A DNA stretch of 64,000 bases from an uncultured Spartobacteria bacterium (GTDB lineage: Bacteria; Verrucomicrobiota; Verrucomicrobiia; Chthoniobacterales; Terrimicrobiaceae): positions 1 to 64,000 of the forward strand of contig CALFPA010000108.1 of NCBI GenBank assembly GCA_937919825.1. The letters are read 5' to 3'. The position numbers and the translations under genes were made by a program. The notes below the pieces were generated by a model. The model saw only the letters and a program-made list of their open reading frames with translations, was not told the origin of the DNA and made no database searches. Positions within the stretch are counted from its first letter, which is position 1. Each line of letters begins with the position of its first letter. Below, in pieces: positions 1 to 64,000 of the stretch.

Positions 1-134
1 ACCTCCTCCGCCACGAATTGCTCGGAGTTTGACTGAAAAGCTCACACTAAGGCGCTGAGCAACGAAGGAAGAAGGCACCAAATCGAAAACTTGGAGGGCT
101 AACCTCCGTGTCGGCCGAAACTTCAGGCGCGAAA

Positions 135-187
135 GCGCCGTTCCACAAAAAGGCAGCCTCACACGAAGCCGCAAAGGCACGAAGGGC
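135..187 (+). repeat. Left arm of long imperfect inverted repeat
   Basis: This arm begins gcgccgtt, continues through cctcacacgaagcc and ends acgaagggc. The same three blocks occur in the same order on the opposite strand at 381-419. The left arm carries two extra blocks, about 6 nt (aggcag) and 8 nt (gcaaaggc), relative to the right arm. The two arms bracket about 193 bases with no gene. Confidence 0.75.
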
Positions 188-380
188 AGATGGCCCCCAA
201 TCGAAAAACCGCAGGGTATGGGCGGCTCTCAGGCATCCTAAAACGGCTGGTAGGACATTTTCGGGGGGACCAGTTTTTTTTGAGAGAATCAGGGAAGGCT
301 CTCACGGAGGCACCAAGGCATGGAGGAGGAGATGCAGAAAAACCGGAGAGCTGAGACCTGAAATATAAAGATTTCTCCGT

Positions 381-419
381 GCCCTTCGTGGCTTCGTGTG
401 AGGTTTTCTGTAACGGCGC
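381..419 (-). repeat. Right arm of long imperfect inverted repeat
   Basis: The reverse complement of this segment reads gcgccgtta, then cagaaaacctcacacgaagc, then cacgaagggc. It matches the arm at 135-187 apart from two internal gaps and a few substitutions. Together the arms define an element of about 285 bp that could be a non-autonomous mobile element or a structured RNA. No target-site duplication is obvious by eye. Confidence 0.75.
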
Positions 420-677
420 ATTCGCACTTAGGTTTGGGGCGCTGACAACCGAGACATCGGGCGGCGGAGAGGAAGCACATCGAAGATGGCCCAAAGGGCG
501 CAGCGAGCGGGGCGCGAGCAAGGCAAAGCATCGCCCTCCAAGGATACGGCTCATTCGCGGGTAGTTCGATCTCTGCGGAACTGCGTCTCTGCGGAAAGTG
601 GTTTCGGCAATAGGGCTTGCAACCCATTGAGGCGAGTTCTAGAGACAGGCAAGCTCCTCAGAGTTTTTTTATTACCG

Positions 678-2198
678 ATGAGCAACACCAAGTCCAAAGC
701 AGGGGGTAAATCGATGGGTGCAGAGAAAGCATCCGCTAAGTCCGTTTCCAAAACCAAGACCTCTTCCCTCCATGAAAAAAAATCAGCCAAGCGCCGGAGC
801 CTCGAGCGTGCGGTGAACAAGATGGACATCGATAAACTGGGATCGCTTCCGCACAGCTACGGAACGAATGCCATCTTTCTCGCGGCGCAGGATCCGCGCT
901 GGCTTTTCACTTACTGGGATATTGACATCTCGCGTCACCCCGGCGGCCCTTGCCACTTGCGTTTGGAGGATGAAGTCGGCGCGATTGAGCAGGAGATTGC
1001 TGTGCCGTTTGAAACTCGGAACTGGTATGTGCCGGTCAAAACGGCCGGTAAAAATTACACGATCGAGATTGGTTTCTATCGCGGGAAAACATGGAAGACC
1101 CTGGCGCGATCGACCTCGGTGACCACGCCCCGCGACCGGATCTCGGAATCTGTGAGCTTCGATTACGCCACGATCCCAATCCACATCGGCTTTCAGAGAT
1201 TGGTGGAAACGATCACGAACTCGATGTCGTTCGATCAAAATTTGGTTCCTGCCTTGGCGGAACTCCAGCGCTCTGTGTCGCACGGGGGATCCTCGTCTCT
1301 CCCGCTTCAGGAGAACGAGAGGGCGATTCTTGCGACGCTCCTTGGGAATGAATTTCTGGCGGAACTTTCCAGTGCGTCGTGGAGCTCCGAGGAACTTCAT
1401 TCCGCCATCCACCGCCGTCTCCAAGAGAGGTTGGGCTCCGGGGAATTGGGAGAGCTTTTGGCGCGGCTGCAGCTCGGCCACGCGGAGAGCAGTCTTTTCA
1501 GCATGTTCTCAAAGCTCGGCCTGGAGATGGGCGGTAGCTCTGGAAATCTCACCTCTTCGGGGCTGGCTCAGCGCATGGCTTCTGGGCTTTCCAGTTGGTT
1601 AAGCAGTTGGAGCGTCGGAGCACCCGGCGGACTCGCTGCGCTATCGAGCGGGGCTGTTTCCAGCGGATCCTTTTCACTGGGCGCATTGTCGAGCGGGTCG
1701 GTCACGAGTTGGTCCGGTGGTGCCTCGGAGACGATTCCGTGGAATCTCTCTTCGTGGTCGGGAAGCGCGGCAAACTTGGCTGAGACTTTGGCCTCGTGGA
1801 ACCAATTGAGCAGCTGGCTCTCGGCCGTGGGGAGTTCGTGGAGCGGGATGAATCTTTCGAGTTTCGAGCAGGCGGCGCTGTCGAGTTGGTCTTCCTCGGC
1901 TTTTTCGAGTTGGGAATCGGGAGCTTTTTCGAGTTGGGGTTCCTCAGAGAATTCCTTTGGCCTCGCGGCGGCGCAGGGCGACCTGCAGTTCAGCGCGGAA
2001 ATCACCGTGCGTGGACAAACGCATCCTCAAAACCGCGTGCTCGTGGACGGCCTGTCTGTCGAGGTTCGTGGCGATGGGTCCTTCGAACACAAGGTGGTCG
2101 TGGGCGGTGGGGGACGGACCGTGCCGATCGAGGCTCAGAGTCCGGATGGGCGCTCCACTCAGCGCACGGCGATCCTTTTGCAAGCTGCCACCATTTGA
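678..2198 (+). CDS. DUF4912 protein with Ser/Trp-rich repeat tail
   Basis: 506 residues from the ATG at 678. The first 45 residues or so are Lys/Ser/Ala rich and look disordered. A DUF4912-like domain follows, with the signature DPRWLFTYWDI after SYGTNAIFLAA, then a middle helical part. From about residue 300 to 440 the protein becomes a run of SSW/SSG units. The last 65 residues (FSAEITVRGQTHP onward) look like a small beta domain. DUF4912 proteins have no established biochemical role that I know of; they are common in Verrucomicrobia, cyanobacteria and clostridia. No signal peptide is visible. An upstream in-frame ATG at 486 would add a low-quality extension read from the repeat region, so I prefer 678. 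The Xer gene follows 41 nt downstream. Confidence 0.85.
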   Translation: MSNTKSKAGGKSMGAEKASAKSVSKTKTSSLHEKKSAKRRSLERAVNKMDIDKLGSLPHSYGTNAIFLAAQDPRWLFTYWDIDISRHPGGPCHLRLEDEVGAIEQEIAVPFETRNWYVPVKTAGKNYTIEIGFYRGKTWKTLARSTSVTTPRDRISESVSFDYATIPIHIGFQRLVETITNSMSFDQNLVPALAELQRSVSHGGSSSLPLQENERAILATLLGNEFLAELSSASWSSEELHSAIHRRLQERLGSGELGELLARLQLGHAESSLFSMFSKLGLEMGGSSGNLTSSGLAQRMASGLSSWLSSWSVGAPGGLAALSSGAVSSGSFSLGALSSGSVTSWSGGASETIPWNLSSWSGSAANLAETLASWNQLSSWLSAVGSSWSGMNLSSFEQAALSSWSSSAFSSWESGAFSSWGSSENSFGLAAAQGDLQFSAEITVRGQTHPQNRVLVDGLSVEVRGDGSFEHKVVVGGGGRTVPIEAQSPDGRSTQRTAILLQAATI

Positions 2199-2239
2199 AG
2201 CGGCGGAAGGAAAAAACAGGCGAGCCCGAGAGGGTTCCA

Positions 2240-3121
2240 TTGGATCGATTGGCGGAGGAGTTTCTTCGCTATCTGGAGGCTGAGAAAAACGCCTCCCCTC
2301 TGACGGTGAAAACCTACCGGATCGCGCTCGAGTCGTTTCGGAAATTCCATCCCGACGGGGCGTGGACGGCGATGCGGGCGGATGATTTTCGCGCCTGGAT
2401 GCTCGAGATGATGAAGGCGGAGATGGCGAGGGCGAGCGTGAGACTCCGCTTCGCGGCGATGCGGTCTTTTTACACTTTCCTGCAAATGCGCGGAAAGGTT
2501 TTGAAGAATGTTTTGCACGAAGTTTTGCTGCCGAAGCGGGAGAAGACGCTGCCTCGCTTTCTCACTAACTCCCAAGTGGAATCGCTGGTCGAGGCGCCAC
2601 TGAAAGCCGAAAAAAACAAACAGGCACCTGTGTGGATGGCCGCGCGCGACACGGCGATCATCGAACTTTTTTACTCTACCGGAATGCGACTCGCGGAGCT
2701 GGTGGGCTTGGATGTCGCGGATGTCGATCCGATCGGCGAGACGGCGCGAGTGACTGGCAAGGGAGCGAGGGAGAGGATTTGCCCGGTGGGAGGTCCTGCA
2801 CTGGAGGCCATCTCGCGCTATCGGCAAGCGGCTCGGGTGCATGCGGGGCCGCTGTTCATCAACAAATCCCGCCGTCGACTCTCGACACGCTCGGTGAATT
2901 TTCTACTAAAGCTCCGGTTGGCCCAAGCCGGGTTGCCGGCCGATTTGTCACCCCACAAATTGCGCCATAGTTTCGCGACCCATCTGCTCGACGCCGGCGC
3001 GGACCTGCGAAGCGTGCAAACTTTACTTGGGCACGCCAGCCTCTCGACCACGCAAATCTACACGCATGTCACTATCGAGCGATTGAAGGCGGCATACCTG
3101 GCCGCACATCCTCGCGCGTAG
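2240..3121 (+). CDS. xerC: Tyrosine recombinase XerC/XerD family
   Basis: Site-specific recombinase of the Xer type, which resolves chromosome dimers at dif together with a partner recombinase. The N-terminal SAM-like core-binding domain (ENASPLTVKTYRIALESF region) is followed by the catalytic domain. The catalytic set is visible: Arg in STGMRLAEL, Lys in VTGKGARER, His and Arg in HKLRHSFATHLL, His in LLGHASLS, and the nucleophile Tyr in TQIYTHV. About 293 residues from a TTG at 2240, close to the usual 295-300. The frame stays open upstream through the DUF4912 gene, but that part is out-of-frame shadow. No better ATG exists before the conserved domain, so the TTG start is an inference. I cannot separate XerC from XerD by eye, and nothing nearby suggests an integron or phage integrase. 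Confidence 0.9.
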   Translation: MDRLAEEFLRYLEAEKNASPLTVKTYRIALESFRKFHPDGAWTAMRADDFRAWMLEMMKAEMARASVRLRFAAMRSFYTFLQMRGKVLKNVLHEVLLPKREKTLPRFLTNSQVESLVEAPLKAEKNKQAPVWMAARDTAIIELFYSTGMRLAELVGLDVADVDPIGETARVTGKGARERICPVGGPALEAISRYRQAARVHAGPLFINKSRRRLSTRSVNFLLKLRLAQAGLPADLSPHKLRHSFATHLLDAGADLRSVQTLLGHASLSTTQIYTHVTIERLKAAYLAAHPRA

Positions 3122-3131
3122 AAAAAAGAAC

Positions 3132-4616
3132 TCAGCGAACTGAGGCCTGAGGAACTGCGGCGGGCGCCGAGGCGGGTTGCGGCGCGATTTGATTGGCAGC
3201 TTGCTGGGTCGGAGTTGGAGGAGTCGCCGGGTTCGCGCCGTTTTGTCCTATGGCTGGCAGACCCGGTGCGGGAATCGGCTGGTTGATGAGAGGGAAGATT
3301 TCCTTCTCGGTTTTTTCTAGCCAGTTCAGGTGCTCAAAGCGCCACTCGGCCATTTCGCGCACGGTGGAAACATTTTCACCCACGATGCCTGTGCCGGTGG
3401 AGGTCTTGGGGGTAGCGGGAATTTTATCGATGATATAGCGGTAGGCTTCGCGGGCGCGGTCGAAGTGGCGGAGGCGCTCGCAGCAGAGTCCGAATTGGTA
3501 AATCGCGGGTCCGCGCCAGTCCGGAGCGTCGTTAAGTTCGGCGAGCTTTTGATAAATTTGGGCGGCGCCGTAGTAATCTCCGCTACCGTAAAGCTCGTTG
3601 GCAATTTCGTTGCCGGTTTTCCGTTGCCAATAAGCCCAGACAGCCGGTTTTTTCTTGCCGTATTTTTGACCGGCTTGGAGGAGTTCCAGAGTTTCCTTGG
3701 TAGCCTCGGTGTTGCGGTTGAGTTTTTTGAGGGACTGGATGAAGAGGTATTGCGCCTCGGGTGCCAGCGGGCTGGCCGGGAAGGTATCGAGGAAGAGTTG
3801 GGCCTCGGTGACGGATTTCGGATAATCCCCGGCTAGGTAGGCGATGTAGGCGAGGCGGAATGCGAGTTCGCTCGATTCCTCCGGAGACATTTTCAGGAGT
3901 TTGACCTTCGAGTAGAGGTCTCCGGCTTTTTGATATTCCCCAGCGGCAAAATGCGTGTGGGCGATCTCCATTTTCGCACGGAGTGAGGCGCCGGTGTATT
4001 CGTCACCATTTTTCAACTGAAGCGAGGAGTAGAGAACGCTGTAGAATTTGTTGAGAGCCGAGGCATTCGCGCCAATGCTGCGGTAAAGACGCCCCAGGCG
4101 AAGGAGGGTTTCGGGTGCTTCGGGATCGTTTGGGAAATTCTGGATGAATTGTTCATAAACAACGATCGCTTTGGCGTATTGCTTTTGTTTTTCATCCAAT
4201 TCCTTGCCCATGCGGAGCATGGCGTCGCGCTTGCGGGAGGTGGGGGCTCCGAGTCGCATGATTTGAGTGAAGAGTTTTTCGGCGAGGGCGGGATTATTCA
4301 TGTCCCGCGCACCCTGGATTTCGAACTCCATGCTTTTCACGCTGGCAGCTTCGCCAACGCGGTCGCCGCCGAGTCCCAAGTCGTCTTCGACCTCGGTTTC
4401 AAGGGAGTCAAATTGGATCGGGGAGGGGATCTTGGATGTGTCGACTTTATCGGAAAGCGATTGAGGGTTCGGAGCGGGTGCTGCGGCGTGTTCCTCCATG
4501 GCGGGGCCGCCTGCAGGTGTCGGGTTTTCGCCGATCTGTGGAGGTGCGGCGATTTCTGCGTGGGTGTGGGCTGTGACGGCGAAGAGAGCCGCAAGCCCGG
4601 CAAGGCGTCTGATCAT
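3132..4616 (-). CDS. Exported TPR protein (BamD/YbgF-like repeats)
   Basis: 494 residues with a Sec signal peptide (MIRRLAGLAALFAVTAHTHA). About 90 residues of linker follow, then consecutive tetratricopeptide-like repeats from about residue 100 to 400, with signatures such as YAKAIVVYEQFIQNFPNDPEA and YPKSVTEAQLFLDTFP. The last 60 residues are Pro/Ala/Gln rich. Repeats of this kind occur in BamD and YbgF, periplasmic scaffolds of outer-membrane biogenesis. No lipobox cysteine is present, so it is probably soluble in the periplasm. It lies 4 nt downstream of a lipoprotein gene on the same strand, suggesting co-transcription and perhaps a joint envelope role. The exact partner is unknown. Confidence 0.8.
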   Translation of the reverse strand: MIRRLAGLAALFAVTAHTHAEIAAPPQIGENPTPAGGPAMEEHAAAPAPNPQSLSDKVDTSKIPSPIQFDSLETEVEDDLGLGGDRVGEAASVKSMEFEIQGARDMNNPALAEKLFTQIMRLGAPTSRKRDAMLRMGKELDEKQKQYAKAIVVYEQFIQNFPNDPEAPETLLRLGRLYRSIGANASALNKFYSVLYSSLQLKNGDEYTGASLRAKMEIAHTHFAAGEYQKAGDLYSKVKLLKMSPEESSELAFRLAYIAYLAGDYPKSVTEAQLFLDTFPASPLAPEAQYLFIQSLKKLNRNTEATKETLELLQAGQKYGKKKPAVWAYWQRKTGNEIANELYGSGDYYGAAQIYQKLAELNDAPDWRGPAIYQFGLCCERLRHFDRAREAYRYIIDKIPATPKTSTGTGIVGENVSTVREMAEWRFEHLNWLEKTEKEIFPLINQPIPAPGLPAIGQNGANPATPPTPTQQAANQIAPQPASAPAAVPQASVR

Positions 4617-4620
4617 GGGA

Positions 4621-5058
4621 TTAATCCGAGGTGGTGTAGGTCGCTGTGCTCACCGGCTGATTGGGGGGGGCAGCCGGACGAAAAACGGTATCGAAAAATC
4701 CCCCGCCAAGCACGGCCTCGCCGCTGGGGGCGTCGCCAACGCCTTGGAAGAAGTCCGCAGGCTGGTCGTTTTCAATAAATTTAGGCACTGCAGACGAGAC
4801 GGTTTTTGTTTCGGAGGGTGGGACGAGTTCATCGACCGCGCTGGTGGGCGAGTCGCTCGTCGTCGAGGTATCGACAATTTTGGGCAGAAGCGGTGCCTTG
4901 CGCCGGTTCGAGGTGTCGGTTGCCACACGCATCGGAGCGGGTTTGGGAAGTGTAAGGGAAATCGGAGCGGATGGGGTCTTTTTCTTCGAAGTGCTGGCGC
5001 ATCCCGTAAAAGCGAAAAGCAAAGCGATTAAAAAGCAAGATGATGAAAAGTAACGCAT
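4621..5058 (-). CDS. Small lipoprotein of unknown function
   Basis: 145 residues starting MRYFSSSCFLIALLFAFTGC, a clear lipoprotein signal peptide with lipobox FTGC. The mature part is low complexity (Ser/Thr/Pro/Lys) with no recognisable domain. A longer reading from 5184 adds 42 residues before the signal peptide and is unlikely. It is the first gene of a two-gene unit with the TPR protein, separated by 4 nt. The mature chain looks like a flexible envelope tether. I do not recognise a family. Confidence 0.7.
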   Translation of the reverse strand: MRYFSSSCFLIALLFAFTGCASTSKKKTPSAPISLTLPKPAPMRVATDTSNRRKAPLLPKIVDTSTTSDSPTSAVDELVPPSETKTVSSAVPKFIENDQPADFFQGVGDAPSGEAVLGGGFFDTVFRPAAPPNQPVSTATYTTSD

Positions 5059-5147
5059 TGAAATAAATTTAGAGCTTCTTTTTTCGGAAAAATCCGCCGG
5101 GTTTGGACTGGAGGTTTCGGTCGATGGCATACCTTCTATATCGATCG

Positions 5148-5153
5148 TATAAT
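5148..5153 (+). promoter_or_regulatory. Possible -10 element (TATAAT)
   Basis: A perfect TATAAT lies in the 199-nt divergent spacer between the lipoprotein genes at 5058 and 5258, about 105 nt before the rightward start. At 17-nt spacing the -35 position reads tggcat, a poor match, so this is only a candidate. The surrounding tatatcgatcgtata is nearly palindromic. Confidence 0.25.
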
Positions 5154-5257
5154 GGAAAACTAAAGGGATTTCCCTAGGTCGCAAGAGGAATCTTGGCTTC
5201 GGGTGGGTCGCTTCTTTGGCATTTGGGAGTTTTCTTGTTCAAGGCACGGAAAATGCT

Positions 5258-6043
5258 ATGCACGAGCCCATGCGACCCTGTTTTTTTCCATCCTCGCTTA
5301 TTGCCGTGCTCTCTGTGGCTCTTGTCCTACCGGCTTGTTCCAATTCCAATTCCCGGACAGTCGGGGATAAAAATAATGCCGCGGCGACGACGGGTCGCAT
5401 CAAACGCATTTCCGATCCCACGATGACCGCGCCGCCTCAAGCCGTCTCGAATGGGGTCGTCTGGCCGGCCGGAATGCGCCGCCTCGCGGTTCTCCCCATT
5501 TTTTCTTACCAACCGATCGATGATATGCAACGGGACATGGACGGGATTTTCCGGGGCGAGCTCTCGAAGGTTGTTAAATACGAGATCGTGCAGGTGCCGC
5601 GTGACGAAATGCTCGAACTCACCAGCAGGGAGGCTGTTTCTTCCTCCTCCATTATTTCGCCTGAAGTCATCAAGACCCTTAGGCAAAAATATGCCGCCGA
5701 CGCTGTGATGTTCATCGATTTTTCGGTCTTCCGACCCTACCGCCCGATTGCGATCGGAGTGCGCGCCAAGATTGTTGATCTCCGAAATATGGAAGTCATA
5801 TGGGTGGCTGACGGAATCCTGGATACCGCCGAGCCCGATGTCGCCACGCTGGCTACGCAATTTGCCGGGATGGGTCTAAACATTCCCTACATCAGTCCCT
5901 CGATACCGAAGGGCAAGTCGCGCGAGGCCGCCAGCGGCAACCAAATCATCCTGCAAAGTCCACGACTCTTCGCCGGGTTTGTCGCCCACGAGGCTTTTAC
6001 GACGCTGGCTCCACCACCGCCTCCGGTCTTGCCTCAGCGATGA
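5258..6043 (+). CDS. CsgG/LpoB-like lipoprotein
   Basis: 261 residues with a lipoprotein signal peptide ending at LPAC (cysteine near residue 24). The mature domain opens with RRLAVLPIF and a predicted alternating alpha/beta fold including KYEIVQVPRDEMLELTS, YAADAVMFIDFSVFRPY and VRAKIVDLRNMEVIWVAD. This arrangement is typical of CsgG, LpoB and TolB N-terminal-like domains, which sit at the outer membrane and act as secretion pores or PBP activators. Whether it activates a PBP here is inference only. A start at 5216 would place 14 residues before the signal peptide; ATG 5258 (or 5270) is preferred. It stands alone upstream of the signalling group. Confidence 0.7.
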   Translation: MHEPMRPCFFPSSLIAVLSVALVLPACSNSNSRTVGDKNNAAATTGRIKRISDPTMTAPPQAVSNGVVWPAGMRRLAVLPIFSYQPIDDMQRDMDGIFRGELSKVVKYEIVQVPRDEMLELTSREAVSSSSIISPEVIKTLRQKYAADAVMFIDFSVFRPYRPIAIGVRAKIVDLRNMEVIWVADGILDTAEPDVATLATQFAGMGLNIPYISPSIPKGKSREAASGNQIILQSPRLFAGFVAHEAFTTLAPPPPPVLPQR

Positions 6044-6097
6044 ACCTAACCGCAGCGGGGATTTTGTTCTTGCTCCTGAGAGTGGTTCCTTGAGCTT

Positions 6098-6883
6098 ATG
6101 CCATTAACCATGCCAGCTCCGGCCGACCCAAATAACTTGTTGGACGGAAGCTCCGGCGAGGCTCTGGTTTTGCGCCGGGCCTCCAACGAGCTGAATGCGG
6201 AATTGACCCCCGGGCTCATTCACGATGTGAACAATGTGCTCACCGGGATTTATTTTAATCTCGAGGCCTGTCAGGAATTGGTCGGCAGCGACAGTGGTGC
6301 TGGCAAAGCGCTTCAGGAAATCAGCCAAGGCGTCGAGCGCATCAAGGAGGTCCTTTCCCGGGCCACTCAGATCCACCTGAATGCCCACGAGCACGAAACG
6401 ACCTACCATGACTTGGAGGTGCTGGCGGCCACGGAACTCGACTTGCTGCGCGTGGTATTTCCCAGAACGGCCAAAATCCAATTTCAACCTCCCGAATCCG
6501 CGATTCATGTGCGGGTGCCGGAGTATCCCTTCCGTGTGGCGTTGCTCGCCATCGCCTCGAGGCTTCGTCCCTTTATTCCAACGGGCCGGATCGAAATTCC
6601 AGTTTCCGTTTTAACCACTTCCCGTCTTCTGGAAATTGCCACGAAACTCGGCAAAGAGGTTTCTCCGCATTCGGTCGCGGTTTCCTTTCATCTGCCCTGC
6701 TCCATCGACTCCGTTACGGAAATCGATAGCTACCCAGCGGGTGGCGGAGTCGCTGATATTTCCCTCGCGAAAGCGGAAATCATTCTTTCCGTGATCGGCG
6801 GGCGGTTACTCTTCTGGAACAACCCCGCCGCCGATGAATGCCATGTGCTTCTTGTCCTTCCCTCCTGCGACCTCAACGAATAA
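6098..6883 (+). CDS. Histidine phosphotransferase-like kinase remnant
   Basis: 261 residues. An H-box-like segment at residues 40-50 (LIHDVNNVLTGI, His42) matches the dimerisation/phosphoacceptor helix of histidine kinases. The C-terminal half has the outline of a HATPase domain but without its ATP-binding boxes. The N-box position reads PFRVALLAIASRL with no Asn, there is no DxGxG, and GGGVADISLAKAEI only faintly recalls the G2 box. A dimerisation helix plus dead ATPase is the plan of Spo0B and ChpT, which relay phosphate between response regulators. The gene ends 15 nt before a response-regulator gene on the same strand, which fits a relay. Function by analogy is inference. Confidence 0.6.
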   Translation: MPLTMPAPADPNNLLDGSSGEALVLRRASNELNAELTPGLIHDVNNVLTGIYFNLEACQELVGSDSGAGKALQEISQGVERIKEVLSRATQIHLNAHEHETTYHDLEVLAATELDLLRVVFPRTAKIQFQPPESAIHVRVPEYPFRVALLAIASRLRPFIPTGRIEIPVSVLTTSRLLEIATKLGKEVSPHSVAVSFHLPCSIDSVTEIDSYPAGGGVADISLAKAEIILSVIGGRLLFWNNPAADECHVLLVLPSCDLNE

Positions 6884-6898
6884 AAAACCACCAATCCC

Positions 6899-8158
6899 GT
6901 GAACACAAACCCTCCGTCCATTTTATCGATCGATGATGACCCTCTCATCTTGAAGGTCCTCGAGGATCTGGTCACCCGATCCGGTTATCAATCCGTCACC
7001 ACCACAAACTCCGACGAGGCCCTGCGCTACGCTCTGGATAGAAAATTCGCCGTGGTGATTGCGGACCACAACATGCCGGACATGCTGGGCGCCGACCTCC
7101 TGCACCGATTTGCACAAATCCAGCCCTCCTCCTCGCGCATTCTCATCACAGGAATCAAGTCCCTCGATGTCGTAACGGCCGCTGTGAACAGCGGGGAAAT
7201 TTTCCGCTTCGTGACCAAGCCTTGGATTTCCGCCGAGATGATGGCCACGCTCCACAATGCCGTTCAGCGTCATGAACTCATCGAAACCAATCGCTCGCTG
7301 GAACGAACCACCCTCGATCTCAACCAAAAACTCTCCGAAGCCAACACTCGGCTTGAGAAACAGCTTCGGGAACTCGAAGCCGGCAAGCGCGAACTCGACT
7401 TCTCGCACGAGGCGCTAAAAACAAATTTCAGCCGCTCGCTGGAACTCTGTCAGCGCATTCTCACGACCTTCAACCCGCTCCTCGGCGAGCAGGCCAAGGC
7501 GGCTCTGAAAATCGCGCAGATCATGGCCGAGACGCATTATTTCGACGAAGAGCAGAAACATGTGCTCGAGGTCAGTGCTCGCCTCTATGACATCGGCCTC
7601 GCGGCGATTCCCTCGGGCTTCATGATGGCAGTCCAGAACGATCTCGAGGACTCGCCGCCGGAGATGAAAACGATTTTTCAGAACCACACGATCCATGGGC
7701 AAACCCTCGCCTCGTTCGTTGATTTGCTGAAGCCGGTGGGCGATACGATCCGGGCTCATCACGAGCGTTTTGATGGCAAGGGATTTCCTGATGGCCTCGC
7801 CGGCGAGATGATTCCCTGGCCCGCGCGTTGCCTCGCCGTCGTGGTTTACTATGTGACCTGTGGCCTGCCCCACGAGCAGGCTGTGGATCGGATTCTTGAG
7901 CAGTCCGGATCGGCGTTTGACCCCGATGCCACAAGACTCTTTCTGCGTTGTGCCCAGGCGACGCCGCTGCCGAGGCTCGTGCGTGAGGTCATGGTCGATG
8001 AACTCGATGTCGGCATGCAGCTCGCCAGCGGCATCTACAGCCCGACCGGCGTTTTGCTCGTCGCGGAGGGATACCACCTCGACGAAAACACGATTAAAAA
8101 AATCCGGAACTACAACTCCAGTTCCTCTCTCCTCCGGCAGTTGCTCGTTTATTGCTGA
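6899..8158 (+). CDS. Response regulator with degenerate HD-GYP domain
   Basis: 419 residues from a GTG start. Residues 1-125 form an intact receiver domain: acidic pocket IDDD, phosphoacceptor Asp56 in VVIADHNMP, Thr in ILITG, and Lys in VTKPW. A coiled coil (about residues 125-180) leads to an HD-GYP-like domain. HD-GYP proteins hydrolyse cyclic di-GMP. Here HHERFDGKGFPDGL is kept (from His287), but the HD motif reads LYDIGLAAIP (Tyr230 instead of His, Lys lost) and the later VaDvfDAL motif is VVYYVTCGL. Several metal ligands are therefore gone, so hydrolysis is doubtful and a binding or scaffold role is more likely. It is 15 nt from the kinase remnant upstream. Confidence 0.8.
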   Translation: MNTNPPSILSIDDDPLILKVLEDLVTRSGYQSVTTTNSDEALRYALDRKFAVVIADHNMPDMLGADLLHRFAQIQPSSSRILITGIKSLDVVTAAVNSGEIFRFVTKPWISAEMMATLHNAVQRHELIETNRSLERTTLDLNQKLSEANTRLEKQLRELEAGKRELDFSHEALKTNFSRSLELCQRILTTFNPLLGEQAKAALKIAQIMAETHYFDEEQKHVLEVSARLYDIGLAAIPSGFMMAVQNDLEDSPPEMKTIFQNHTIHGQTLASFVDLLKPVGDTIRAHHERFDGKGFPDGLAGEMIPWPARCLAVVVYYVTCGLPHEQAVDRILEQSGSAFDPDATRLFLRCAQATPLPRLVREVMVDELDVGMQLASGIYSPTGVLLVAEGYHLDENTIKKIRNYNSSSSLLRQLLVYC

Positions 8159-8163
8159 GACCG

Positions 8164-9717
8164 TCAGTTCGCTAACAGTGAGCCGACGCGGGTGATGAGC
8201 TCACCAACGGCGAAGGGTTTTTTAAGGAATGCGTAGCCGGAATGGGAGGCAATGCCTTGCTGCTCGGGGTAGCCGGAAACCAGAAGAATGGTGGCATGCG
8301 GTTGCTTTTTGGAAAATACCTTGGCCAGTTCCAGCCCTCCCATTCGTGGCATCACCATGTCGGCGATCAGCAAATCCGCCATCAAATCCGGATTCTGCTC
8401 GAGAATATTCAAAGCCTCTTCGCCATCGACGGCTTCGACGACATGGTGGCCGAGGCGAGCGAGAACTGTTTTGGAGAATTGGCGCAAAGAGGAATCATCC
8501 TCGACGAGGAGAATGGTGGCGGCTTTCGATGCGCGCTTCGGCGTGGCGTCGTGCCGTGTCGGAACAAGGCCCTCGGCGACGCTTGGGAAGTAGATATTGA
8601 TTCGAGGTTGACCTCCCTCGGTATGGACAAACAGGAGACCTTCGTTTTGCTCGATGACGGCGCGCGCCGCCGACACGCTGCGATTTTTTTCGAGATTGCG
8701 AATGGGATATTTTGTTGATTCCGGCATCAAAGCAAGGCTGATGCGGACATAACTTCCGGCAGGCAGAACATGATCCCTAAAATGTGTGGCCTCGCCGTGC
8801 GCCTCGTTGGTTGGGGTGATGAGAACCTGCCCGCCTTCGGCCATGACTTCCCGGCAAGCCACGGCGAGATTGATAAAAACCTGCTCGATCTGGCTGCGGT
8901 CGGCTTGCACGGCCCACAAGCCATGGGAGCCCTCGATTTTCAGGACGATCTTTTCACCTAGAAGCCGGTCGAGCATTTTCACCAACTCTCGGAGAAGTTC
9001 ACCAAGTTGCAGAGATCCCTTGCGCGTGGCGGGGGGCTTGCTGAAAGCGAGCAGTTGATTGGTGAGCGACGAGGCACGCATGGCCGCTTTCTCAATCTCG
9101 CCAAGAAACCCAAGCCGCTCCTTGTTATCTCCAGACTCCTCCATGAGGATCTGGGCGTAGCCAATCACCACGGAAAGCATGTTGTTAAAATCATGGGCGA
9201 CGCCGCCGGTCAGTTGGCTGAACGCCTCGACGCGCTGGGATTTTCGCACGCGGGATTCCAAATCCCGGAGATGCGACACATCCGACATCATCGAAGAAAG
9301 AACCGGATGCGCGCCTTGGGAGGGATCGATGAAGTAGCCGCGCTCCAAGAGGAGGGTGTGTTTGTTTCCGCGTTTTCGAATCCTGTATTCGATCTCAAAA
9401 GGGCCGCCTTCCGTAAGCACGCGCTGGATTTCCTTGCGATACTCGGCGCGATCGTCGGCGTGGATGAGCAGAACCCATTTCTCGAAACTGCCCATCAGTT
9501 CGTGGGGGAAAATTCCGAGGACCGACTCCGCTGCGCCGCAGTAGAGCGCTTCGTCCGTCGAGGTGTCCCACTCCCGCAGAATCAATCCCGTGGCTTCCAC
9601 GGTGCCTTCGACGCGAAGTCGGGACTGCCGCAAGGAACGCAACTCAGAATCCAAGGCGGATATTTTATCCGCATCAGGAAAATCTTTTACAGCGGGCTCT
9701 GTGTTGGATTTTTTCAC
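8164..9717 (-). CDS. Hybrid histidine kinase with ruined ATPase and intact REC
   Basis: 517 residues: coiled coil (15-40), PAS domain with PAC-like end (about 40-150), HisKA with LTGGVAHDFNNML (His175), a HATPase-like region (about 240-380) and a receiver domain (about 400-515). The receiver is complete, with VEDD, Asp453 in LLIADMVMP, SGY and KKPF. The ATPase is not: the N-box reads INLAVACREVM (Ala where the Mg-binding Asn belongs), the G1 DxGxG is absent after GSYVRISL, and no F-box or G2 GTGLGL follows. It probably cannot autophosphorylate and may act as a receiver or phosphatase scaffold. It ends 5 nt from the convergent HD-GYP regulator and lies 51 nt downstream of recN on the same strand. 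Confidence 0.8.
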   Translation of the reverse strand: MKKSNTEPAVKDFPDADKISALDSELRSLRQSRLRVEGTVEATGLILREWDTSTDEALYCGAAESVLGIFPHELMGSFEKWVLLIHADDRAEYRKEIQRVLTEGGPFEIEYRIRKRGNKHTLLLERGYFIDPSQGAHPVLSSMMSDVSHLRDLESRVRKSQRVEAFSQLTGGVAHDFNNMLSVVIGYAQILMEESGDNKERLGFLGEIEKAAMRASSLTNQLLAFSKPPATRKGSLQLGELLRELVKMLDRLLGEKIVLKIEGSHGLWAVQADRSQIEQVFINLAVACREVMAEGGQVLITPTNEAHGEATHFRDHVLPAGSYVRISLALMPESTKYPIRNLEKNRSVSAARAVIEQNEGLLFVHTEGGQPRINIYFPSVAEGLVPTRHDATPKRASKAATILLVEDDSSLRQFSKTVLARLGHHVVEAVDGEEALNILEQNPDLMADLLIADMVMPRMGGLELAKVFSKKQPHATILLVSGYPEQQGIASHSGYAFLKKPFAVGELITRVGSLLAN

Positions 9718-9768
9718 CGTGGAAAATCGTGCTTATCTTAATGCTGCGGCTGATCAGTGCAAAAGGTC

Positions 9769-11436
9769 TTATTTTACGCCAAGGAGTGTTCTCGCGTGTT
9801 TTTTTGCGGTTTCGGCGGGGCCGCCGAGCATGCGTGCGATTTCGTTGATGCGTCCGGCAGCGTGGGTTCCCTCCAAAAGAGTCCGTGTGCGTGTGCCGTC
9901 ACTTTCCTTGCTGACAATGAACTGGGACTCAGCCGAGGCCGCGACCTGGGGAAGGTGTGTGATGCAAAAGACCTGATGACTTGTCGAAAGCTCCTTCATT
10001 TTCAGGCCCACCTTGGCGCCGATTTCGCCGCCGACATTGGCGTCGATCTCATCGAAGATCAAAATCGGCACGCTGTCCTGAGCCGCGAGAGAGGTTTTCA
10101 GTGCGAGCATCACACGAGAAATTTCTCCGCTGGAGGCAATCGCACGGAGGGGCCGTTCCGGTTCACCTGGATTCGGCGAAAAAAGAAATTCGATGTGCTC
10201 ATATCCTTCGGGCGAGGGCGCCGCCAAATCCTCGAAAGCCATGGTGAATCCAGCCTGAGTGAAACCCAGATCCGAGAGGTGGCGACGAACCAATGACTCG
10301 AGTTTTGGTGCCGCTTTCCGCCGGGCCTGGGAGAGTTTTTTTCCAGCTGCCTCGAGGGTCTTTTTCGCAGTTTCAATCTCGCCATCAAGCTTGGCTCCGC
10401 GTTCTTCGCGATTTTTGAGAGAGGCGAGTTTTTGGGAGGCCTCGAGGCCAAATGCTAGGATCGCCTCCACGCTTGTGCCGTATTTTCGCTTCAGGCTTTG
10501 GATGGTATCGAGCCGCGCTTCGATATCGGCAAGCGCCCGGGGATCCGCATCGACGCTGTTCTGGTAGTGATCGATCTCCCGCGAGAGATCTTGGAGTGAC
10601 TCAAAAATCTCCGCAGCTGCTAGGGCAATCGATTCAGCCTCGGAATCAAGACGACAGAGTTCCTTGGCCAGTCGCCCGACATCTCCCCAGTGCGAGGTAA
10701 TCGAATCCTCGGACTCCGTCAAAATCCCGGAGAGTTCCGCACAAACTTCACCGAGGCGGTGCGCATTGGAAGTCGATCGTTGGCGGCTCACGAGGCTCTC
10801 CTCTTCTCCGAACTTCAGTGCGGCGGCGTCGATCTCCTGGGTTTGGTGATTCAATAAATCCAACTCCCGAGCCAAAGCCTCGGCGTTTTCCACGAGGCGG
10901 CGTTGCTCGTTTTCGAGATCGATCCAACGGCGTCGCGATTCGGAAAATTCGCTTCGGATTTTTTCTGAACCCGCAAACGAATCGAGAACCAGCATCTGCT
11001 GTTCGCAGGAGAAAAGACTCTGGTGATCATGCGGCCCGTGGAGATCGACCAAGGAAATTCCCAGATCGCGCAAAAGGGCAAGGGTGCAGGGCGAGCCGTT
11101 TACGAACTGCTTTCCGCCGCCTTCGGCAAGAACCGTGCGCTTGATGACGAGGGCTCCGTCTTCGCAGGGTTCGGCGCCGGCGGATTCGAGAATGGCATGG
11201 AGTGGCGATCCGGCATCGATTTGGAAGAGCCCTTCCACCGCGCAGGATGCGGCTCCGCTGCGAACAAGGGTTCGATCCGCTCGCTCACCGAGGAGAAGTT
11301 TCACAGCGCCGAGGATGATGGATTTTCCCGCTCCAGTTTCTCCGGTGATGGCGACAAAACCTGAGGGGGGTTCCCACAGTAGATCCTCGACCAGTGCGAG
11401 GTTGCGGATGCGTAGAGATGCCAGCGTTGCGGACAT
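9769..11436 (-). CDS. recN: DNA repair protein RecN
   Basis: SMC-like ATPase of double-strand break repair. 555 residues, the usual size. Residues 1-160 form the N-terminal nucleotide-binding half with Walker A GETGAGKS (residues 32-39). A long helical coiled-coil arm follows (about 160-400), then the C-terminal half with the ABC signature region SSGEISRVMLALK and Walker B LIFDEIDANVGG. The ending SFxVSK...RIxEIARMLGG is also characteristic. The start MSATLASLRIRNLALVE fits RecN. It is divergent from the MBL hydrolase gene with only 38 nt between starts. Confidence 0.95.
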   Translation of the reverse strand: MSATLASLRIRNLALVEDLLWEPPSGFVAITGETGAGKSIILGAVKLLLGERADRTLVRSGAASCAVEGLFQIDAGSPLHAILESAGAEPCEDGALVIKRTVLAEGGGKQFVNGSPCTLALLRDLGISLVDLHGPHDHQSLFSCEQQMLVLDSFAGSEKIRSEFSESRRRWIDLENEQRRLVENAEALARELDLLNHQTQEIDAAALKFGEEESLVSRQRSTSNAHRLGEVCAELSGILTESEDSITSHWGDVGRLAKELCRLDSEAESIALAAAEIFESLQDLSREIDHYQNSVDADPRALADIEARLDTIQSLKRKYGTSVEAILAFGLEASQKLASLKNREERGAKLDGEIETAKKTLEAAGKKLSQARRKAAPKLESLVRRHLSDLGFTQAGFTMAFEDLAAPSPEGYEHIEFLFSPNPGEPERPLRAIASSGEISRVMLALKTSLAAQDSVPILIFDEIDANVGGEIGAKVGLKMKELSTSHQVFCITHLPQVAASAESQFIVSKESDGTRTRTLLEGTHAAGRINEIARMLGGPAETAKKHARTLLGVK

Positions 11437-11474
11437 CTGGGAACTATGCCACCCTCCTGCCCCGTTTCCAAGCG

Positions 11475-12257
11475 ATGGAAAATCTTCAAATCACATTTCT
11501 CGGCACGGGCACATCGCACGGCATTCCAGTGATTGGCTGCGAGTGCGCCGTTTGCAAATCCAGTGACCCGCGCGATAATCGACTCCGCACTGCGATCCAT
11601 ATCAAAATGCCCTCGTTGTCCATCGCCGTGGACACGACCCCCGACTTTCGCACCCAATGTCTGCGCGAGGACATCACGCGACTCGATGCCGTCCTCTACA
11701 CCCACTCGCATGTGGACCACATTTTGGGATTCGATGATCTGCGTCGTTTTTGCGAACTCGAAAACAAGGCGATTCCCGTGCACGGCTCGCACGAGACCCT
11801 CAGCAGCCTCAAACGCGTTTTTCAATACGCTTTCGACGGTTCCGCTCGCTATCCGAACTATGTCCGCCCGGATCCCGTCACGATGAACGGAAAGTTTGCG
11901 ATGGACGGCTTCGACATCATCCCGGTCGATTTGCCGCACGGTCGGATGGTCACGAATGGATTGGTCTTCGAAAAAAATGGCCGACGCCTTTTTGCCTACT
12001 TCACCGATTGCCAGTCTGTGCCTCCGGAAGCGGAAGAGGCCGCGCGGGGGGTCGAGGTTTTGGTCATCGACGCATTGCGCCACACGGCCCACTCGACCCA
12101 TCTCACGGTTCAAGGGGCGCTGGAAGCGACTCGGCGCATTGGAGCGCGCCAGACTTGGTTTATCCACATGTGCCATGAACTCGGGCACGCCGCAACCGAG
12201 GCGGACCTGCCTCCGGATGTGCGGTTGGCCTACGATGGTCTGAGAATCCATGTTTAA
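11475..12257 (+). CDS. MBL-fold metallohydrolase (PhnP-like)
   Basis: 260 residues starting MENLQITFLGTGTSHGIP. The metallo-beta-lactamase metal motif THSHVDHILGFDDLR is present, with further ligands in DCQ and the closing FIHMCHELGH. The N-terminal GCECAVC resembles the cysteine cluster of PhnP-type phosphodiesterases, which cleave cyclic ribose phosphates. Many bacteria carry such homologues without a phosphonate operon, so the substrate is open. The last 8 nt overlap the next gene, and three genes in a row (this, TIGR03790, DUF2851) are translationally coupled. Confidence 0.85.
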   Translation: MENLQITFLGTGTSHGIPVIGCECAVCKSSDPRDNRLRTAIHIKMPSLSIAVDTTPDFRTQCLREDITRLDAVLYTHSHVDHILGFDDLRRFCELENKAIPVHGSHETLSSLKRVFQYAFDGSARYPNYVRPDPVTMNGKFAMDGFDIIPVDLPHGRMVTNGLVFEKNGRRLFAYFTDCQSVPPEAEEAARGVEVLVIDALRHTAHSTHLTVQGALEATRRIGARQTWFIHMCHELGHAATEADLPPDVRLAYDGLRIHV

Positions 12258-13857
12258 GCCCGCCGCCGGCTTGTTGGTGTTCCTTGCGCTGGGGATGGCT
12301 GCAGCATTTGCCGAAGACCGCCTTGCTTCCGCGACATTGGTTTTATTCAACTCCAACGATCCCGAGTCGGCGGAACTTGCTCGCTACTATGCCTCGAAGC
12401 GATCGATTTCCGCCGCGCAGGTGATTGGATTCGACCTCCCTGTGAGTGAGGAAATTACGCGAGAGGTTTTCAACCGCCAAATCGCCGATCCACTTCGAAG
12501 TCAACTCATCGAAAAGGGATGGTGGTCGGTCCGCCAACTTCCGGAAGGCGTCACGAGGGTTTTCGATACGCGCATCAGGTTCTTGGCTCTCATGCGGGGG
12601 TTCCCCCTAAAAATATCCTCGGATCCATCCATCGAACTGCCTCCTCCGATGGAGGGCATCCCACCCGCTGTCTCGGCTCGCAACGATGCCAGTGTGGATA
12701 GCGAACTAGCCGCTATGGGATTGCCTGAATTTGTTCCCGGCGGGCTGATTCTCAATCCGTATTTTGGCCGGTTCACGCCCATTCTCGAGGAGTCGGTTTC
12801 TCCGGGCCTTCTGCTCCCCACAAGGCTCGATGCGCCAACGGTCGCGATGGTTTGCAAGATGATCGATGACTCGATCGCCACCGAAAAAGAGGGCCTCTGG
12901 GGGTGGGCTTATGTCGATGGTCGCGATATCACGAAGGGGGCCTACATCGAGGGGGATCATTGGATGCGGAAACTCGTCGAGATCCTCCGCCAGTCGGGTA
13001 TCCCGACTATTTTTGATAATCTCCCCGAGACATTTCAGGAAACTTTCCCCATCACCGACGCGGCGGTTTATTTCGGTTGGTATACCGGCGACATCAATGG
13101 CCCCTTTCTCCGGGAGAATTTCCGATTTCGACCAGGTGCTGTGGCGGTGCATCTCCACTCGTTCAGTGCCTCCACACTGAGAAGCTCTGCGAACCACTGG
13201 TGTGGTCCGCTCATCGCCCGAGGAGCCGCAGCCACACTCGGGAATGTGTATGAACCCTATCTCTCATTCACGGCGAATCTGGATGTCTTCCAAGATCGCT
13301 TGCTGACTGGCGTGACCCTTGCCGAGGCTGCTTGGATGTCTCAGCGCGCGATCTCATGGATGGGAGTCGTCATCGGCGATCCGCTCTACAAGCCATATCA
13401 GGCGTGGAATCAGTTTTCCGATCCGCGCGGTCGGCAAGAGAATCCCTTCCGTCGCTTTCGCAGCATCACACGCTCCTCGCGCTCTAATATTCTCCTCGCC
13501 ATGTTGCCGATCCATGAAGCCACCATGGAAACGGGGGACAGCATGTTTCTTGAGGCATTAGGCAACGCGCAGATGGATGCGGATCACCTCCCTCCGGCAT
13601 TGGATTCCTTTCGGGATGCTCTCAAAATGGCGAAAGACCCGGATGTCCAAGCCCGATTGAAACTCGAAATTGCCTTCGTCTCGCGGAGAATTTCTCCGGA
13701 GGAATTCAAGGAAGAGCCCCCCGAGGAAATTCCGCCCGCTGAAACATTCTCCGAGGAATTCGAGGCTAAAGAAAAAGAGTTCGACCTATCACCGCCAAAG
13801 CCAACACCTGCCCTCCCTTGGGATGGGCTGCAGAACCTCCCGTATCCTGACCTGTGA
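12250..13857 (+). CDS. TIGR03790-family exported protein
   Basis: 535 residues with a signal peptide (MFKPAAGLLVFLALGMAAAFAE). The mature part matches the TIGR03790 family as I remember it, which is common in Planctomycetes and Verrucomicrobia: LVLFNSNDPESAELARYYASKR near the start, RFLALMRGFPLKI, then a central block with GWAYVDGRDI, YFGWYTGDINGPF, RFRPGAVAVHLHSFSA and a C-terminal GDPLYKPYQ. The function is unknown, and the periplasm or surface is the probable location. The final 60 residues are Glu/Pro rich. It starts inside the end of the MBL gene and its stop overlaps the GTG start of DUF2851. Confidence 0.85.
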   Translation: MFKPAAGLLVFLALGMAAAFAEDRLASATLVLFNSNDPESAELARYYASKRSISAAQVIGFDLPVSEEITREVFNRQIADPLRSQLIEKGWWSVRQLPEGVTRVFDTRIRFLALMRGFPLKISSDPSIELPPPMEGIPPAVSARNDASVDSELAAMGLPEFVPGGLILNPYFGRFTPILEESVSPGLLLPTRLDAPTVAMVCKMIDDSIATEKEGLWGWAYVDGRDITKGAYIEGDHWMRKLVEILRQSGIPTIFDNLPETFQETFPITDAAVYFGWYTGDINGPFLRENFRFRPGAVAVHLHSFSASTLRSSANHWCGPLIARGAAATLGNVYEPYLSFTANLDVFQDRLLTGVTLAEAAWMSQRAISWMGVVIGDPLYKPYQAWNQFSDPRGRQENPFRRFRSITRSSRSNILLAMLPIHEATMETGDSMFLEALGNAQMDADHLPPALDSFRDALKMAKDPDVQARLKLEIAFVSRRISPEEFKEEPPEEIPPAETFSEEFEAKEKEFDLSPPKPTPALPWDGLQNLPYPDL

Positions 13858-15140
13858 GCGCCACAGCCGCCTATGCTAAGGCCCGCACGGGGTTTGTTCT
13901 CGCGGAATTGCCGATGGGCCGCCCACGCGAACTTGAAATCCAGGCGCGACTTTTCAGGGGAGATTTTGGTTTTGAATGGACGACTCACTGCGGGGAAAGA
14001 CTGCGCATCCTCCATTTCGGTGAGTGGAATCGCGAGGCGGGCCCCGATTTCAAAAATGCCCGGATCGAATTTGAAAAACACGGGATCGAGGAGGGAGATA
14101 TCGAAGTCGATTGGGATGCCCGGGATTGGGAGACGCATGGCCACGCCGTGAACCCCTCGTTCGCCAACACGCGGCTCCATTTTTATGTCAACGCTGCGGG
14201 GGCGGCCTCCTTCGCGAGAAGCTCGGATCATCGACACATTCCTCAAGCCCGTTTGTTTGTGGAATGCCCGCCGCCACCTGCTGGCAAATGCTCGTCTCAG
14301 GCCGTTTCTCTGGAGGCGGCGCGAACCATGGTCGACCGCGCCGCGAAGTTTCGGTTGGAAACCAAAGGCGCGGCATTTTCTTCAGCAAGTCGGCTTCACG
14401 GTGCCAACGCCGCCTTGTTTTTTGGGATCGCCGCCGGGCTTGGCTACAAAAACAACTCCATTCCATTTCTTCTCAGTGCCCAGCGAACGGGGTGGAAAGC
14501 CGCTCAAGGAAATGATGTCGAGGCCTTGCTTTTTGGGATCGCTGGTTTTCTCGAGCCTCGAAGTTTCGATGAGGCGGACGACATCACAAAGACCTACCTC
14601 AAGCCGCTCTGGGATTCGTGGTGGAAGGTTCGAGACTCCTTTTCGCGGTGCGTCCTCCCGCGTTCCATCTGGAAATTTTCCGGGCTTCGTCCACCGAATC
14701 ATCCACACCGGCGAATCGGGGCGCTGGCATCGGTCGCTCGAAATTTTCCGAAACTCCAAAAGCAGATCGGCGAGTCCAAGGAAAAGGGATTCCTCCGTTT
14801 TTTTGAGGAATTGGATCATCCCTACTGGACCGGTCATTGGAACCTCTCTGCGGATCCGTTGGCGAAACCTGTGGCACTGGTGGGCGCCGATCGCGCGACA
14901 GATTTGCTCCTGAATGCTTATCTGCCCATGCTTGGTCCGGAGGACGCCGCCAAGATTCTCCGTGCCGCTCGTGGTCCCCAAGCGAGTGGAATTTTGGAAC
15001 GAGCGACGGTTTGGTTGCTGGGGTGCGAATCACGGGAGTTTCTCCGGACCGCGTGGGACCAACAGGGGCTTCTGCAACTTTACCGGGATTTTGGCGAGGC
15101 CTCTTCCTCCGAAGCGCTCGAAAAAATCGGCGGCGTCTAG
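13854..15140 (+). CDS. DUF2851 family protein
   Basis: 428 residues from a GTG that overlaps the preceding TGA (GTGA). The N-terminal third carries the DUF2851 signature: LRILHFGEWNREAGPDF, then EGDIEVDWDARDWETHGH and the spacing to LHFYVN. The remainder is helical. The Asp/Glu/His pattern of the first domain recalls a nuclease-like fold, but no activity is established that I know of. No signal peptide, so probably cytoplasmic, unlike its exported neighbour. It converges on folB with a 4-nt overlap of the stops. Confidence 0.85.
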   Translation: MSATAAYAKARTGFVLAELPMGRPRELEIQARLFRGDFGFEWTTHCGERLRILHFGEWNREAGPDFKNARIEFEKHGIEEGDIEVDWDARDWETHGHAVNPSFANTRLHFYVNAAGAASFARSSDHRHIPQARLFVECPPPPAGKCSSQAVSLEAARTMVDRAAKFRLETKGAAFSSASRLHGANAALFFGIAAGLGYKNNSIPFLLSAQRTGWKAAQGNDVEALLFGIAGFLEPRSFDEADDITKTYLKPLWDSWWKVRDSFSRCVLPRSIWKFSGLRPPNHPHRRIGALASVARNFPKLQKQIGESKEKGFLRFFEELDHPYWTGHWNLSADPLAKPVALVGADRATDLLLNAYLPMLGPEDAAKILRAARGPQASGILERATVWLLGCESREFLRTAWDQQGLLQLYRDFGEASSSEALEKIGGV

Positions 15141-15487
15141 CCTCTCACACGGGTGCAGCGCACGGCAACATGCCGGGTTTCAGGCAGGATGAATTTTCGC
15201 AATTCCACCTCGACACTAATGGCATCGAATTCGGCTAGGACTTTACCGGCCACCTCGTCGGCGAGAGTTTCAATGAGATTTCTTGGTTTTTCCGCTGCGA
15301 TTTCGGAAACGCGTTGGCACACCCGGGCGTAGTCGATCGTCTTGGAAAGGGTGTCTTCCATTTGATCAAAAGCCAAGGTGGTGCGGATGCGGAGATCGAA
15401 TTCCAATTCCTGCATTTCCGCGCGTTCCTCATCTGGAACACCAATGTTGGCGCGGACCCGCAGGCCGGAGATCAAAATCTCGCTCAT
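15137..15487 (-). CDS. folB: Dihydroneopterin aldolase
   Basis: Folate pathway enzyme converting 7,8-dihydroneopterin to 6-hydroxymethyl-dihydropterin. 116 residues, normal for FolB. Family features are MSEILISGLRVRANIGVPDEER at the start, the central IDYARVCQRV, LIETLADEVA, and the C-terminal ELRKFILPET containing the conserved Lys. It overlaps the upstream HAD gene by 4 nt (stop/start), so folB, HAD hydrolase and fur form one leftward unit. Confidence 0.92.
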   Translation of the reverse strand: MSEILISGLRVRANIGVPDEERAEMQELEFDLRIRTTLAFDQMEDTLSKTIDYARVCQRVSEIAAEKPRNLIETLADEVAGKVLAEFDAISVEVELRKFILPETRHVAVRCTRVRG

Positions 15488-16098
15488 AGGAGTCTTTGCA
15501 CGGCCGCGATATCTTTCGCGATGATGGTTGGCTGAGCGGAGAGGAGTTTTTCTATGCGGTCAAAACCCGAAAGCACGGCGACATCGAGCACTCCGCCATG
15601 TTTTGCCGTTTCGACATCGTGCACCATGTCCCCGACAAACATCGTCTCCCGGGGATCAAGCGAATGCGTGTGGAGGATCTCACGGATTTTTTCCCGCTTA
15701 TCCATGACCTCGGTGTAGGCGACTTCAAAATCCTCCAAAACCCCGAGCCGGCCGCCTTGAATTTCGAAATGCGAGGTTTTGATCGAGCTCAGCAAAAAGG
15801 CCCGGCGATTGGTGGTGCGGCAGAATTGCAGGAACTCCTGCGCGCCAGGGAGGAGTTCGATCTCATCGTTCAGGCCGTGGAAAAATCTCTCATACAGCGC
15901 CTCCAAACCCTCAGCTGTGGCTTCTGGTAGGAGGTCCGCGTAGAAGCCGGAAAAGGGCAATCGAAAGTGGAGCCGGAATTCCTCGAGCGTCAGGGGATCG
16001 CGTCCGTATTCGGCAAAAATGAGATTCGTCGCTTTGAGAACAGCCGAAAGGTCGTCGGCCAGCGTGCCGGACCAATCAAGAAGGACATTTTTGATCAT
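15484..16098 (-). CDS. HAD-family hydrolase, atypical motif I
   Basis: 204 residues from the ATG at 16098, which overlaps the fur stop by 4 nt. HAD signatures: motif I LLDWSGTLADD, motif II LLSSIK, a conserved Lys before DPRETMFVGDMVHDVETAK, and motif IV with two Asp. Phosphoglycolate-phosphatase-like proteins usually read DxDGT; here the second Asp is replaced by Ser (DWSGT), which removes the usual acid/base. It may therefore act on a different substrate class or be weak as a phosphatase. A longer start at 16239 would run through fur and is rejected. Confidence 0.8.
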   Translation of the reverse strand: MIKNVLLDWSGTLADDLSAVLKATNLIFAEYGRDPLTLEEFRLHFRLPFSGFYADLLPEATAEGLEALYERFFHGLNDEIELLPGAQEFLQFCRTTNRRAFLLSSIKTSHFEIQGGRLGVLEDFEVAYTEVMDKREKIREILHTHSLDPRETMFVGDMVHDVETAKHGGVLDVAVLSGFDRIEKLLSAQPTIIAKDIAAVQRLL

Positions 16099-16544
16099 TT
16101 CGAACAGGAGGAACAAACGCCGAAAAACTCGAGCGAGTGGCTCAGATCGCGGAAGCCATATTGCCGTGCGATGATTTTTTCCGAGTCGCCGATGGGGCAG
16201 GGGATATCGATGAGAACCACATCGCCGCAATCGCGACACACGAGGTGGTCGTAATGCTTGTGCGGGTCGCTCAGCTCGTAGTGGCTCCGGGACCGCTGGA
16301 GATTCACTTTATGAACGAGACGGAGTTTTTCCATTAAAAGAACCGTGCGAAAAACCGTGGCGTAGTCGGGAGTCGCGGCACTTTGTTGTCCAGCTGCTGA
16401 CTGGATTTCTTGGAGTGTCATCGGACCCTTCGCCTCAAAAAGCGCACGCAGGATGCCTTCGCGTTTTTTCGTCATGCGCAGCCCCTCGCGGCGTAGCATC
16501 TCGCTGACTTTCTCGACGGAGAAGGAGGCTTCGTGGTTCGGCAT
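16095..16544 (-). CDS. Fur-family transcriptional repressor
   Basis: 149 residues. Winged helix in the first 85 residues (MLRREGLRMTKKREGILRAL, then YATVFRTVLLMEKLRLV, the recognition helix). The dimerisation domain contains the regulatory metal site HKHYDHLVCRDCGDV and a second cysteine pair VCSSCSK near the C-terminus, forming the structural zinc site. It may be Fur, Zur or PerR; the sequence does not settle the metal. It heads a tightly overlapped unit with the HAD and folB genes. A 31-nt gap separates it from hisF upstream on the same strand. Confidence 0.88.
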   Translation of the reverse strand: MPNHEASFSVEKVSEMLRREGLRMTKKREGILRALFEAKGPMTLQEIQSAAGQQSAATPDYATVFRTVLLMEKLRLVHKVNLQRSRSHYELSDPHKHYDHLVCRDCGDVVLIDIPCPIGDSEKIIARQYGFRDLSHSLEFFGVCSSCSK

Positions 16545-16574
16545 GCGTCAAAAATATCCCCTGTCAGCCCACGA

Positions 16575-17345
16575 TCAATCGCCGAATCGCCGGCGCACCG
16601 GAAGCCCTCGAGAGGCGAGGTGGGCCTTGGCTTCTGCGACTGTGTGTTTCCCGAAATGAAAAATGCTGGCTGCCAACACGGCGTCCGCTTTTCCGCGCTC
16701 TAAAACATCGGCGAGATGTTCGAGTTCCCCAGCGCCTCCGCTGGCGATCACGGGAATGCTGACGGCCTCCGAAACGGCCTTGGTCAATTCCAGATCGTAG
16801 CCGCCGCAAGTTCCATCGGCATCCATGCTGGTGAGTAGAATTTCCCCGGCTCCCAGTCGCTCAGCCTCACGCACCCACTCAATGGCGTCGCGCTCGGTGG
16901 GTTTTCGACCGCCGTGCGTGTAGACTCTCCATTTCCCAAGGCCATCGCGTTTGGCGTCCACAGCCACCACCACGCATTGGGAGCCAAAGGCCTCCGCGCC
17001 CTCGGAGATTAGCTCCGGGCGTTGGAGGGCCGAAGTATTCACGCTGACCTTGTCGGCTCCCGCGCGAAGCATAATCCGAAAATCTTCCACGCTACGGATT
17101 CCTCCGCCAACGGTGAGGGGCATGAAACATTGCTCTGCCGTGCGCTCAACCACGGAGACCATCGTGGCACGACCGTCGCTCGAGGCGGTGATGTCTAGAA
17201 ACACCAACTCATCGGCGCCTTGGGCGTCATACATTTTGGCGCACTCCACGGGATCGCCTGCGTCGCGCAAGTTCAGGAATTTTGTTCCCTTCACCACGCG
17301 ACCCTCCGTCACATCGAGGCAGGGAATGATTCGTTTGGCCAACAT
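16575..17345 (-). CDS. hisF: Imidazole glycerol phosphate synthase subunit HisF
   Basis: Cyclase subunit of the HisFH complex in histidine synthesis. 256 residues beginning [12 protein letters not shown], matching family length. The two catalytic aspartates are visible: Asp in [15 protein letters not shown] and Asp in [11 protein letters not shown]. Phosphate-binding loops LTVGGGI and [13 protein letters not shown] complete the (beta/alpha)8 barrel. An alternative GTG/ATG four codons upstream is possible. No other his gene is in the window, so the operon is split in this genome. Confidence 0.95.
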
Positions 17346-17449
17346 GCCGACATCCACGCCGCACAGAGCCCGGAAATCGAGAGGAAAATTCCAGCCCCGG
17401 CCGAAATGGGTTGCGCGGGATGTTGTCGGATTTTTAGTGTGTCCGCGTG

Positions 17450-18142
17450 ATGTTCAGAGGGCCATGGATTTTGGGCTTTCGCGATTGGCCGTTGGGCGGA
17501 TCGCGCCTGTTTTCGTGGGCCTCGCTGATCCTGGCCGTTGTTTCGTGCTTCTTTCTATCTGCTTGTGGCTCGTTTTCCTCGCACCGCACCGGCACAGGTT
17601 TTTTCGACACGGTGGTGATTGATGCCGGGCATGGGGGCCACGACCGCGGCGCCCGGGCCGTTAAAGGGAATCACGAAAAAGTCCTCGCTCTGGATATTTC
17701 CCAACGCGTTTCCCGAATCCTCCGTGCCTCCGGGCTTCGGGTGGTTGAAACCCGCACCGGCGATTATTTTGTTCCGCTCGACAAACGCGTATCGATCTCG
17801 AATCGCACGAGGGACTCCGTGTTCGTGAGCATTCATCTCAATTGGGCCAGACGCTCCCGCGCCTCGGGCGTTGAGACCTTCTTTTACTCCTCTCGCTCTT
17901 CGCGACTCGCCGCCAATATCCAACGGGAAATCATCCGTCCCTACGGCGCAAAAAATCGAGGGATCAAGCCCAGCCGTTTTTATGTGCTTCGAAAAAATAA
18001 ACGCCCGGCGGTTTTGGTTGAGTTGGGCTTTGTCTCGAATTCCAACGAAAACAATTCCCTCCAAAAATCCCACATTCGCCAAAAGCTCGCCGAAGCGGTG
18101 GCCCGGGGAATTCTTGCGGAAAAAAACGGTCGATTTCCTTGA
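17450..18142 (+). CDS. N-acetylmuramoyl-L-alanine amidase (Amidase_3), lipoprotein
   Basis: 230 residues. A hydrophobic N-terminal segment ends at LSAC, so the enzyme is probably lipid-anchored. The Amidase_3 domain cleaves the lactyl bond between MurNAc and the stem peptide. The zinc ligands are seen in [11 protein letters not shown], the Glu of [10 protein letters not shown] and the His of VSIHLNW, and the catalytic Glu in [12 protein letters not shown] immediately before the ATG gives one extra Met. It converges on the dnaJ-like gene with 16 nt between. A second, larger Amidase_3 protein lies at 35449-36597. Confidence 0.9.
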
Positions 18143-18158
18143 ACGGAAGCCCGGCCTA

Positions 18159-19073
18159 CTATCGGTTAAGCGCCTCGATTTTTTCCCAGAGCGCTTTTTC
18201 TTCGGCTGAGGGATTTTCGGGAATCGAGATGCCGACCACGGCGTAGAGGTCGCCTCGCGTGGTGGCCCCTTCTGGCAATCCCATGCCCGTCAGACGGAAT
18301 TTTTTTCCGGTCTGGGTGCCGGCCGGGATTTTGAGTTTCACGCGTCCTCCGAGCGTGGGGACAGTCACGCTGCAACCCAGCACGGCATCCCACGCGGGGA
18401 TGTCTAGTTCGTAAAGGAGGTTGGCCCCTTCGATTTCAAAATCGGGGTGGCGTTGGAATTTCACACGAAGAAAGAGATCGCCCGCCCCGGCCCCGCCCGC
18501 TCCAGTTCCACCTTGGCCGGCGAGCCGGATGCGCTGTCCCTCGCGAATGCCCTTCGGGATTTTCACGGTGTAGGTCTCGAGTTTTTTCGAGGATCCTCGA
18601 CGGAAGGAAACTTGCCGCGAAGAGCCATGGAGAGCCTCCTCCAGGGTAACCATGATGTCGGCTTCCACATCCTGACCGCGCTGCGGAATCCCCCCAAATC
18701 CTCCCCGGCGGCCGCCGAACATTTGCTCGAAGAAATCGCTGAAGCCCGTTCCGCCAAATGAAAAATCCTCCTCCGAACCTTGAGGGCCCGGCGCGGGACG
18801 AAATCCTCCCCGGCGCGGAACACCTCCTCCGGCTTGTGGGCCGTGCTGCCAATCCGCTCCATAATCATCGTAGCGCTTCCGTTTTTCGGGGTCGCCGAGG
18901 ACTTCGTAGGCTTCGTTGACCTCCTTGAATTTCTCCTCCGCCTCCTTTTTGTCCTTGGCGGTATCCGGGTGGTGCTGGCGAGCCAGTTTGCGGAATGCGG
19001 TCTTGATCTCGGCAGCGCTGGCCGATTTGGAAACACCGAGGGTCTGGTAGTAATCGCGGAACTTTGCGGACAT
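18159..19073 (-). CDS. CbpA-type DnaJ co-chaperone
   Basis: 304 residues. J-domain in residues 1-70 with DYYQTLGVSK and the HPD tripeptide in RQHHPDTAKD. A Gly/Phe-rich linker follows (residues 75-130), then two DnaJ C-terminal substrate-binding domains with GQRIRLAGQGGTG and GKKFRLTGMGLP. The four CXXCXGXG zinc repeats of classical DnaJ are absent, as in CbpA (type II). It stimulates Hsp70 ATPase. It is divergent from serS, with 54 nt between the starts. A longer reading upstream overlaps serS and is rejected. Confidence 0.92.
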   Translation of the reverse strand: MSAKFRDYYQTLGVSKSASAAEIKTAFRKLARQHHPDTAKDKKEAEEKFKEVNEAYEVLGDPEKRKRYDDYGADWQHGPQAGGGVPRRGGFRPAPGPQGSEEDFSFGGTGFSDFFEQMFGGRRGGFGGIPQRGQDVEADIMVTLEEALHGSSRQVSFRRGSSKKLETYTVKIPKGIREGQRIRLAGQGGTGAGGAGAGDLFLRVKFQRHPDFEIEGANLLYELDIPAWDAVLGCSVTVPTLGGRVKLKIPAGTQTGKKFRLTGMGLPEGATTRGDLYAVVGISIPENPSAEEKALWEKIEALNR

Positions 19074-19127
19074 GTTGGACGAAAATCGATGGCCCATTTT
19101 GCCGAAATTCTCCATCCTGTCCAACCC

Positions 19128-20399
19128 ATGCTCGATATTCGTCTTATTCGGGAACAACCCGACCTCGTCAAAAGCCGTCTCGCGACCCGCTCGCCGGCCC
19201 ATGTGGAAACCATCGATGCCATCCTCGCGATTGATATCGATCGCCGCGCCTCGGAAACCCGTTTGCAGACCCTCCAAAGTGATCGCAACCGACTCAGCAA
19301 GGAGATTGGAAAACTCCGCGCCCAAAAGCTCGACTCTGCCGATCTCGAAGCGCAGGTAAAAAAAATCGCAGAGGAGATGGAGCAGGCCTCCACCGAAGCC
19401 GAGGGCCTTTCTGCCAAGCAGCGGGAGATTCTTTTGAACCTCCCGAACATGCCTCAGGCCGATATTCCCGTGGGACGGGACGCCGCCGACAATCCCGTCG
19501 TTCGCACCCATGGCGAAAAGCCGGTCATCGCCCATCCCAAGGATCATGTCGTTCTTGCCGAATCGCTCGGCCTCATCGATCCCGACCGCGCCACGAAAAT
19601 CAGCGGCAGTGGTTTCGCTGTTTACACCGGCCAGGGAGCACGGCTCGAGCGCGCGCTCTTGAATTTCCTGATCGATACCCACACCCGCGAGCATGGTTAC
19701 ACCGAGGTGAGCACGCCCTTTGTCGTTCGCCGTGAGTGCATGGTTGGCACCGGACAACTCCCGAAGTTCGAGGAGGACATGTATGGAGTCGATGGCGGAG
19801 GGCTTTTTCTGGTTCCCACCGCCGAGGTGCCCGTGACGAATCTCCACCGCGAGGAAATCGTCAGCGCCGCCAATTTTCCGATCCAGTATGCCGCCTACAC
19901 GCCGTGCTTCCGCCGCGAGGCGGGATCAGCTGGCCGCGAGACGCGCGGGCTCATTCGCATGCACCAGTTCGATAAAGTGGAACTCGTCAAAATCTGCTCG
20001 CCCGAGCAGTCGAATGCCGAACTCGAATCCCTCACGGCCAACGCCGAGCGCATCCTCCAAAAGCTCGGGCTCCACTACCGCGTCATCGTTCTTTGCACCG
20101 GCGATATGGGCTTTGGCTCCGCGAAAACCTACGACATCGAAGTCTGGGCGCCCGGCCAGAATTCCTACCTTGAGGTATCGAGCTGCTCGAATTTTGAGGA
20201 CTACCAAGCCCGTCGAATGAACCTCCGTTTCAAGGGCGACGATGGCAAGAATCGCTATTGCCATACGCTCAACGGCTCTGGAACCGCGCTGGCCCGGCTT
20301 TATGTGGCGCTGTTGGAAAACTACCAGCAGCCTGATGGCACAGTCCGAATCCCGGAAGCGCTCCAGCCTTACTTCGGTGCCGACAAAATCTCGAAATAA
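19128..20399 (+). CDS. serS: Serine--tRNA ligase
   Basis: Class II aminoacyl-tRNA synthetase. 423 residues, typical. It starts MLDIRLIREQPDLVKSRLA, as in the family. Residues 30-105 form the antiparallel coiled-coil arm that grips the long variable arm of tRNA-Ser. The catalytic core follows, with motif 2 (TPCFRREAGSAGRETRGLIR) and motif 3 (LNGSGTALARLYVALLEN). It is followed after 43 nt by tilS, giving a translation-related pair. Confidence 0.97.
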   Translation: MLDIRLIREQPDLVKSRLATRSPAHVETIDAILAIDIDRRASETRLQTLQSDRNRLSKEIGKLRAQKLDSADLEAQVKKIAEEMEQASTEAEGLSAKQREILLNLPNMPQADIPVGRDAADNPVVRTHGEKPVIAHPKDHVVLAESLGLIDPDRATKISGSGFAVYTGQGARLERALLNFLIDTHTREHGYTEVSTPFVVRRECMVGTGQLPKFEEDMYGVDGGGLFLVPTAEVPVTNLHREEIVSAANFPIQYAAYTPCFRREAGSAGRETRGLIRMHQFDKVELVKICSPEQSNAELESLTANAERILQKLGLHYRVIVLCTGDMGFGSAKTYDIEVWAPGQNSYLEVSSCSNFEDYQARRMNLRFKGDDGKNRYCHTLNGSGTALARLYVALLENYQQPDGTVRIPEALQPYFGADKISK

Positions 20400-20442
20400 G
20401 CCGACAACACCCGAATTGCTCCCATCCGCCGTCACCAGCGCG

Positions 20443-21357
20443 ATGGCGGGCTTTTCGCATAATAAAAAACTGCTCGTCGGTGTCTCTGGAGGCCGTGACT
20501 CGATGGTCCTTCTCGACGTTCTTGTCAGGCTCGGATTCCAGCGCCTCGTCGTTTGCCATCTCGACCACACCCTGCGGGGTCGAGCCTCGCAGGAGGATTT
20601 GGTTTTCGTTCGTCGGCAAGCCAAGGCGATGGGATGTGAATTGGAATCGGCCCAGGCACGGACGGCCGAGTTCGCGGCCGAGCAAAAAATATCCCTCGAA
20701 CTTGCCGCCAGAGAGCTTCGCCAGGCCTTCTTCGCGAAGTGCGCCAAGATTCACAAATGCCGGATCCTTATCCTGGCCCACCACGCCGATGACCAGATCG
20801 AGACCTGCCTTTTCAATTTCCTACGCGGCACTGGCGCCTCGGGATTGGCGGGAATGAAGCCTGTCTCCAAGCTCGGCACCCTCACGGTTCACCGTCCGAT
20901 GCTGGGCGTCGAGCGGCGAGAAATCGATCTCTACCAAAAGCTCCACAGCATCCGATTTCGCGAGGATGCATCCAATGCCGAGTTGCTTCATGCGAGGAAC
21001 AAGCTCCGCCTTTCCGTCATCCCGGCGATCGAGCGGGCGCTCGGTCCAGGCTTTCGCAAAGCCATTCCCCGGGCCGCCGAAATCCTCCGCGCTGAGGATG
21101 AATGGATGTCTTCGTTCGTCCCTGAACCTTCTAAAAACCTCTCCTGCCGCGATCTTCGGGGAATGCCATTGGCCCTTCAGCGCCGAACGATTCACCGCTG
21201 GTTGAAGTCCTGCGGAGTGCCGGAATGCGGATGGGAGGAAACCCGCCGTGTGCTCTCGCTTCTGGATACGACGGGTCCCGCAAAAACCAATCTTCCCGGC
21301 GGTCTTCACGCCAGACGCCGGGCGGGAGTCCTATTTCTCGAGAAAGGCACGGAATGA
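20443..21357 (+). CDS. tilS: tRNA(Ile)-lysidine synthase
   Basis: ATP-dependent enzyme that turns C34 of the CAU-anticodon tRNA-Ile into lysidine. 304 residues from ATG 20443; a TTG at 20416 would add 9 residues. The PP-loop SGGRDSM is near residue 16, and later family blocks are present: VCHLDHTLRG, LAHHADDQIETCLFNFLRGTGASGL and NKLRLSVIPAIE. The C-terminal domain of long TilS forms is largely missing, as in the shorter type. The stop overlaps the start of the next gene (ATGA). Confidence 0.92.
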   Translation: MAGFSHNKKLLVGVSGGRDSMVLLDVLVRLGFQRLVVCHLDHTLRGRASQEDLVFVRRQAKAMGCELESAQARTAEFAAEQKISLELAARELRQAFFAKCAKIHKCRILILAHHADDQIETCLFNFLRGTGASGLAGMKPVSKLGTLTVHRPMLGVERREIDLYQKLHSIRFREDASNAELLHARNKLRLSVIPAIERALGPGFRKAIPRAAEILRAEDEWMSSFVPEPSKNLSCRDLRGMPLALQRRTIHRWLKSCGVPECGWEETRRVLSLLDTTGPAKTNLPGGLHARRRAGVLFLEKGTE

Positions 21358-22046
21358 ATTTGCAGCAAGCCGTCCGATCCGGGCTCCGTGCGGCTCGGAT
21401 GAATCTCTGGCCGGGGCTGTTTCTGCAGTCGATCATGCTTTGTTTCATTGCCACTTACCTCCTGCACGATGGCACACAGGCTTTTCTCGCCAGGGTTGGC
21501 GGGATCAAGCAGGAGGTCGGCTACACTTTCGCTTTTGTGAGCTACATGCTTTCCGGGGCTCTCCTGCCGGAGTTGATGCGGATGGTTTTTTTCCAGGGTT
21601 GGAAACCGCGATGGGAAAATCTTTGGAACTTCGCCCTGACAGGCCCATTCATCGGCTTCATGGGTGTGGTGGTCGATTTTTTCTACCGCTGCCAGAATGC
21701 GTGGTTCGGGGTGGGAAACGATTGGGGCACGCTCATCACGAAGGTCCTCGTTGATCAATTGTTCTTTAGCCCGTTCCTCGCGAATCTTATGTGCACCATA
21801 TTTTTCACGCTCCGGGATGGCCGGTTTTCGCGGGAGGTTTTCGCTTCGATCTTCACTGTCGGGTTCATCACAGGAAAATTTCTACCCGTGCAAATCGCCG
21901 GCTGGGCCTTCTGGTTTCCCGCAGTCGCCTGCATCTATTTCATGCCTCCGCAGCTTCAGATTCCATTCGCCGTTTTGGTCCAGACATTCTGGGTCCTGAT
22001 GCTCACGACGATCACCGAAAGACAAGCTCGCACGGCCTGCGGTTAA
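21354..22046 (+). CDS. Mpv17/PMP22-like membrane protein
   Basis: 230 residues, start overlapping the tilS stop. Four or so hydrophobic segments are visible. The arrangement [18 protein letters not shown], then [12 protein letters not shown], and finally a [22 protein letters not shown] block ending in a FW motif follows the Mpv17/PMP22 signature (GPxxHxWY, KxxxDQxxxxP, WPxxQxxNFxxVP) known from mitochondrial and peroxisomal proteins. The match is motif-level recognition, not an alignment. If correct, it is a bacterial member in the inner membrane. The role is unknown, possibly channel-like as proposed for the eukaryotic proteins. Confidence 0.6.
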
Positions 22047-22134
22047 GGGGGAACCTCAAGTCCGAAATTGGCTTTCCAAGGCTTGCCGGAGACAGGATAT
22101 TTGCACCTCATTTTTCGATTCCCGCTACCAATCT

Positions 22135-23832
22135 ATGCCTTCTAAAAATAACACCTCCATGCGTCCCTTTTCTTCCGTCGTGTTTGATGGTCTCAGCCGG
22201 GCGCCGAGCCGCGCGATGCTGTATCCGGTCGGATACAAGGAGAGCGATTTTTCAAAACCCCAGATCGGTATTGCCTCGACCTGGAGCATGGTCACGCCGT
22301 GCAATATGCACATCGACCAACTCGCCCGCGAAGCCTCGCTGGGCGTCGATGCAGCCGGCGGCAAGGCTACGATCTTCAATACCATCACGATCTCTGACGG
22401 CATTTCGATGGGCACTCCTGGAATGAAATACTCGCTCGTCTCGCGCGAGGTTATCGCCGACTCGATCGAGACGGTGGTGGGATGTCAGGGCTTCGATGGA
22501 TTTGTGGCGATCGGCGGATGCGATAAAAACATGCCGGCTTGCATCATGGCGATGACCCGAATGAATCGCGCCTCGGTTTTTGTGTATGGCGGCACGATCC
22601 AGCCAGGATGCCTGGCGAAGCGTCAGTTGGATGTCGTCTCGGTCTTCGAGGCGGTCGGTCAGTGCGCCATGAATAAAATTTCCCGCAAAGAACTTCATGA
22701 TGTGGAGTCCAAGGCCATTCCCGGGCCAGGATCCTGCGGGGGCATGTATACGGCAAATACCATGGCGTCGGCGATCGAGGCCTTGGGCTTCAGCCTGCCA
22801 AACAGCTCCGCGCAGAACGCCGTGTCTCCCCAGAAAAACGCCGACTGCCGAAATGCCGGTGCCGCTGTTTACAACCTGCTCAAACGCGGCATCCGCCCCT
22901 CGGACATCATTTCGAACGAGGCCCTGGAAAATGCGATCACTGTCACCATCGCGCTCGGAGGTTCCACTAATGCGGTTCTCCACCTTCTCGCCATCGCCCA
23001 TACGGCGAATATCAAGCTCGCTCTAGAGGACTTCACGCGCATCGGCGCCAGAGTGCCGGTCCTGGCTGATCTCAAGCCCAGTGGTCGTTTTTTGATGAGC
23101 GAACTCGTCGATATCGGCGGCATCGTTCCGTTGATGAAGACCCTCCTTGCCGAAGGCCTGCTTCATGGGGATTGCCTCACGGTCACGGGCAAAACGCTCA
23201 AACAAAACCTCGCTCCATTCAAACCCTACCCGAAGGGCCAGACGATCGTGCGTCCGATCAAGGATCCGATCAAAAAAGACAGCCACCTTGTCATTCTCAA
23301 AGGCAACCTCGCGCCAGCCGGAGCCGTGGCGAAAATCAGCGGCAAGGAAGGCGAGAAATTCAGTGGCAGTGCCAGGGTTTTCGAATCCGAGGAAACGGCG
23401 CTTGAGGCGATTCTTTCGAACAAGGTGAAAAAGGGCGATGTCATCGTGATCCGCTACGAAGGGCCCCGTGGTGGCCCCGGAATGCGGGAAATGCTCTCAC
23501 CCACCAGCGCCGTGATGGGAGCCGGTCTGGGCAAGGATGTGGCATTGATCACCGATGGGAGATTTTCCGGTGGCACGCATGGTTTTGTGGTTGGGCACAT
23601 CACCCCCGAGGCGTTTGATGGGGGACCCTTGGCCATCGTGAAAAATGGGGACTCCATCACGATCGATGGCATATCGCACAAACTCACCTTGGATCTTCCG
23701 AAAAAGGAAATAGAGGCGCGTCTGGCCAAGTGGAAAAAGCCGAAGCCGCGCATGACGCATGGCGTTTTGGCGAAATATGCGAAACTCGTTTCCACCGCCT
23801 CCGAAGGGGCTGTGACCGACGCGAATCTTTAA
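22135..23832 (+). CDS. ilvD: Dihydroxy-acid dehydratase
   Basis: Iron-sulfur enzyme of valine, leucine and isoleucine synthesis, converting 2,3-dihydroxy acids to 2-keto acids. 565 residues, normal length. Cluster and active-site cysteines appear in [13 protein letters not shown] and [16 protein letters not shown], and the C-terminal GGPGMREML and [16 protein letters not shown] blocks are intact. No leader peptide or T-box-like structure is evident in the 88 nt upstream. The NRPS-like gene starts 11 nt downstream, so the two may be co-transcribed. Confidence 0.97.
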
Positions 23833-23843
23833 TTCCACTGACC

Positions 23844-26800
23844 ATGCGGCAATATCCGGCGAATCCCATGCAATCCGCGGCTTACCACCGCTACAGCGAT
23901 GCGCCGAAGGCTCCGGGTGCTCAGGTCCAGGTTTCGATCAGCTTTGGCGAGAGTGTGAATTCGGAGTTTCTCCGTCAGGCTTGGAACTTGGTGATCCAGC
24001 GCCATCCGATGCTTCGCTCCGCATTTTCGAAGTCCATCGACGGCGTTGTCATCCGCGAGGCCGACAAGGGCGATCCTCAGTGGATCTCTCTCGATTGGCA
24101 GAGTGTGCCGCCTGCTGAGATTCCAGAAAAATGGAACGCCTTGGTTGCAGCCGACGCCCAGGCGGATTTTGAGCCGCTGTCGCTCCCACTGGTTCGCCTT
24201 CACGAAATCCGGTTGCCGGGAGGTTCCGGGCATTACCTCCTGACCACGCCGGCTTTTTTGCTCGATGAATTTTCGATCGCGCGCGTCCTGCTGGATTTAC
24301 TCCAGACCCTGGGACAATCCCCGCTCGCGCTCCCCGGGGAGTTTCCCGAACCGGTTCAGGCGAAGAGTTGGCGAGAATTCATGGAGGGCGCATCCGCTCC
24401 GATGCGGATCGAGCCCCGGTTCGGTGATGGCGCGTTTGTCCGGGCCTCAGTGTTGTTGGATCGCGCCGGAACTTCGGCATTTTCGAAATTCTGTCACGAC
24501 AATGATCTGGAGGAGAGCCTCGTGGCCCGGTGCCTGTGGTCGCTTTTGCTTCGCCGGTTCGGCGCCACCGGAAACCTGATACTTTGCCGGTTCGATGCCC
24601 GCGCGGAATCCACCGAGGCGGGATTTTTCCAGAATTGGCTTCCGATCGTTCAATCTTGGAGCGGGAATATCGGCGACTGGCTCGACGCGGCGCAGTTGCT
24701 CGAGGATACCTTGGCCGAAAACATCTGGATCGATGCCGATGAGGTTTTGCGAACGGCGGCCCTCGAGTTTTCCCCCACCGAGGTCGAAACCTCCTTCGAG
24801 TGGCGCGGGGCTTCGATGAACGATATGATCCACTCCGCATTGCCGCGCTGGATCAATTTCGATGCTCAAATCCAGGCCGTTCAATCCCCTGGATTCCATC
24901 TCGAAGCTCGTCCTGGCGCCCGGCTCGAACTCTCGATTTCCGGTCCGTTTTCGACCGAAGTCGCCGCCAAGGAAATCCTCTCGCGGTTGGCATTCCTGAT
25001 AAACGGCCTCCCGGACTCCCGTTCGAAACCGGTTCATCGCCTTCCTATTCTCCTACCCGAAGAAATCCGGGCCATTCGCCAGTCGTCCCACGGTCCAGCT
25101 CAGCCTGCCCACAGCGGCACGGTGGTCGAGGCCCTCCGCCGGCATGCTTCCGAATCCCCGGAGGTCATCGCGGTTCGTTGCGGTGATTACACGATGACCT
25201 ATGCGGAACTCGATGCGATGTCCGACAAGTTGGCCTCGCATTTGAAAAAAACCGGCGTCTCCGGTGGTTGGCATGCCGCGGTGGTTCTCTCGCCCTCGGC
25301 TTGGGCGGCCGTGGCTCTTTTTGGAATCTGGAAGGCTGGCAACTCCTGCCTCGCCCTGGATCCCAATGCCTCAGCCGATTGGATCGAGCAAACGCTCTCC
25401 TCTCATGATGTCTCAATCGTCATTGGCGACTCCTCCAGCGCGCCACGGATCGATATCAACCACCGCCGCCGAATCGTCCTGGATTCCGAATGGGAATTCA
25501 TGGAGGTCGATTCTGAAACGCCCGAGTCGCCCTCGATTGACTCGCTGGCCGTGACGATCGGTGGCTGCGAGACCACTCCGCCGCCGATGATTCGAGGTCT
25601 CAACCACTCGATGATTCTCTCCGCCACGCTCGAAGGGGCGCGGTTGATGGATTTCCGCGCCGGGGATGTGTTTTTGATCAAATCCCTCGCCGGGGGCGGA
25701 TCGTTTTTCGACGAATGGCTCATCCCGATTGTTTGTGGCGGCACGGCCTTTGTTTTCACTGGAGATTCCCGCGAAGCCGTCTCGGCTCCGGTGACGCACC
25801 TCCGATTGACAGAACCCGAGTGGGCGAACCACGCAGCCGCCTGGCTTTTCGGCGAGACCGCCTTTTCCGAGTTGATTCGTTCCGTGGCGATCGAGGCGGG
25901 CGGGCCACTTCTCAATAGCGCATCGGTCTGGAATCGCCGGTTTCTGAATCGCATCAAGCAAACCATTTTCTTCAGCCCCGCCGGGCTTTGCGGTTTGGGG
26001 TTTGCCGGTGGCATTCGAAAAGATTCCGCACGCCAGCCCGTTGGGAAGCCGACTGCGGAAGTCGAAATTTCCCTCGTGGATGAAGATGGTTTGGAAATTC
26101 CCGCCGGTTCCCTGGGTAAAATTCATTTCAAGTTTCCCGGCTGGAGGACTCTTCCTGGTGCCGAAGGGCGCTTGGGAATCAACCTCGGAATCCATGGTTG
26201 GCGGGACGCCCAAGGCGATTTTCATTTGGAGAACCCAGAGCCAGGAACCAGCGGCCTTCTGGATTTCAAGTCGATCCAGCAGACCCGATCCTTTGAGAAA
26301 AGTGTTCTCTCCGTGCATGCGGAATCTGTGGTTTATGTCCTCTCCAACGAGGACGAAGAGGGGGCTGTTACCTTGCAGTCCTGGCCACTGAATCGCGCCG
26401 GTTGGATTGATCCCTCGCAACTTCCGGGCCCAGCGTCGGAAACCCCGTCTTCCAACACTCCTGTGGAGCCGGTCGCTGCGCGGACTTTACCGGTGCGGCG
26501 CAACTCCTCCAGCGAGGCGTGGACTCCTTTGGTGAAATTGCAAAATGGCGAAGGGGGGCGTCCGTTATTTTTGGTTCACTCCGCGAGCGGGTCTCCCGAA
26601 ATTTATCGCGAATTGGTGGAATCCATCGGACCCGGTCGCCGCATTTTAGGGATTTCCGCACGGGTTTTTTTCAATCCCGAGGCCTGCCATCCGAATATCG
26701 AAACAGCCGCCGCCCAATACCTCGCCGCCATTTTCGAGGAGGAGCCGACTTCGAACTTCCAACTCGCGGGCTTCGGCTTCGGCGCCACCGTGGTCCTCGA

Positions 26801-27212
26801 AATGGCCCGCCAGCTTCAATCTGTGGGGCGTGAATTGCCGGAGTTGGTTTTGATCGGTTGCACTCCGCCTCAAGCGATCCAGACGGAAAATTGGCTGGGG
26901 CGTCTCAAAAAATCTTTCAAGCGTTCGAAAGGCACGGAACGCATGGAGTCGAGCGATCCCGACAACCAAACCGCCGTGCGGCACGAGGCGATCTGGCGAA
27001 GCTACCGGTTTCCGGTTTCTGAATTTCCGGCGAAAATCATCCTGCCCTCCAATCTCGGCGAAGGCGTTCCAGAAGCCTGGCTGGAAATCCTCCCCTATGC
27101 CGAAATCGAATTCACCCGATCCTACTGGGCCGACATGCTGGCCCGCCCTGCCGTGAAGCGCGTGGCCTCGATCTTGAGTGCCGTTGCCTCGCCACAATCC
27201 TCGGAAGACTAG
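23844..27212 (+). CDS. NRPS-like protein with all catalytic motifs lost
   Basis: 1122 residues in the order condensation (about 1-390), adenylation (about 430-860), thioesterase (about 905-1100), with no carrier domain. The condensation HHxxxDG site reads PAFLLDE (136-142). The adenylation domain keeps A1 (MTYAEL) and A2 (WKAGNSCLALDP), but the A3 glycine/serine loop is replaced by VTIGGCETTPPP and the A7 TGD by LGI. The thioesterase keeps LFLVHSASGSPEIYREL, but GxSxG is GFGFG (Ser to Gly, residue 978) and the usual C-terminal GDH histidine position reads SYW. The frame is unbroken and codon use resembles its neighbours. It therefore looks like a maintained pseudo-NRPS, perhaps a binding or scaffold protein. 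It starts 11 nt after ilvD and overlaps the convergent chelatase gene by 4 nt. Confidence 0.8.
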   Translation: MRQYPANPMQSAAYHRYSDAPKAPGAQVQVSISFGESVNSEFLRQAWNLVIQRHPMLRSAFSKSIDGVVIREADKGDPQWISLDWQSVPPAEIPEKWNALVAADAQADFEPLSLPLVRLHEIRLPGGSGHYLLTTPAFLLDEFSIARVLLDLLQTLGQSPLALPGEFPEPVQAKSWREFMEGASAPMRIEPRFGDGAFVRASVLLDRAGTSAFSKFCHDNDLEESLVARCLWSLLLRRFGATGNLILCRFDARAESTEAGFFQNWLPIVQSWSGNIGDWLDAAQLLEDTLAENIWIDADEVLRTAALEFSPTEVETSFEWRGASMNDMIHSALPRWINFDAQIQAVQSPGFHLEARPGARLELSISGPFSTEVAAKEILSRLAFLINGLPDSRSKPVHRLPILLPEEIRAIRQSSHGPAQPAHSGTVVEALRRHASESPEVIAVRCGDYTMTYAELDAMSDKLASHLKKTGVSGGWHAAVVLSPSAWAAVALFGIWKAGNSCLALDPNASADWIEQTLSSHDVSIVIGDSSSAPRIDINHRRRIVLDSEWEFMEVDSETPESPSIDSLAVTIGGCETTPPPMIRGLNHSMILSATLEGARLMDFRAGDVFLIKSLAGGGSFFDEWLIPIVCGGTAFVFTGDSREAVSAPVTHLRLTEPEWANHAAAWLFGETAFSELIRSVAIEAGGPLLNSASVWNRRFLNRIKQTIFFSPAGLCGLGFAGGIRKDSARQPVGKPTAEVEISLVDEDGLEIPAGSLGKIHFKFPGWRTLPGAEGRLGINLGIHGWRDAQGDFHLENPEPGTSGLLDFKSIQQTRSFEKSVLSVHAESVVYVLSNEDEEGAVTLQSWPLNRAGWIDPSQLPGPASETPSSNTPVEPVAARTLPVRRNSSSEAWTPLVKLQNGEGGRPLFLVHSASGSPEIYRELVESIGPGRRILGISARVFFNPEACHPNIETAAAQYLAAIFEEEPTSNFQLAGFGFGATVVLEMARQLQSVGRELPELVLIGCTPPQAIQTENWLGRLKKSFKRSKGTERMESSDPDNQTAVRHEAIWRSYRFPVSEFPAKIILPSNLGEGVPEAWLEILPYAEIEFTRSYWADMLARPAVKRVASILSAVASPQSSED

Positions 27213-28021
27213 GCTCCGAAGCGTCGGGCTTGCTCGATGATCACTTCGGCAAATTCCGGCGCGGAGCCAATCGCCCCGCTGTAATACAATTCCCGACCTC
27301 GCAGGTGGCGGGGATTTTCCAGGAAGGCATCGGCTTGGCTCGCTGCGGGTCCGGTTTCTTCGCGAATCCCTAAAAGCACCGGGATGTCCTGATAGCTGTG
27401 CAATCCATCGGAGATGAAAAAAGGAACGACGACGACATGCGGCATGCTGGCTGTCGTGTGCCAGTCCGCGATGAATGGGGCTTCCTCCATATAAGCCGGG
27501 AAAACCTCGGCGAATTCGCCCAGTCCGGCGATGCGCTCCGCCTGCCATCGCGCCGCGGCGGCCGAGTTTTGATCCAAGCCGGTGCCATGCCCCACAATGA
27601 ACAAACTCGTCTCGCGGGGTGGCACTCCTCCAGCAGTCGCCTTGGCATGGCGGATCAGGAGGGAAGTCATCAAGGGATGGTTGCCCGTGGGTTCGCAGTA
27701 GTGGATCACCCGTCCATCGCGGCGCGTCGTTGGTCCATCGAGCCCCATCTCGCGCGGAATGACAGTGCGGGTGAAATACCCCTCGCTGATGAAATTCGGA
27801 ACGACATAGACCGTCTGGCTGTCGATGGTGCGAAGGACCTCGGCAAAGGCCGGCTCCTCTTTCCAAAAACACACGGCGACCTCTTGAAAAATTCCGGCGT
27901 CCCGGATGCGGCGGGCGTGCTGGTGGGTCGGGACGCTTGAGTCCGGGTTGAGCGTCGATCCATGCCCGGCGATCACCAGCGCGGAATTCCGAAAATCCTC
28001 AGGGCAATTCGTAGCAGTCAT
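27209..28021 (-). CDS. CbiX/SirB-like chelatase, two-domain
   Basis: 270 residues from ATG 28021, whose codon overlaps the stop of the glycosyltransferase gene. Two chelatase-fold halves are visible, each opening with a strand and His motif: ALVIAGHGS (about residue 20) and LFIVGHGTG (about 135). YVVPNFISEGYFT and VVVPFFISDGLHS are matching second motifs. Sirohydrochlorin (cobalto)chelatases insert Co, Ni or Fe into the tetrapyrrole. No other siroheme or cobalamin gene lies nearby, so the metal is undetermined. A start at 28039 adds six residues. Confidence 0.8.
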   Translation of the reverse strand: MTATNCPEDFRNSALVIAGHGSTLNPDSSVPTHQHARRIRDAGIFQEVAVCFWKEEPAFAEVLRTIDSQTVYVVPNFISEGYFTRTVIPREMGLDGPTTRRDGRVIHYCEPTGNHPLMTSLLIRHAKATAGGVPPRETSLFIVGHGTGLDQNSAAAARWQAERIAGLGEFAEVFPAYMEEAPFIADWHTTASMPHVVVVPFFISDGLHSYQDIPVLLGIREETGPAASQADAFLENPRHLRGRELYYSGAIGSAPEFAEVIIEQARRFGA

Positions 28022-29157
28022 TCGAGAAGTTCGGCGCAAACCTTGCCGGCTTCGAAATGCGTTTCAGCAAACTCCCGCGCCGCTCGGCTGTGGTGCTCGT
28101 AGTTTTTAGAAGCCTCGTCGAGCGCCGAAGCCGCTTCGGCAGGTGTGTTGAAGGCGAAGACTCCGTCGCCCGATGGCAAATGCTCGCTCCAACCCGTGTC
28201 CTGCACCACGACCGGCTTTCCGGCCGCAAGGTAGCAGGCGCTGCGACAACTGAACCACCCGCTGCGCGAGTGGACATATCCATGCTTGGCGATGCTCCAC
28301 TCGCCTTTCGACTGCGAGATGAACTGGCGATAAGTGAGGTAGTCGGGAAGGTGGGTGTCCGGCTCGATGATGTGCCAGCCTTTGGATTCGAGCATCGCCG
28401 TGGGGCGCTTGTTGCCCACGCCCTGGCCCATGGCGAGCTGGAATCGTTCGCGGGTGAGGGATGGCAGGTCGAGGAAGCGCTCGAACTCGATATCCTTCTG
28501 GCCGTATTTCTCGCCTTGGAAATCCTTCGGCGCGTAGCTCGCCCAATTCATCACCGTCGTCCAATTTCCCTCCGAGGTGGGCGGATGAGTGGGCTTCCAA
28601 TAATCCAAGGCAATCGGCTGAACGGTTGGCCGCCATGTGAAACCCGACTCGGGGACTTTGCAACCGGGCTTACCGATGTGGAGGCCAAACGAAAATTGGC
28701 TTTCGTGCGCGGCGACATGTTTCGCGTAGTTCGAGTCGGGATCTGCCGCGAGGCCGATCTGGGTAAACATCGGATCGCCATCGAGGAAAAGTTTCCGGGG
28801 AATTCGGGTGGTTTCGGGCGTCAGCCAGAAGGCTCCCGAGACATTCGCCAGCACATCGGCGGAGGCGAGGATTTGGGCGGCTCCGGCGGCTCCGTGCCAA
28901 GTGCCATCGGCGGCGTTGCGGTAAATCCAGCGGTCGCCCATGTCGAAGTCTTCCATCACCCGCGCGAGGTAGGCTGTGTTGCGCGAGCAATCCGCGCTGG
29001 GCTCCATTTTGACCGGATCGTAGGCCCAAGTGCCAGTGTCTTCGAGATACCAGACATCGTGTCCCAGGGAGCGAAATCCGAGCACGTATTGGATGTAGTC
29101 CCAGGTCACACCGCCAAAAGCGTATTGGCCGATCAAGCCCGTCACGACGATTCTCAT
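28018..29157 (-). CDS. GT-B glycosyltransferase-like protein
   Basis: 379 residues. The N-terminal Rossmann start (MRIVVTGLIGQYAFGGVTW) and the C-terminal SACYLAAGKPVVVQDTGWSEHLP, followed by a terminal helix (AREFAETHFEAGKVC), are what family 1-type GT-B enzymes show at the nucleotide-sugar site. The middle section (DRWIYRNAADGTWHG, KLFLDGDPMFTQIG) is not one I can place. No membrane segment. It overlaps the downstream chelatase start by 4 nt and is divergent from the L,D-transpeptidase gene, 96 nt apart. Substrate and acceptor are unknown. Confidence 0.65.
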   Translation of the reverse strand: MRIVVTGLIGQYAFGGVTWDYIQYVLGFRSLGHDVWYLEDTGTWAYDPVKMEPSADCSRNTAYLARVMEDFDMGDRWIYRNAADGTWHGAAGAAQILASADVLANVSGAFWLTPETTRIPRKLFLDGDPMFTQIGLAADPDSNYAKHVAAHESQFSFGLHIGKPGCKVPESGFTWRPTVQPIALDYWKPTHPPTSEGNWTTVMNWASYAPKDFQGEKYGQKDIEFERFLDLPSLTRERFQLAMGQGVGNKRPTAMLESKGWHIIEPDTHLPDYLTYRQFISQSKGEWSIAKHGYVHSRSGWFSCRSACYLAAGKPVVVQDTGWSEHLPSGDGVFAFNTPAEAASALDEASKNYEHHSRAAREFAETHFEAGKVCAELLE

Positions 29158-29253
29158 TGGAGGAAAGGGTAGTCCTTGTTTTCGGATGCCCGCAAGGTCG
29201 GTCTCAATTTTTGCCTATCAACACGGGGAACGATTTGTTTTTTTCGGCCCCTG

Positions 29254-30381
29254 ATGTTTTCGACTCTCCCATGCCGATCGCTTGTTTGCCTGGCGGTTCT
29301 GTCGGCCGTTCCCATGATTTTCGCGGAGCCTGTGGAGGCGCCCGCTGCGAAAATCGCCAAACCCTCTCCCGATGCGCCCGAGCGGATTCAAATGACGCGA
29401 GTGCAGATTTTTTTGGATCGCTCGGGATTTCGGCCGGGCAAAATCGATGGTCTCGGCGGGGAATTCACTCAGAAAGCCGCTGACCGGTGGTGCGATGCGC
29501 AGGGGGTCAAGCGTGGATCCTTCCTGGATGTCACCTCGATCGCAGAACCTTATCGCACACACACGATCGGCGAGGAGGATGCGAAATGGGTCGGGCCCAC
29601 TTCGTCGAAACCCTCGGAGCAATCGAAGCTGAAGGCATTGCTTTACGGAAGTCTCTGGGAGGCTTTGGCCGAGCGGTTCCATTGCGATCTGAATTTTCTG
29701 AAGGAGCTCAACCCCGAGGTTTCGGAGCCTGCGGTCGGGATGGTTTTGCGCGTTCCGGATGTGGAGGAATTCCGGATGGATGATGTCAAAGCCCTGCAAA
29801 AAGCCCGCGCGAATGGAACCGCTCAGGCGTTGCCGATTTCCACTCCGGCGCCGGAGGCCGCTCCGCTCTCTTCTCCTCCCTCACCGCAAATCGTCAACGA
29901 AGCGGATTTTTTTACGAATGGAAGCCCGGCAACTCCCGAGCCTGCGAAGCCAACTCCGACGGCCACTCCGGCGCCGTCCCGTCGTTTGGTTTTGTTACGG
30001 GACGAGCGGTTAATCGAGTTCTATGAAAACGACCGGATCGCAGGGTGTTTCCCATGCACTCCGGGGTCCGCGAAGTTCCCTGTGCCGCTGGGAACTTGGC
30101 GCGTGACGAGCAACATCCTCATGCCGAATTTTCGTTGGGACAAATCGGTTCTCGAGACCGGCGTGCGCAGCAACAATGCCTTCCTTCTTCCTCCAGGTCC
30201 CAATAGCCCTGTGGGCATTGTCTGGATGGGAATCAACCGGCCCAGCTTGGGAATGCACGGAACGAATTCTCCCGACCGCATCGGGCGCAATGAAAGCAGC
30301 GGCTGTATCCGCCTCGCGAATTGGGACGCCTTCCGGCTTTGCCAATTGGTGAAAAGCGGAACCGCGCTGGAGGTTCGATGA
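29254..30381 (+). CDS. L,D-transpeptidase (YkuD) with PG-binding and LysM-like parts
   Basis: 375 residues. Signal peptide (MFSTLPCRSLVCLAVLSAVP region), then a peptidoglycan-binding-1-like helix bundle (LDRSGFRPGKIDGL), a LysM-like segment (FHCDLNFLKELNPE), a Pro/Ala/Thr linker (220-275) and the YkuD domain. The enzyme makes 3-3 crosslinks or attaches proteins to peptidoglycan. The nucleophile Cys351 lies in SSGCIRLAN, and His335 in MHGTN supplies the base. The family motif is SHGCIR; here the His before Gly-Cys is Ser349. The catalytic Cys and first His remain, so it is probably active. It ends 1 nt before the convergent gene. Confidence 0.88.
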   Translation: MFSTLPCRSLVCLAVLSAVPMIFAEPVEAPAAKIAKPSPDAPERIQMTRVQIFLDRSGFRPGKIDGLGGEFTQKAADRWCDAQGVKRGSFLDVTSIAEPYRTHTIGEEDAKWVGPTSSKPSEQSKLKALLYGSLWEALAERFHCDLNFLKELNPEVSEPAVGMVLRVPDVEEFRMDDVKALQKARANGTAQALPISTPAPEAAPLSSPPSPQIVNEADFFTNGSPATPEPAKPTPTATPAPSRRLVLLRDERLIEFYENDRIAGCFPCTPGSAKFPVPLGTWRVTSNILMPNFRWDKSVLETGVRSNNAFLLPPGPNSPVGIVWMGINRPSLGMHGTNSPDRIGRNESSGCIRLANWDAFRLCQLVKSGTALEVR

Positions 30382-30382
30382 T

Positions 30383-32008
30383 CTAGGGACCGAAGAGGGT
30401 TTGGTTCAAAGCGGCGGAGGCGGAGCCGGCCAAGATCAGGAATTGGCTCATGCTCACTGGTCCACTTGATTCCATGCGGGTGCCATCAAGGATGCGTTTT
30501 TGGGAAAAAACGATGGGCGGCAAGTGCTGGCCAATCGTGGGAGGGCTTGGGAGTTTTTCGATATCCCATTTCTGGCTCATGTCCGGCATGAGGGCCGCGC
30601 TCATTTTGATGATGGGCAAAATCGCCCCGTAGGTCCTTTCGAAAACCACCCGCGTGTCTAAATAACAAAACGCCTCGTTGGAGTTCCGGTAGGCGCTCCG
30701 CGCATTTTGAAAGTCTGGCGAGTCTTGCAAGGTTTTCGAATGAGCTTCCAGCGCTTCGGAAACCGATTTCGGGTCGGTCCCAAGGATCAGGAATTTTTCA
30801 TTCTGAGCCGCGGCGATCGGCATCAAAGGGTGGGGGATCAGGTGCACGGCCGTCCCTCCCTGGGAGCCGGGAATCACGGTGGCGTTGGCGAGGAGGCTTT
30901 GGTTGGGGTTTCGCACCTTCATGGCCACGAGGAGCGAGGGATTCTGATCGTCGCTTGGTATCGAGCCAATGAGCGCGCACTCGGGTCCGTAGCCCTCCGC
31001 CACCGATTGCACCAAGGGCGCGAGCCCCTGGGTGGCGTTGGGATAGCTTTCAGCAAGCCTATCCAGCCAGTTCGGGAGCGAGGAAAAATTCAGCACGAAA
31101 TTGCCAAAGAGCGTCGTCTCGGGAGTTGTCAGGGCGATGGTCTCGTGGGAGATCGTCTCGGCGAGGCCACCGGAACCTTCGCGCAGCAGGAAAAACGCGT
31201 CGCGAATCATCTCGCCATCCATTTTCCATGCTCCGCCTGCGGCCTCGGTCAATTTCAGCTCATCGACATGATCCGGAATCGCCGTGGCGCCGATTGAGCG
31301 TCCAACGGCGAGCAAAGCGTCCAACGCTTTTTCTGGTTGGAGGAATACCAAAAGGTCGGGTTCGGCGAAGAGTTCGGTGATGACTTTTAGGAATCTGGGA
31401 TTAGCGGCCAGCGGCGGCGACTGGGCATTGCCGGTGGCGCGGTCGAGCGCCTCCTTGATGAGAGAGGCATCGTTCGTGAAAAAGCCCCAGCGTCCCGCCA
31501 CCGCGGTGTGGAGAAGAAGATCGCCATGCTGCGTGACGGTGATTTCGAGCCCCCGATATTCTTCCTTGGTCGGTTCGCCGGTCGCCGGAGGCAGGGCGGC
31601 CCGCGCCTTGGCAACCGCCGTCAGGAAATCCTCGCGTTTTCCCCAAAATTGAACCCCGAGAATTCCCCGAAAATCCTGCTCCGGCGCGCTGGTTGCGGCG
31701 AGGTAGATGTTCCCAGGCTTCAGCTTGGTGAGAATGTCCAGGGTCTCCTTGTTGGTGGGCGACTCATTGAAACGGGCAAGAGGCTTTTCGAGGAATGCCC
31801 GCACTTCGGGTTCAGCAGCGATTTGGGCCAGCGCGGTGCGGGACCAACGGAAACCCGTGAGCGGAACATTCGGGATATTGGCAAAAAATACCGAATCCGC
31901 CGGGGCTAGGGAGGAGGCTTGCGAAGGGCCTGCCGGGCGATTGAAAATCGTCACGCCTGCGAGGATCAAAACGCCGACGATCACGAGTCCGATTGCGACT
32001 TTTTTCAT
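30383..32008 (-). CDS. Membrane-anchored periplasmic protein, unknown
   Basis: 541 residues. One N-terminal membrane helix (MKKVAIGLVIVGVLILAGV), then a long exported domain. Recurrent strands of the kind SVFFANIPNVP, LVFLQPEK, FCYLDTRVVFER and ILGTDPKSV suggest a repeated alpha/beta module, similar in style to DUF3352-type proteins. I cannot assign it to a family with certainty. The start at 32008 (Met followed by Lys-Lys and the helix) is favoured over a reading from 32308 that runs past the divergent htrA start. It is divergent from htrA, separated by 117 nt. Confidence 0.7.
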   Translation of the reverse strand: MKKVAIGLVIVGVLILAGVTIFNRPAGPSQASSLAPADSVFFANIPNVPLTGFRWSRTALAQIAAEPEVRAFLEKPLARFNESPTNKETLDILTKLKPGNIYLAATSAPEQDFRGILGVQFWGKREDFLTAVAKARAALPPATGEPTKEEYRGLEITVTQHGDLLLHTAVAGRWGFFTNDASLIKEALDRATGNAQSPPLAANPRFLKVITELFAEPDLLVFLQPEKALDALLAVGRSIGATAIPDHVDELKLTEAAGGAWKMDGEMIRDAFFLLREGSGGLAETISHETIALTTPETTLFGNFVLNFSSLPNWLDRLAESYPNATQGLAPLVQSVAEGYGPECALIGSIPSDDQNPSLLVAMKVRNPNQSLLANATVIPGSQGGTAVHLIPHPLMPIAAAQNEKFLILGTDPKSVSEALEAHSKTLQDSPDFQNARSAYRNSNEAFCYLDTRVVFERTYGAILPIIKMSAALMPDMSQKWDIEKLPSPPTIGQHLPPIVFSQKRILDGTRMESSGPVSMSQFLILAGSASAALNQTLFGP

Positions 32009-32088
32009 GAACCGGACAGCTAAAGGCAAATCCTCCCCTCCCGCAAGGAGTCGGGCCGGATTTTTCGTGAGAAACCAAGTTCTCCCCC

Positions 32089-32115
32089 TTGAAAACCTCC
32101 AAGTCGTGCTTAAAT
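32089..32115 (+). promoter_or_regulatory. Possible vegetative promoter of the HtrA gene
   Basis: TTGAAA (32089-32094), 15 nt, TTAAAT (32110-32115), then 10 nt to the ATG. The -35 is good, but the spacing is short and the -10 imperfect. It would start transcription only a few bases before the ATG, giving a nearly leaderless mRNA. Confidence 0.25.
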
Positions 32116-32125
32116 TTCGAGGCCT

Positions 32126-33526
32126 ATGAAACAGCTCCTGATTGTTCCGTTGTTTTGTCTTTCCTTGAATCCCATCGCATCGGCCCAGTCGGCCCCTTCC
32201 AGTCTCCGGCAATTGAGCGATTCGTTTGCAGGCGTTTTTGAAAAAGCCGCCCCGTCCGTGGTGGTGATCGAGTCCCGGGGAGTCCCCGGCCTTCCGCAGG
32301 GTCTGCAATTTCTACTCCCCGATGGCCGCCCTTACCGGATGCCGCTGGATGCCGGGGAATCCCAGAAAAACATGCCGCCCAATGTCGGTTCGGGGTTCAT
32401 TTTTTCCGCCGACGGCCACATTCTCACCAACCACCATGTCATCGATGGAGCGAGTGGGATTCAGGTGAAATTGCGCGACGGGCGGCGATTCCAAGCCGAG
32501 GTCGTGGGTTCGGATGAGCGTAGCGACCTGGCTGTTCTCAAGATCGATGGCGCCGATTTTCCTGTGGCGGAGTTGGGTGACAGCGACCGGCTTAAGGTCG
32601 GGGAACTCGCCTTCGCGATCGGAACACCGTTGGAGCTGTCCTACACCTTCACTTTTGGAGTGGTAAGTGCGAAAGGACGCAATCTCGGTCTCGGAGGAAA
32701 TTACGACGAGTTCATCCAGACCGACACCTCGATCAACCCCGGCAACAGCGGCGGCCCACTTTGTGACATCGACGGGCGGGTGATCGGCATCAACACACTC
32801 ATTAGCGGGAACAATCGGGGCGTGGGGTTTGCCATTCCGATCAACCTGGCGCGGGGAGTCGCGGAGCAACTTCTCTCTCGCGGATATGTGAGCCGACCCT
32901 GGCTGGGAATATCGATCGCGAGCCTCGAAGACCTCGCGGAGCGGGCGAGCTTTTTGCAAGGCTTGGAATCCGGAGTTGTCGTTCGTGGCATCGAGCCCGG
33001 CGCTCCGGTTCAACAAAGCGACCTCTCGCCTGGCGATGTCATCACCAAGGTAGACGGCAAGCAAGTTGCCCTCGCCTCCGACCTCCAGCGTGAAATCCTA
33101 ACGAAAAAAATCGGCCAGCCTGTGGAGCTTGAAGTCTGGCGCAACGGCCGCACCCAGCGCCTCGTTGTGCGCACCGGCGAGCATCCCGACAAATATGTTC
33201 GTGCCTCGGTGCGTGCGAAGGAACCTCGGCAGTCCGACCCATCCATGCCCGGATTGAGCGTCGAGGAGGTCACTCCGGAAGCCCTGCAAACCATGAAAAT
33301 CCAGCGCAAGGACACCGGCGGCGTTCTGGTGACAGCGGTCGAGCCCTTCAGTGCCGCCGCAGCCGCCGGGTTGGAAGTGGGGGACATCATCACGGAAGCG
33401 GGAGGCAAGCCGATCCTTGGGAAAAAAGATTTCGACCAAGCCATGTCCGAGATGAGCCGGCAGCGCGGAGTGCTGCTACTCCTCGAGCGCTTGGGTCAAA
33501 AGACCTTCGCCATCCTCAAACCCTGA
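32126..33526 (+). CDS. HtrA/DegP-type serine protease
   Basis: 466 residues: signal peptide (cleavage near ASAQ, residue 20), trypsin-like domain and two PDZ domains (about 270-360 and 375-460). The catalytic triad is complete: His104 in TNHHVID, Asp134 in RSDLAVLK, Ser208 in NPGNSGGPL. Periplasmic protease/chaperone for misfolded envelope proteins. Residues 60-85 form the LA loop. The PDZ domains begin at RPWLGISIASLEDL and MPGLSVEEV. It stands alone, 63 nt before gnd. Confidence 0.93.
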   Translation: MKQLLIVPLFCLSLNPIASAQSAPSSLRQLSDSFAGVFEKAAPSVVVIESRGVPGLPQGLQFLLPDGRPYRMPLDAGESQKNMPPNVGSGFIFSADGHILTNHHVIDGASGIQVKLRDGRRFQAEVVGSDERSDLAVLKIDGADFPVAELGDSDRLKVGELAFAIGTPLELSYTFTFGVVSAKGRNLGLGGNYDEFIQTDTSINPGNSGGPLCDIDGRVIGINTLISGNNRGVGFAIPINLARGVAEQLLSRGYVSRPWLGISIASLEDLAERASFLQGLESGVVVRGIEPGAPVQQSDLSPGDVITKVDGKQVALASDLQREILTKKIGQPVELEVWRNGRTQRLVVRTGEHPDKYVRASVRAKEPRQSDPSMPGLSVEEVTPEALQTMKIQRKDTGGVLVTAVEPFSAAAAAGLEVGDIITEAGGKPILGKKDFDQAMSEMSRQRGVLLLLERLGQKTFAILKP

Positions 33527-33588
33527 GTTCCTGTTTAGTTGTTTTGTAGGGCTTGAGCTTCGCGGCGGGATCCCCCAGCATCCCGCGC

Positions 33589-34614
33589 ATGACGAAAAAC
33601 CCTCTCCAGCTGGGCATGATCGGCCTTGGCCGCATGGGCGCCAACATGGTCCTCCGCCTCCTTCGCGACGGCCATCGAGCCACCGTCTTCGATCGCTCCC
33701 AATCCGCTATCGACTCTCTGGTTATAGAAGGCGCCGTCGGCGCCACATCACTCCCGGATTTAGTTTCCAAACTCGAAGCCCCGCGCTCGATCTGGCTCAT
33801 GGTTCCTGCGGCGGCAGTGGACTCCACGATCGATGAACTCCTCCCGCTTCTTGAAAAAGGCGACACCATCATCGACGGCGGCAATTCTTATTACATCGAC
33901 GACATTCGTCGCGCGAAGCACATCGCCCCGCGTGGCATCCACTATGTCGATGTCGGCACGAGCGGCGGCGTTTGGGGACTCGACCGCGGTTACTGCATGA
34001 TGATTGGCGGCGAAAAAGCCATCGTCGACCACCTCGACCCGATTTTCCACACCCTCGCGCCTGGAATCGGCGACATTCCACGCACCGTCGGGCGCCCGGA
34101 AAACCAAGGCACCGCCGAGTTGGGCTACCTCCATTGCGGAGGCAACGGCGCCGGGCATTTCGTCAAAATGGTCCACAACGGCATCGAATACGGAATCATG
34201 GCTGCCTACGCGGAAGGGATGAATGTTTTGAAAAGCGCGAACATCGGCAAATCCACCCAAACCGTGGATGCCGAGACAACGCCGCTGCGCGATCCCGAGC
34301 TTTATCAATTTGATTTCAACCTTACCGACATCTCTGAAGTTTGGCGCCGAGGCAGCGTGGTGGCCAGTTGGCTCCTCGACCTCACGGCGAACTCGTTGGT
34401 GAAAGATCCCGGACTGAAAGATTTTGCCGGCCGAGTGAGCGACTCCGGCGAAGGGCGCTGGACGATCAAAGCCGCCATCGACGAAGGGGTTCCAGTTCCC
34501 GTTCTCACAACCGCCCTCTACGAACGCTTTAGCTCGCGCGGCGACGCGGAATTTCAAGACAAGCTCCTTTCCTCCATGCGCTTCCAGTTTGGCGGCCACC
34601 TTGAGAAAAAGTAG
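33589..34614 (+). CDS. gnd: 6-phosphogluconate dehydrogenase (decarboxylating), short type
   Basis: Oxidative decarboxylation of 6-phosphogluconate to ribulose 5-phosphate. 341 residues, the length of the short NAD-preferring GntZ/YqeC type rather than the roughly 470-residue NADP enzyme. The nucleotide-binding fold starts GMIGLGRMGANMV. Substrate and catalytic blocks follow: DVGTSGGVWG, GNGAGHFVKMVHNGIEYG (with the catalytic Lys), and a helical C-terminal domain. The start at 33589 removes a 12-residue extension of low quality. It converges on murI with 14 nt between. Confidence 0.93.
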   Translation: MTKNPLQLGMIGLGRMGANMVLRLLRDGHRATVFDRSQSAIDSLVIEGAVGATSLPDLVSKLEAPRSIWLMVPAAAVDSTIDELLPLLEKGDTIIDGGNSYYIDDIRRAKHIAPRGIHYVDVGTSGGVWGLDRGYCMMIGGEKAIVDHLDPIFHTLAPGIGDIPRTVGRPENQGTAELGYLHCGGNGAGHFVKMVHNGIEYGIMAAYAEGMNVLKSANIGKSTQTVDAETTPLRDPELYQFDFNLTDISEVWRRGSVVASWLLDLTANSLVKDPGLKDFAGRVSDSGEGRWTIKAAIDEGVPVPVLTTALYERFSSRGDAEFQDKLLSSMRFQFGGHLEKK

Positions 34615-34628
34615 ACTCGAGCGGACTC

Positions 34629-35459
34629 CTAGTTTTTAGGTCTCTCGGGAGAGTTTTGCAGGGAGACTTTGGTGATGGGGAGGTCGAGGGCCTGGGCGGC
34701 GGTGCGGAGGAAGCCTTCGGCCGAATCGGTGAGCGTGACTTCCAGCTGGCCGTTGTCCTTTTTCGGAGTGGCGAGATGGGATTCGTGAAGAAGATGGCCG
34801 ACGGCAAGCGCGCAATTTTCTGCGGAGTCCACCAGAGACACGGATGGACCGGCGATGCGGGCGATGGCGTTTTTCAGCAGAGGGTAGTGGGTGCAGCCGA
34901 GGACGAGGGTGTCGATGCCTTGGGAGAGGAGCGGGTCAAGGTAGCGGCGGAGCATTTGGTCGGTGACGGAATCCTCGATCAGGCCTTCCTCGATGAGGGG
35001 AACGAGGAGCGGGCAGGGAGCGCTGTGGATTGTCGCGCCGGGTTCCAGGGCTAAGATGGCTTTCTCGTAAGCGCCGCTGGCGATGGTCGCGCGGGTGCCG
35101 ATGACGCCGATGGTTTTGTTTTTGGTCGAATCGACGGCGGCTTTGGCTCCAGGAACGACAACGCCGACGACGGGGACTTCGAAGACCTCTTTCATGCGGG
35201 GGACGCCGAGGGCCGAGGCGGTGTTGCAGGCGACGACGATCATTTTGGCGCCTCCGGCGAGAAGAAGATTTCCGATCTCGATGCTGTAGCGCTCGACGGT
35301 TTCGCGGCTTTTTCCACCGTAGGGAACGCGCGCGGTGTCGCCGATGTAGAGGATGTTTTCGTGAGGGAGGAGGCGGCGCAGGCTGGCGGCGACGGTGAGT
35401 CCTCCGATGCCGGAGTCGAAAACGCCGATGGCTTGGTCGTTGAGGGGGCTAGTTGGCAT
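34629..35459 (-). CDS. murI: Glutamate racemase
   Basis: Cofactor-independent racemase supplying D-glutamate for peptidoglycan. 276 residues. The two catalytic cysteines are visible in IVVACNTASALG and VLGCTHYPLL, with the acidic partner in VFDSGIGGLTV at the N-terminus. Family blocks YIGDTARVPYGGKS and the C-terminal VSLVDSAENCA are present. It overlaps the upstream amidase by 11 nt, linking two peptidoglycan genes. Confidence 0.96.
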   Translation of the reverse strand: MPTSPLNDQAIGVFDSGIGGLTVAASLRRLLPHENILYIGDTARVPYGGKSRETVERYSIEIGNLLLAGGAKMIVVACNTASALGVPRMKEVFEVPVVGVVVPGAKAAVDSTKNKTIGVIGTRATIASGAYEKAILALEPGATIHSAPCPLLVPLIEEGLIEDSVTDQMLRRYLDPLLSQGIDTLVLGCTHYPLLKNAIARIAGPSVSLVDSAENCALAVGHLLHESHLATPKKDNGQLEVTLTDSAEGFLRTAAQALDLPITKVSLQNSPERPKN

Positions 35460-36597
35460 TCGGGGTCGGGGAAGGTTTTTCGGCGGCTTTCTTTTTGATT
35501 TCTTCAGCGGCGCGCTGGACGGCTTCGTTCAGCGAGGAGGGAACGCCCGTGGCAGAGACGGCGGGGGTGAGGTTGGGAACGGAGGATTTGTCGGTGGCGC
35601 TGGCGACGGCAGAGGGTTCCTGGTAGTCGCGGCGGCCGGAGAGGGCGCTGCGATAGCGGCTGACACCTTCGAGGATAGCTCTGGCAAAGGCGTCCCGGTA
35701 TTGGCTCGAGGCGATGAGGCGACCATCCACCGGGTGGTTCATGAACCCGCCTTCCAGAAGAACGCCGGGGATGGCGATGTCGCGGATGACGACGAAGCGG
35801 GCGCGCTTGATGCCGCGGTCGAAAAGACGCATTTGGCGGAGCATCGAGGAATGGAGCGCCGTGGCGAGAGCGATGTTTTCGGAATCGCGGGCATGGCCGC
35901 GGTGTTGCTTGAGATCGCTGTAACTGAAATTCTCCTCATCCATCGAGGGCACGCCACGAGGCGCGAGGGCAAAGGTTTCGATGCCGGTGGCGCCGCCGCT
36001 CGAGCTTTTGTTGAAGTGGACGCTGACGAAAATAGCGCCGGGAAATTTGTTGGCGAACGCAGCACGATCCTCCAGCGGAATGAAGACATCGCGCGAGCGG
36101 GTGAGGTGAACGGTGTAGCCGCTTTGCTCGAGGAGTCGCTTGGCACGGAGGACGACATCGAGGGCGGCTTCCTTCTCGATGCCGCGGCTGCCTTTTGCTC
36201 CGCTGTCATGGCCTCCGTGGCCTGCGTCGAGGATCACGGTGCGGATCGGCGCGGCATTTTTGATCAGGCTGGGACGCATGACGGGCTCGATGATTTTCGT
36301 GACATCCATCGCGGAGATGAGAATCGAGCCGTTCCGTTCGCGGATGGGGAAGCACAGGACATACTTCACATTGTTGATGAAAATCTCGCGCTTTCCGATC
36401 TCGCCTCTGATTTTGCGACCCTTGCCGATGATTTCAAAAAACCGGCCGTTTTTTATCGGCTTGGGGAGTTGGTAGAAGCGGGAGACATCCTCGATGGGAA
36501 CATGGCGGCGGCCTTCGGCCATGATCACCTGCCAGGCAGCGGGGCAGTTGGTGATGGCGAGGAGGAAAATAAGGAGCGGAAAGACGGGGCGAAACAT
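35449..36597 (-). CDS. Exported N-acetylmuramoyl-L-alanine amidase (AmiC-like)
   Basis: 382 residues with a signal peptide (MFRPVFPLLIFLLAITNCPA). An N-terminal domain of about 90 residues (KNGRFFEIIGKGRKIRGE, FINNVKYVL) looks like a copper-amine-oxidase-type or AMIN-like beta domain. The Amidase_3 catalytic domain follows: [13 protein letters not shown], Glu in EKEAALDV, His in VSVHFNKS, Glu in LLEGGFMNHP. The segment IETFALAPRG to FSYSDLKQHRG is an insertion that may act as a regulatory loop. The C-terminus is a Ser/Ala/Pro tail. It overlaps murI and lies 58 nt downstream of lysS. Confidence 0.9.
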   Translation of the reverse strand: MFRPVFPLLIFLLAITNCPAAWQVIMAEGRRHVPIEDVSRFYQLPKPIKNGRFFEIIGKGRKIRGEIGKREIFINNVKYVLCFPIRERNGSILISAMDVTKIIEPVMRPSLIKNAAPIRTVILDAGHGGHDSGAKGSRGIEKEAALDVVLRAKRLLEQSGYTVHLTRSRDVFIPLEDRAAFANKFPGAIFVSVHFNKSSSGGATGIETFALAPRGVPSMDEENFSYSDLKQHRGHARDSENIALATALHSSMLRQMRLFDRGIKRARFVVIRDIAIPGVLLEGGFMNHPVDGRLIASSQYRDAFARAILEGVSRYRSALSGRRDYQEPSAVASATDKSSVPNLTPAVSATGVPSSLNEAVQRAAEEIKKKAAEKPSPTPNAN

Positions 36598-36655
36598 GTT
36601 CCATGTTCCGCTAAGGAGTTTCGTCTCGGGCGTGTCCCCTTTTGCCGGCATCGCG

Positions 36656-38110
36656 TCAGTGGCGCGGACGCATATGGGGGAAGAGGATGACATCGCGGAT
36701 GCTCTCGACGCCGGTGAGCATCATGACAAGGCGGTCGATGCCGATTCCAATGCCGCCGGCGGGTGGCATTCCGTATTCGAGGGCGGCGAGGAAGTCGTCG
36801 TCGAGTTTTTGGGTTTCGCCACCGCTCTGGTGCTCGAGGCGTTCCCGCTGGATGTCGGGGTCGTTCAACTCCGAGTATCCCGGTGAGATTTCTTGGCCGT
36901 TGATGACGAGTTCGTAAACATCGACCAGGCGCGGGTCGGCGGCGTTCTGCTTGGCGAGGGGGACGAGTTCCTTCGGGCAATGGGTAACAAAGAGGGGGTC
37001 CATCGTTTTTTCTTCGATGAGCTTTTCGAACACATGCTGGGTGACCTCGAAATCGGCCTGGCAGTGGGTGACATCGATCCCGTGTTCCTGGCACCAGGCG
37101 CGGCGCTCTTCGGGAGAGAAGTCATACCACTTCGGCTCGACGCCGCGCAGGAGGTCCTCGTAGCGCGTGCGGCGCCAGGGGCGGGAGAGATCGATCGTGC
37201 GGGTGACATTTCCCTCGGCATTCTTGTGTTCGATGCGCAAGCCGCCGCAGATTTTTTCGGCGAGATGGCAGACCATTTCCTCAACGAGGTCGGCCATTTT
37301 CTCGAAGTCCGCGTAGGCCCAGTAGGTCTCGAGCATGGTGAACTCAGGATTGTGGCGGCGCGAGATGCCCTCGTTGCGGAAGTTGCGGTTGAGTTCGAAA
37401 ATTTTCGTGAACCCGCCGACGAGGAGTCGCTTGAGATAAAGCTCGGGAGCGATGCGGAGGTAGAGGTCCATGCCGAGCGCATTGTGGTGCGTCTCGAACG
37501 GCTGGGCGGCGGCTCCGCCGGGGATCGCTTGCATCATTGGCGTCTCGACCTCGATGAATCCACGGTCTTCGAGGAACCGCCGGATTTCGCGGACGATCGC
37601 GATGCGTTTCTGGAAAACTTCGAGTGACTCGCGGTTCGAGACGAGATCAAGGTAGCGCTGGCGGTATTTGATCTCGGTGTCCTGGACGCCGTGCCATTTG
37701 TCGGGAAGGGGGCGGAGGGACTTTGAGAGGACACGGATCGAGGCGGCTTTGATGCTGGGCTCGCCGGTTTTGGTGACGAAGGTCTCGCCCTCGACTCCGA
37801 GGAAGTCGCCGATGTCGAGGTGGTCGAACGCCGCCATCGCCTCGGGGGCGAGTTCTTTGGCGTTGAGATAAACTTGGATGCGACCGGAGTGGTCCGAGAG
37901 GTCGATGAAATGGCTTTTGCCCATGTTGCGATGGGCGGTGATGCGGCCGGCGGTGCGGACTTTTTGTCCCTCGGCAAACGCGGCGCGGATTTCGCCTGGG
38001 GCGCCGGTGGTTTCGAACCCGCTGCCGAACGGATCAATGCCGGCGGAGCGGAGGGCTTCGAGTTTCTGCCGGCGAATAGCCAGCAATTCATTGTGGGATT
38101 TTTCTTCCAT
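36656..38110 (-). CDS. lysS: Lysine--tRNA ligase, class II
   Basis: 484 residues beginning MEEKSHNELLAIRRQKLEAL. The N-terminal OB-fold anticodon-binding domain (VRTAGRITAHRNMGKSHFIDL) precedes the class II catalytic core. That core has motif 1 near RFLEDRGFIEVETPMMQ, motif 2 FRNEGISRRHNPEFTMLE and motif 3 GGIGIGIDRLVMMLTG. All key arginines appear intact. A start seven codons upstream (38131) is possible. It sits in a leftward run between the FHA gene (36 nt) and the amidase. Confidence 0.97.
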   Translation of the reverse strand: MEEKSHNELLAIRRQKLEALRSAGIDPFGSGFETTGAPGEIRAAFAEGQKVRTAGRITAHRNMGKSHFIDLSDHSGRIQVYLNAKELAPEAMAAFDHLDIGDFLGVEGETFVTKTGEPSIKAASIRVLSKSLRPLPDKWHGVQDTEIKYRQRYLDLVSNRESLEVFQKRIAIVREIRRFLEDRGFIEVETPMMQAIPGGAAAQPFETHHNALGMDLYLRIAPELYLKRLLVGGFTKIFELNRNFRNEGISRRHNPEFTMLETYWAYADFEKMADLVEEMVCHLAEKICGGLRIEHKNAEGNVTRTIDLSRPWRRTRYEDLLRGVEPKWYDFSPEERRAWCQEHGIDVTHCQADFEVTQHVFEKLIEEKTMDPLFVTHCPKELVPLAKQNAADPRLVDVYELVINGQEISPGYSELNDPDIQRERLEHQSGGETQKLDDDFLAALEYGMPPAGGIGIGIDRLVMMLTGVESIRDVILFPHMRPRH

Positions 38111-38146
38111 GCGATCTGTGGCGGCGTCCAATTTCTCCCCGAGGGA

Positions 38147-38656
38147 TCAGAAGGTCGGAGCCTGGATTTGAGTAATCATGTAAACGGCCCCGCCGATGGC
38201 GAGAAGGCCGATGGCGGCGGCGGCGAGGAGGTAGGTCATGGCGCGGGGGTCTGCGGCGTCGCTCGCGATGGGTAGGGGGGAGGAACAGATAAAGTTCTCG
38301 GGACGGCGGCTGGTCTGGGTTTCCAGCGATTCGGCTTCCTCATCATCCACTACCAACTCGCCGGAATTGTTCAGGGATTTGAACTGGGTGACGATGGAGC
38401 CGAAGCGAAGTTCGTCATCGTGGGTGAGCGGGGCTTTTTTGATTTGGCCGCCGTTGAGGTAGGTGCCGTTGGTGGAGCCGAGGTCTTTGACGAAAAACGC
38501 GTTGTTTTCAAAAAAAATCTCGGCGTGGCGGCTGCTGATGGAGGCGTCCTCGATTTGGAGGGAGTTATCCGGGCGGCGGCCGATGGTGGTGATGTCCTCG
38601 GGGAGATCGTGGGTGATCTCTTGGCCGTCGGGCATTTGGATCAGGAGTTTCGCCAT
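38147..38656 (-). CDS. FHA-domain protein with C-terminal membrane helix
   Basis: 169 residues. FHA domain in the first 95 residues with its phosphothreonine-binding signature: TIGRRPDNSLQIEDASISSRHAEI, then DLGSTNGTYLNG. A short acidic linker (DDEEAESLE) and a terminal hydrophobic helix (YLLAAAAIGLLAIGGAVYMI) suggest tail anchoring in the inner membrane with the FHA domain in the cytoplasm. It would recruit a Thr-phosphorylated partner. No Ser/Thr kinase is in the window. It lies 15 nt downstream of carA. Confidence 0.88.
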   Translation of the reverse strand: MAKLLIQMPDGQEITHDLPEDITTIGRRPDNSLQIEDASISSRHAEIFFENNAFFVKDLGSTNGTYLNGGQIKKAPLTHDDELRFGSIVTQFKSLNNSGELVVDDEEAESLETQTSRRPENFICSSPLPIASDAADPRAMTYLLAAAAIGLLAIGGAVYMITQIQAPTF

Positions 38657-38671
38657 GGTATGGAGGGGTGT

Positions 38672-39847
38672 TTAACTTTGGGACTTGGCAGCGGCCACTT
38701 CTTTGGCGAACTCCGCGAAGAAGTAGTCAGCATCGTGGGGTCCGGGGCTGGCCTCAGGGTGGTATTGGACGCTGAAGGCTTGGTGTTTGCTGTGGCGCAG
38801 GCCGGCGACCGTGCCGTCGTTGAGATTGATGTGGGTAACCTCGACATCCGAAGGGAGGGAGGCGGGATCGACTGCGTAACCGTGGTTCTGCGAGGTGATG
38901 GCAATTTTGCCAGTGCGGAGGTCTTTGACGGGCTGGTTCGCGCCGCGATGGCCGAATTTGAGTTTGAAGGTTTTTCCGCCGAGGGCGCGGGCGAGGATTT
39001 GGTGGCCGAGGCAGATGCCGAAGAGAGGTTTTTTGCCGATGAGTTGGCGAGCGGTTTCGCTCGCGTAATCGAGGGCCTCGGGATCCCCGGGGCCGTTCGA
39101 AAGGAAAACGCCGTCGGTGCCGAGAGCGAGGATTTCGTCGGCCGAGGTGGTGGCGGGGAGGACGGTGACATCGAACCCCTGACGCCGGAGCGAGCGGAGG
39201 ATATTTTTTTTCATCCCGAAATCGAGCGCGGCGAGAGTGTGGGTGACGGGCGGGAGTTTTTCGAAGACATTGCCCTTTTCATCGGACTCGCGGGAGTCTT
39301 CAGCTCCCCGGCGCAAAACCCATTCGCGGCTGAGTTGGTTGTTGGAATCCCAGGCGTGGGTTTCTTTCGAGGTGACTTCTTTGACGAAATCCACTCCCGC
39401 GTAAGCGGCGGCCTTGGCGGTTTCCACGGCCTTGGCGGGGTCCGTGATCTCGGTGGTGAGGCAGGCACGCATGGAGCCGCGGGTGCGGAGGTGGCGGGTG
39501 AGGGCGCGAGTGTCGATGCCTTGGATGCCAGGGATGCCGTGTTTTTTCAAATAGGCATCGAGCGAGGAATCGGAGCGCCAATTGCTCACGACCGGGCTGA
39601 GTTCTTCGATGACGAAGCCGCGAACTTGGGGAAGGTCGTTTTCGACATCAAGGCCGTTGACGCCGTAGTTGCCGATCTCGGGGTAGGTCATCGCGATGAT
39701 TTGGCCACGGTAGGAAGGGTCGGTGAGGATTTCCTGATAGCCGGTCATGGAGGTGTTGAAGCACACCTCGCCGGTTGTCGTGCCGGTCGCGCCGAAACTT
39801 TCGCCATGAAAAACCCGTCCATCCTCGAGTGCCAGAATCGCTGTCAT
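38672..39847 (-). CDS. carA: Carbamoyl-phosphate synthase small subunit
   Basis: Glutaminase subunit for carbamoyl phosphate (arginine and pyrimidines). 391 residues. The N-terminal CPSase domain (LEDGRVFHGESFGA, GEVCFNTSMTGYQEILTDPSY) is followed by a class I glutamine amidotransferase domain with Cys in LFGICLGHQ and His/Glu in VQYHPEASPGP. All catalytic residues are present. carB is not in the window. It lies 46 nt downstream of thiS. Confidence 0.97.
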   Translation of the reverse strand: MTAILALEDGRVFHGESFGATGTTTGEVCFNTSMTGYQEILTDPSYRGQIIAMTYPEIGNYGVNGLDVENDLPQVRGFVIEELSPVVSNWRSDSSLDAYLKKHGIPGIQGIDTRALTRHLRTRGSMRACLTTEITDPAKAVETAKAAAYAGVDFVKEVTSKETHAWDSNNQLSREWVLRRGAEDSRESDEKGNVFEKLPPVTHTLAALDFGMKKNILRSLRRQGFDVTVLPATTSADEILALGTDGVFLSNGPGDPEALDYASETARQLIGKKPLFGICLGHQILARALGGKTFKLKFGHRGANQPVKDLRTGKIAITSQNHGYAVDPASLPSDVEVTHINLNDGTVAGLRHSKHQAFSVQYHPEASPGPHDADYFFAEFAKEVAAAKSQS

Positions 39848-39893
39848 GCGCGGTTATCTAGCACGGCGGCGGCGAGGTTGAAATGGATTTTGT

Positions 39894-40094
39894 TTATCCG
39901 CCGGCGGCAACTTGGAGGATTTCGACGCGGTCGTTTTCGGCGACGGGAATTTTCGGCCAATCGGCGCGGCGGGTGGCCTGGCCGTTGTGCTCGAGGAGGA
40001 TCATGCGCGGCTCGAGGCCCAGCGCTGTCACGAGGTCGGCGAGGGTTTTCAAATCCACGAAGTCGCGCGGGTCGCCATTGATGTGAATTTTCAT
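39894..40094 (-). CDS. thiS: Sulfur carrier protein ThiS
   Basis: 66 residues, beta-grasp fold, ending in the obligate Gly-Gly (QVAAGG) that is thiocarboxylated in thiazole synthesis. The start MKIHINGDPRDF and the VAENDRVEILQ block match the family. Its ATG overlaps the thiH stop by 4 nt. ThiS works with ThiG and ThiF, neither of which is in this window. Confidence 0.92.
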   Translation of the reverse strand: MKIHINGDPRDFVDLKTLADLVTALGLEPRMILLEHNGQATRRADWPKIPVAENDRVEILQVAAGG

Positions 40095-41209
40095 CGAGAA
40101 GCGGAGAGGATTTCGGCGTCCCAGTCTTTCCAAACGGGATCGAGGCCGAGCTTTTGGAGAACGCCTTCGACGGTGCGGGCGTCGCGGTCGTCGGAGATAC
40201 TGAATTGCTCGGTGGCGGATTCGCCGCCGGTGCCGGGTTGGATTTTTCCTCGGACGGTGAGGTGGAGGGATTCCTTGCCTTGGCCGGTGTAGCCGCCGGG
40301 TTCGGTGTGGCTGCCGGCGCTCATCATGGTGATGCCGAGCGGGGCGATGAGGTCGCGCAGGGCGGCGGGTTCGCGGGTGCTGAGGACGATGCCGATGGCG
40401 GGGAAGGTCACACGCAGGGCGCAGAGGAGTTGGATGAACTCGCGGTCGGGGAGGGGATTTTCCGGCTCGAACTCTCCGGCGCAGGGGCGCAGGCGCGGGA
40501 GGCTGACGGTGAGCTGGGATTTCCAGCAGACGCGCTGGAGGTATTCGAGGTGGGTGGCGAGGGCGAGGGCTTCGAATTTCCAGTCGGTGAGGCCGAACAG
40601 CGCGCCGATGCCGATGCGGCGGAAGCCTGCTTCGTGGCCGCGCTCGGGGCAGTCGAGCCGCCAATCGAAATCCTTCTTTGGCCCGGCGAGGTGCATGCGC
40701 GCGTAGGTCTCGCGGTGGTAGGTCTCTTGATAAACGATCAACCCCTCGGCCCCGGCTGCGACGAGGGGCGTGTAGTCGGGAGTCTCCATCGGCGCGACCT
40801 CGATCGAGAGCGAGGGCACGAAAGAACGAAGGCGCTCAAGGCACATTTCGATGTAGGGGCCGGAGACGAATTTCGGGTGCTCGCCGGCGACGAGAAGGAT
40901 GTTGCGAAAACCTTCCTCGACGAGGTGCCTGGCTTCTCGTTCGACTTGATCAATCTCGAGGGTGACGCGCTGGATGGCGTTCTCGCGGGAGAAGCCGCAG
41001 TAGGCGCAGGAGTTGATGCACTCGTTCGAGAGATAGAGCGGGGCGAAGAGCCGCATCGTCCGGCCGAAATGGCGTCGAGTGGTGGCGGCGGAGCGGGCGG
41101 CGAGCTTTTGGAGCGCGGAGTCGTCCATGGGCGCCAGCAAAGCCTCGAAAGCCCGGAGGACCGGGGATTTTTGGCGGAGCGAATTGTCGAATATTTTGGA
41201 AAAACCCAT
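40091..41209 (-). CDS. thiH: 2-iminoacetate synthase (radical SAM)
   Basis: Cleaves tyrosine to dehydroglycine for the thiazole ring of thiamine. About 372 residues from ATG 41209; an ATG at 41239 adds ten residues but has no ribosome site, whereas 41209 has a purine-rich gggga about 8 nt upstream. The radical SAM cluster CINSCAYCGF (CxxxCxxC) is present, with the ThiH-type LVVAGEHP-like block, PMETPDYTPLVAAGAEGL, YQETYHRETYARMH and C-terminal TMMSAGSHTEPGGYTG. It is coupled to thiS; no thiG is adjacent. Confidence 0.92.
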   Translation of the reverse strand: MGFSKIFDNSLRQKSPVLRAFEALLAPMDDSALQKLAARSAATTRRHFGRTMRLFAPLYLSNECINSCAYCGFSRENAIQRVTLEIDQVEREARHLVEEGFRNILLVAGEHPKFVSGPYIEMCLERLRSFVPSLSIEVAPMETPDYTPLVAAGAEGLIVYQETYHRETYARMHLAGPKKDFDWRLDCPERGHEAGFRRIGIGALFGLTDWKFEALALATHLEYLQRVCWKSQLTVSLPRLRPCAGEFEPENPLPDREFIQLLCALRVTFPAIGIVLSTREPAALRDLIAPLGITMMSAGSHTEPGGYTGQGKESLHLTVRGKIQPGTGGESATEQFSISDDRDARTVEGVLQKLGLDPVWKDWDAEILSASR

Positions 41210-41352
41210 CAGATGATCCCCGCGGAGCGGTTGCGGCATTTATTCGCGGAATGAGGCGACTCGGCAAGAGGCGAATTTGATTGGAAGAAAAAAGCGGCAA
41301 AATCTGCCTAATCGTGGGAGTTGGTCTGGTGGGTTTTGCTACGAGAGAAAGA

Positions 41353-41368
41353 TGGCATGTCTGATGCT
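41353..41368 (+). promoter_or_regulatory. Candidate sigma-54 promoter before flgF
   Basis: TGGCATG (41353-41359), 4 nt, ATGCT (41364-41368) gives GG and GC separated by exactly 10 nt, close to the sigma-54 consensus TGGCAYG-N4-TTGCW. Rod and hook genes are often sigma-54 dependent. Against it: transcription would begin about 41379, after the apparent ribosome-binding site aaggag (41373-41378) and only 4 nt before the ATG. Confidence 0.35.
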
Positions 41369-41382
41369 ATGCAAGGAGCACC

Positions 41383-42132
41383 ATGATCGAAGGAATTTAC
41401 AACAACGCGGCCTCGCTGACGACGCTTGAAAAGTGGCAAGCATCTATTACGCAAAACCTTGTTGCATCAAAAGTCGCTGGTTTTAAGAAGTCCAACTTTG
41501 CGATCGAGTCGGACGATAAAGTCAAAACCAACTACAACCCCGATCAAAGCGCGGCTCGGCACACGGGGGGATTGCCCGTGCGGACGACCAGTATCAACTT
41601 TACCCCAGGTGAGATCGAACAAACTCAGAAACCGACGGATATCGCGATCGACGGACTGGGTTTTTTTCAGATCCAAGGTGCTGATGGGAATAACCTTTAC
41701 ACGCGGAATGGGGAGTTCCAATTCAATAACGAAAACACACTCGTCACCCGGCATGGTTTGCAAGTGATGGGTGATGGCGGTCCGATCACGATTGATCCGG
41801 AGCAGGGAGCGGTGACAGTGGCCAAAGATGGAACGATCAGCCAAGGAAATAACCTCCTCGGCCGGCTGCAACTTTTTAATTTCGAGGATCCGCAGGGCCT
41901 GACGCGCGTGGAGGGCGGGTATTTTGAAGCTCCGGATGGTGCTGCTCCTGAGGCTGTTGAGGATGGGCAAGTGGTGCAGGGAGCCATCGAGTCGAGCAAT
42001 GTGCTCCCGATGGAGGAATTGGTGAGCCTGATCCAAGTCGCCCGCGCCTATGAAGCCTCCCAACGCTCGATGCTTTCCCACGACGATTTGATTTCCAAGG
42101 CCATTAATTCCCTTGGCTCGACAACTGCTTAA
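41383..42132 (+). CDS. flgF: Flagellar proximal/distal rod protein FlgF
   Basis: 249 residues of the flagellar rod/hook family. N-terminal Flg_bb_rod helix (MIEGIYNNAASLTTLEKWQ), then the FlgE/F/G central block (DIAIDGLGFFQIQGADGNNLYTRNGEF) and the C-terminal helix (NVLPMEELVSLIQVARAYEASQR). It is assigned to FlgF rather than FlgG by position directly before flgG and by its divergent N-terminus. It has an aaggag box just before the ATG. It heads an eleven-gene rightward operon, divergent from thiH. Confidence 0.88.
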   Translation: MIEGIYNNAASLTTLEKWQASITQNLVASKVAGFKKSNFAIESDDKVKTNYNPDQSAARHTGGLPVRTTSINFTPGEIEQTQKPTDIAIDGLGFFQIQGADGNNLYTRNGEFQFNNENTLVTRHGLQVMGDGGPITIDPEQGAVTVAKDGTISQGNNLLGRLQLFNFEDPQGLTRVEGGYFEAPDGAAPEAVEDGQVVQGAIESSNVLPMEELVSLIQVARAYEASQRSMLSHDDLISKAINSLGSTTA

Positions 42133-42144
42133 CAACCCACTGCT

Positions 42145-42930
42145 ATGATCCATCGAATTCTCCAAGCTGCCTCGAGTGGCATGTATGCCCAGCAGATGAA
42201 CCTGAACACGATCGCGAACAACCTCGCGAATGTGAACACGACGGGCTTCAAAAAGAACAAAATCGAGTTTCAGGACATGCTCTACCAAAAGAAGCGCATG
42301 GCTGGTGCCGAGCAGGGAGCGGGCAATCAAGTCCCGGCGGGAGTCGAGGTCGGTAACGGAACTCAAGTCGCCTCGACGGCGAAAATTTTCACCCAAGGTC
42401 AACTCACCCAGACCGGCGAGAAGATGGATATCGCGATTCAGGGCGACGGATTTTTGGAAGTGCAAATGCCCGATGGAACGAATGCCTACACTCGCGATGG
42501 CGGGCTCAAAGTTTCGGCCAATGGCAACGTGGTGACCAATGATGGCAATCAGATCCTGAGCGGCTTCGGAACCATTCCGCCCGACGCGCAGGGAGTTTCG
42601 ATTTCGCCGGAAGGTCAAGTCACGGTGCAGACCCCCGGCGGCTCACAGAATTTCCAGATTCAGCTCGTGCGTTTTAACAACCCAGCTGGACTCACCGCGA
42701 TTGGGCAGAATCTTTATCAGGAGACCGAGGCAAGTGGCGCGCCCACTTTGGGAACTCCCGGTCAGGCGGGATTCGGCAGCATCCTGCAAAATTACTTGGA
42801 GACCTCGAATGTGAATGTCGCCGAGGAAATGGTGAACATGATCCTCGCGCAGCGCGCCTACGAAGTGAGCGCCAAAGCGATCCAGACCTCGGACCAGCTC
42901 CTGGAGATGACTAATAACCTCAAGCGTTAA
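42145..42930 (+). CDS. flgG: Flagellar distal rod protein FlgG
   Basis: 261 residues, the normal FlgG length. The start MIHRILQAASSGMYAQQMNLNTIANNLANVNTTGFKK-type region (split: ANNLANVNTTGFK) is highly characteristic, as are GDGFLEVQMPDGTNAYTRDG in the middle and LETSNVNVAEEMVNMILAQR at the C-terminus. It forms the distal rod of the periplasm-spanning driveshaft on which the P and L rings assemble. It lies 12 nt after flgF and its stop overlaps flgA by one base. Confidence 0.95.
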   Translation: MIHRILQAASSGMYAQQMNLNTIANNLANVNTTGFKKNKIEFQDMLYQKKRMAGAEQGAGNQVPAGVEVGNGTQVASTAKIFTQGQLTQTGEKMDIAIQGDGFLEVQMPDGTNAYTRDGGLKVSANGNVVTNDGNQILSGFGTIPPDAQGVSISPEGQVTVQTPGGSQNFQIQLVRFNNPAGLTAIGQNLYQETEASGAPTLGTPGQAGFGSILQNYLETSNVNVAEEMVNMILAQRAYEVSAKAIQTSDQLLEMTNNLKR

Positions 42931-43745
42931 TGAACCGACTCACTGCGATTTTTCTTCCGATAGCGGCGGCGACCTCGATACACGCCGCCGAATTGGGGGA
43001 TATTCTCTCGCCTCTGGCATCGTTGCCCGCGAATGCAGGCGCGGCCAGTTTGCCTGCTGCCGGCCTGGAGCAAGCACCGCCTTCGGTGGTGACTTCGAAA
43101 GGAGATTTTACGCTGGCCGACACGCAGATTTTGGATGCTTTGCAGCGCGAGTTGACTGCCAGCCTGGCGCTTCGCGGGGAGCTGAAGTTGAGCTTCGTCG
43201 AGCCTTGGAATCCGATCGAAATCAAGAACGGCAAAGATTGGAGCCTCGTCGTCGATGGGATTCCCAAAAGCGGGCTCTCTGCGAATTTTCCTATCCGCTT
43301 CAGCGTGATGGCGGGTGGAAAGAAAGTCGGCGTTTGGCAAACCGAAGTGAAGGCGAAACTCACCGAGCCCGTCTGGGTTTCCACGCGCCGTCTCGAACGC
43401 GGCGAGTCGATCAACTCCGCCGTCGCCGCGCTCCAGGATTTGGATGTTTTAAATACCAACAAGGAACTCCTGAAGGCCGATGAGAAGTTGGACTATTTTG
43501 AAGTCGCGCAGGCCGTCCCTGCCAATCAACCCCTCTCCCGCTCCGACATCACTCCGCGCCACATCGTGCGTCGCGGCAAGGTCGTGGATGTGGTCGTCCA
43601 AGAAGGTGGAATCAACATCTCGATGAAGGCCATGGCCCTCGCCGACGGCGGGGTGGGTCAGACCATCGGGGTCCGAAACATCGATAGCAAAAAAGACTTC
43701 CAAGCCCAAGTGGTGGGCTCAAACACCGTCCAAGTGAAATTTTGA
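42930..43745 (+). CDS. flgA: Flagellar P-ring assembly chaperone FlgA
   Basis: 271 residues with a signal peptide (MNRLTAIFLPIAAATSIHAA). An N-terminal part of about 130 residues precedes the SAF-type domain, recognised by VWVSTRRLERGESINS, NQPLSRSDITPRHIVRRG and the C-terminal GVGQTIGVRNIDSKKDFQAQVVG. FlgA assists polymerisation of FlgI in the periplasm. It is longer than many FlgA proteins because of the N-terminal part. The start ATG shares a base with the flgG stop. Confidence 0.9.
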   Translation: MNRLTAIFLPIAAATSIHAAELGDILSPLASLPANAGAASLPAAGLEQAPPSVVTSKGDFTLADTQILDALQRELTASLALRGELKLSFVEPWNPIEIKNGKDWSLVVDGIPKSGLSANFPIRFSVMAGGKKVGVWQTEVKAKLTEPVWVSTRRLERGESINSAVAALQDLDVLNTNKELLKADEKLDYFEVAQAVPANQPLSRSDITPRHIVRRGKVVDVVVQEGGINISMKAMALADGGVGQTIGVRNIDSKKDFQAQVVGSNTVQVKF

Positions 43746-43753
43746 AAAAGAAA

Positions 43754-44467
43754 ATGAAACTGACACCCATGTTTTTCACTCTGGCCAGCGTGGCCATCAT
43801 CGGAACCGGCATCCCTGACGCTCAAGCGAATTCGCTTTGGGTCAAGGCCGGCAACACCGAGCAGAGCATGTTCGCCGATAAGGTGGCGCGGGGGATTGGT
43901 GATATTTTGACGATTGTGGTGGATGAAAATACCACCTCTACGCAAGACGCTGACTTGCTCACTCGCGACGAGTATCAAGGTGGCGGAGGAATCGGGATCG
44001 CGTTCAATCAGTTTTTCAACCAGTTCCTTCAAGCTGCTCCCCGCCTGTTGGGATTGGCCACGGGACCCTCCACGACAGACGATGACGGGAATACTATCGT
44101 CCCTGTCGGAGGCAGTAACAATATCACGATTCCCACGCTGGATTTTGCAGCCTCGGGCGAGTGGAATGCAGGTGGCCGCACTGCAAACAAGTTGACCGTT
44201 TCCAACCGCACGGCCGTGACAGTGGTGGATGTTTTGCCAAATGGAAATTTGGTGGTCGAGGGAGCAAAAATCATCCGCACCGGCGTGGAAGACCAATACG
44301 CCTATATGCGTGGAGTCGTTCGCCCAGTAGATATCGAGGCCGACAACACTATTTCTTCCACAAGAATTTCAGATGCCCAAGTGGAGTTTGTTCCAGCCGG
44401 TGAGTTGACCGATGCCCAGAGGAAGGGCTGGCTGCTCCGTGCATGGGATAAAGTTAAGCCTTTTTGA
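43754..44467 (+). CDS. flgH: Flagellar L-ring protein FlgH without lipobox
   Basis: 237 residues. Family features: SLWVKAGNTEQSMFADKVARGIGDILTI-type opening (key part KVARGIGDILTIVV), the strand pair SGEWNAGGRTANK, and the VLPNGNLVVEGAKII and RGVVRPVDIEADNTISS blocks that end the protein. FlgH is normally a lipoprotein of the outer-membrane L ring. Here the signal peptide (MKLTPMFFTLASVAII...DAQAN) has no cysteine, and I see none in the whole protein. An upstream TTG (43742) would add four residues. Confidence 0.92.
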   Translation: MKLTPMFFTLASVAIIGTGIPDAQANSLWVKAGNTEQSMFADKVARGIGDILTIVVDENTTSTQDADLLTRDEYQGGGGIGIAFNQFFNQFLQAAPRLLGLATGPSTTDDDGNTIVPVGGSNNITIPTLDFAASGEWNAGGRTANKLTVSNRTAVTVVDVLPNGNLVVEGAKIIRTGVEDQYAYMRGVVRPVDIEADNTISSTRISDAQVEFVPAGELTDAQRKGWLLRAWDKVKPF

Positions 44468-44479
44468 TTTAAATCACTC

Positions 44480-45634
44480 GTGAAAAATTTCGTTCTCATT
44501 CCCTTGCTAACTCTGGCAATTGCCATGCCTGCGATCGCGCAGGTCGGTGATTCTTCGCCAATCACGCTCAATTACAGCGGCGGGTCTCGTATTAAAGACC
44601 TGATTGATGTCGAAGGCGCTCGTGACAACCAATTGAACGGCTTCGGACTCGTGGTTGGTCTGGCCGGAACAGGTGATAGCAAAATCGATTCGACTTTGCA
44701 GACCATCGCGAACGCATTGAAAAATTTCGGCGTCAATGTGCCAATGGATGACATCAAGTCCGGCAATGTCGCCGCAGTTATGGTCACGGCGGATATTCCG
44801 GCATTTGTGAAGCCCGGCACGCGTATTGATATCGTTGTATCTTCAATCGGCGACTCAAAAACGCTCCAAGGCGGTGTGCTTTTGCAAGTTCCTCTACAAG
44901 GTGCGGATAAGACCGTTTATGCCGTAGCCCAAGGGCCGATTGCTGTGGGTGGTTTCCTCGGCGGTCAGGGCGGTCCCGGTGGGGCAACAGTCCAGAAAAA
45001 CTTCCCAACCGTAGGCACGATTCCGAATGGCGCGATTGTGGAGCGTGAAATCCCGATGCAAATCGTGAACAACGGCTCGCTGAACTTGCTCCTGCGCGAT
45101 GCGGACTTTACTTCGGCAGCCCGTATGGCTGAGGCGGTAAACCGAGTTTTTCCGAACACTGCCGTCGCTCGGGATTCAAAGACGGTTAATGTCCTCCTTC
45201 CGCCTGAATACAGCAACTACGAGGTGAATTTCCTTGCCACGATTGGCAGTATCGAAATCGAACCGGACTCCACCGCCCGCGTGGTGATTAACGAACGCAC
45301 CGGGGTGATTGTCGCGACCTCGAATGTCCGAGTTTCCAAGGTGGCGATTAGTCATGGTTCACTGACGATTTCGGTAGCGTCCACCCTCACGGCCAGTCAG
45401 CCAGATGCAGCTCCTCTCATCGGAAATGCGGCGGGTCAGACAGTGGTTCTGCCCAGCACAACGACCGAAGTGAACGAGCAAAAGGGTTCTTTCAAGATGG
45501 TTGAAGAACAGCCAAAAATCGAGCAGGTCGCGGCCGCTTTGAATGCGCTAGGCGTGAGCACCCGCGACATGATGTCCATTTTCCAAACCATGAAACGAGC
45601 TGGAGCCCTGCAAGCGGAACTTGTTCTGAACTAA
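44480..45634 (+). CDS. flgI: Flagellar P-ring protein FlgI
   Basis: 384 residues from a GTG start with a signal peptide (VLIPLLTLAIAMPAIAQ). Family blocks: RIKDLIDVEGARDNQLNGFGLVVGLAGTGDS (key part GFGLVVGLAGTGD), AVMVTADIPAFVKPGTRIDI, GGVLLQVPLQGADKTVYAVAQGP, ERTGVIVATSNVRVSKVAISHG and the C-terminal LNALGVSTRDMMSIFQTMKRAGAL. It forms the periplasmic bushing around the rod. It follows flgH by 12 nt and precedes the rod-binding protein by 2 nt. Together with flgH it shows a diderm envelope. Confidence 0.96.
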   Translation: MKNFVLIPLLTLAIAMPAIAQVGDSSPITLNYSGGSRIKDLIDVEGARDNQLNGFGLVVGLAGTGDSKIDSTLQTIANALKNFGVNVPMDDIKSGNVAAVMVTADIPAFVKPGTRIDIVVSSIGDSKTLQGGVLLQVPLQGADKTVYAVAQGPIAVGGFLGGQGGPGGATVQKNFPTVGTIPNGAIVEREIPMQIVNNGSLNLLLRDADFTSAARMAEAVNRVFPNTAVARDSKTVNVLLPPEYSNYEVNFLATIGSIEIEPDSTARVVINERTGVIVATSNVRVSKVAISHGSLTISVASTLTASQPDAAPLIGNAAGQTVVLPSTTTEVNEQKGSFKMVEEQPKIEQVAAALNALGVSTRDMMSIFQTMKRAGALQAELVLN

Positions 45635-45636
45635 TT

Positions 45637-45972
45637 ATGGAAATTTCACCCATCACCCCACAGTCCGGCCTACTGATGAACCCCGACCTCGGGGCCATGG
45701 CCGCCGCCGGAAAAAATTCCCGCCCCGATGGGAAGGATGCAAAAATTGCCGACTCATGCAAAGAGTTCGAGGCCGTGCTCTGGCGCCAAATGCTCGAAAA
45801 AGCTCTCTCGCCCATGCTCCATTCCACGGAGGGCGGCGGAGATAAGACTGGAACATACAACTATTTCCTGACGAACACGATTGCCGACGAAGTCAGTCAA
45901 GGCTCCAACGGCATTTCGTCTGTGCTTTACGCCCAACTTGTTAGCAAAAATCCAAAAACCTCAAATCTATGA
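45637..45972 (+). CDS. flgJ: Rod-binding protein (FlgJ N-terminal domain/CheL)
   Basis: 111 residues. It corresponds to the rod-capping domain of FlgJ, with the signature KDAKIADSCKEFEAVLWRQMLEKALSPML and DKTGTYNYFLTNTIADEVSQG-type end (NTIADEVSQ). The muramidase domain of enterobacterial FlgJ is absent, so peptidoglycan must be opened by a separate lytic enzyme. Its stop overlaps the flgN start by 4 nt. Confidence 0.85.
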   Translation: MEISPITPQSGLLMNPDLGAMAAAGKNSRPDGKDAKIADSCKEFEAVLWRQMLEKALSPMLHSTEGGGDKTGTYNYFLTNTIADEVSQGSNGISSVLYAQLVSKNPKTSNL

Positions 45973-46469
45973 ACATACAAACCCAATTCCAAGAGATCGT
46001 GGCGATGCTTCAGAACGAACTCCAAGAATACGGAGGGCTATTGCACCTTTTCGATCGCCAACAAAAATGCATCGTTCACCAAGACCCAACAGGTTTTCTC
46101 GATATCAATGTCGATGTCGACGAGCAGATTGCAAAACTTTCCCACTGCCGCCTCGAACGCGAGGAACTCGTTCGCCAGACAGCCTTGGCCCTCGGTAAAT
46201 CGAAGGACATCACGCTTTCCGCGCTGAGTCATAGTTTCGCTCCTGAGCATCAACCGCTTCTGCGCGCATTGATCGACGAAATCAATGACCTGATCACCCG
46301 CACCCAGCGCCGGACCCGCCAAAATCGCATGCTTCTCTCCCAATGCGTGGAGTCGGCACGGCAATTGCTTGCTGTAAGCAACCCCGGAGCGATCCCAGGA
46401 ACCTACGGGGCCCACGGACAGATCAGAACCCAATACAACACCGATCGATACACCGCCGCCGTCGCCTGA
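45969..46469 (+). CDS. flgN: FlgN-like export chaperone
   Basis: 166 residues, mostly helical, rich in Gln/Leu/Arg. The heptad-like helices (FQEIVAMLQNELQEYGGLL, DVDEQIAKLSHCRLEREELV, LIDEINDLITRTQRRTRQN) and position directly before flgK and flgL fit FlgN, the chaperone that keeps FlgK and FlgL soluble for export. Assignment rests on context as much as sequence. It starts within the end of the rod-binding gene. Confidence 0.7.
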   Translation: MNIQTQFQEIVAMLQNELQEYGGLLHLFDRQQKCIVHQDPTGFLDINVDVDEQIAKLSHCRLEREELVRQTALALGKSKDITLSALSHSFAPEHQPLLRALIDEINDLITRTQRRTRQNRMLLSQCVESARQLLAVSNPGAIPGTYGAHGQIRTQYNTDRYTAAVA

Positions 46470-46516
46470 ACCGACCGAGGCGGGATTAAGGTCCCGAACA
46501 AGGAAGTTTCAATTTT

Positions 46517-47944
46517 ATGGCAGGTCTCATCTCCTCACTGCACAACAGCAGCGCCGCTCTTCGAGTCCACTCGAAAGGACTCGAAGTTACGGGCAAAAAC
46601 CTCGCGAATGTCAATAACCGCGGCTACGCCAAGCAGCGCGTTGAAATCGGCGATCGCGGGCAAATCAATACTGGCATCGCTACGGAAAGCATGGGCGTGG
46701 AAGCCATGGGCCTCCGTCAAAACCGTGACGCCCTCCTAGACAAAAGTGTCATGCGGGAGTTGACCGCCACAGCAGATTTGGAAGCTGCTAAAAAAGTCCT
46801 GACCAGCACGGAGACAGCGCTGGGGCAGTTCCTCGATCGAACGAAAGATTCCACTTCCATTCAAAATGCGATGGGCGCCAACGGAGGTGCCATCGGTGAT
46901 GCCATTACGGATTTTTTCAACTCATGGGAAAGTGTTTCCGTGAAGCCTCAGGATGTTGGTGAGAAACAGCTTCTCTTGGAAAAAGCTAAAATCTTGGCAG
47001 AAAAGCTCAACCAGACCGACGATCGACTCGAGAAAGTTCAATTGGATGTCGACTCGCAACTTCAGGTCGATGTCGAAACGGTCAATCAGATTCTCGCTGA
47101 AATTGCTAAAACCAACGATTACATCGCCAAAGCGGAGTTGGTGAAGCCGTATTCTGCTGTTGATTTGCGCGATCAAAGGCAAGCGAAACTCGAGGAGCTC
47201 TCCAAGTATCTGGATGTTCAGTTTGAAAATATCCCCCCCCCCGATGGCTTGGGTCAAATCATCGTAAAGTCATCAGATGGTATAGAGTTGGTTAATGGTA
47301 AAATAGTTGCTGGACAGACCACAAATGCGGATGGGTCAGTAACTGGGCCTATTTCCTACAACACCACCACTAAAAAAGTCCAACATGACGAAGATGGGAC
47401 AGGTGCAATAGTTCCAGTTGATCTTTCTGCAAATGGAAAACTTGCGGCGCAACTCGAGTCGTCCACAGGCACCGTTCAAACGGCTCGTGATCAATTAAGC
47501 TCTCTAAAAGATGCTTTGAGCACTGAGGTAAATTCGGCCTACACCCCAGCAGCATTTTTTGCGATCGATACAGTAACGAACGAAATTTCTGTGTCTGCGA
47601 CTTCCATTTCAGCAGGAACCAGTGGCAGTAATGAAATTGCTTTGGATGTAGCAGCGCTTGGCACACAATCGATTACAGCCTTGGGTTCCACCTTCAATGC
47701 CTACTTCAATAAAACGGTAACAACAGTCGCCCAGCAGTTGAATTCCACAAATACTCGCCTAGAGGATCAAAAGCTCAGCGAGGAAATGGCTGTCAATAGC
47801 CGAGATCAATACAGCGGGGTTTCCCAAGACGAAGAAATCACCGATATGATGAAATTTCAGCGCAGCTTCCAAGCTTCAGCCCGGCACATCAATGTGATCG
47901 ATACCCTTTTGGAACAAGTCGTGAACCGCCTCGGAGTAGGCTAA
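46517..47944 (+). CDS. flgK: Flagellar hook-associated protein 1 FlgK
   Basis: 475 residues. N-terminal rod-family helix (SLHNSSAALRVHSKGLEVTGKNLANVNNRGYAKQ-type, key part GKNLANVNNRGYAKQRVE), a coiled D1 region, and the C-terminal EEITDMMKFQRSFQASARHINVIDTLLEQVVNRLG block that ends FlgK proteins. It links hook and filament. A good ribosome-binding site (aaggaag) lies before the ATG. The middle domain (about 240-390) is short compared with enterobacterial FlgK. Confidence 0.94.
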   Translation: MAGLISSLHNSSAALRVHSKGLEVTGKNLANVNNRGYAKQRVEIGDRGQINTGIATESMGVEAMGLRQNRDALLDKSVMRELTATADLEAAKKVLTSTETALGQFLDRTKDSTSIQNAMGANGGAIGDAITDFFNSWESVSVKPQDVGEKQLLLEKAKILAEKLNQTDDRLEKVQLDVDSQLQVDVETVNQILAEIAKTNDYIAKAELVKPYSAVDLRDQRQAKLEELSKYLDVQFENIPPPDGLGQIIVKSSDGIELVNGKIVAGQTTNADGSVTGPISYNTTTKKVQHDEDGTGAIVPVDLSANGKLAAQLESSTGTVQTARDQLSSLKDALSTEVNSAYTPAAFFAIDTVTNEISVSATSISAGTSGSNEIALDVAALGTQSITALGSTFNAYFNKTVTTVAQQLNSTNTRLEDQKLSEEMAVNSRDQYSGVSQDEEITDMMKFQRSFQASARHINVIDTLLEQVVNRLGVG

Positions 47945-47956
47945 TCTAATTAAGCC

Positions 47957-48880
47957 ATGAGAGTTACATTTAACGCATTTCCTGACACGCTCCTCGGTCG
48001 TCTTCAGTCCTTGGGCTCGGAGCAGAATAAAGCCTTGACGCAACTCAGCACGGGTCAGCGCATTTCTGCCCCCAGCGATGACGCTCCGGCCATGCAGCGG
48101 ATTCTCAATCTGCGAACCGAGAAGAAGCAGAATCAGCAGTTCCATCAGAATGCAACCGATGGTCTTGAGAAGAGCAAGGTGACATTTTCATCCTTGGAAC
48201 AAATCAAGGACCTCTTGGTCCGAGCCTCCGAACTTGCTGCTGGAATCAATGGAGCTTCTTCAGAAAATGAATATTTCGCCAAGTCCACTGAAATCAATCA
48301 GCTTATTGAGCAAGGTTTGAATGTCGGAAATACCAAGTTGCGCGGAGCCTACCTTTTAGCCGCTGACTCCCCAGAAAATCCTGCCTATACTGCTGCAAGG
48401 GATCCTCAGACCGATAAAATCACAGCTGTTACCTATGCCGGCAGCCCTAATGATTCCGCAATTCGTATAAACGAAGATACCGAAATTAAAGTCGGCTCTT
48501 CAGTTTCAGAAAACGAAAAAATTGCGGATTTACTAAATAAACTCATTTCTCTCCGGGATGCCATGGATGCACCCGCTTCAGCAACAAAAGCCGAGACGGT
48601 GATTGGAATGAGATCACAAGGAACAGATAACCTGGATGAACTCGAAAACACCGTTCTTTCCTATCTCTCAAGAGCCGGCACCATTCAATACCGCCTCGAA
48701 ACCGCAATGCGCGATCTCGAGGTCCGCTACGAGGCCACGGAGCAATTGATTTCCAAAGATGCCGATGTGGATTTTGCCGAGGCTACGGTTCGGCTGAATC
48801 GTTCTCAGATGGCATACCAGGCGGCCATTCAGAGTGGAGCGATGATTCAGCGAAATTCTCTGCTCGACTATGTTCGCTGA
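47957..48880 (+). CDS. flgL: Flagellar hook-associated protein 3 FlgL
   Basis: 307 residues with flagellin-like ends. The N-terminal LSTGQRISAPSDDAPAMQRILNL and the C-terminal RLNRSQMAYQAAIQSGAMIQRNSLLDYV are typical of FlgL. The filament gene itself (flagellin) is not in this window. It sits 12 nt after flgK and 19 nt before fliW. Confidence 0.93.
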   Translation: MRVTFNAFPDTLLGRLQSLGSEQNKALTQLSTGQRISAPSDDAPAMQRILNLRTEKKQNQQFHQNATDGLEKSKVTFSSLEQIKDLLVRASELAAGINGASSENEYFAKSTEINQLIEQGLNVGNTKLRGAYLLAADSPENPAYTAARDPQTDKITAVTYAGSPNDSAIRINEDTEIKVGSSVSENEKIADLLNKLISLRDAMDAPASATKAETVIGMRSQGTDNLDELENTVLSYLSRAGTIQYRLETAMRDLEVRYEATEQLISKDADVDFAEATVRLNRSQMAYQAAIQSGAMIQRNSLLDYVR

Positions 48881-48899
48881 TTTCATCTAAATACGCCCG

Positions 48900-49355
48900 A
48901 TGCTCGTTGAAGCCGCCATTTCGGGTCAGCAGGAGTTCACGCCTGATGACACGAACAACAAATTTTTCATGCCCGAGGGACTCATCGGGCTCTCGGAGTT
49001 TAAGAACTTCGAGTTGATCGTTGATACAGACACTCTGCCGTTTGTTGTTCTGCGTTCCTACAATGGCGATGAAATCCAGATTCCGGCGCTTGAACCGGTC
49101 AATTTTGTTCAAAATTACAAACTCAATATCGGCGATGAGGATGCAGCGACTCTCGAGTTGCAGGGGGCAGATGCAAATCCGTTGATCCTGAATGTTGCCA
49201 CCATCAAGTCGTTCGAGCCGCAAAAGGTGACGCTCAACCTGGCCGCTCCGATCTTGATCAACCGGCGCACACGCATCGGCAAGCAAGTGGTCTTGGTGAA
49301 TTACCAAGACTACTCGACGCAGCATGTGCTCATCGACGAAACCGTGAGCCACTGA
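48900..49355 (+). CDS. fliW: Flagellar assembly factor FliW
   Basis: 151 residues. FliW binds CsrA and flagellin in a partner switch that matches flagellin translation to export. Family features: [44 protein letters not shown] and the closing [21 protein letters not shown]. It lies 7 nt before csrA, the usual arrangement. Confidence 0.94.
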
Positions 49356-49362
49356 CCGAACC

Positions 49363-49674
49363 ATGCTCACGCTCTCACGAAAAATTGGCGAAACCATCCA
49401 GATCGGCGACAACATTGTTCTGCTGATCAAGCGCGTGGATGGCGAAGTGGTCCGTATCGGCATTGATGCTCCAAAAAGCATTCCCATCTACCGCGGGGAA
49501 ATCTACGAGGAAATCAAGGCCCAGAACCTCGAGGCGATCAAGAATCCGCAGACATCGCTCACCAAGCAAAATCTCGGAAAACTCCGCTTGGCCGCCTCCT
49601 TTGCCCGCAATCTTGCGAATCCGCAACCGGCCACTCCTCCGGAGCCTCCGGCTCAAAATCCCCCGACGGAATAA
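49363..49674 (+). CDS. csrA: Carbon storage regulator CsrA, extended C-terminus
   Basis: 103 residues. RNA-binding dimer, with [18 protein letters not shown]-type strand one (Leu4 and Arg6 present), [14 protein letters not shown] and the RNA-contacting [10 protein letters not shown] (Arg44). CsrA proteins are often near 60-75 residues; this one has about 40 extra, a helix ([19 protein letters not shown]) and a Pro-rich tail. The C-terminal extension is where FliW contacts CsrA in Bacillus. It is the last gene of the flagellar run. Confidence 0.94.
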
Positions 49675-49710
49675 CCCGCCGTCGATGGAGAACTCTCAGG
49701 TGATGAGCCA

Positions 49711-49738
49711 AAATCCCCGGTCTTGATCTTGGGGATTT
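49711..49738 (+). promoter_or_regulatory. Hairpin overlapping the PBP start
   Basis: AAATCCCC (49711-49718), 12-nt loop, GGGGATTT (49731-49738), a perfect 8-bp stem. It could be a weak terminator for the flagellar operon without a U tract. It also covers the purine-rich sequence and first two bases of the proposed TTG start of the next gene, so it could restrict its translation. Confidence 0.4.
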
Positions 49739-52313
49739 GAAGTGGAAAAGTCCTGCCATCAGTAAAGACCTCTACAGTTGGGAAAAAGCGAAGCCTGAGC
49801 GCCGCGTGCCGCTCTACACCCGCAAAATCGTATGGATGCCAGTCGCCGTGCTGGCGATCGGAGCTTTTGCCGCCTGGGTGGTTTTTGGAATCTTAACGAG
49901 CCAATACAAAGACCGCGCCGAGGAGTTCGATCTCAAGCAGGTCACAGAAATGGAAGCAGCCTCCGTGCTCTACGACCGCGAGGGCCGGGAATTCGGGAAA
50001 ATTTTTATCCAAAATCGACAACCGGTGACTTACGAGCGTCTCCCGCAAGCTCTCGTGGATGCTGTCATTTCGGCCGAAGACAATCGGTTTTATTCCCATA
50101 CGGGCGTCGACTACATGGGCATCTTTCGAGCGGCGATCACGAACTACCTTCAAGGCCGCATTGCCCAAGGAGCGAGCACCGTCACGCAGCAACTGGCCCG
50201 AAATTCATTCGAACTCCGCGAGCGCACCTACGAGCGCAAACTGATCGAATTGTATCTCGCCTGGCGCATCGAGAGGAATTTCTCGAAGCGCGAAATCATG
50301 GGGGCCTACCTGAATCGCGTTTACTTCGGCAGCGGTTTTTACGGCGCCGAGGCTGCCGCGCAGGGGTATTTTGGAAAAAATGCCATTGACCTCTCAATCG
50401 GACAGTGCGCCACCCTGGCGGGACTTTTAAAAAGCCCGAACGCCCTCTCACCATTTAACAACCCCGAGGGATCGAAGTCCTCGCGCGATATCGTTCTTCA
50501 AAAAATGCGCGAACTCGGACTCATCAGCCGAAAGGAATTCGCCGAGGAGACTGAGTCTGCGCTAGGCGTCGTGAAGCGCACGAACCCCTTCAAGACAGGC
50601 TACGCTCAAGAACTCATCCGCCAGCAGGTCATCAAAGCTCTCGGTTTCGAGCGGGCGATGAATGGGGGCTACCGCATCGACACCACACTCGACATCGACC
50701 TCCAGCGTGCCGCCGAAAAGGCCACGCAGGACATTCTTTTAGAGGTGGAATCCCGCCCTGGCTACAACCACCCCACCTTTGCCGAATACCGCGCAGCCAC
50801 GGCGAAGCTGGAGGAAGACATTAATCGTGGAAAAATGTCGGTGAAAATGCCCGAGCCAAAATACCTCCAAAGCGCGACGATCGCCGCTGACAACGCCACT
50901 GGCGGCATTCTGGCCCTTGTCGGGGGTCGCGATTTTCGCCACAGCGAATACAACCGCGCCGTGCAAGGAACCCGCGCCGCCGGCACGGCCTTTACCCCCT
51001 TTGTTTACACTGCTGCGTATGACTCTGGCGTGTTCCCTGGGGAACTCGTCCAAGACGCTTGTATCGATAACCGATATGTCATGGTCGGAGGCGAGACGGG
51101 CATCCTCGGCGAGTGGGGGGTAGAAACCGCCGAGAACGAATATGAGGGATCCATCCCCACGCGCGAGGCCCTCCTCAAAGGCAAAAACGCCGCCACCGTC
51201 CGACTCGGAATGAAAATCGGCTTGGACAAAGTGATCGAGACCGCGACCGCCGCGGGATTCACTTCGCCACTCCGCGACTACTCAAATTCCTTCCTCGGCA
51301 GTAGCGAGTCCTCCCTCGACGAACTCGTCCTCGGCTACACGATTTTCCCAAACACCGGTCAGCGTCCTGCCAGTCTCCACATCATTCAAAACATCAAAGA
51401 TTCCGACGGCCAATCGATCTTCAGCGCGCCTCGCAAGCGCTACAGCGCTCTCTCCCCGACAGCCACCTACCAAGTCCACTCGATCCTTTCCGATTACATG
51501 GAGAAAGGCCAAGGAGCCGCCGCCTTCTCGCAATTCGGCCTGCCATCGATTCCCGTCGCTGGAAAATCCGGCACCGCCTACGGCTTCACCGACACCTATT
51601 TTGTCGGCTACACAAACCGCGTCACCTGCGGCGTGTGGGTTGGTTTCGACAAGCCCATGAAAATTTTTCGCGGCGCCTTCGGCAAGGATCTCGCTCTTCC
51701 CATCTGGTCAAAAATCATGGCCGCCACTTTGAAATCCTTTCCTCCTTCTGCGATCGAGCAACCTCGGGGCCTGCAAACGGTCGAAGTCTGCCGCGCCTCC
51801 GGTCTCCTCGCGACTCCGCGCTGCCAACCCAAATCCTCCGCAAATCCCGTTCCAGCCTCGACGAGCGAATCGGATTCCACCCAAACCCTCAGCGTTTATC
51901 AGGAACTCGCCTCCGAAGAACAAATCCCCAAAATTTCCTGTGACATTCATGGAGGCGGCATTCGTTCCTACACCAGAGAATTTGAGCAGGAAGACTGGCC
52001 CCGCGCCGCTTCCGCCATTGATCTCAGCAAGATTCGTCCCGTCGCCGTCGTCTCGCCGGCTTTGACGGGTTACAATGACATCTACCGCTCCGTGAGGCCC
52101 GGAGAGGAAAGCGACAACGACGACAGCATTCCCGTCGCCAAGGCAATCCCGGTAAATGTTCCGCCACCCGCCGCCGAAGCCGTGGACGGCTCGCAGTCTT
52201 TTCCCGCCGATGTCGAAGTCCGTCGCGCCGAGCCCGTGGACTCCAGCGCCGAACCATTCGAAGCCCCCGCCCTGGAAGCCGCCCCGCCTGACCCGATTCA
52301 ATTTTTCAATTAA
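49737..52313 (+). CDS. Class A PBP homologue with degenerate transpeptidase
   Basis: 858 residues from TTG 49737 (GTG 49806 is the alternative). One membrane helix (IVWMPVAVLAIGAFAAWVVF), then a family 51 glycosyltransferase: Glu114 in ISAEDNRFYSHTGVD and QGASTVTQQLARN are intact, so lipid II polymerisation is expected. The transpeptidase domain has KSGT, but the SxxK tetrad reads TAFT (Thr417, Thr420) in RAAGTAFTPFVY, and the SxN site reads GKN. The nucleophilic Ser and its Lys are thus both replaced, predicting loss of crosslinking and beta-lactam acylation. The C-terminal 170 residues are Pro/Ala rich and unassigned. It is followed by the initiator tRNA. Confidence 0.88.
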   Translation: MKWKSPAISKDLYSWEKAKPERRVPLYTRKIVWMPVAVLAIGAFAAWVVFGILTSQYKDRAEEFDLKQVTEMEAASVLYDREGREFGKIFIQNRQPVTYERLPQALVDAVISAEDNRFYSHTGVDYMGIFRAAITNYLQGRIAQGASTVTQQLARNSFELRERTYERKLIELYLAWRIERNFSKREIMGAYLNRVYFGSGFYGAEAAAQGYFGKNAIDLSIGQCATLAGLLKSPNALSPFNNPEGSKSSRDIVLQKMRELGLISRKEFAEETESALGVVKRTNPFKTGYAQELIRQQVIKALGFERAMNGGYRIDTTLDIDLQRAAEKATQDILLEVESRPGYNHPTFAEYRAATAKLEEDINRGKMSVKMPEPKYLQSATIAADNATGGILALVGGRDFRHSEYNRAVQGTRAAGTAFTPFVYTAAYDSGVFPGELVQDACIDNRYVMVGGETGILGEWGVETAENEYEGSIPTREALLKGKNAATVRLGMKIGLDKVIETATAAGFTSPLRDYSNSFLGSSESSLDELVLGYTIFPNTGQRPASLHIIQNIKDSDGQSIFSAPRKRYSALSPTATYQVHSILSDYMEKGQGAAAFSQFGLPSIPVAGKSGTAYGFTDTYFVGYTNRVTCGVWVGFDKPMKIFRGAFGKDLALPIWSKIMAATLKSFPPSAIEQPRGLQTVEVCRASGLLATPRCQPKSSANPVPASTSESDSTQTLSVYQELASEEQIPKISCDIHGGGIRSYTREFEQEDWPRAASAIDLSKIRPVAVVSPALTGYNDIYRSVRPGEESDNDDSIPVAKAIPVNVPPPAAEAVDGSQSFPADVEVRRAEPVDSSAEPFEAPALEAAPPDPIQFFN

Positions 52314-52366
52314 ACAAAATTACCCCTTGCCAATCACACGCCGCCGTCTAGTTTGAATCCATAGAT

Positions 52367-52440
<74 letters not shown>

Positions 52441-52452
52441 CCCCCTCCCACT

Positions 52453-52479
52453 CGGCTCACGAAGAGCCGTTTTTTTTTT
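52453..52479 (+). terminator. Intrinsic terminator of tRNA-fMet
   Basis: Stem CGGCTC/GAGCCG (six pairs, loop ACGAA) followed at once by ten T residues, 12 nt after the tRNA end. This is the strongest rho-independent terminator in the window. Confidence 0.92.
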
Positions 52480-52552
52480 GGAGTTTTCTCAAGGGTTTTA
52501 TCTGACAAGGAATCGCATTGTGGTTTCTCATCCACGGGGCGAAAATTTCCTT

Positions 52553-53959
52553 ATGAACGCCGAGCCATCCATCTGGCAAAACGCCTCGCCGGGCGATCTC
52601 TCCTTTGTTTTTCCAGAGACCCGCTCGGGCGATGTGGAAAAATCCGTAAGAAAATCCGTCGCCGCATTTCCCGCTTGGGCGGGGCTGACACTGGAGAAAC
52701 GCCGCGAGGCTTTGGAAAAATGTCGCGAGGCCCTTCAGGACCGCTCCGAGCAACTCGCCGTGTTGATTTCTCGCGAGACCGGAAAGCCGCTACGCGAGGC
52801 GCGACTCGAAATGGGCGCGGTGATTGCGAAGTTCGACCTCACCTTTGCGGATGGCGATCGGTATTTACGCGACACGATGATCGACGATGGACCCCATCCC
52901 GCCTTGGTCCGCCGCCATCCGCTTGGCCCAGCGGCGGTGATCGCTCCCTACAATTTCCCCATCCACCTCGGCCATGGGGCGACCGTGGCCTATTTGCTCG
53001 CGGGGAACACCGTGCTTTTCAAACCCTCTCCGTTGGCGGTGAACACAGGTCTCGCCTATGCGCAAGCCATGCAGACCGGATTGCCAGCTGGGGTTTTTGA
53101 GGTGGTGCCAGGTTGGGGCGAGACCGGGAAATCGCTCTGCGCCCATCCCTCAGTGAGGGCGGTGTGCTTCACAGGTTCCGTGCCGGTGGGGCGGGCCTTG
53201 TCCGAAATGCTCTCCCAAGATTATTCCAAATGCCTCGCCCTCGAGCTGGGTGGTAAAAACTCAGCCATCATTTGTGGCGATGCCGACATCGCGCTCGCCG
53301 CCGAGGCCGTTGCCGACGGGATGTGCCTCACCGCCGGCCAGCGCTGCAATGCAACCTCTCGCGTCTTGGTGGATCAAAAAATTGCCGGGCCTTTTCTTGA
53401 AAAATTGCTGACCTCGGTGGCCCGATACAGCCCGGGTGATGTTTTGGAGGACACCACGATGCTCGGGCCGTTGATCAGCATCGCGCCCCACGAGCGCTAC
53501 GAAAAACTCGCCTCGCTCGACATCGGAGATTGGATTCTTCCCGGGGGAATTCTCGAGAAAAACTCACGCGACCAACATGGCTACTGGGTTCTTCCCGCCA
53601 TCGTTGTGGCCTCGCAATCCTCAGTGCTCGACAGTTCGCCTCTGGCTCAGCAGGAAATCTTCGCTCCCATTCTGGTCGTGGAAATTTACTCGACGGAGGA
53701 CGAAGCCATCTCGCGCCATGAAGCGTGGAAGTTCGGTCTCACGGCGAGTATCTTCACTGCCGACCCAGACCACTTCCAACGACTCGGCGCTTCCCTGTCA
53801 GTCGGCAATCTCTACCAAAATCTCCCCACCACTTTTTCGCCGTCCACGCTTCCTTTTGGAGGGTGGGGGAGTTCTGGCAATGGACGCCCCGGCGCCCGCG
53901 GCTTTGCACGATTTGGAATCCGCGAGCAGGCGGTGCAGTGGAGGAAAGGTTCCCTATGA
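52553..53959 (+). CDS. Aldehyde dehydrogenase (AstD-like)
   Basis: 468 residues from ATG 52553. NAD(P)-dependent aldehyde oxidation. Motifs: PYNFPIHLGHG and LLAGNTVLFKPSPL of the cofactor domain, VCFTGSVPVGRAL, catalytic Glu in LELGGKNSAI, catalytic Cys in GQRCNATSR, and C-terminal LPFGGWGSSGNGRPG. The pattern is nearest to succinylglutamate-semialdehyde dehydrogenase AstD, but no other ast gene is present, so the substrate is open. The stop overlaps the next start (ATGA). Confidence 0.85.
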   Translation: MNAEPSIWQNASPGDLSFVFPETRSGDVEKSVRKSVAAFPAWAGLTLEKRREALEKCREALQDRSEQLAVLISRETGKPLREARLEMGAVIAKFDLTFADGDRYLRDTMIDDGPHPALVRRHPLGPAAVIAPYNFPIHLGHGATVAYLLAGNTVLFKPSPLAVNTGLAYAQAMQTGLPAGVFEVVPGWGETGKSLCAHPSVRAVCFTGSVPVGRALSEMLSQDYSKCLALELGGKNSAIICGDADIALAAEAVADGMCLTAGQRCNATSRVLVDQKIAGPFLEKLLTSVARYSPGDVLEDTTMLGPLISIAPHERYEKLASLDIGDWILPGGILEKNSRDQHGYWVLPAIVVASQSSVLDSSPLAQQEIFAPILVVEIYSTEDEAISRHEAWKFGLTASIFTADPDHFQRLGASLSVGNLYQNLPTTFSPSTLPFGGWGSSGNGRPGARGFARFGIREQAVQWRKGSL

Positions 53960-55140
53960 AGCGTGGATTTTTGGACAAACTCATCGAGCGGCTTCCGTTG
54001 GTGCAACCTGGCGAGGTGCAAAACTACCTCGTCGAAATCGCGAGAGAGAAGGGGTTCTTGGAAACTATTTTTAATGCCATCCTCGAGGGCGTCATCGTCA
54101 CCAATCCCGAGGGACGCATCCTCTACCTGAATCGCGCAGCGTGTGGTTTTTTCGGGATCGAGTCCGACGCCAGCGTTGGCAAGCCGCTGGCTGAGGTCGT
54201 GCGAGGGATCGATTGGGGCACCTTGGGCGGCGCTGGCGGCGGTTCGGTGAGCCGCGACTTGGAGGTTTTTTATCCTGAGAATCGGATTTTGAATTTCTAT
54301 GTCGTTCCTTTGATGTCCGACGAAAAAAATGCGGAGAACCGCGAGGCAGTGGCTCGGGCCATCATTCTGCGGGATATCACCGAGTCCCGTCGAGAGACCG
54401 AGGAGACGATTGAGGTGGAGCGTTTCTCCGCTCTCAACATGCTGGCGGCGGGGGTCGCTCATGAGATCGGGAATCCTCTCAATTCTCTGAATATTCATCT
54501 GCAACTCATGCAGCGGAATTTAAGGAAACTCCCCCCAAAGACCCGCGCTGCTCTGGATGAATCGGTGAATGTCGCCCGCAGCGAGGTCGCCCGACTCGAC
54601 AACATCATTACCCAATTCCTCCGCGCAATCCGTCCGCAGGCACTCGAACTTCAAGCTTCGGACATCAATGCTGTGGTGGATGAGGCCCTGCAATTTCTCG
54701 GAGCCGAAATCCAGGAGCGAGACATCCTTTTGGAAAAGCGCCTGAGCCATTCCCTCCCTTTGCTGCAACTCGACCGCGATCAGTTCAAACAGGCTTTCTA
54801 CAACATTTGCCGGAACGCTTTTCAGGCCATGAAATCCGGCGGCATCCTTCATATCGAAACCTCACAGGACGCCGAAAATGTGAAGATCGTATTTGCCGAT
54901 ACTGGTGGAGGCATCGCGCCCGAGAATATCACGCGAATCTTCGAGCCATACTTTACCACAAAATCTGACGGCAACGGACTCGGCCTGCTCATCGTCCGCC
55001 GCATCGTGCGTGCCCATGGCGGCGAGGTGATCCTCGAGAGCGCTCCCGGCCGCGGACTCACCGTTACCATCCTTTTGCCCCGGGCCGACCGCCGTGTGCG
55101 GTTTCTCCAGCAGGGCGATTTTTCACCAGCCGATTTATGA
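53956..55140 (+). CDS. PAS-containing histidine kinase (NtrB-like), intact
   Basis: 394 residues. PAS domain at about 35-150 (ILEGVIVTNPEGRILYLNRAA), then HisKA with phosphoacceptor His in AAGVAHEIGNPLNSL and a complete HATPase: Asn in FYNICRNAFQAMKSGG, DTGGGIAPEN, IFEPYFTTK and GNGLGLLIVRRIV. No membrane helix, so it is cytoplasmic. It is the intact counterpart to the degenerate kinases at 6098 and 8164. No response regulator is adjacent; DUF5069 follows with a 4-nt overlap. Confidence 0.9.
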   Translation: MKRGFLDKLIERLPLVQPGEVQNYLVEIAREKGFLETIFNAILEGVIVTNPEGRILYLNRAACGFFGIESDASVGKPLAEVVRGIDWGTLGGAGGGSVSRDLEVFYPENRILNFYVVPLMSDEKNAENREAVARAIILRDITESRRETEETIEVERFSALNMLAAGVAHEIGNPLNSLNIHLQLMQRNLRKLPPKTRAALDESVNVARSEVARLDNIITQFLRAIRPQALELQASDINAVVDEALQFLGAEIQERDILLEKRLSHSLPLLQLDRDQFKQAFYNICRNAFQAMKSGGILHIETSQDAENVKIVFADTGGGIAPENITRIFEPYFTTKSDGNGLGLLIVRRIVRAHGGEVILESAPGRGLTVTILLPRADRRVRFLQQGDFSPADL

Positions 55141-55652
55141 CAACAGACGAAACCCAAAACCTCACCCGTATCCATCACGATGCCCGCACCGCCTACGAAG
55201 CTGGTCGTCAAACACCGGATGGGGTGGCCAATCCCGATGACGCGGAATTTTTGAAAACGATCGGCATCAGCACGCAGTTCCTCTTCGACTGCGTGGACGA
55301 CTTCTCGCGCTATGGCGAACCCGATTTGAAAACCTTCCTCGCACTTTGTGATATTCGCGCCGGTTATTTCCGAGAGGTGCAGCATGGTTTGCCTGCTGCC
55401 CGCATGGTCGATGAATGCGAATTGCCCCCAAAAACCGAGGAGTTCGCTGGAATCGCTTGGCTCCCTCGGATGATTCGGAAAGCCGAGTGCTTCCTGCATG
55501 GCTGCCTGTGCCCCGACATCATGTATGGCTGCGCCGGCGACCGGGCTTTTCTGGCAAAGAACGATGTTTCGCTGCCGGATTTCTTATCCAAGGTGCGTGA
55601 CACCGATGGAAATCCTTCCCGCATGGCGGAATTTCTCCGATCGGCGAAATAA
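55137..55652 (+). CDS. DUF5069 domain protein
   Basis: 171 residues. The DUF5069 signature appears as GIAWLPRMIRKAECFLHGCL, then DIMYGCAGDRAFLAKNDVSLPDFL. Residues 1-95 precede this with a helical part. Function unknown; the family is common in Verrucomicrobia. The start overlaps the kinase stop, suggesting co-translation with it. Confidence 0.85.
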   Translation: MTTDETQNLTRIHHDARTAYEAGRQTPDGVANPDDAEFLKTIGISTQFLFDCVDDFSRYGEPDLKTFLALCDIRAGYFREVQHGLPAARMVDECELPPKTEEFAGIAWLPRMIRKAECFLHGCLCPDIMYGCAGDRAFLAKNDVSLPDFLSKVRDTDGNPSRMAEFLRSAK

Positions 55653-55727
55653 CCTCCCATTTTTGCGCATGAACTTTTCCACGCAACTCGCCTTGCGCCC
55701 TCCGCGATTCGATTTATCTTGGCCCGC

Positions 55728-55862
55728 ATGTTCGACCTGACTCGTCGCGAACAGGCTGTGGTGGCGGGTTTCCTTTTCCTTCTGGTCCTCGGGCTGGGAG
55801 TGAAGCATTGGAGGGAAACCCGCGGCTTGCAGCCCCCGGCGACCGGGATCGGTCAAAAATAG
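55728..55862 (+). CDS. 44-residue single-pass membrane protein
   Basis: Starts MFDLTRREQAVVAG and ends at a TAG after GIGQK. One hydrophobic helix spans residues 10-25 (AVVAGFLFLLVLGLGV), with a positively charged flank (KHWRETR). The opening recalls the N-terminal anchor of ComEA-like helix-hairpin-helix proteins, without the DNA-binding part. It ends 2 nt before the Minf_1886 gene, whose ATG is at 55865, so a coupled expression is plausible. Confidence 0.55.
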   Translation: MFDLTRREQAVVAGFLFLLVLGLGVKHWRETRGLQPPATGIGQK

Positions 55863-55864
55863 AA

Positions 55865-56296
55865 ATGCAAGAAACTGGATTCCAATCAGCCGTCGAAAAA
55901 ATCTGCCGTCAGGACAAGCGCTACCACCAAGAGGCCTACGCGTTTTTGCGCGATTCTCTCGAGGGGACGATGAAGCGCCGCAAAAAAACCCGCAAAGACA
56001 CCAGCTCCCATGTCGGCGCTGAGGAGTTGCTCGACGGGTTTCGTCTCCATGCCCTCGATGAATTCGGACCGATGTCCCTCATGGTTCTGAATTACTGGGG
56101 ACTTCGCGCCAGCGAGGATGTCGGAAATATGGTTTTCAACCTCGTGAATACCGAGGTCTTCGGCAAAACCGATGAAGATACAATCGAGAGTTTCCGCGAT
56201 GTTTTTGATTTCGCCGAGGTTTTCGTTTCTCCATTCCGACCGGAGGGGGAAACATTGAACGCCGATTCCGAGTCGGCGGTCTTTACCGGACTATGA
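55865..56296 (+). CDS. Minf_1886 family protein (TIGR04138)
   Basis: 143 residues. It matches the Minf_1886 pattern as I remember it: FQSAVEKICRQDKRYHQEAYAFLRDSL, then HVGAEELLDGFRLHALDEFGPMSLMVL, WGLRASEDVGNMVFNLV. The family is largely restricted to Planctomycetes and Verrucomicrobia and has no known function. The stop overlaps the start of the M16 peptidase by 4 nt. Confidence 0.88.
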   Translation: MQETGFQSAVEKICRQDKRYHQEAYAFLRDSLEGTMKRRKKTRKDTSSHVGAEELLDGFRLHALDEFGPMSLMVLNYWGLRASEDVGNMVFNLVNTEVFGKTDEDTIESFRDVFDFAEVFVSPFRPEGETLNADSESAVFTGL

Positions 56297-58926
56297 TTTT
56301 ACGAACCACCCTGCTTGCTGCCGCGATAACTAGTCTCATGTCATCCCAATCCTCTGCCGAACCCGCAAAGGTTCCTGTATTACCTGAATCCCGAGCCGAG
56401 GTTTTCACCTATGAAAACGGCCTGACTCTCATCGTCGAGGAGGATCGCAGCGCGCCGGTGGCCAGCGTTCAAGCCTGGTGCGGCACGGGGAGTATCCACG
56501 AAGCCGATTGGATGGGAGCGGGGATGTCGCACATTCTCGAGCACATGCTTTTCAAGGGCACCGAAAAGCGGCCGCCCGGCGCGATTGCCAACCAAGTCCA
56601 AAAACTCGGCGGCTACATCAATGCCTACACCTCCTTCGACCGCACCGTTTATTGGATCGATATTCCCTCGAACGGCGCTCCGGAGGCCGTCGAAATCCTC
56701 GCCGATGTGATGCAAAACGCCACGCTCCCCGAGGAGGAATATACGAAGGAGCAGGAAGTCATCCGTCGCGAGTTCGCCATGGGATTTGACGATCCCGGTC
56801 GTCAGTCCTCCGAGCTCATGCTCCGCACCGTTTTTTCCGAAAGCCCATTCCGCCATCCCGTGATCGGCTATCTGGATGTTTACAACAAGCTCACCCGCGA
56901 CGATGTGCTGCGCTACTACAAGACCCGCTATGTCCCGAACAATCTGACCTTCGTCGTCGTGGGAGATGTGGATGCAAAAAAAATCCGGAAAGATCTGGGT
57001 GAGATGTTCAAAACCTCGCCTCGGAAAGCCCTCGAGCCCGTTTATGTGGCCTCCGAACCGCCCCAGCTCGGCCGCCGTGAAATCCACGAGGAATTTCCCA
57101 CCGAGCTTTCGCGTCTCTCCCTCGCCTGGCGGATTCCCGGCGTGACGCATCCCGACACGCCAGCCCTCGAAATCCTTGGCGAAATCCTCGGCTCGGGCGC
57201 GAGTTCCCGCCTGAACCGCGAACTCCGCGAACGGAAGGAAATCGTTCACCAAGCCGGCGGCGGGATGTTTTCTCTTCAAACCGAGGGGATTTTTGTGATG
57301 CAGGCGGTGAGCGATCCCGCCAAGCGCGAGGAGGCCGAACGGGAATCCCTCGTCGTTCTCGAGGACTTGAAGAAAAATGGTGTCACCGAAGCCGAGTTGG
57401 ACCGCGCCCGTCGGTCGCTCCTCGCTGGTCAGCTGCAAGGTCTCACCACCATGCGAGGCAAAGCCTCCGACCTCGGATCGAATTGGATGCTCGCGAGAAA
57501 CCTGAATTTCACAAAGCACTACCTCGACCAGATTGCGAAGGTCACCGCGGAGGATGTCCAGCGCGTCGCCAAAAAATACCTCGGCTCGGAATCGATTAAT
57601 ATTTCCTCGCTCAATCCCGTCGGCTCGTTGGCATCCAAATCCACGGAGTCCACGGCATCCCAATCCGGCGAGATCCAGAAATTCACCCTGAAAAACGGTC
57701 TTCGCCTCCTCGTGCGGGAGGATTCGCGGCTCCCATTGGTGTCGATGAATGCCGTCTTTCGCGGAGGCTTGCTGGCGGAGAATCGGTCCACGAATGGAAT
57801 CACGCGGCTCTATTCTCGCGCCCTTTTGAAGGGAACGAAAAATCGAACCGCTGAGCAGATCGCCGACCAAATCGAAGGGGTGGGTGGGGGCATTGGCTCT
57901 GACAGCGCGAACAATTCATTCAGCGTGGGGCTGGATGTCATGGCGCCGGACTTGGCGCTGGGTGTCGAAATCCTCTCCGATATCTTGCTTCACCCGACCT
58001 TCCCCGAAAGGGAGGTGGAATTGGAAAGACGCTCGCAAATCGCCGGCATCAAGGCCGATGAGGAACAGGTCACCTCGGTCGCCAGAAATCTCCTGCGCGA
58101 AAACCTCTTTGGCTCGCATCCCTACGGGCTCCGCAATCTGGGATCCTCCGACTCTGTGGCTGGGATCAAATCTGAGCAATTGCGCGAATTCCACAAGACC
58201 TACGCGTGTGCCCGCAATGGAGTCATCTCCGTCTTCGGTGATGTAAAGGCCGACGAAGTGAAGGCACTTTTTGAAAAATATTTTTCCGAAATGCCCGAGG
58301 GGAAGCTGGCGTTTGAAAATGTCGATCGGCCGGCTGTGCCTGCAGGCATTCCTCCCGCCTCCGCCTATCTCGACAAAAAACAAGCGGTCCTGATGATCGG
58401 TTATCAAGGCGCTTCGGTGGATGATCCCAACCGCATCGCGCTCGAAGTCATCAGCGAGGCCTCCAGCGATCTGGGCTCCCGTTTTTTCAACCGAATTCGC
58501 GAGCAAATGGGTCTAGCCTATTTTGTCGGAGCGGCTCAATTCAACGGACTCGCGCCCGGGGCCTTTCTTTTCTACCTCGGCACGGATCCCAAAAAACTCG
58601 ACGCCGTAACTTTGGAAATGCGCTCCGAGATCGCTGATCTCGCCAAGTCTGGACTCACCGCCGAGGAACTCGAGCGTGCGCGTGCCAAGATGATTGGCGC
58701 GGAAGTCATCCGCAATCAAAGTAACAGTGCCCTTGCGGGAGTCGTGGCGGCCGATGAATTGATGGGGCTCGGCTACGAGGCTCACAAAAGCCGCAAGGAG
58801 CAGATCGAAAAAATCACCCTCGACGATACCCGCCGCGTCGCCGCAAAGTATTTTCATACTGATTCCAGCGTGGAGGCCGCCGTCATGCCGCCTCCAGACA
58901 AGGATCCCAAACCCGCAGCTAACTGA
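56293..58926 (+). CDS. M16 zinc peptidase, two-lobed
   Basis: 877 residues with a signal peptide (cleavage near SSAEP). The N-terminal M16 lobe (about 30-450) holds the inverted zinc site HILEH (His80, Glu83, His84) and a downstream Glu in EEYTKEQEVIRREF. The second lobe (about 465-870) has the same fold but no HxxEH (the site reads LYSRALLKGTKN), as in pitrilysin-type single-chain enzymes. It probably degrades peptides in the periplasm. It lies between Minf_1886 and DUF1844. Confidence 0.93.
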   Translation: MILRTTLLAAAITSLMSSQSSAEPAKVPVLPESRAEVFTYENGLTLIVEEDRSAPVASVQAWCGTGSIHEADWMGAGMSHILEHMLFKGTEKRPPGAIANQVQKLGGYINAYTSFDRTVYWIDIPSNGAPEAVEILADVMQNATLPEEEYTKEQEVIRREFAMGFDDPGRQSSELMLRTVFSESPFRHPVIGYLDVYNKLTRDDVLRYYKTRYVPNNLTFVVVGDVDAKKIRKDLGEMFKTSPRKALEPVYVASEPPQLGRREIHEEFPTELSRLSLAWRIPGVTHPDTPALEILGEILGSGASSRLNRELRERKEIVHQAGGGMFSLQTEGIFVMQAVSDPAKREEAERESLVVLEDLKKNGVTEAELDRARRSLLAGQLQGLTTMRGKASDLGSNWMLARNLNFTKHYLDQIAKVTAEDVQRVAKKYLGSESINISSLNPVGSLASKSTESTASQSGEIQKFTLKNGLRLLVREDSRLPLVSMNAVFRGGLLAENRSTNGITRLYSRALLKGTKNRTAEQIADQIEGVGGGIGSDSANNSFSVGLDVMAPDLALGVEILSDILLHPTFPEREVELERRSQIAGIKADEEQVTSVARNLLRENLFGSHPYGLRNLGSSDSVAGIKSEQLREFHKTYACARNGVISVFGDVKADEVKALFEKYFSEMPEGKLAFENVDRPAVPAGIPPASAYLDKKQAVLMIGYQGASVDDPNRIALEVISEASSDLGSRFFNRIREQMGLAYFVGAAQFNGLAPGAFLFYLGTDPKKLDAVTLEMRSEIADLAKSGLTAEELERARAKMIGAEVIRNQSNSALAGVVAADELMGLGYEAHKSRKEQIEKITLDDTRRVAAKYFHTDSSVEAAVMPPPDKDPKPAAN

Positions 58927-58935
58927 GACAACACC

Positions 58936-59340
58936 ATGCCCGAAGTCCAACAATCCACCCACTCCGGCGAGATGGCCCAGAGGTTCATCGAACTGGTCAT
59001 GATGCAGGCCCAGCAAACAGCCATGTTCCTAGGCCAACTTCCCGGGCCCGATGGTCAAAAGCTCGAGCCGAATTTGCCTTACGCGAGAATGTTCATCGAT
59101 CAAATCGAAATGCTGCAGGAAAAAACGCGCGGGAATTTGAGTCAGGAAGAAACCCAAGTTCTCAGCAGTGTGCTTTCCGATCTCCGGCTCGCCTTTGTGC
59201 AAATTTCCAAATCCACGCCCGGGGCCCACGAAGCCCCACAGCCCGTCTCCCAGCCGGAACCCGAGCCCAAGGTCGAGTCCACCTCCGTCGATTCAGAGCC
59301 CGAGTCCCGCAAGCGTTTCACCAAAAGCTACGGTTCTTGA
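58936..59340 (+). CDS. DUF1844 family protein
   Basis: 134 residues. The conserved core is QRFIELVMMQAQQTAMFLGQLP, PNLPYARMFIDQIEMLQEKT and EETQVLSSVLSDLRLAFVQIS, a small helical bundle. The final 40 residues are Pro/Glu/Ser rich. Function unknown, widespread in PVC and delta-proteobacteria. The stop abuts the GTG start of the next gene. Confidence 0.88.
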   Translation: MPEVQQSTHSGEMAQRFIELVMMQAQQTAMFLGQLPGPDGQKLEPNLPYARMFIDQIEMLQEKTRGNLSQEETQVLSSVLSDLRLAFVQISKSTPGAHEAPQPVSQPEPEPKVESTSVDSEPESRKRFTKSYGS

Positions 59341-60123
59341 GTGGGGGAATCCCTCCCGCTCCTTGAAATCGCTACCCTGGCCGTCGGGGCCTGCTTGGCC
59401 GGGGCGATGAACGCGATTGCTGGTGGTGGCACGATCATTACTTTCCCCTTGTTGATCGCCTTCGGGATGCCGGCGATTCAAGCCAACGCCACGAGCACGG
59501 TGGCTCTCACGGTGGGAATTTTTGGATCGGTTTATGGCTACCGCCAAAACCTCCCCGCCGCCAAACCGTGGATGAAACTCTTTGGGCCAGTGAGCCTCGT
59601 CGGTGGGTTGTTTGGCGCCTGGCTTCTCACCGTCACGAGCGAGAATTTTTTTAACGACCTGGTTCCATTTCTCATCCTCTTTGCGACCATATTGTTTCTC
59701 CTCGGAAATGTTCTGAATCGCTTTGCGGGTTTCGATGCCTTGGAGATGACAACCCATTCCACGAAAAAATTCTCAGCGGCGGCGGCTCAGTTTGCGGTGG
59801 CGGTTTATGGGGGCTATTTTGGTGCGGGAATTGGAATCTTGATGCTGGCGAGCTTTGCGCTCATTGGACTCAAAAACATCCATGAGATGAATGCCATCAA
59901 GACCGTCATGGGCGGTCTCATCAATGTGGTGGCGGCTGTCTATTTTGTCTGGGCCGGGCTAGTCCAGTGGCCCGAAGCGATCGTGATGATGATGGGATCG
60001 ACGATTGGCTACTATGGAGGGGCGGCGCTGACCCAAAAAATTTCCCAAGCCCAAGTGCGCCTTCTGATCGCCGGGATCGGTTTGGCTCTATCGGCCGTGT
60101 TTTTCTGGCGGCAATTCTGCTGA
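59341..60123 (+). CDS. TSUP/TauE-SafE family membrane transporter
   Basis: 260 residues from a GTG directly after the DUF1844 stop. Seven or eight membrane segments. Family features: GAMNAIAGGGTIITFPLLI with NATSTVALTVG, and the repeat half-motif AVYGGYFGAGIGILMLASF with the terminal IGYYGGAALTQKISQAQVR. TSUP proteins move sulfite, sulfonates or other sulfur-containing anions; the substrate is not deducible here. It converges on the FliT-like gene, 15 nt apart. Confidence 0.88.
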   Translation: MGESLPLLEIATLAVGACLAGAMNAIAGGGTIITFPLLIAFGMPAIQANATSTVALTVGIFGSVYGYRQNLPAAKPWMKLFGPVSLVGGLFGAWLLTVTSENFFNDLVPFLILFATILFLLGNVLNRFAGFDALEMTTHSTKKFSAAAAQFAVAVYGGYFGAGIGILMLASFALIGLKNIHEMNAIKTVMGGLINVVAAVYFVWAGLVQWPEAIVMMMGSTIGYYGGAALTQKISQAQVRLLIAGIGLALSAVFFWRQFC

Positions 60124-60138
60124 GCGCCATTTCGGTGC

Positions 60139-60552
60139 CTACGCGAAGCCGTTCAACCGCGAGGCGGGCGGTTCGCTGTAGATCGATTTTGAAATGTGCC
60201 GAGCCTGCCGGATTCGCTGCCGGGCAAGATTCATCTCCTCCAACTCAGAGCGCATTTCTTCCGTCACGCGATCGGCTTCCGCTCGATTCGCTTCGCGGAG
60301 GGCATCGGCGGCAGCGAGGCGTTTGCGGAGGGCTGTCGCCCGTGGCTCAGGAAGCTCGATGCTTTCCACGATTTGGGAGATGGCGGTAATCAGGTCTCCC
60401 TGGGCGGGCAGGAGTTCGAGGAGATTTTCGGCCTCTTTATTCCGAATAAAGAAAATCTCTCGGCGAAGGTTCTCCTCGAAAGCGGTGAGGAGGGAGTTCA
60501 AGCGCTGCTCGTCAGGGGGAGGAGCGCTTGGGGACGGCTTGTGAATCAGCAT
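60139..60552 (-). CDS. FliT/FlgN-like helical protein
   Basis: 137 residues, nearly all helix, Ala/Arg/Glu rich (LLTAFEENLRREIFFIRNKEAENLL, ATALRKRLAAADALREANR). Its ATG overlaps the end of fliS by 7 nt. In many genomes a FliT-type chaperone or fliD regulator follows fliS, so this is a context-based assignment. I cannot show sequence homology to FliT by eye. It may equally be a second FlgN-like chaperone or an unrelated coiled-coil protein. Confidence 0.6.
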   Translation of the reverse strand: MLIHKPSPSAPPPDEQRLNSLLTAFEENLRREIFFIRNKEAENLLELLPAQGDLITAISQIVESIELPEPRATALRKRLAAADALREANRAEADRVTEEMRSELEEMNLARQRIRQARHISKSIYSEPPASRLNGFA

Positions 60553-60986
60553 TGGGCACCGAGGCCTTGGGAGATCCCGGCTTCGGGTGCCTGAGCGGCA
60601 GATTGCTGGAGCAGCATTTGCGACCAGGCATCACGGATGTCTTGCATGAACACAGCTACAACCTTGATTTTTTCCGGGCTCTTTTCCCTGTTCGCCTCGG
60701 TCAGGTGTGTCTGCATGAAATCATAGAGGCGGTAGAGATTTTCAGAAAACGACCCGCCTTTTTCCATGTTCAAGGTAGCTTGCAGTTCCGTGATGATAGC
60801 TTGGGCGCGCAGAATGTTATTATGAATCTGCTCATTCCTACGCGCAAAGTGTTCTTCTTGAAAGCCGAGTTCAGCAGCCGCCATAAAGCGCAGGGCGCCA
60901 TCATATAGCATCAATACCAATTCGCCGGGGGACGCGGTTGTGGTTGCGGTCTTGCGATAGATATTGAGTTTGCTGTTCGGTTTCAA
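60546..60986 (-). CDS. fliS: Flagellin export chaperone FliS
   Basis: 146 residues. The start NSKLNIYRKTATTTASPGELVLMLYDGALRFM is classic for FliS (key part SPGELVLMLYDGALRF), followed by IITELQATLNMEKGG and the helix LYRLYDFMQTHLTEAN. It holds flagellin C-termini before export. It lies in a leftward unit fliD, FlaG-like, fliS, FliT-like. Confidence 0.94.
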   Translation of the reverse strand: MKPNSKLNIYRKTATTTASPGELVLMLYDGALRFMAAAELGFQEEHFARRNEQIHNNILRAQAIITELQATLNMEKGGSFSENLYRLYDFMQTHLTEANREKSPEKIKVVAVFMQDIRDAWSQMLLQQSAAQAPEAGISQGLGAQC

Positions 60987-60992
60987 AACAGA

Positions 60993-61355
60993 TTAGGAAA
61001 TGGTGCCGTCCGTGAGCGCTGAATTGACAAACAGCGTTGCGATTCCATTAAGCACATTAAGCTGTGGATAGTCGGGATCGGTGTTCCATTCAAGTCCTTT
61101 TTGGACTTCTTGGGGACGAGCATCTTGTTGGGTAGATGTCCACTCGCGGACCATTTCCCGATGGGGCGCTTCCAAGGTATCGGAGAGCGTCTTCTTGGGT
61201 GGCAGGTCCGTTTTACCGGTGGAAATCACCGACTCACGGATTGGAACCTCACTGGCTCCGACCTGAGGTGCGGACATCGTGCTTTTGGCAGTGACCGCAT
61301 TCACCTCCGGCCAAACGGGCGAGGTTTGTGGCGCGATAGGTTGTATGTTGTTCAT
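60993..61355 (-). CDS. FlaG-like protein
   Basis: 120 residues with a disordered first half and a short C-terminal strand region (LEWNTDPDYPQLNVLNGIATLFVNS). Small FlaG proteins between fliD and fliS have a similar plan (a disordered head and a DxxT/VVRI-type end), but the match here is weak. It lies 6 nt upstream of fliS. I keep FlaG only as the likely analogue by position. Confidence 0.5.
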   Translation of the reverse strand: MNNIQPIAPQTSPVWPEVNAVTAKSTMSAPQVGASEVPIRESVISTGKTDLPPKKTLSDTLEAPHREMVREWTSTQQDARPQEVQKGLEWNTDPDYPQLNVLNGIATLFVNSALTDGTIS

Positions 61356-61455
61356 GGTATTTTACTGGTTGGTTATTGGTTTCTGATGTCTGGGAAACTT
61401 ATTCACATTCTATAGTTCTTTAATCGTAAAAAAATCGCGTGAGTTTAGGAAAAAA

Positions 61456-63183
61456 TTATTGGGAATTTCCGCTGAAGGTTCTGGCGAGGTAGGACGACTG
61501 TTGCTGGAAGGAGGACTGGGCTCTTTCCATGGCGATGAAGGAGGATTCCAAGAGGGAGCGTTGGGAATCCAGGCGGCGCTCGAACTCGGCGATCTGCTTA
61601 TCGAGGCTTTTGTTTTGGCTGGTGATGCTGTCGAGCTGGACCTTGAAGGTGCCGGGAGTTGTGCTGGAGTCGTTGACGAGGCGGTCCATCATCGCATCCA
61701 AGCGGTCGACAAGTCCCTCGGTGTCCGTCGTAAAATAATCCACCAAATCGTCTGTATTGGAGGCCAATCGGGTGTCGAGCAGAGCGGAATTGGTGATCGA
61801 GATGGTATTTTCGATTCCCGCGAAGTTGACTCCGAGATCGGAGAGACGCTTGACCGTGCCGGTCAACTCCGCACCGCTCTGGTCTTTTCCGGTTGCGTAA
61901 AGCATCCGACGCAGTTCGCGAGAGATCGTTGCCAATTCGCGGCTGCCCGATAGCACCGAAGAGGTAACCTTGGTTCCGTCGACAGTGACTTTCGTGTATC
62001 TATCGATCGCGTTTTGAACGGCGTTGTATTTCTCGATGAAGGTATTCAGCGCGGCTTTCGTGGAGGCGGCGTCGCCGGATACAGTGACAGTTTCTGTTCC
62101 AATGCTATTGGCGGTAACACTCAATCCGGTGATGCCATGAGCTGATTCATCCAGCGTGTTGCTTCGGCTGGTGATATTGCCTCCTCCGTTAACCGTAAAA
62201 ACCGCATCCGCGCCGGAGGTAAGAGTTCCCGTGGTGAGCCCCATAGCGGCAGCCAGTCCCCCAGCTCCCATTCCATCTGTAACAGTAATTCCGACATTGC
62301 CAGTGGACTTGTTCGTCAGAAGAAATTTTCCTGCAGAAAAGTCATAGGTGGCAGTGACTCCAGCCGTAGAACTGTTAATTTTGTTCAACAGCGACTGAAG
62401 GCTGTCTGACGCGGAATCGTAAGTAATTTCGGTCCCATTGATTAGGATCGAATCTTGAACTCCTGTTCCAGCCCAGCCAGAGAGGTTGGCTGAGTCAATC
62501 GATCCGCTTAGTTTTGGAGAGGAAAGGGTTGTCGAGCTCGCAACCGGACTGGTGCCGCTCGAGAGCCGCATGGCTTGCAGAAAATTGCTTGTATCGTTGG
62601 AAGCCCCCAAAGAAATGGATCCGCCGGCTCCTTTGACTAGGTCGATTTGATCCGTGACGGGGTTATAGGAAGCGGTAATGCTTCCGCCAGTCTGGGCAGT
62701 GATTGCAGCCATGACATCGTCCAATGTATCCGATGTGGCGATTGTGACTTGAGCTCCATCGACGGTAAAAATTCCGCCAGTGATGGTTCTTCCGACAGGA
62801 AGATTGGACAAGGTAGTTCCTGAGGTGAGTTGGGTGGCAATGCTTCCAGCGCCCGTGAGTTTGGATGCCGTCGCTTTGGAAACAAAATTAAACTCATAGG
62901 TTCCCGAGGGGGCATCGGTATCAGCAGTAGCCGACCAAGTGGTGGTGGAACTGGCAAAAGTGGCGGATTTTTTTTGAAAACCTTCGGCGGAGTTGAGTGT
63001 GGTGAGGCTGGACTTGAAGGAGGAAACGAGCCCCTTGATGTCATTGAGAGCGGCGCTTTTACTCGAAAATTGTGATTTCTCAGTGCGCATCCGGTTTTGC
63101 GGCGCGCGGCTGACTTCGATGAGTTGGTCGACGATGGATTTCCAGTCAAACCCCGAGGCCAATCCTGATAGTGCTAATCCCAT
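61456..63183 (-). CDS. fliD: Flagellar cap protein FliD
   Basis: 575 residues. The N-terminal MGLALSGLASGFDWKSIVDQLIEVSR and the C-terminal AEFERRLDSQRSLLESSFIAMERAQSSFQQQSSYL are diagnostic, with a long Ser/Thr/Gly-rich variable centre. It caps the growing filament. The upstream sequence has a sigma-28-like promoter. About 100 AT-rich bases without a gene separate its stop from the FlaG-like gene. Confidence 0.95.
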   Translation of the reverse strand: MGLALSGLASGFDWKSIVDQLIEVSRAPQNRMRTEKSQFSSKSAALNDIKGLVSSFKSSLTTLNSAEGFQKKSATFASSTTTWSATADTDAPSGTYEFNFVSKATASKLTGAGSIATQLTSGTTLSNLPVGRTITGGIFTVDGAQVTIATSDTLDDVMAAITAQTGGSITASYNPVTDQIDLVKGAGGSISLGASNDTSNFLQAMRLSSGTSPVASSTTLSSPKLSGSIDSANLSGWAGTGVQDSILINGTEITYDSASDSLQSLLNKINSSTAGVTATYDFSAGKFLLTNKSTGNVGITVTDGMGAGGLAAAMGLTTGTLTSGADAVFTVNGGGNITSRSNTLDESAHGITGLSVTANSIGTETVTVSGDAASTKAALNTFIEKYNAVQNAIDRYTKVTVDGTKVTSSVLSGSRELATISRELRRMLYATGKDQSGAELTGTVKRLSDLGVNFAGIENTISITNSALLDTRLASNTDDLVDYFTTDTEGLVDRLDAMMDRLVNDSSTTPGTFKVQLDSITSQNKSLDKQIAEFERRLDSQRSLLESSFIAMERAQSSFQQQSSYLARTFSGNSQ

Positions 63184-63190
63184 AAGGAGA

Positions 63191-63217
63191 GAGTCGGCAG
63201 GATTTTTGGGGACTTGA
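63191..63217 (-). promoter_or_regulatory. Candidate sigma-28 promoter of fliD
   Basis: Reading leftward: TCAAGTCC (63217-63210), 11 nt, GCCGACTC (63198-63191). The sigma-28 consensus is TAAAGTTT-N11-GCCGATAA; 5 of 8 bases match in each box, with exact spacing and a perfect GCCGA core. The -10 box ends 7 nt before the ATG, so the transcript would have almost no leader. Confidence 0.45.
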
Positions 63218-63246
63218 GAAGTTTTTTCGAAAATTTTTCTCTCATT

Positions 63247-64000
63247 TCAATCTTGGTTTGACGGCAGATATTTGCGGAAGAAATCGGCACGGGTTTGCTC
63301 TTTTGGGTCGCTCGGGGTGCGTATGATGCGTATGGCTGTTGATTTGAGAAGCTCTAAATCTTTGGGATTCGCTAAGAGTTCAGGTGAAATCGTGAGTTCG
63401 CGCAGTTTGCGGAGCAATGGCAATGATCGAATATCTTCAAGTTGGCAACCGCCAACATCCAGCGAAACAAGCATCGGGGTGGCGGCGGCAAATTTCAGCG
63501 ATTGAGTTTTCGTATTTGCCAATCCTAAATGAGTAAGTCGCGAAGGAAACTTGGGAAGCGGGGGTTGATCGGAAAGAGTTGATCCGCTCAGGTCGAGACG
63601 GGTGAGTTTTGTGAAGTTAAGGAGACTTTGGTAATCGACTTGCTGCGCATTGCGGATTGTGAGGGATGTGGTTTGGGAAGCGATGGAGGAGAGGTTTTTT
63701 GCGTTACCCTCTAATGTGATCTCAAGATTCTTTTTTTGGCCTGCGTATTTTACAATAGGGGGAGTGGTGAGGTCGTTATCCACGAGGAGTTCGAGGGCTA
63801 TCTCGTTATTCGATACCTTCCGTCGCATTGGGGAGGTGGAGGAGGCGAGGTAGACGGACATCTGGGCATCTGATGTGAAGAACGATATGGCATCTGCCGT
63901 GGCGAGTGTCAGGCCAAACTGGTCGCGAATCTGCCTCAGCGGATCGGCAAGCGCTGGGCCGTCTTTTCCAAAAACCGGTCTCGTTTGTGAATTTTGCAGG
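63247..64000 (-). CDS. Leucine-rich-repeat protein, 5' end beyond window
   Basis: The frame stays open to the right edge; the visible 250 codons are the C-terminal part. The first visible residues read LQNSQTRPVFGKDGPALADP. Leucine-rich repeats follow (LTRLDLSGSTL, LTHLGLANTKTQSL, LVSLDVGGCQLEDI, LRELTISPELLA) and then a charged tail ending YLPSNQD. An internal ATG at 63861 is not needed, since coding continues upstream. Planctomycete and verrucomicrobial LRR tails often follow a Ser/Thr kinase domain, but none is visible here. Confidence 0.7.
   Translation of the reverse strand, partial: LQNSQTRPVFGKDGPALADPLRQIRDQFGLTLATADAISFFTSDAQMSVYLASSTSPMRRKVSNNEIALELLVDNDLTTPPIVKYAGQKKNLEITLEGNAKNLSSIASQTTSLTIRNAQQVDYQSLLNFTKLTRLDLSGSTLSDQPPLPKFPSRLTHLGLANTKTQSLKFAAATPMLVSLDVGGCQLEDIRSLPLLRKLRELTISPELLANPKDLELLKSTAIRIIRTPSDPKEQTRADFFRKYLPSNQD

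Follow-up and report, generated by a model that had tools for sequence, protein, structure and literature searches.

The window analyzed here, a 64,000-nucleotide stretch of DNA from an uncultured Spartobacteria bacterium, encodes what is probably an ancient verrucomicrobial class A penicillin-binding protein (PBP) that polymerizes glycan without SxxK cross-linking and keeps its transpeptidase fold as a binding or regulatory module. Textbooks present class A PBPs as bifunctional enzymes, and they are targets of beta-lactams. The architecture of the window protein is that of a class A PBP; judged by its motifs, it lacks the SxxK and SxN elements of an active D,D-transpeptidase.

The open reading frame (49737-52313, plus strand) has a TTG start and specifies 858 amino acids; alignments with orthologues begin at residues 2 to 8. 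AlphaFold predicts a helix over residues 30 to 62 (49824-49922) that is hydrophobic in sequence and likely to be the N-terminal membrane anchor. Pfam analysis revealed a Transgly domain at residues 88 to 257 (49998-50507; 208 bits) and a low-scoring Transpeptidase domain at residues 381 to 627 (50877-51617; 59.8 bits, with a cut-off of 22.1). The GT51 domain carries all five of its motifs (E114-D115..H121, G145/S147/Q152, R167-K168..E171, K184..Y191/N193, and R250), which are invariant across 66 relatives, bearing out the view of an earlier note that the glycosyltransferase site is intact. The AlphaFold model has a mean pLDDT of 83, with the C-terminal transpeptidase-fold domain mostly above 90, and the domain matches the fold of class A PBPs; the best match to the model is E. 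coli PBP1b.

Alignment to solved class A PBPs placed GTAFTPF (residues 416 to 422) on GSSFKPF of P. aeruginosa PBP1a (4oon), so that T417 occupies the nucleophile position and T420 the Lys position of SxxK (T417-A-F-T420, 50985-50996). In the same alignment, G482 falls on the SxN Ser (G482-K-N484, 51180-51188; the Asn is kept) and K610 on the KTG Lys (K610-S-G-T613, 51564-51575). Where an active D,D-transpeptidase has SxxK, SxN, and KTG, this protein thus reads TAFT, GKN, and KSGT, and only the last is retained. The earlier note had read all four of these features (Thr for both Ser and Lys of SxxK, Gly for the SxN Ser, and a preserved KSGT) from the letters alone, and each stands. The transpeptidase domain contains no alternative SxxK; in the whole protein, S..K strings occur only at residues 14 and 55, neither of which is in the domain. 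Sequencing error behind TAFT was excluded, because Thr is the nucleophile-position residue in nearly all orthologues and orthologues of the same genus share T-x-F-T and GKN. In the model, T417 begins a helix (residues 416 to 429) and KSGT lies on a strand (residues 608 to 613), as in PBPs.

Orthologues were collected by searching the family, the order, and samples of the class and phylum, with subfamily A defined as order-search matches at E <= 1e-170. All 26 family genomes contained a match, in most cases an orthologue of 57 to 97% identity, and the order search counted subfamily A in 158 of 179 genomes. Within the class and phylum samples, this order and families f34 and f15 contained the subfamily, and f15 we take to be probably the Akkermansia family; no member turned up outside the class in these samples, and viral contigs contained no relative. 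A contig search returned a single relative, 97% identical, on contig JAPLTG010000032 (Verrucomicrobia MAG, isolate LacPavin). In the class and phylum samples, many genomes of the class had no class A PBP match to the window query, and two of these are 0.9-Mb single-contig genomes from the same order.

We then tabulated the state of the site in 114 distinct sequences bearing the subfamily signature described below. The nucleophile position was Thr in 109 and Ser in five, all five from one genus. At the Lys position we found T in 48, L in 30, K in 23, V in 6, I in 2, and Q, F, G, A, and S in 1 each; Lys is therefore absent from 91 of the 114. K610 and G612 are invariant, and N484 is kept in 91% of subfamily A. 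At SxN, several lineages have Gly or Ala in place of the Ser, and the Akkermansia-like family f15 has Ile in place of the Asn. Several lineages keep TxxK, SKN, and KTG together. The orthologue comparison thus bears out that T-x-F-T or variants of it are common to the group. S..K, SxN, and KTGT were kept in all 26 sampled copies of the second class A PBP (paralogue B) while subfamily A varies, so the loss is confined to one of two class A paralogues. It is also graded, running through SAFK, TAFK, and TAMK and then TAFT, TAFV, TAML, and TAIL.

Further inspection of the alignment revealed a signature, DNRxVMxGGxxGILGEWGxE, between the old SxxK and SxN that is more conserved than the catalytic residues. 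In the window protein it reads DACIDNRYVMVGGETGILGEWGVE (residues 440 to 463, 51054-51125), and the copies in family f15 read DNRLTGIGGSEGILGEWG. All 66 aligned members share D440, N445, G451, G452, G455, L457, E459, W460, and E463. The signature is lacking in paralogue B, whose loop is shorter and different (typically W/Y-x-P-x-N-S-D), and in the aligned solved PBPs; the nearest plasmid-borne rhizobial PBP1A proteins have 72 codons for an 84-residue stretch at this place. AlphaFold confidence is lower here, with 10-residue blocks at 55 to 78. From its place between the two motifs, the loop appears to border the old active site.

In order to reconstruct the loss, a tree of 107 sequences was built with the motif columns masked (IQ-TREE quick search, LG+G4). 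The split between A and B received full support. The minimum number of changes was 2 at the nucleophile, 8 between Lys and not-Lys, 24 among the letters of the Lys position, and 7 at the SxN Ser, and Lys losses rise to 13 if Lys was only ever lost; these counts are approximate, as they come from a short, simple-model search that flagged a meeting of two long branches (f3 and f2). Informative independent pairs for comparing Lys loss with SxN Ser loss are few. Together, the five sequences with Ser make up genus f4.g9, which is nested within family f4 next to sequences with TAFK. Placement of this genus as a basal, ancestral branch was tried, and its grouping with B was rejected (655 log-likelihood units; AU p about 1e-91). 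In the simplest history, Ser would have changed to Thr once, at the base of A, with Lys lost many times afterward and Ser regained from Thr once, in g9; the alternative, Ser kept along the line to g9, takes 10 separate Ser losses, all to Thr. Under both histories, Thr is favored at the nucleophile site. Thr precedes the loss of Lys and is nearly invariant, and Lys was lost many times. In the members of g9 (L084, L091, L172, L173, and L175), which lie among relatives with Thr, SAFK/SKN/KTG is complete, and the canonical site has apparently been restored.

That the protein polymerizes glycan and does not cross-link it, as the earlier note proposed, is the reading best supported by invariant glycosyltransferase motifs, the disappearance of three canonical residues, and the sharing of that loss among orthologues. 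In such a scheme, the membrane-anchored protein would polymerize lipid II into glycan strands through its GT51 domain. With the nucleophilic Ser and the Lys of SxxK and the Ser of SxN all missing, no acyl-enzyme cross-linking by the SxxK route and no acylation by penicillin would be expected. For the pseudo-transpeptidase fold, the probable ligand is stem peptide or a partner protein, a role proposed because the KTG Lys and the SxN Asn are kept and a new invariant loop lies by the old site; in this way the fold would place or regulate the glycosyltransferase. Intact paralogue B, other PBPs, or L,D-transpeptidases would cross-link the new strands.

The genome contains candidates for each of these. 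It is 2.7 Mb and 99% complete, and profile searches matched five PF00905, two Transgly, two SEDS, and eight YkuD proteins. The second class A PBP, paralogue B (C59:9878-11749, L004), has intact SVIK, SRN, and KTGT motifs, and the other three PF00905 PBPs carry STFK, STFK, and STYK with SSN, SCN, and SCN plus KTG. With four intact PBPs, two SEDS proteins, and eight YkuD matches, cross-linking capacity elsewhere in the genome is ample, in keeping with the earlier suggestion that cross-linking rests on other enzymes. One of the eight YkuD proteins is the L,D-transpeptidase encoded in the window at 29254-30390, whose HGTN...SSGCIR motif is intact.

A more speculative possibility, which we regard as rather doubtful, is that the fold has taken on a new use: the near-invariant Thr, the Lys of KTG, and the invariant signature loop would make up a new site, either a non-covalent stem-peptide sensor gating the glycosyltransferase or one with new chemistry, and one genus would have regained SAFK from a Thr ancestor. 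In the main rival to the preferred reading, which we consider unlikely, the domain would retain transpeptidase or carboxypeptidase activity, with Thr417 acting as the nucleophile and the KTG Lys or a Glu of the signature loop replacing the lost Lys as base. In principle, Thr can serve as a nucleophile, and the position, Thr or Ser in every member, is far too conserved for a useless one, which counts against a noncatalytic domain; the invariance of K610, G612, E459, and E463, the frequent retention of N484, and the lineages with TxxK, SKN, and KTG point the same way. However, ten different residues occupy the Lys position, many of them hydrophobic (Leu, Val, Ile, and Phe), and the substitutions at both the Ser and the Asn of SxN are hard to reconcile with such a mechanism. 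A Thr that begins a helix can also be retained for structure alone; T417 may serve as a helix cap, and its near-invariance would then need no catalysis. The members with TxxK, SKN, and KTG and the genus with SAFK, SKN, and KTG could still be active transpeptidases.

If the glycosyltransferase alone mattered, the transpeptidase domain might instead be drifting to loss under relaxed selection, and the changes at the Lys position (at least 24 on the tree) would fit. We find this very improbable. For the window gene compared with its nearest relative, dN/dS was 0.028 for the transpeptidase domain and 0.049 for the GT domain, and in three more distant genus pairs it was 0.028 to 0.137 versus 0.028 to 0.067, with some dS values near saturation. 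The ratio of transpeptidase to GT divergence within the family was 1.41 for A versus 2.48 for B, so that the intact paralogue is relatively less conserved in this domain. Given the low dN/dS, close to that of the GT domain, and the lower relative divergence than in B, the dead transpeptidase domain is under strong purifying selection and is not decaying. The signature loop is invariant, and the domain is present in relatives down to approximately 34% identity.

The protein shares its architecture, GT51 motifs, transpeptidase fold, and KTG position with class A PBPs of the PBP1a/PBP1b type (E. coli PBP1b and the PBP1a proteins of P. aeruginosa and A. baumannii), from which it differs in the replaced SxxK and SxN and the extra signature loop. 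It scored 483.2 bits against the PBP_1a_fam model (TIGR02074), below the cut-off of 508.75, whereas paralogue B, which has the same architecture and 39% identity to it and differs in its intact motifs and missing signature, passes with 526. The predicted activity, glycan polymerization without cross-linking, resembles that of MtgA (TIGR02070). Unlike MtgA, which has no transpeptidase domain, the window PBP keeps the whole fold, and it scored 143.4 bits against a cut-off of 182.65.

In a literature search that covered few subscription journals, we found neither a description of the subfamily nor biochemistry of any member, and we came across no earlier class A PBP with Thr at SxxK. The division table of the V. 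spinosum essential-gene paper includes class B-type PBPs and SEDS proteins, and the paper does not mention class A PBPs. A dead transpeptidase domain long kept under strong selection would show that the fold has a noncatalytic job in glycan synthesis, and the SAFK, TAFK, TAMK, TAFT, and TAIL series within one orthologous group offers a natural experiment on the dismantling of SxxK. The finding also bears on genome surveys that count every class A PBP as a bifunctional synthase: one aPBP of the presumed Akkermansia lacks SxxK, although Akkermansia was scored as retaining aPBP in a survey of aPBP loss (PMC8406291).

Directly upstream of the gene lies a flagellar run (44480-49674) that, with names taken from the translations, comprises flgI, flgJ-like, flgN-like, flgK, flgL, fliW, and csrA; the flgJ-like open reading frame is 111 amino acids long and apparently without a muramidase domain. 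The PBP gene sits just downstream of flgK-flgL-fliW-csrA, starting 62 bases after csrA, and the 97%-identical relative shares this gene order. A PBP dedicated to the flagellum is nevertheless scarcely credible and is contradicted by synteny, because the neighborhood is common to the window and that relative alone: the other loci examined, including those from the same genus, all lack a flagellar neighbor (some of these contigs are short).

The C-terminal region (residues 640 to 858, 51654-52310) consists of a segment containing Cys and His (C685, C696, C735, and H738) followed by a tail, predicted to be disordered, that ends in DPIQFFN. Within the tail (52200-52310), a VRRAxPV sequence recurs in 29 of 83 relatives, and 43 of the 83 have a near-terminal P-x-P-[IL]-x-F-like end, which resembles a short binding peptide.
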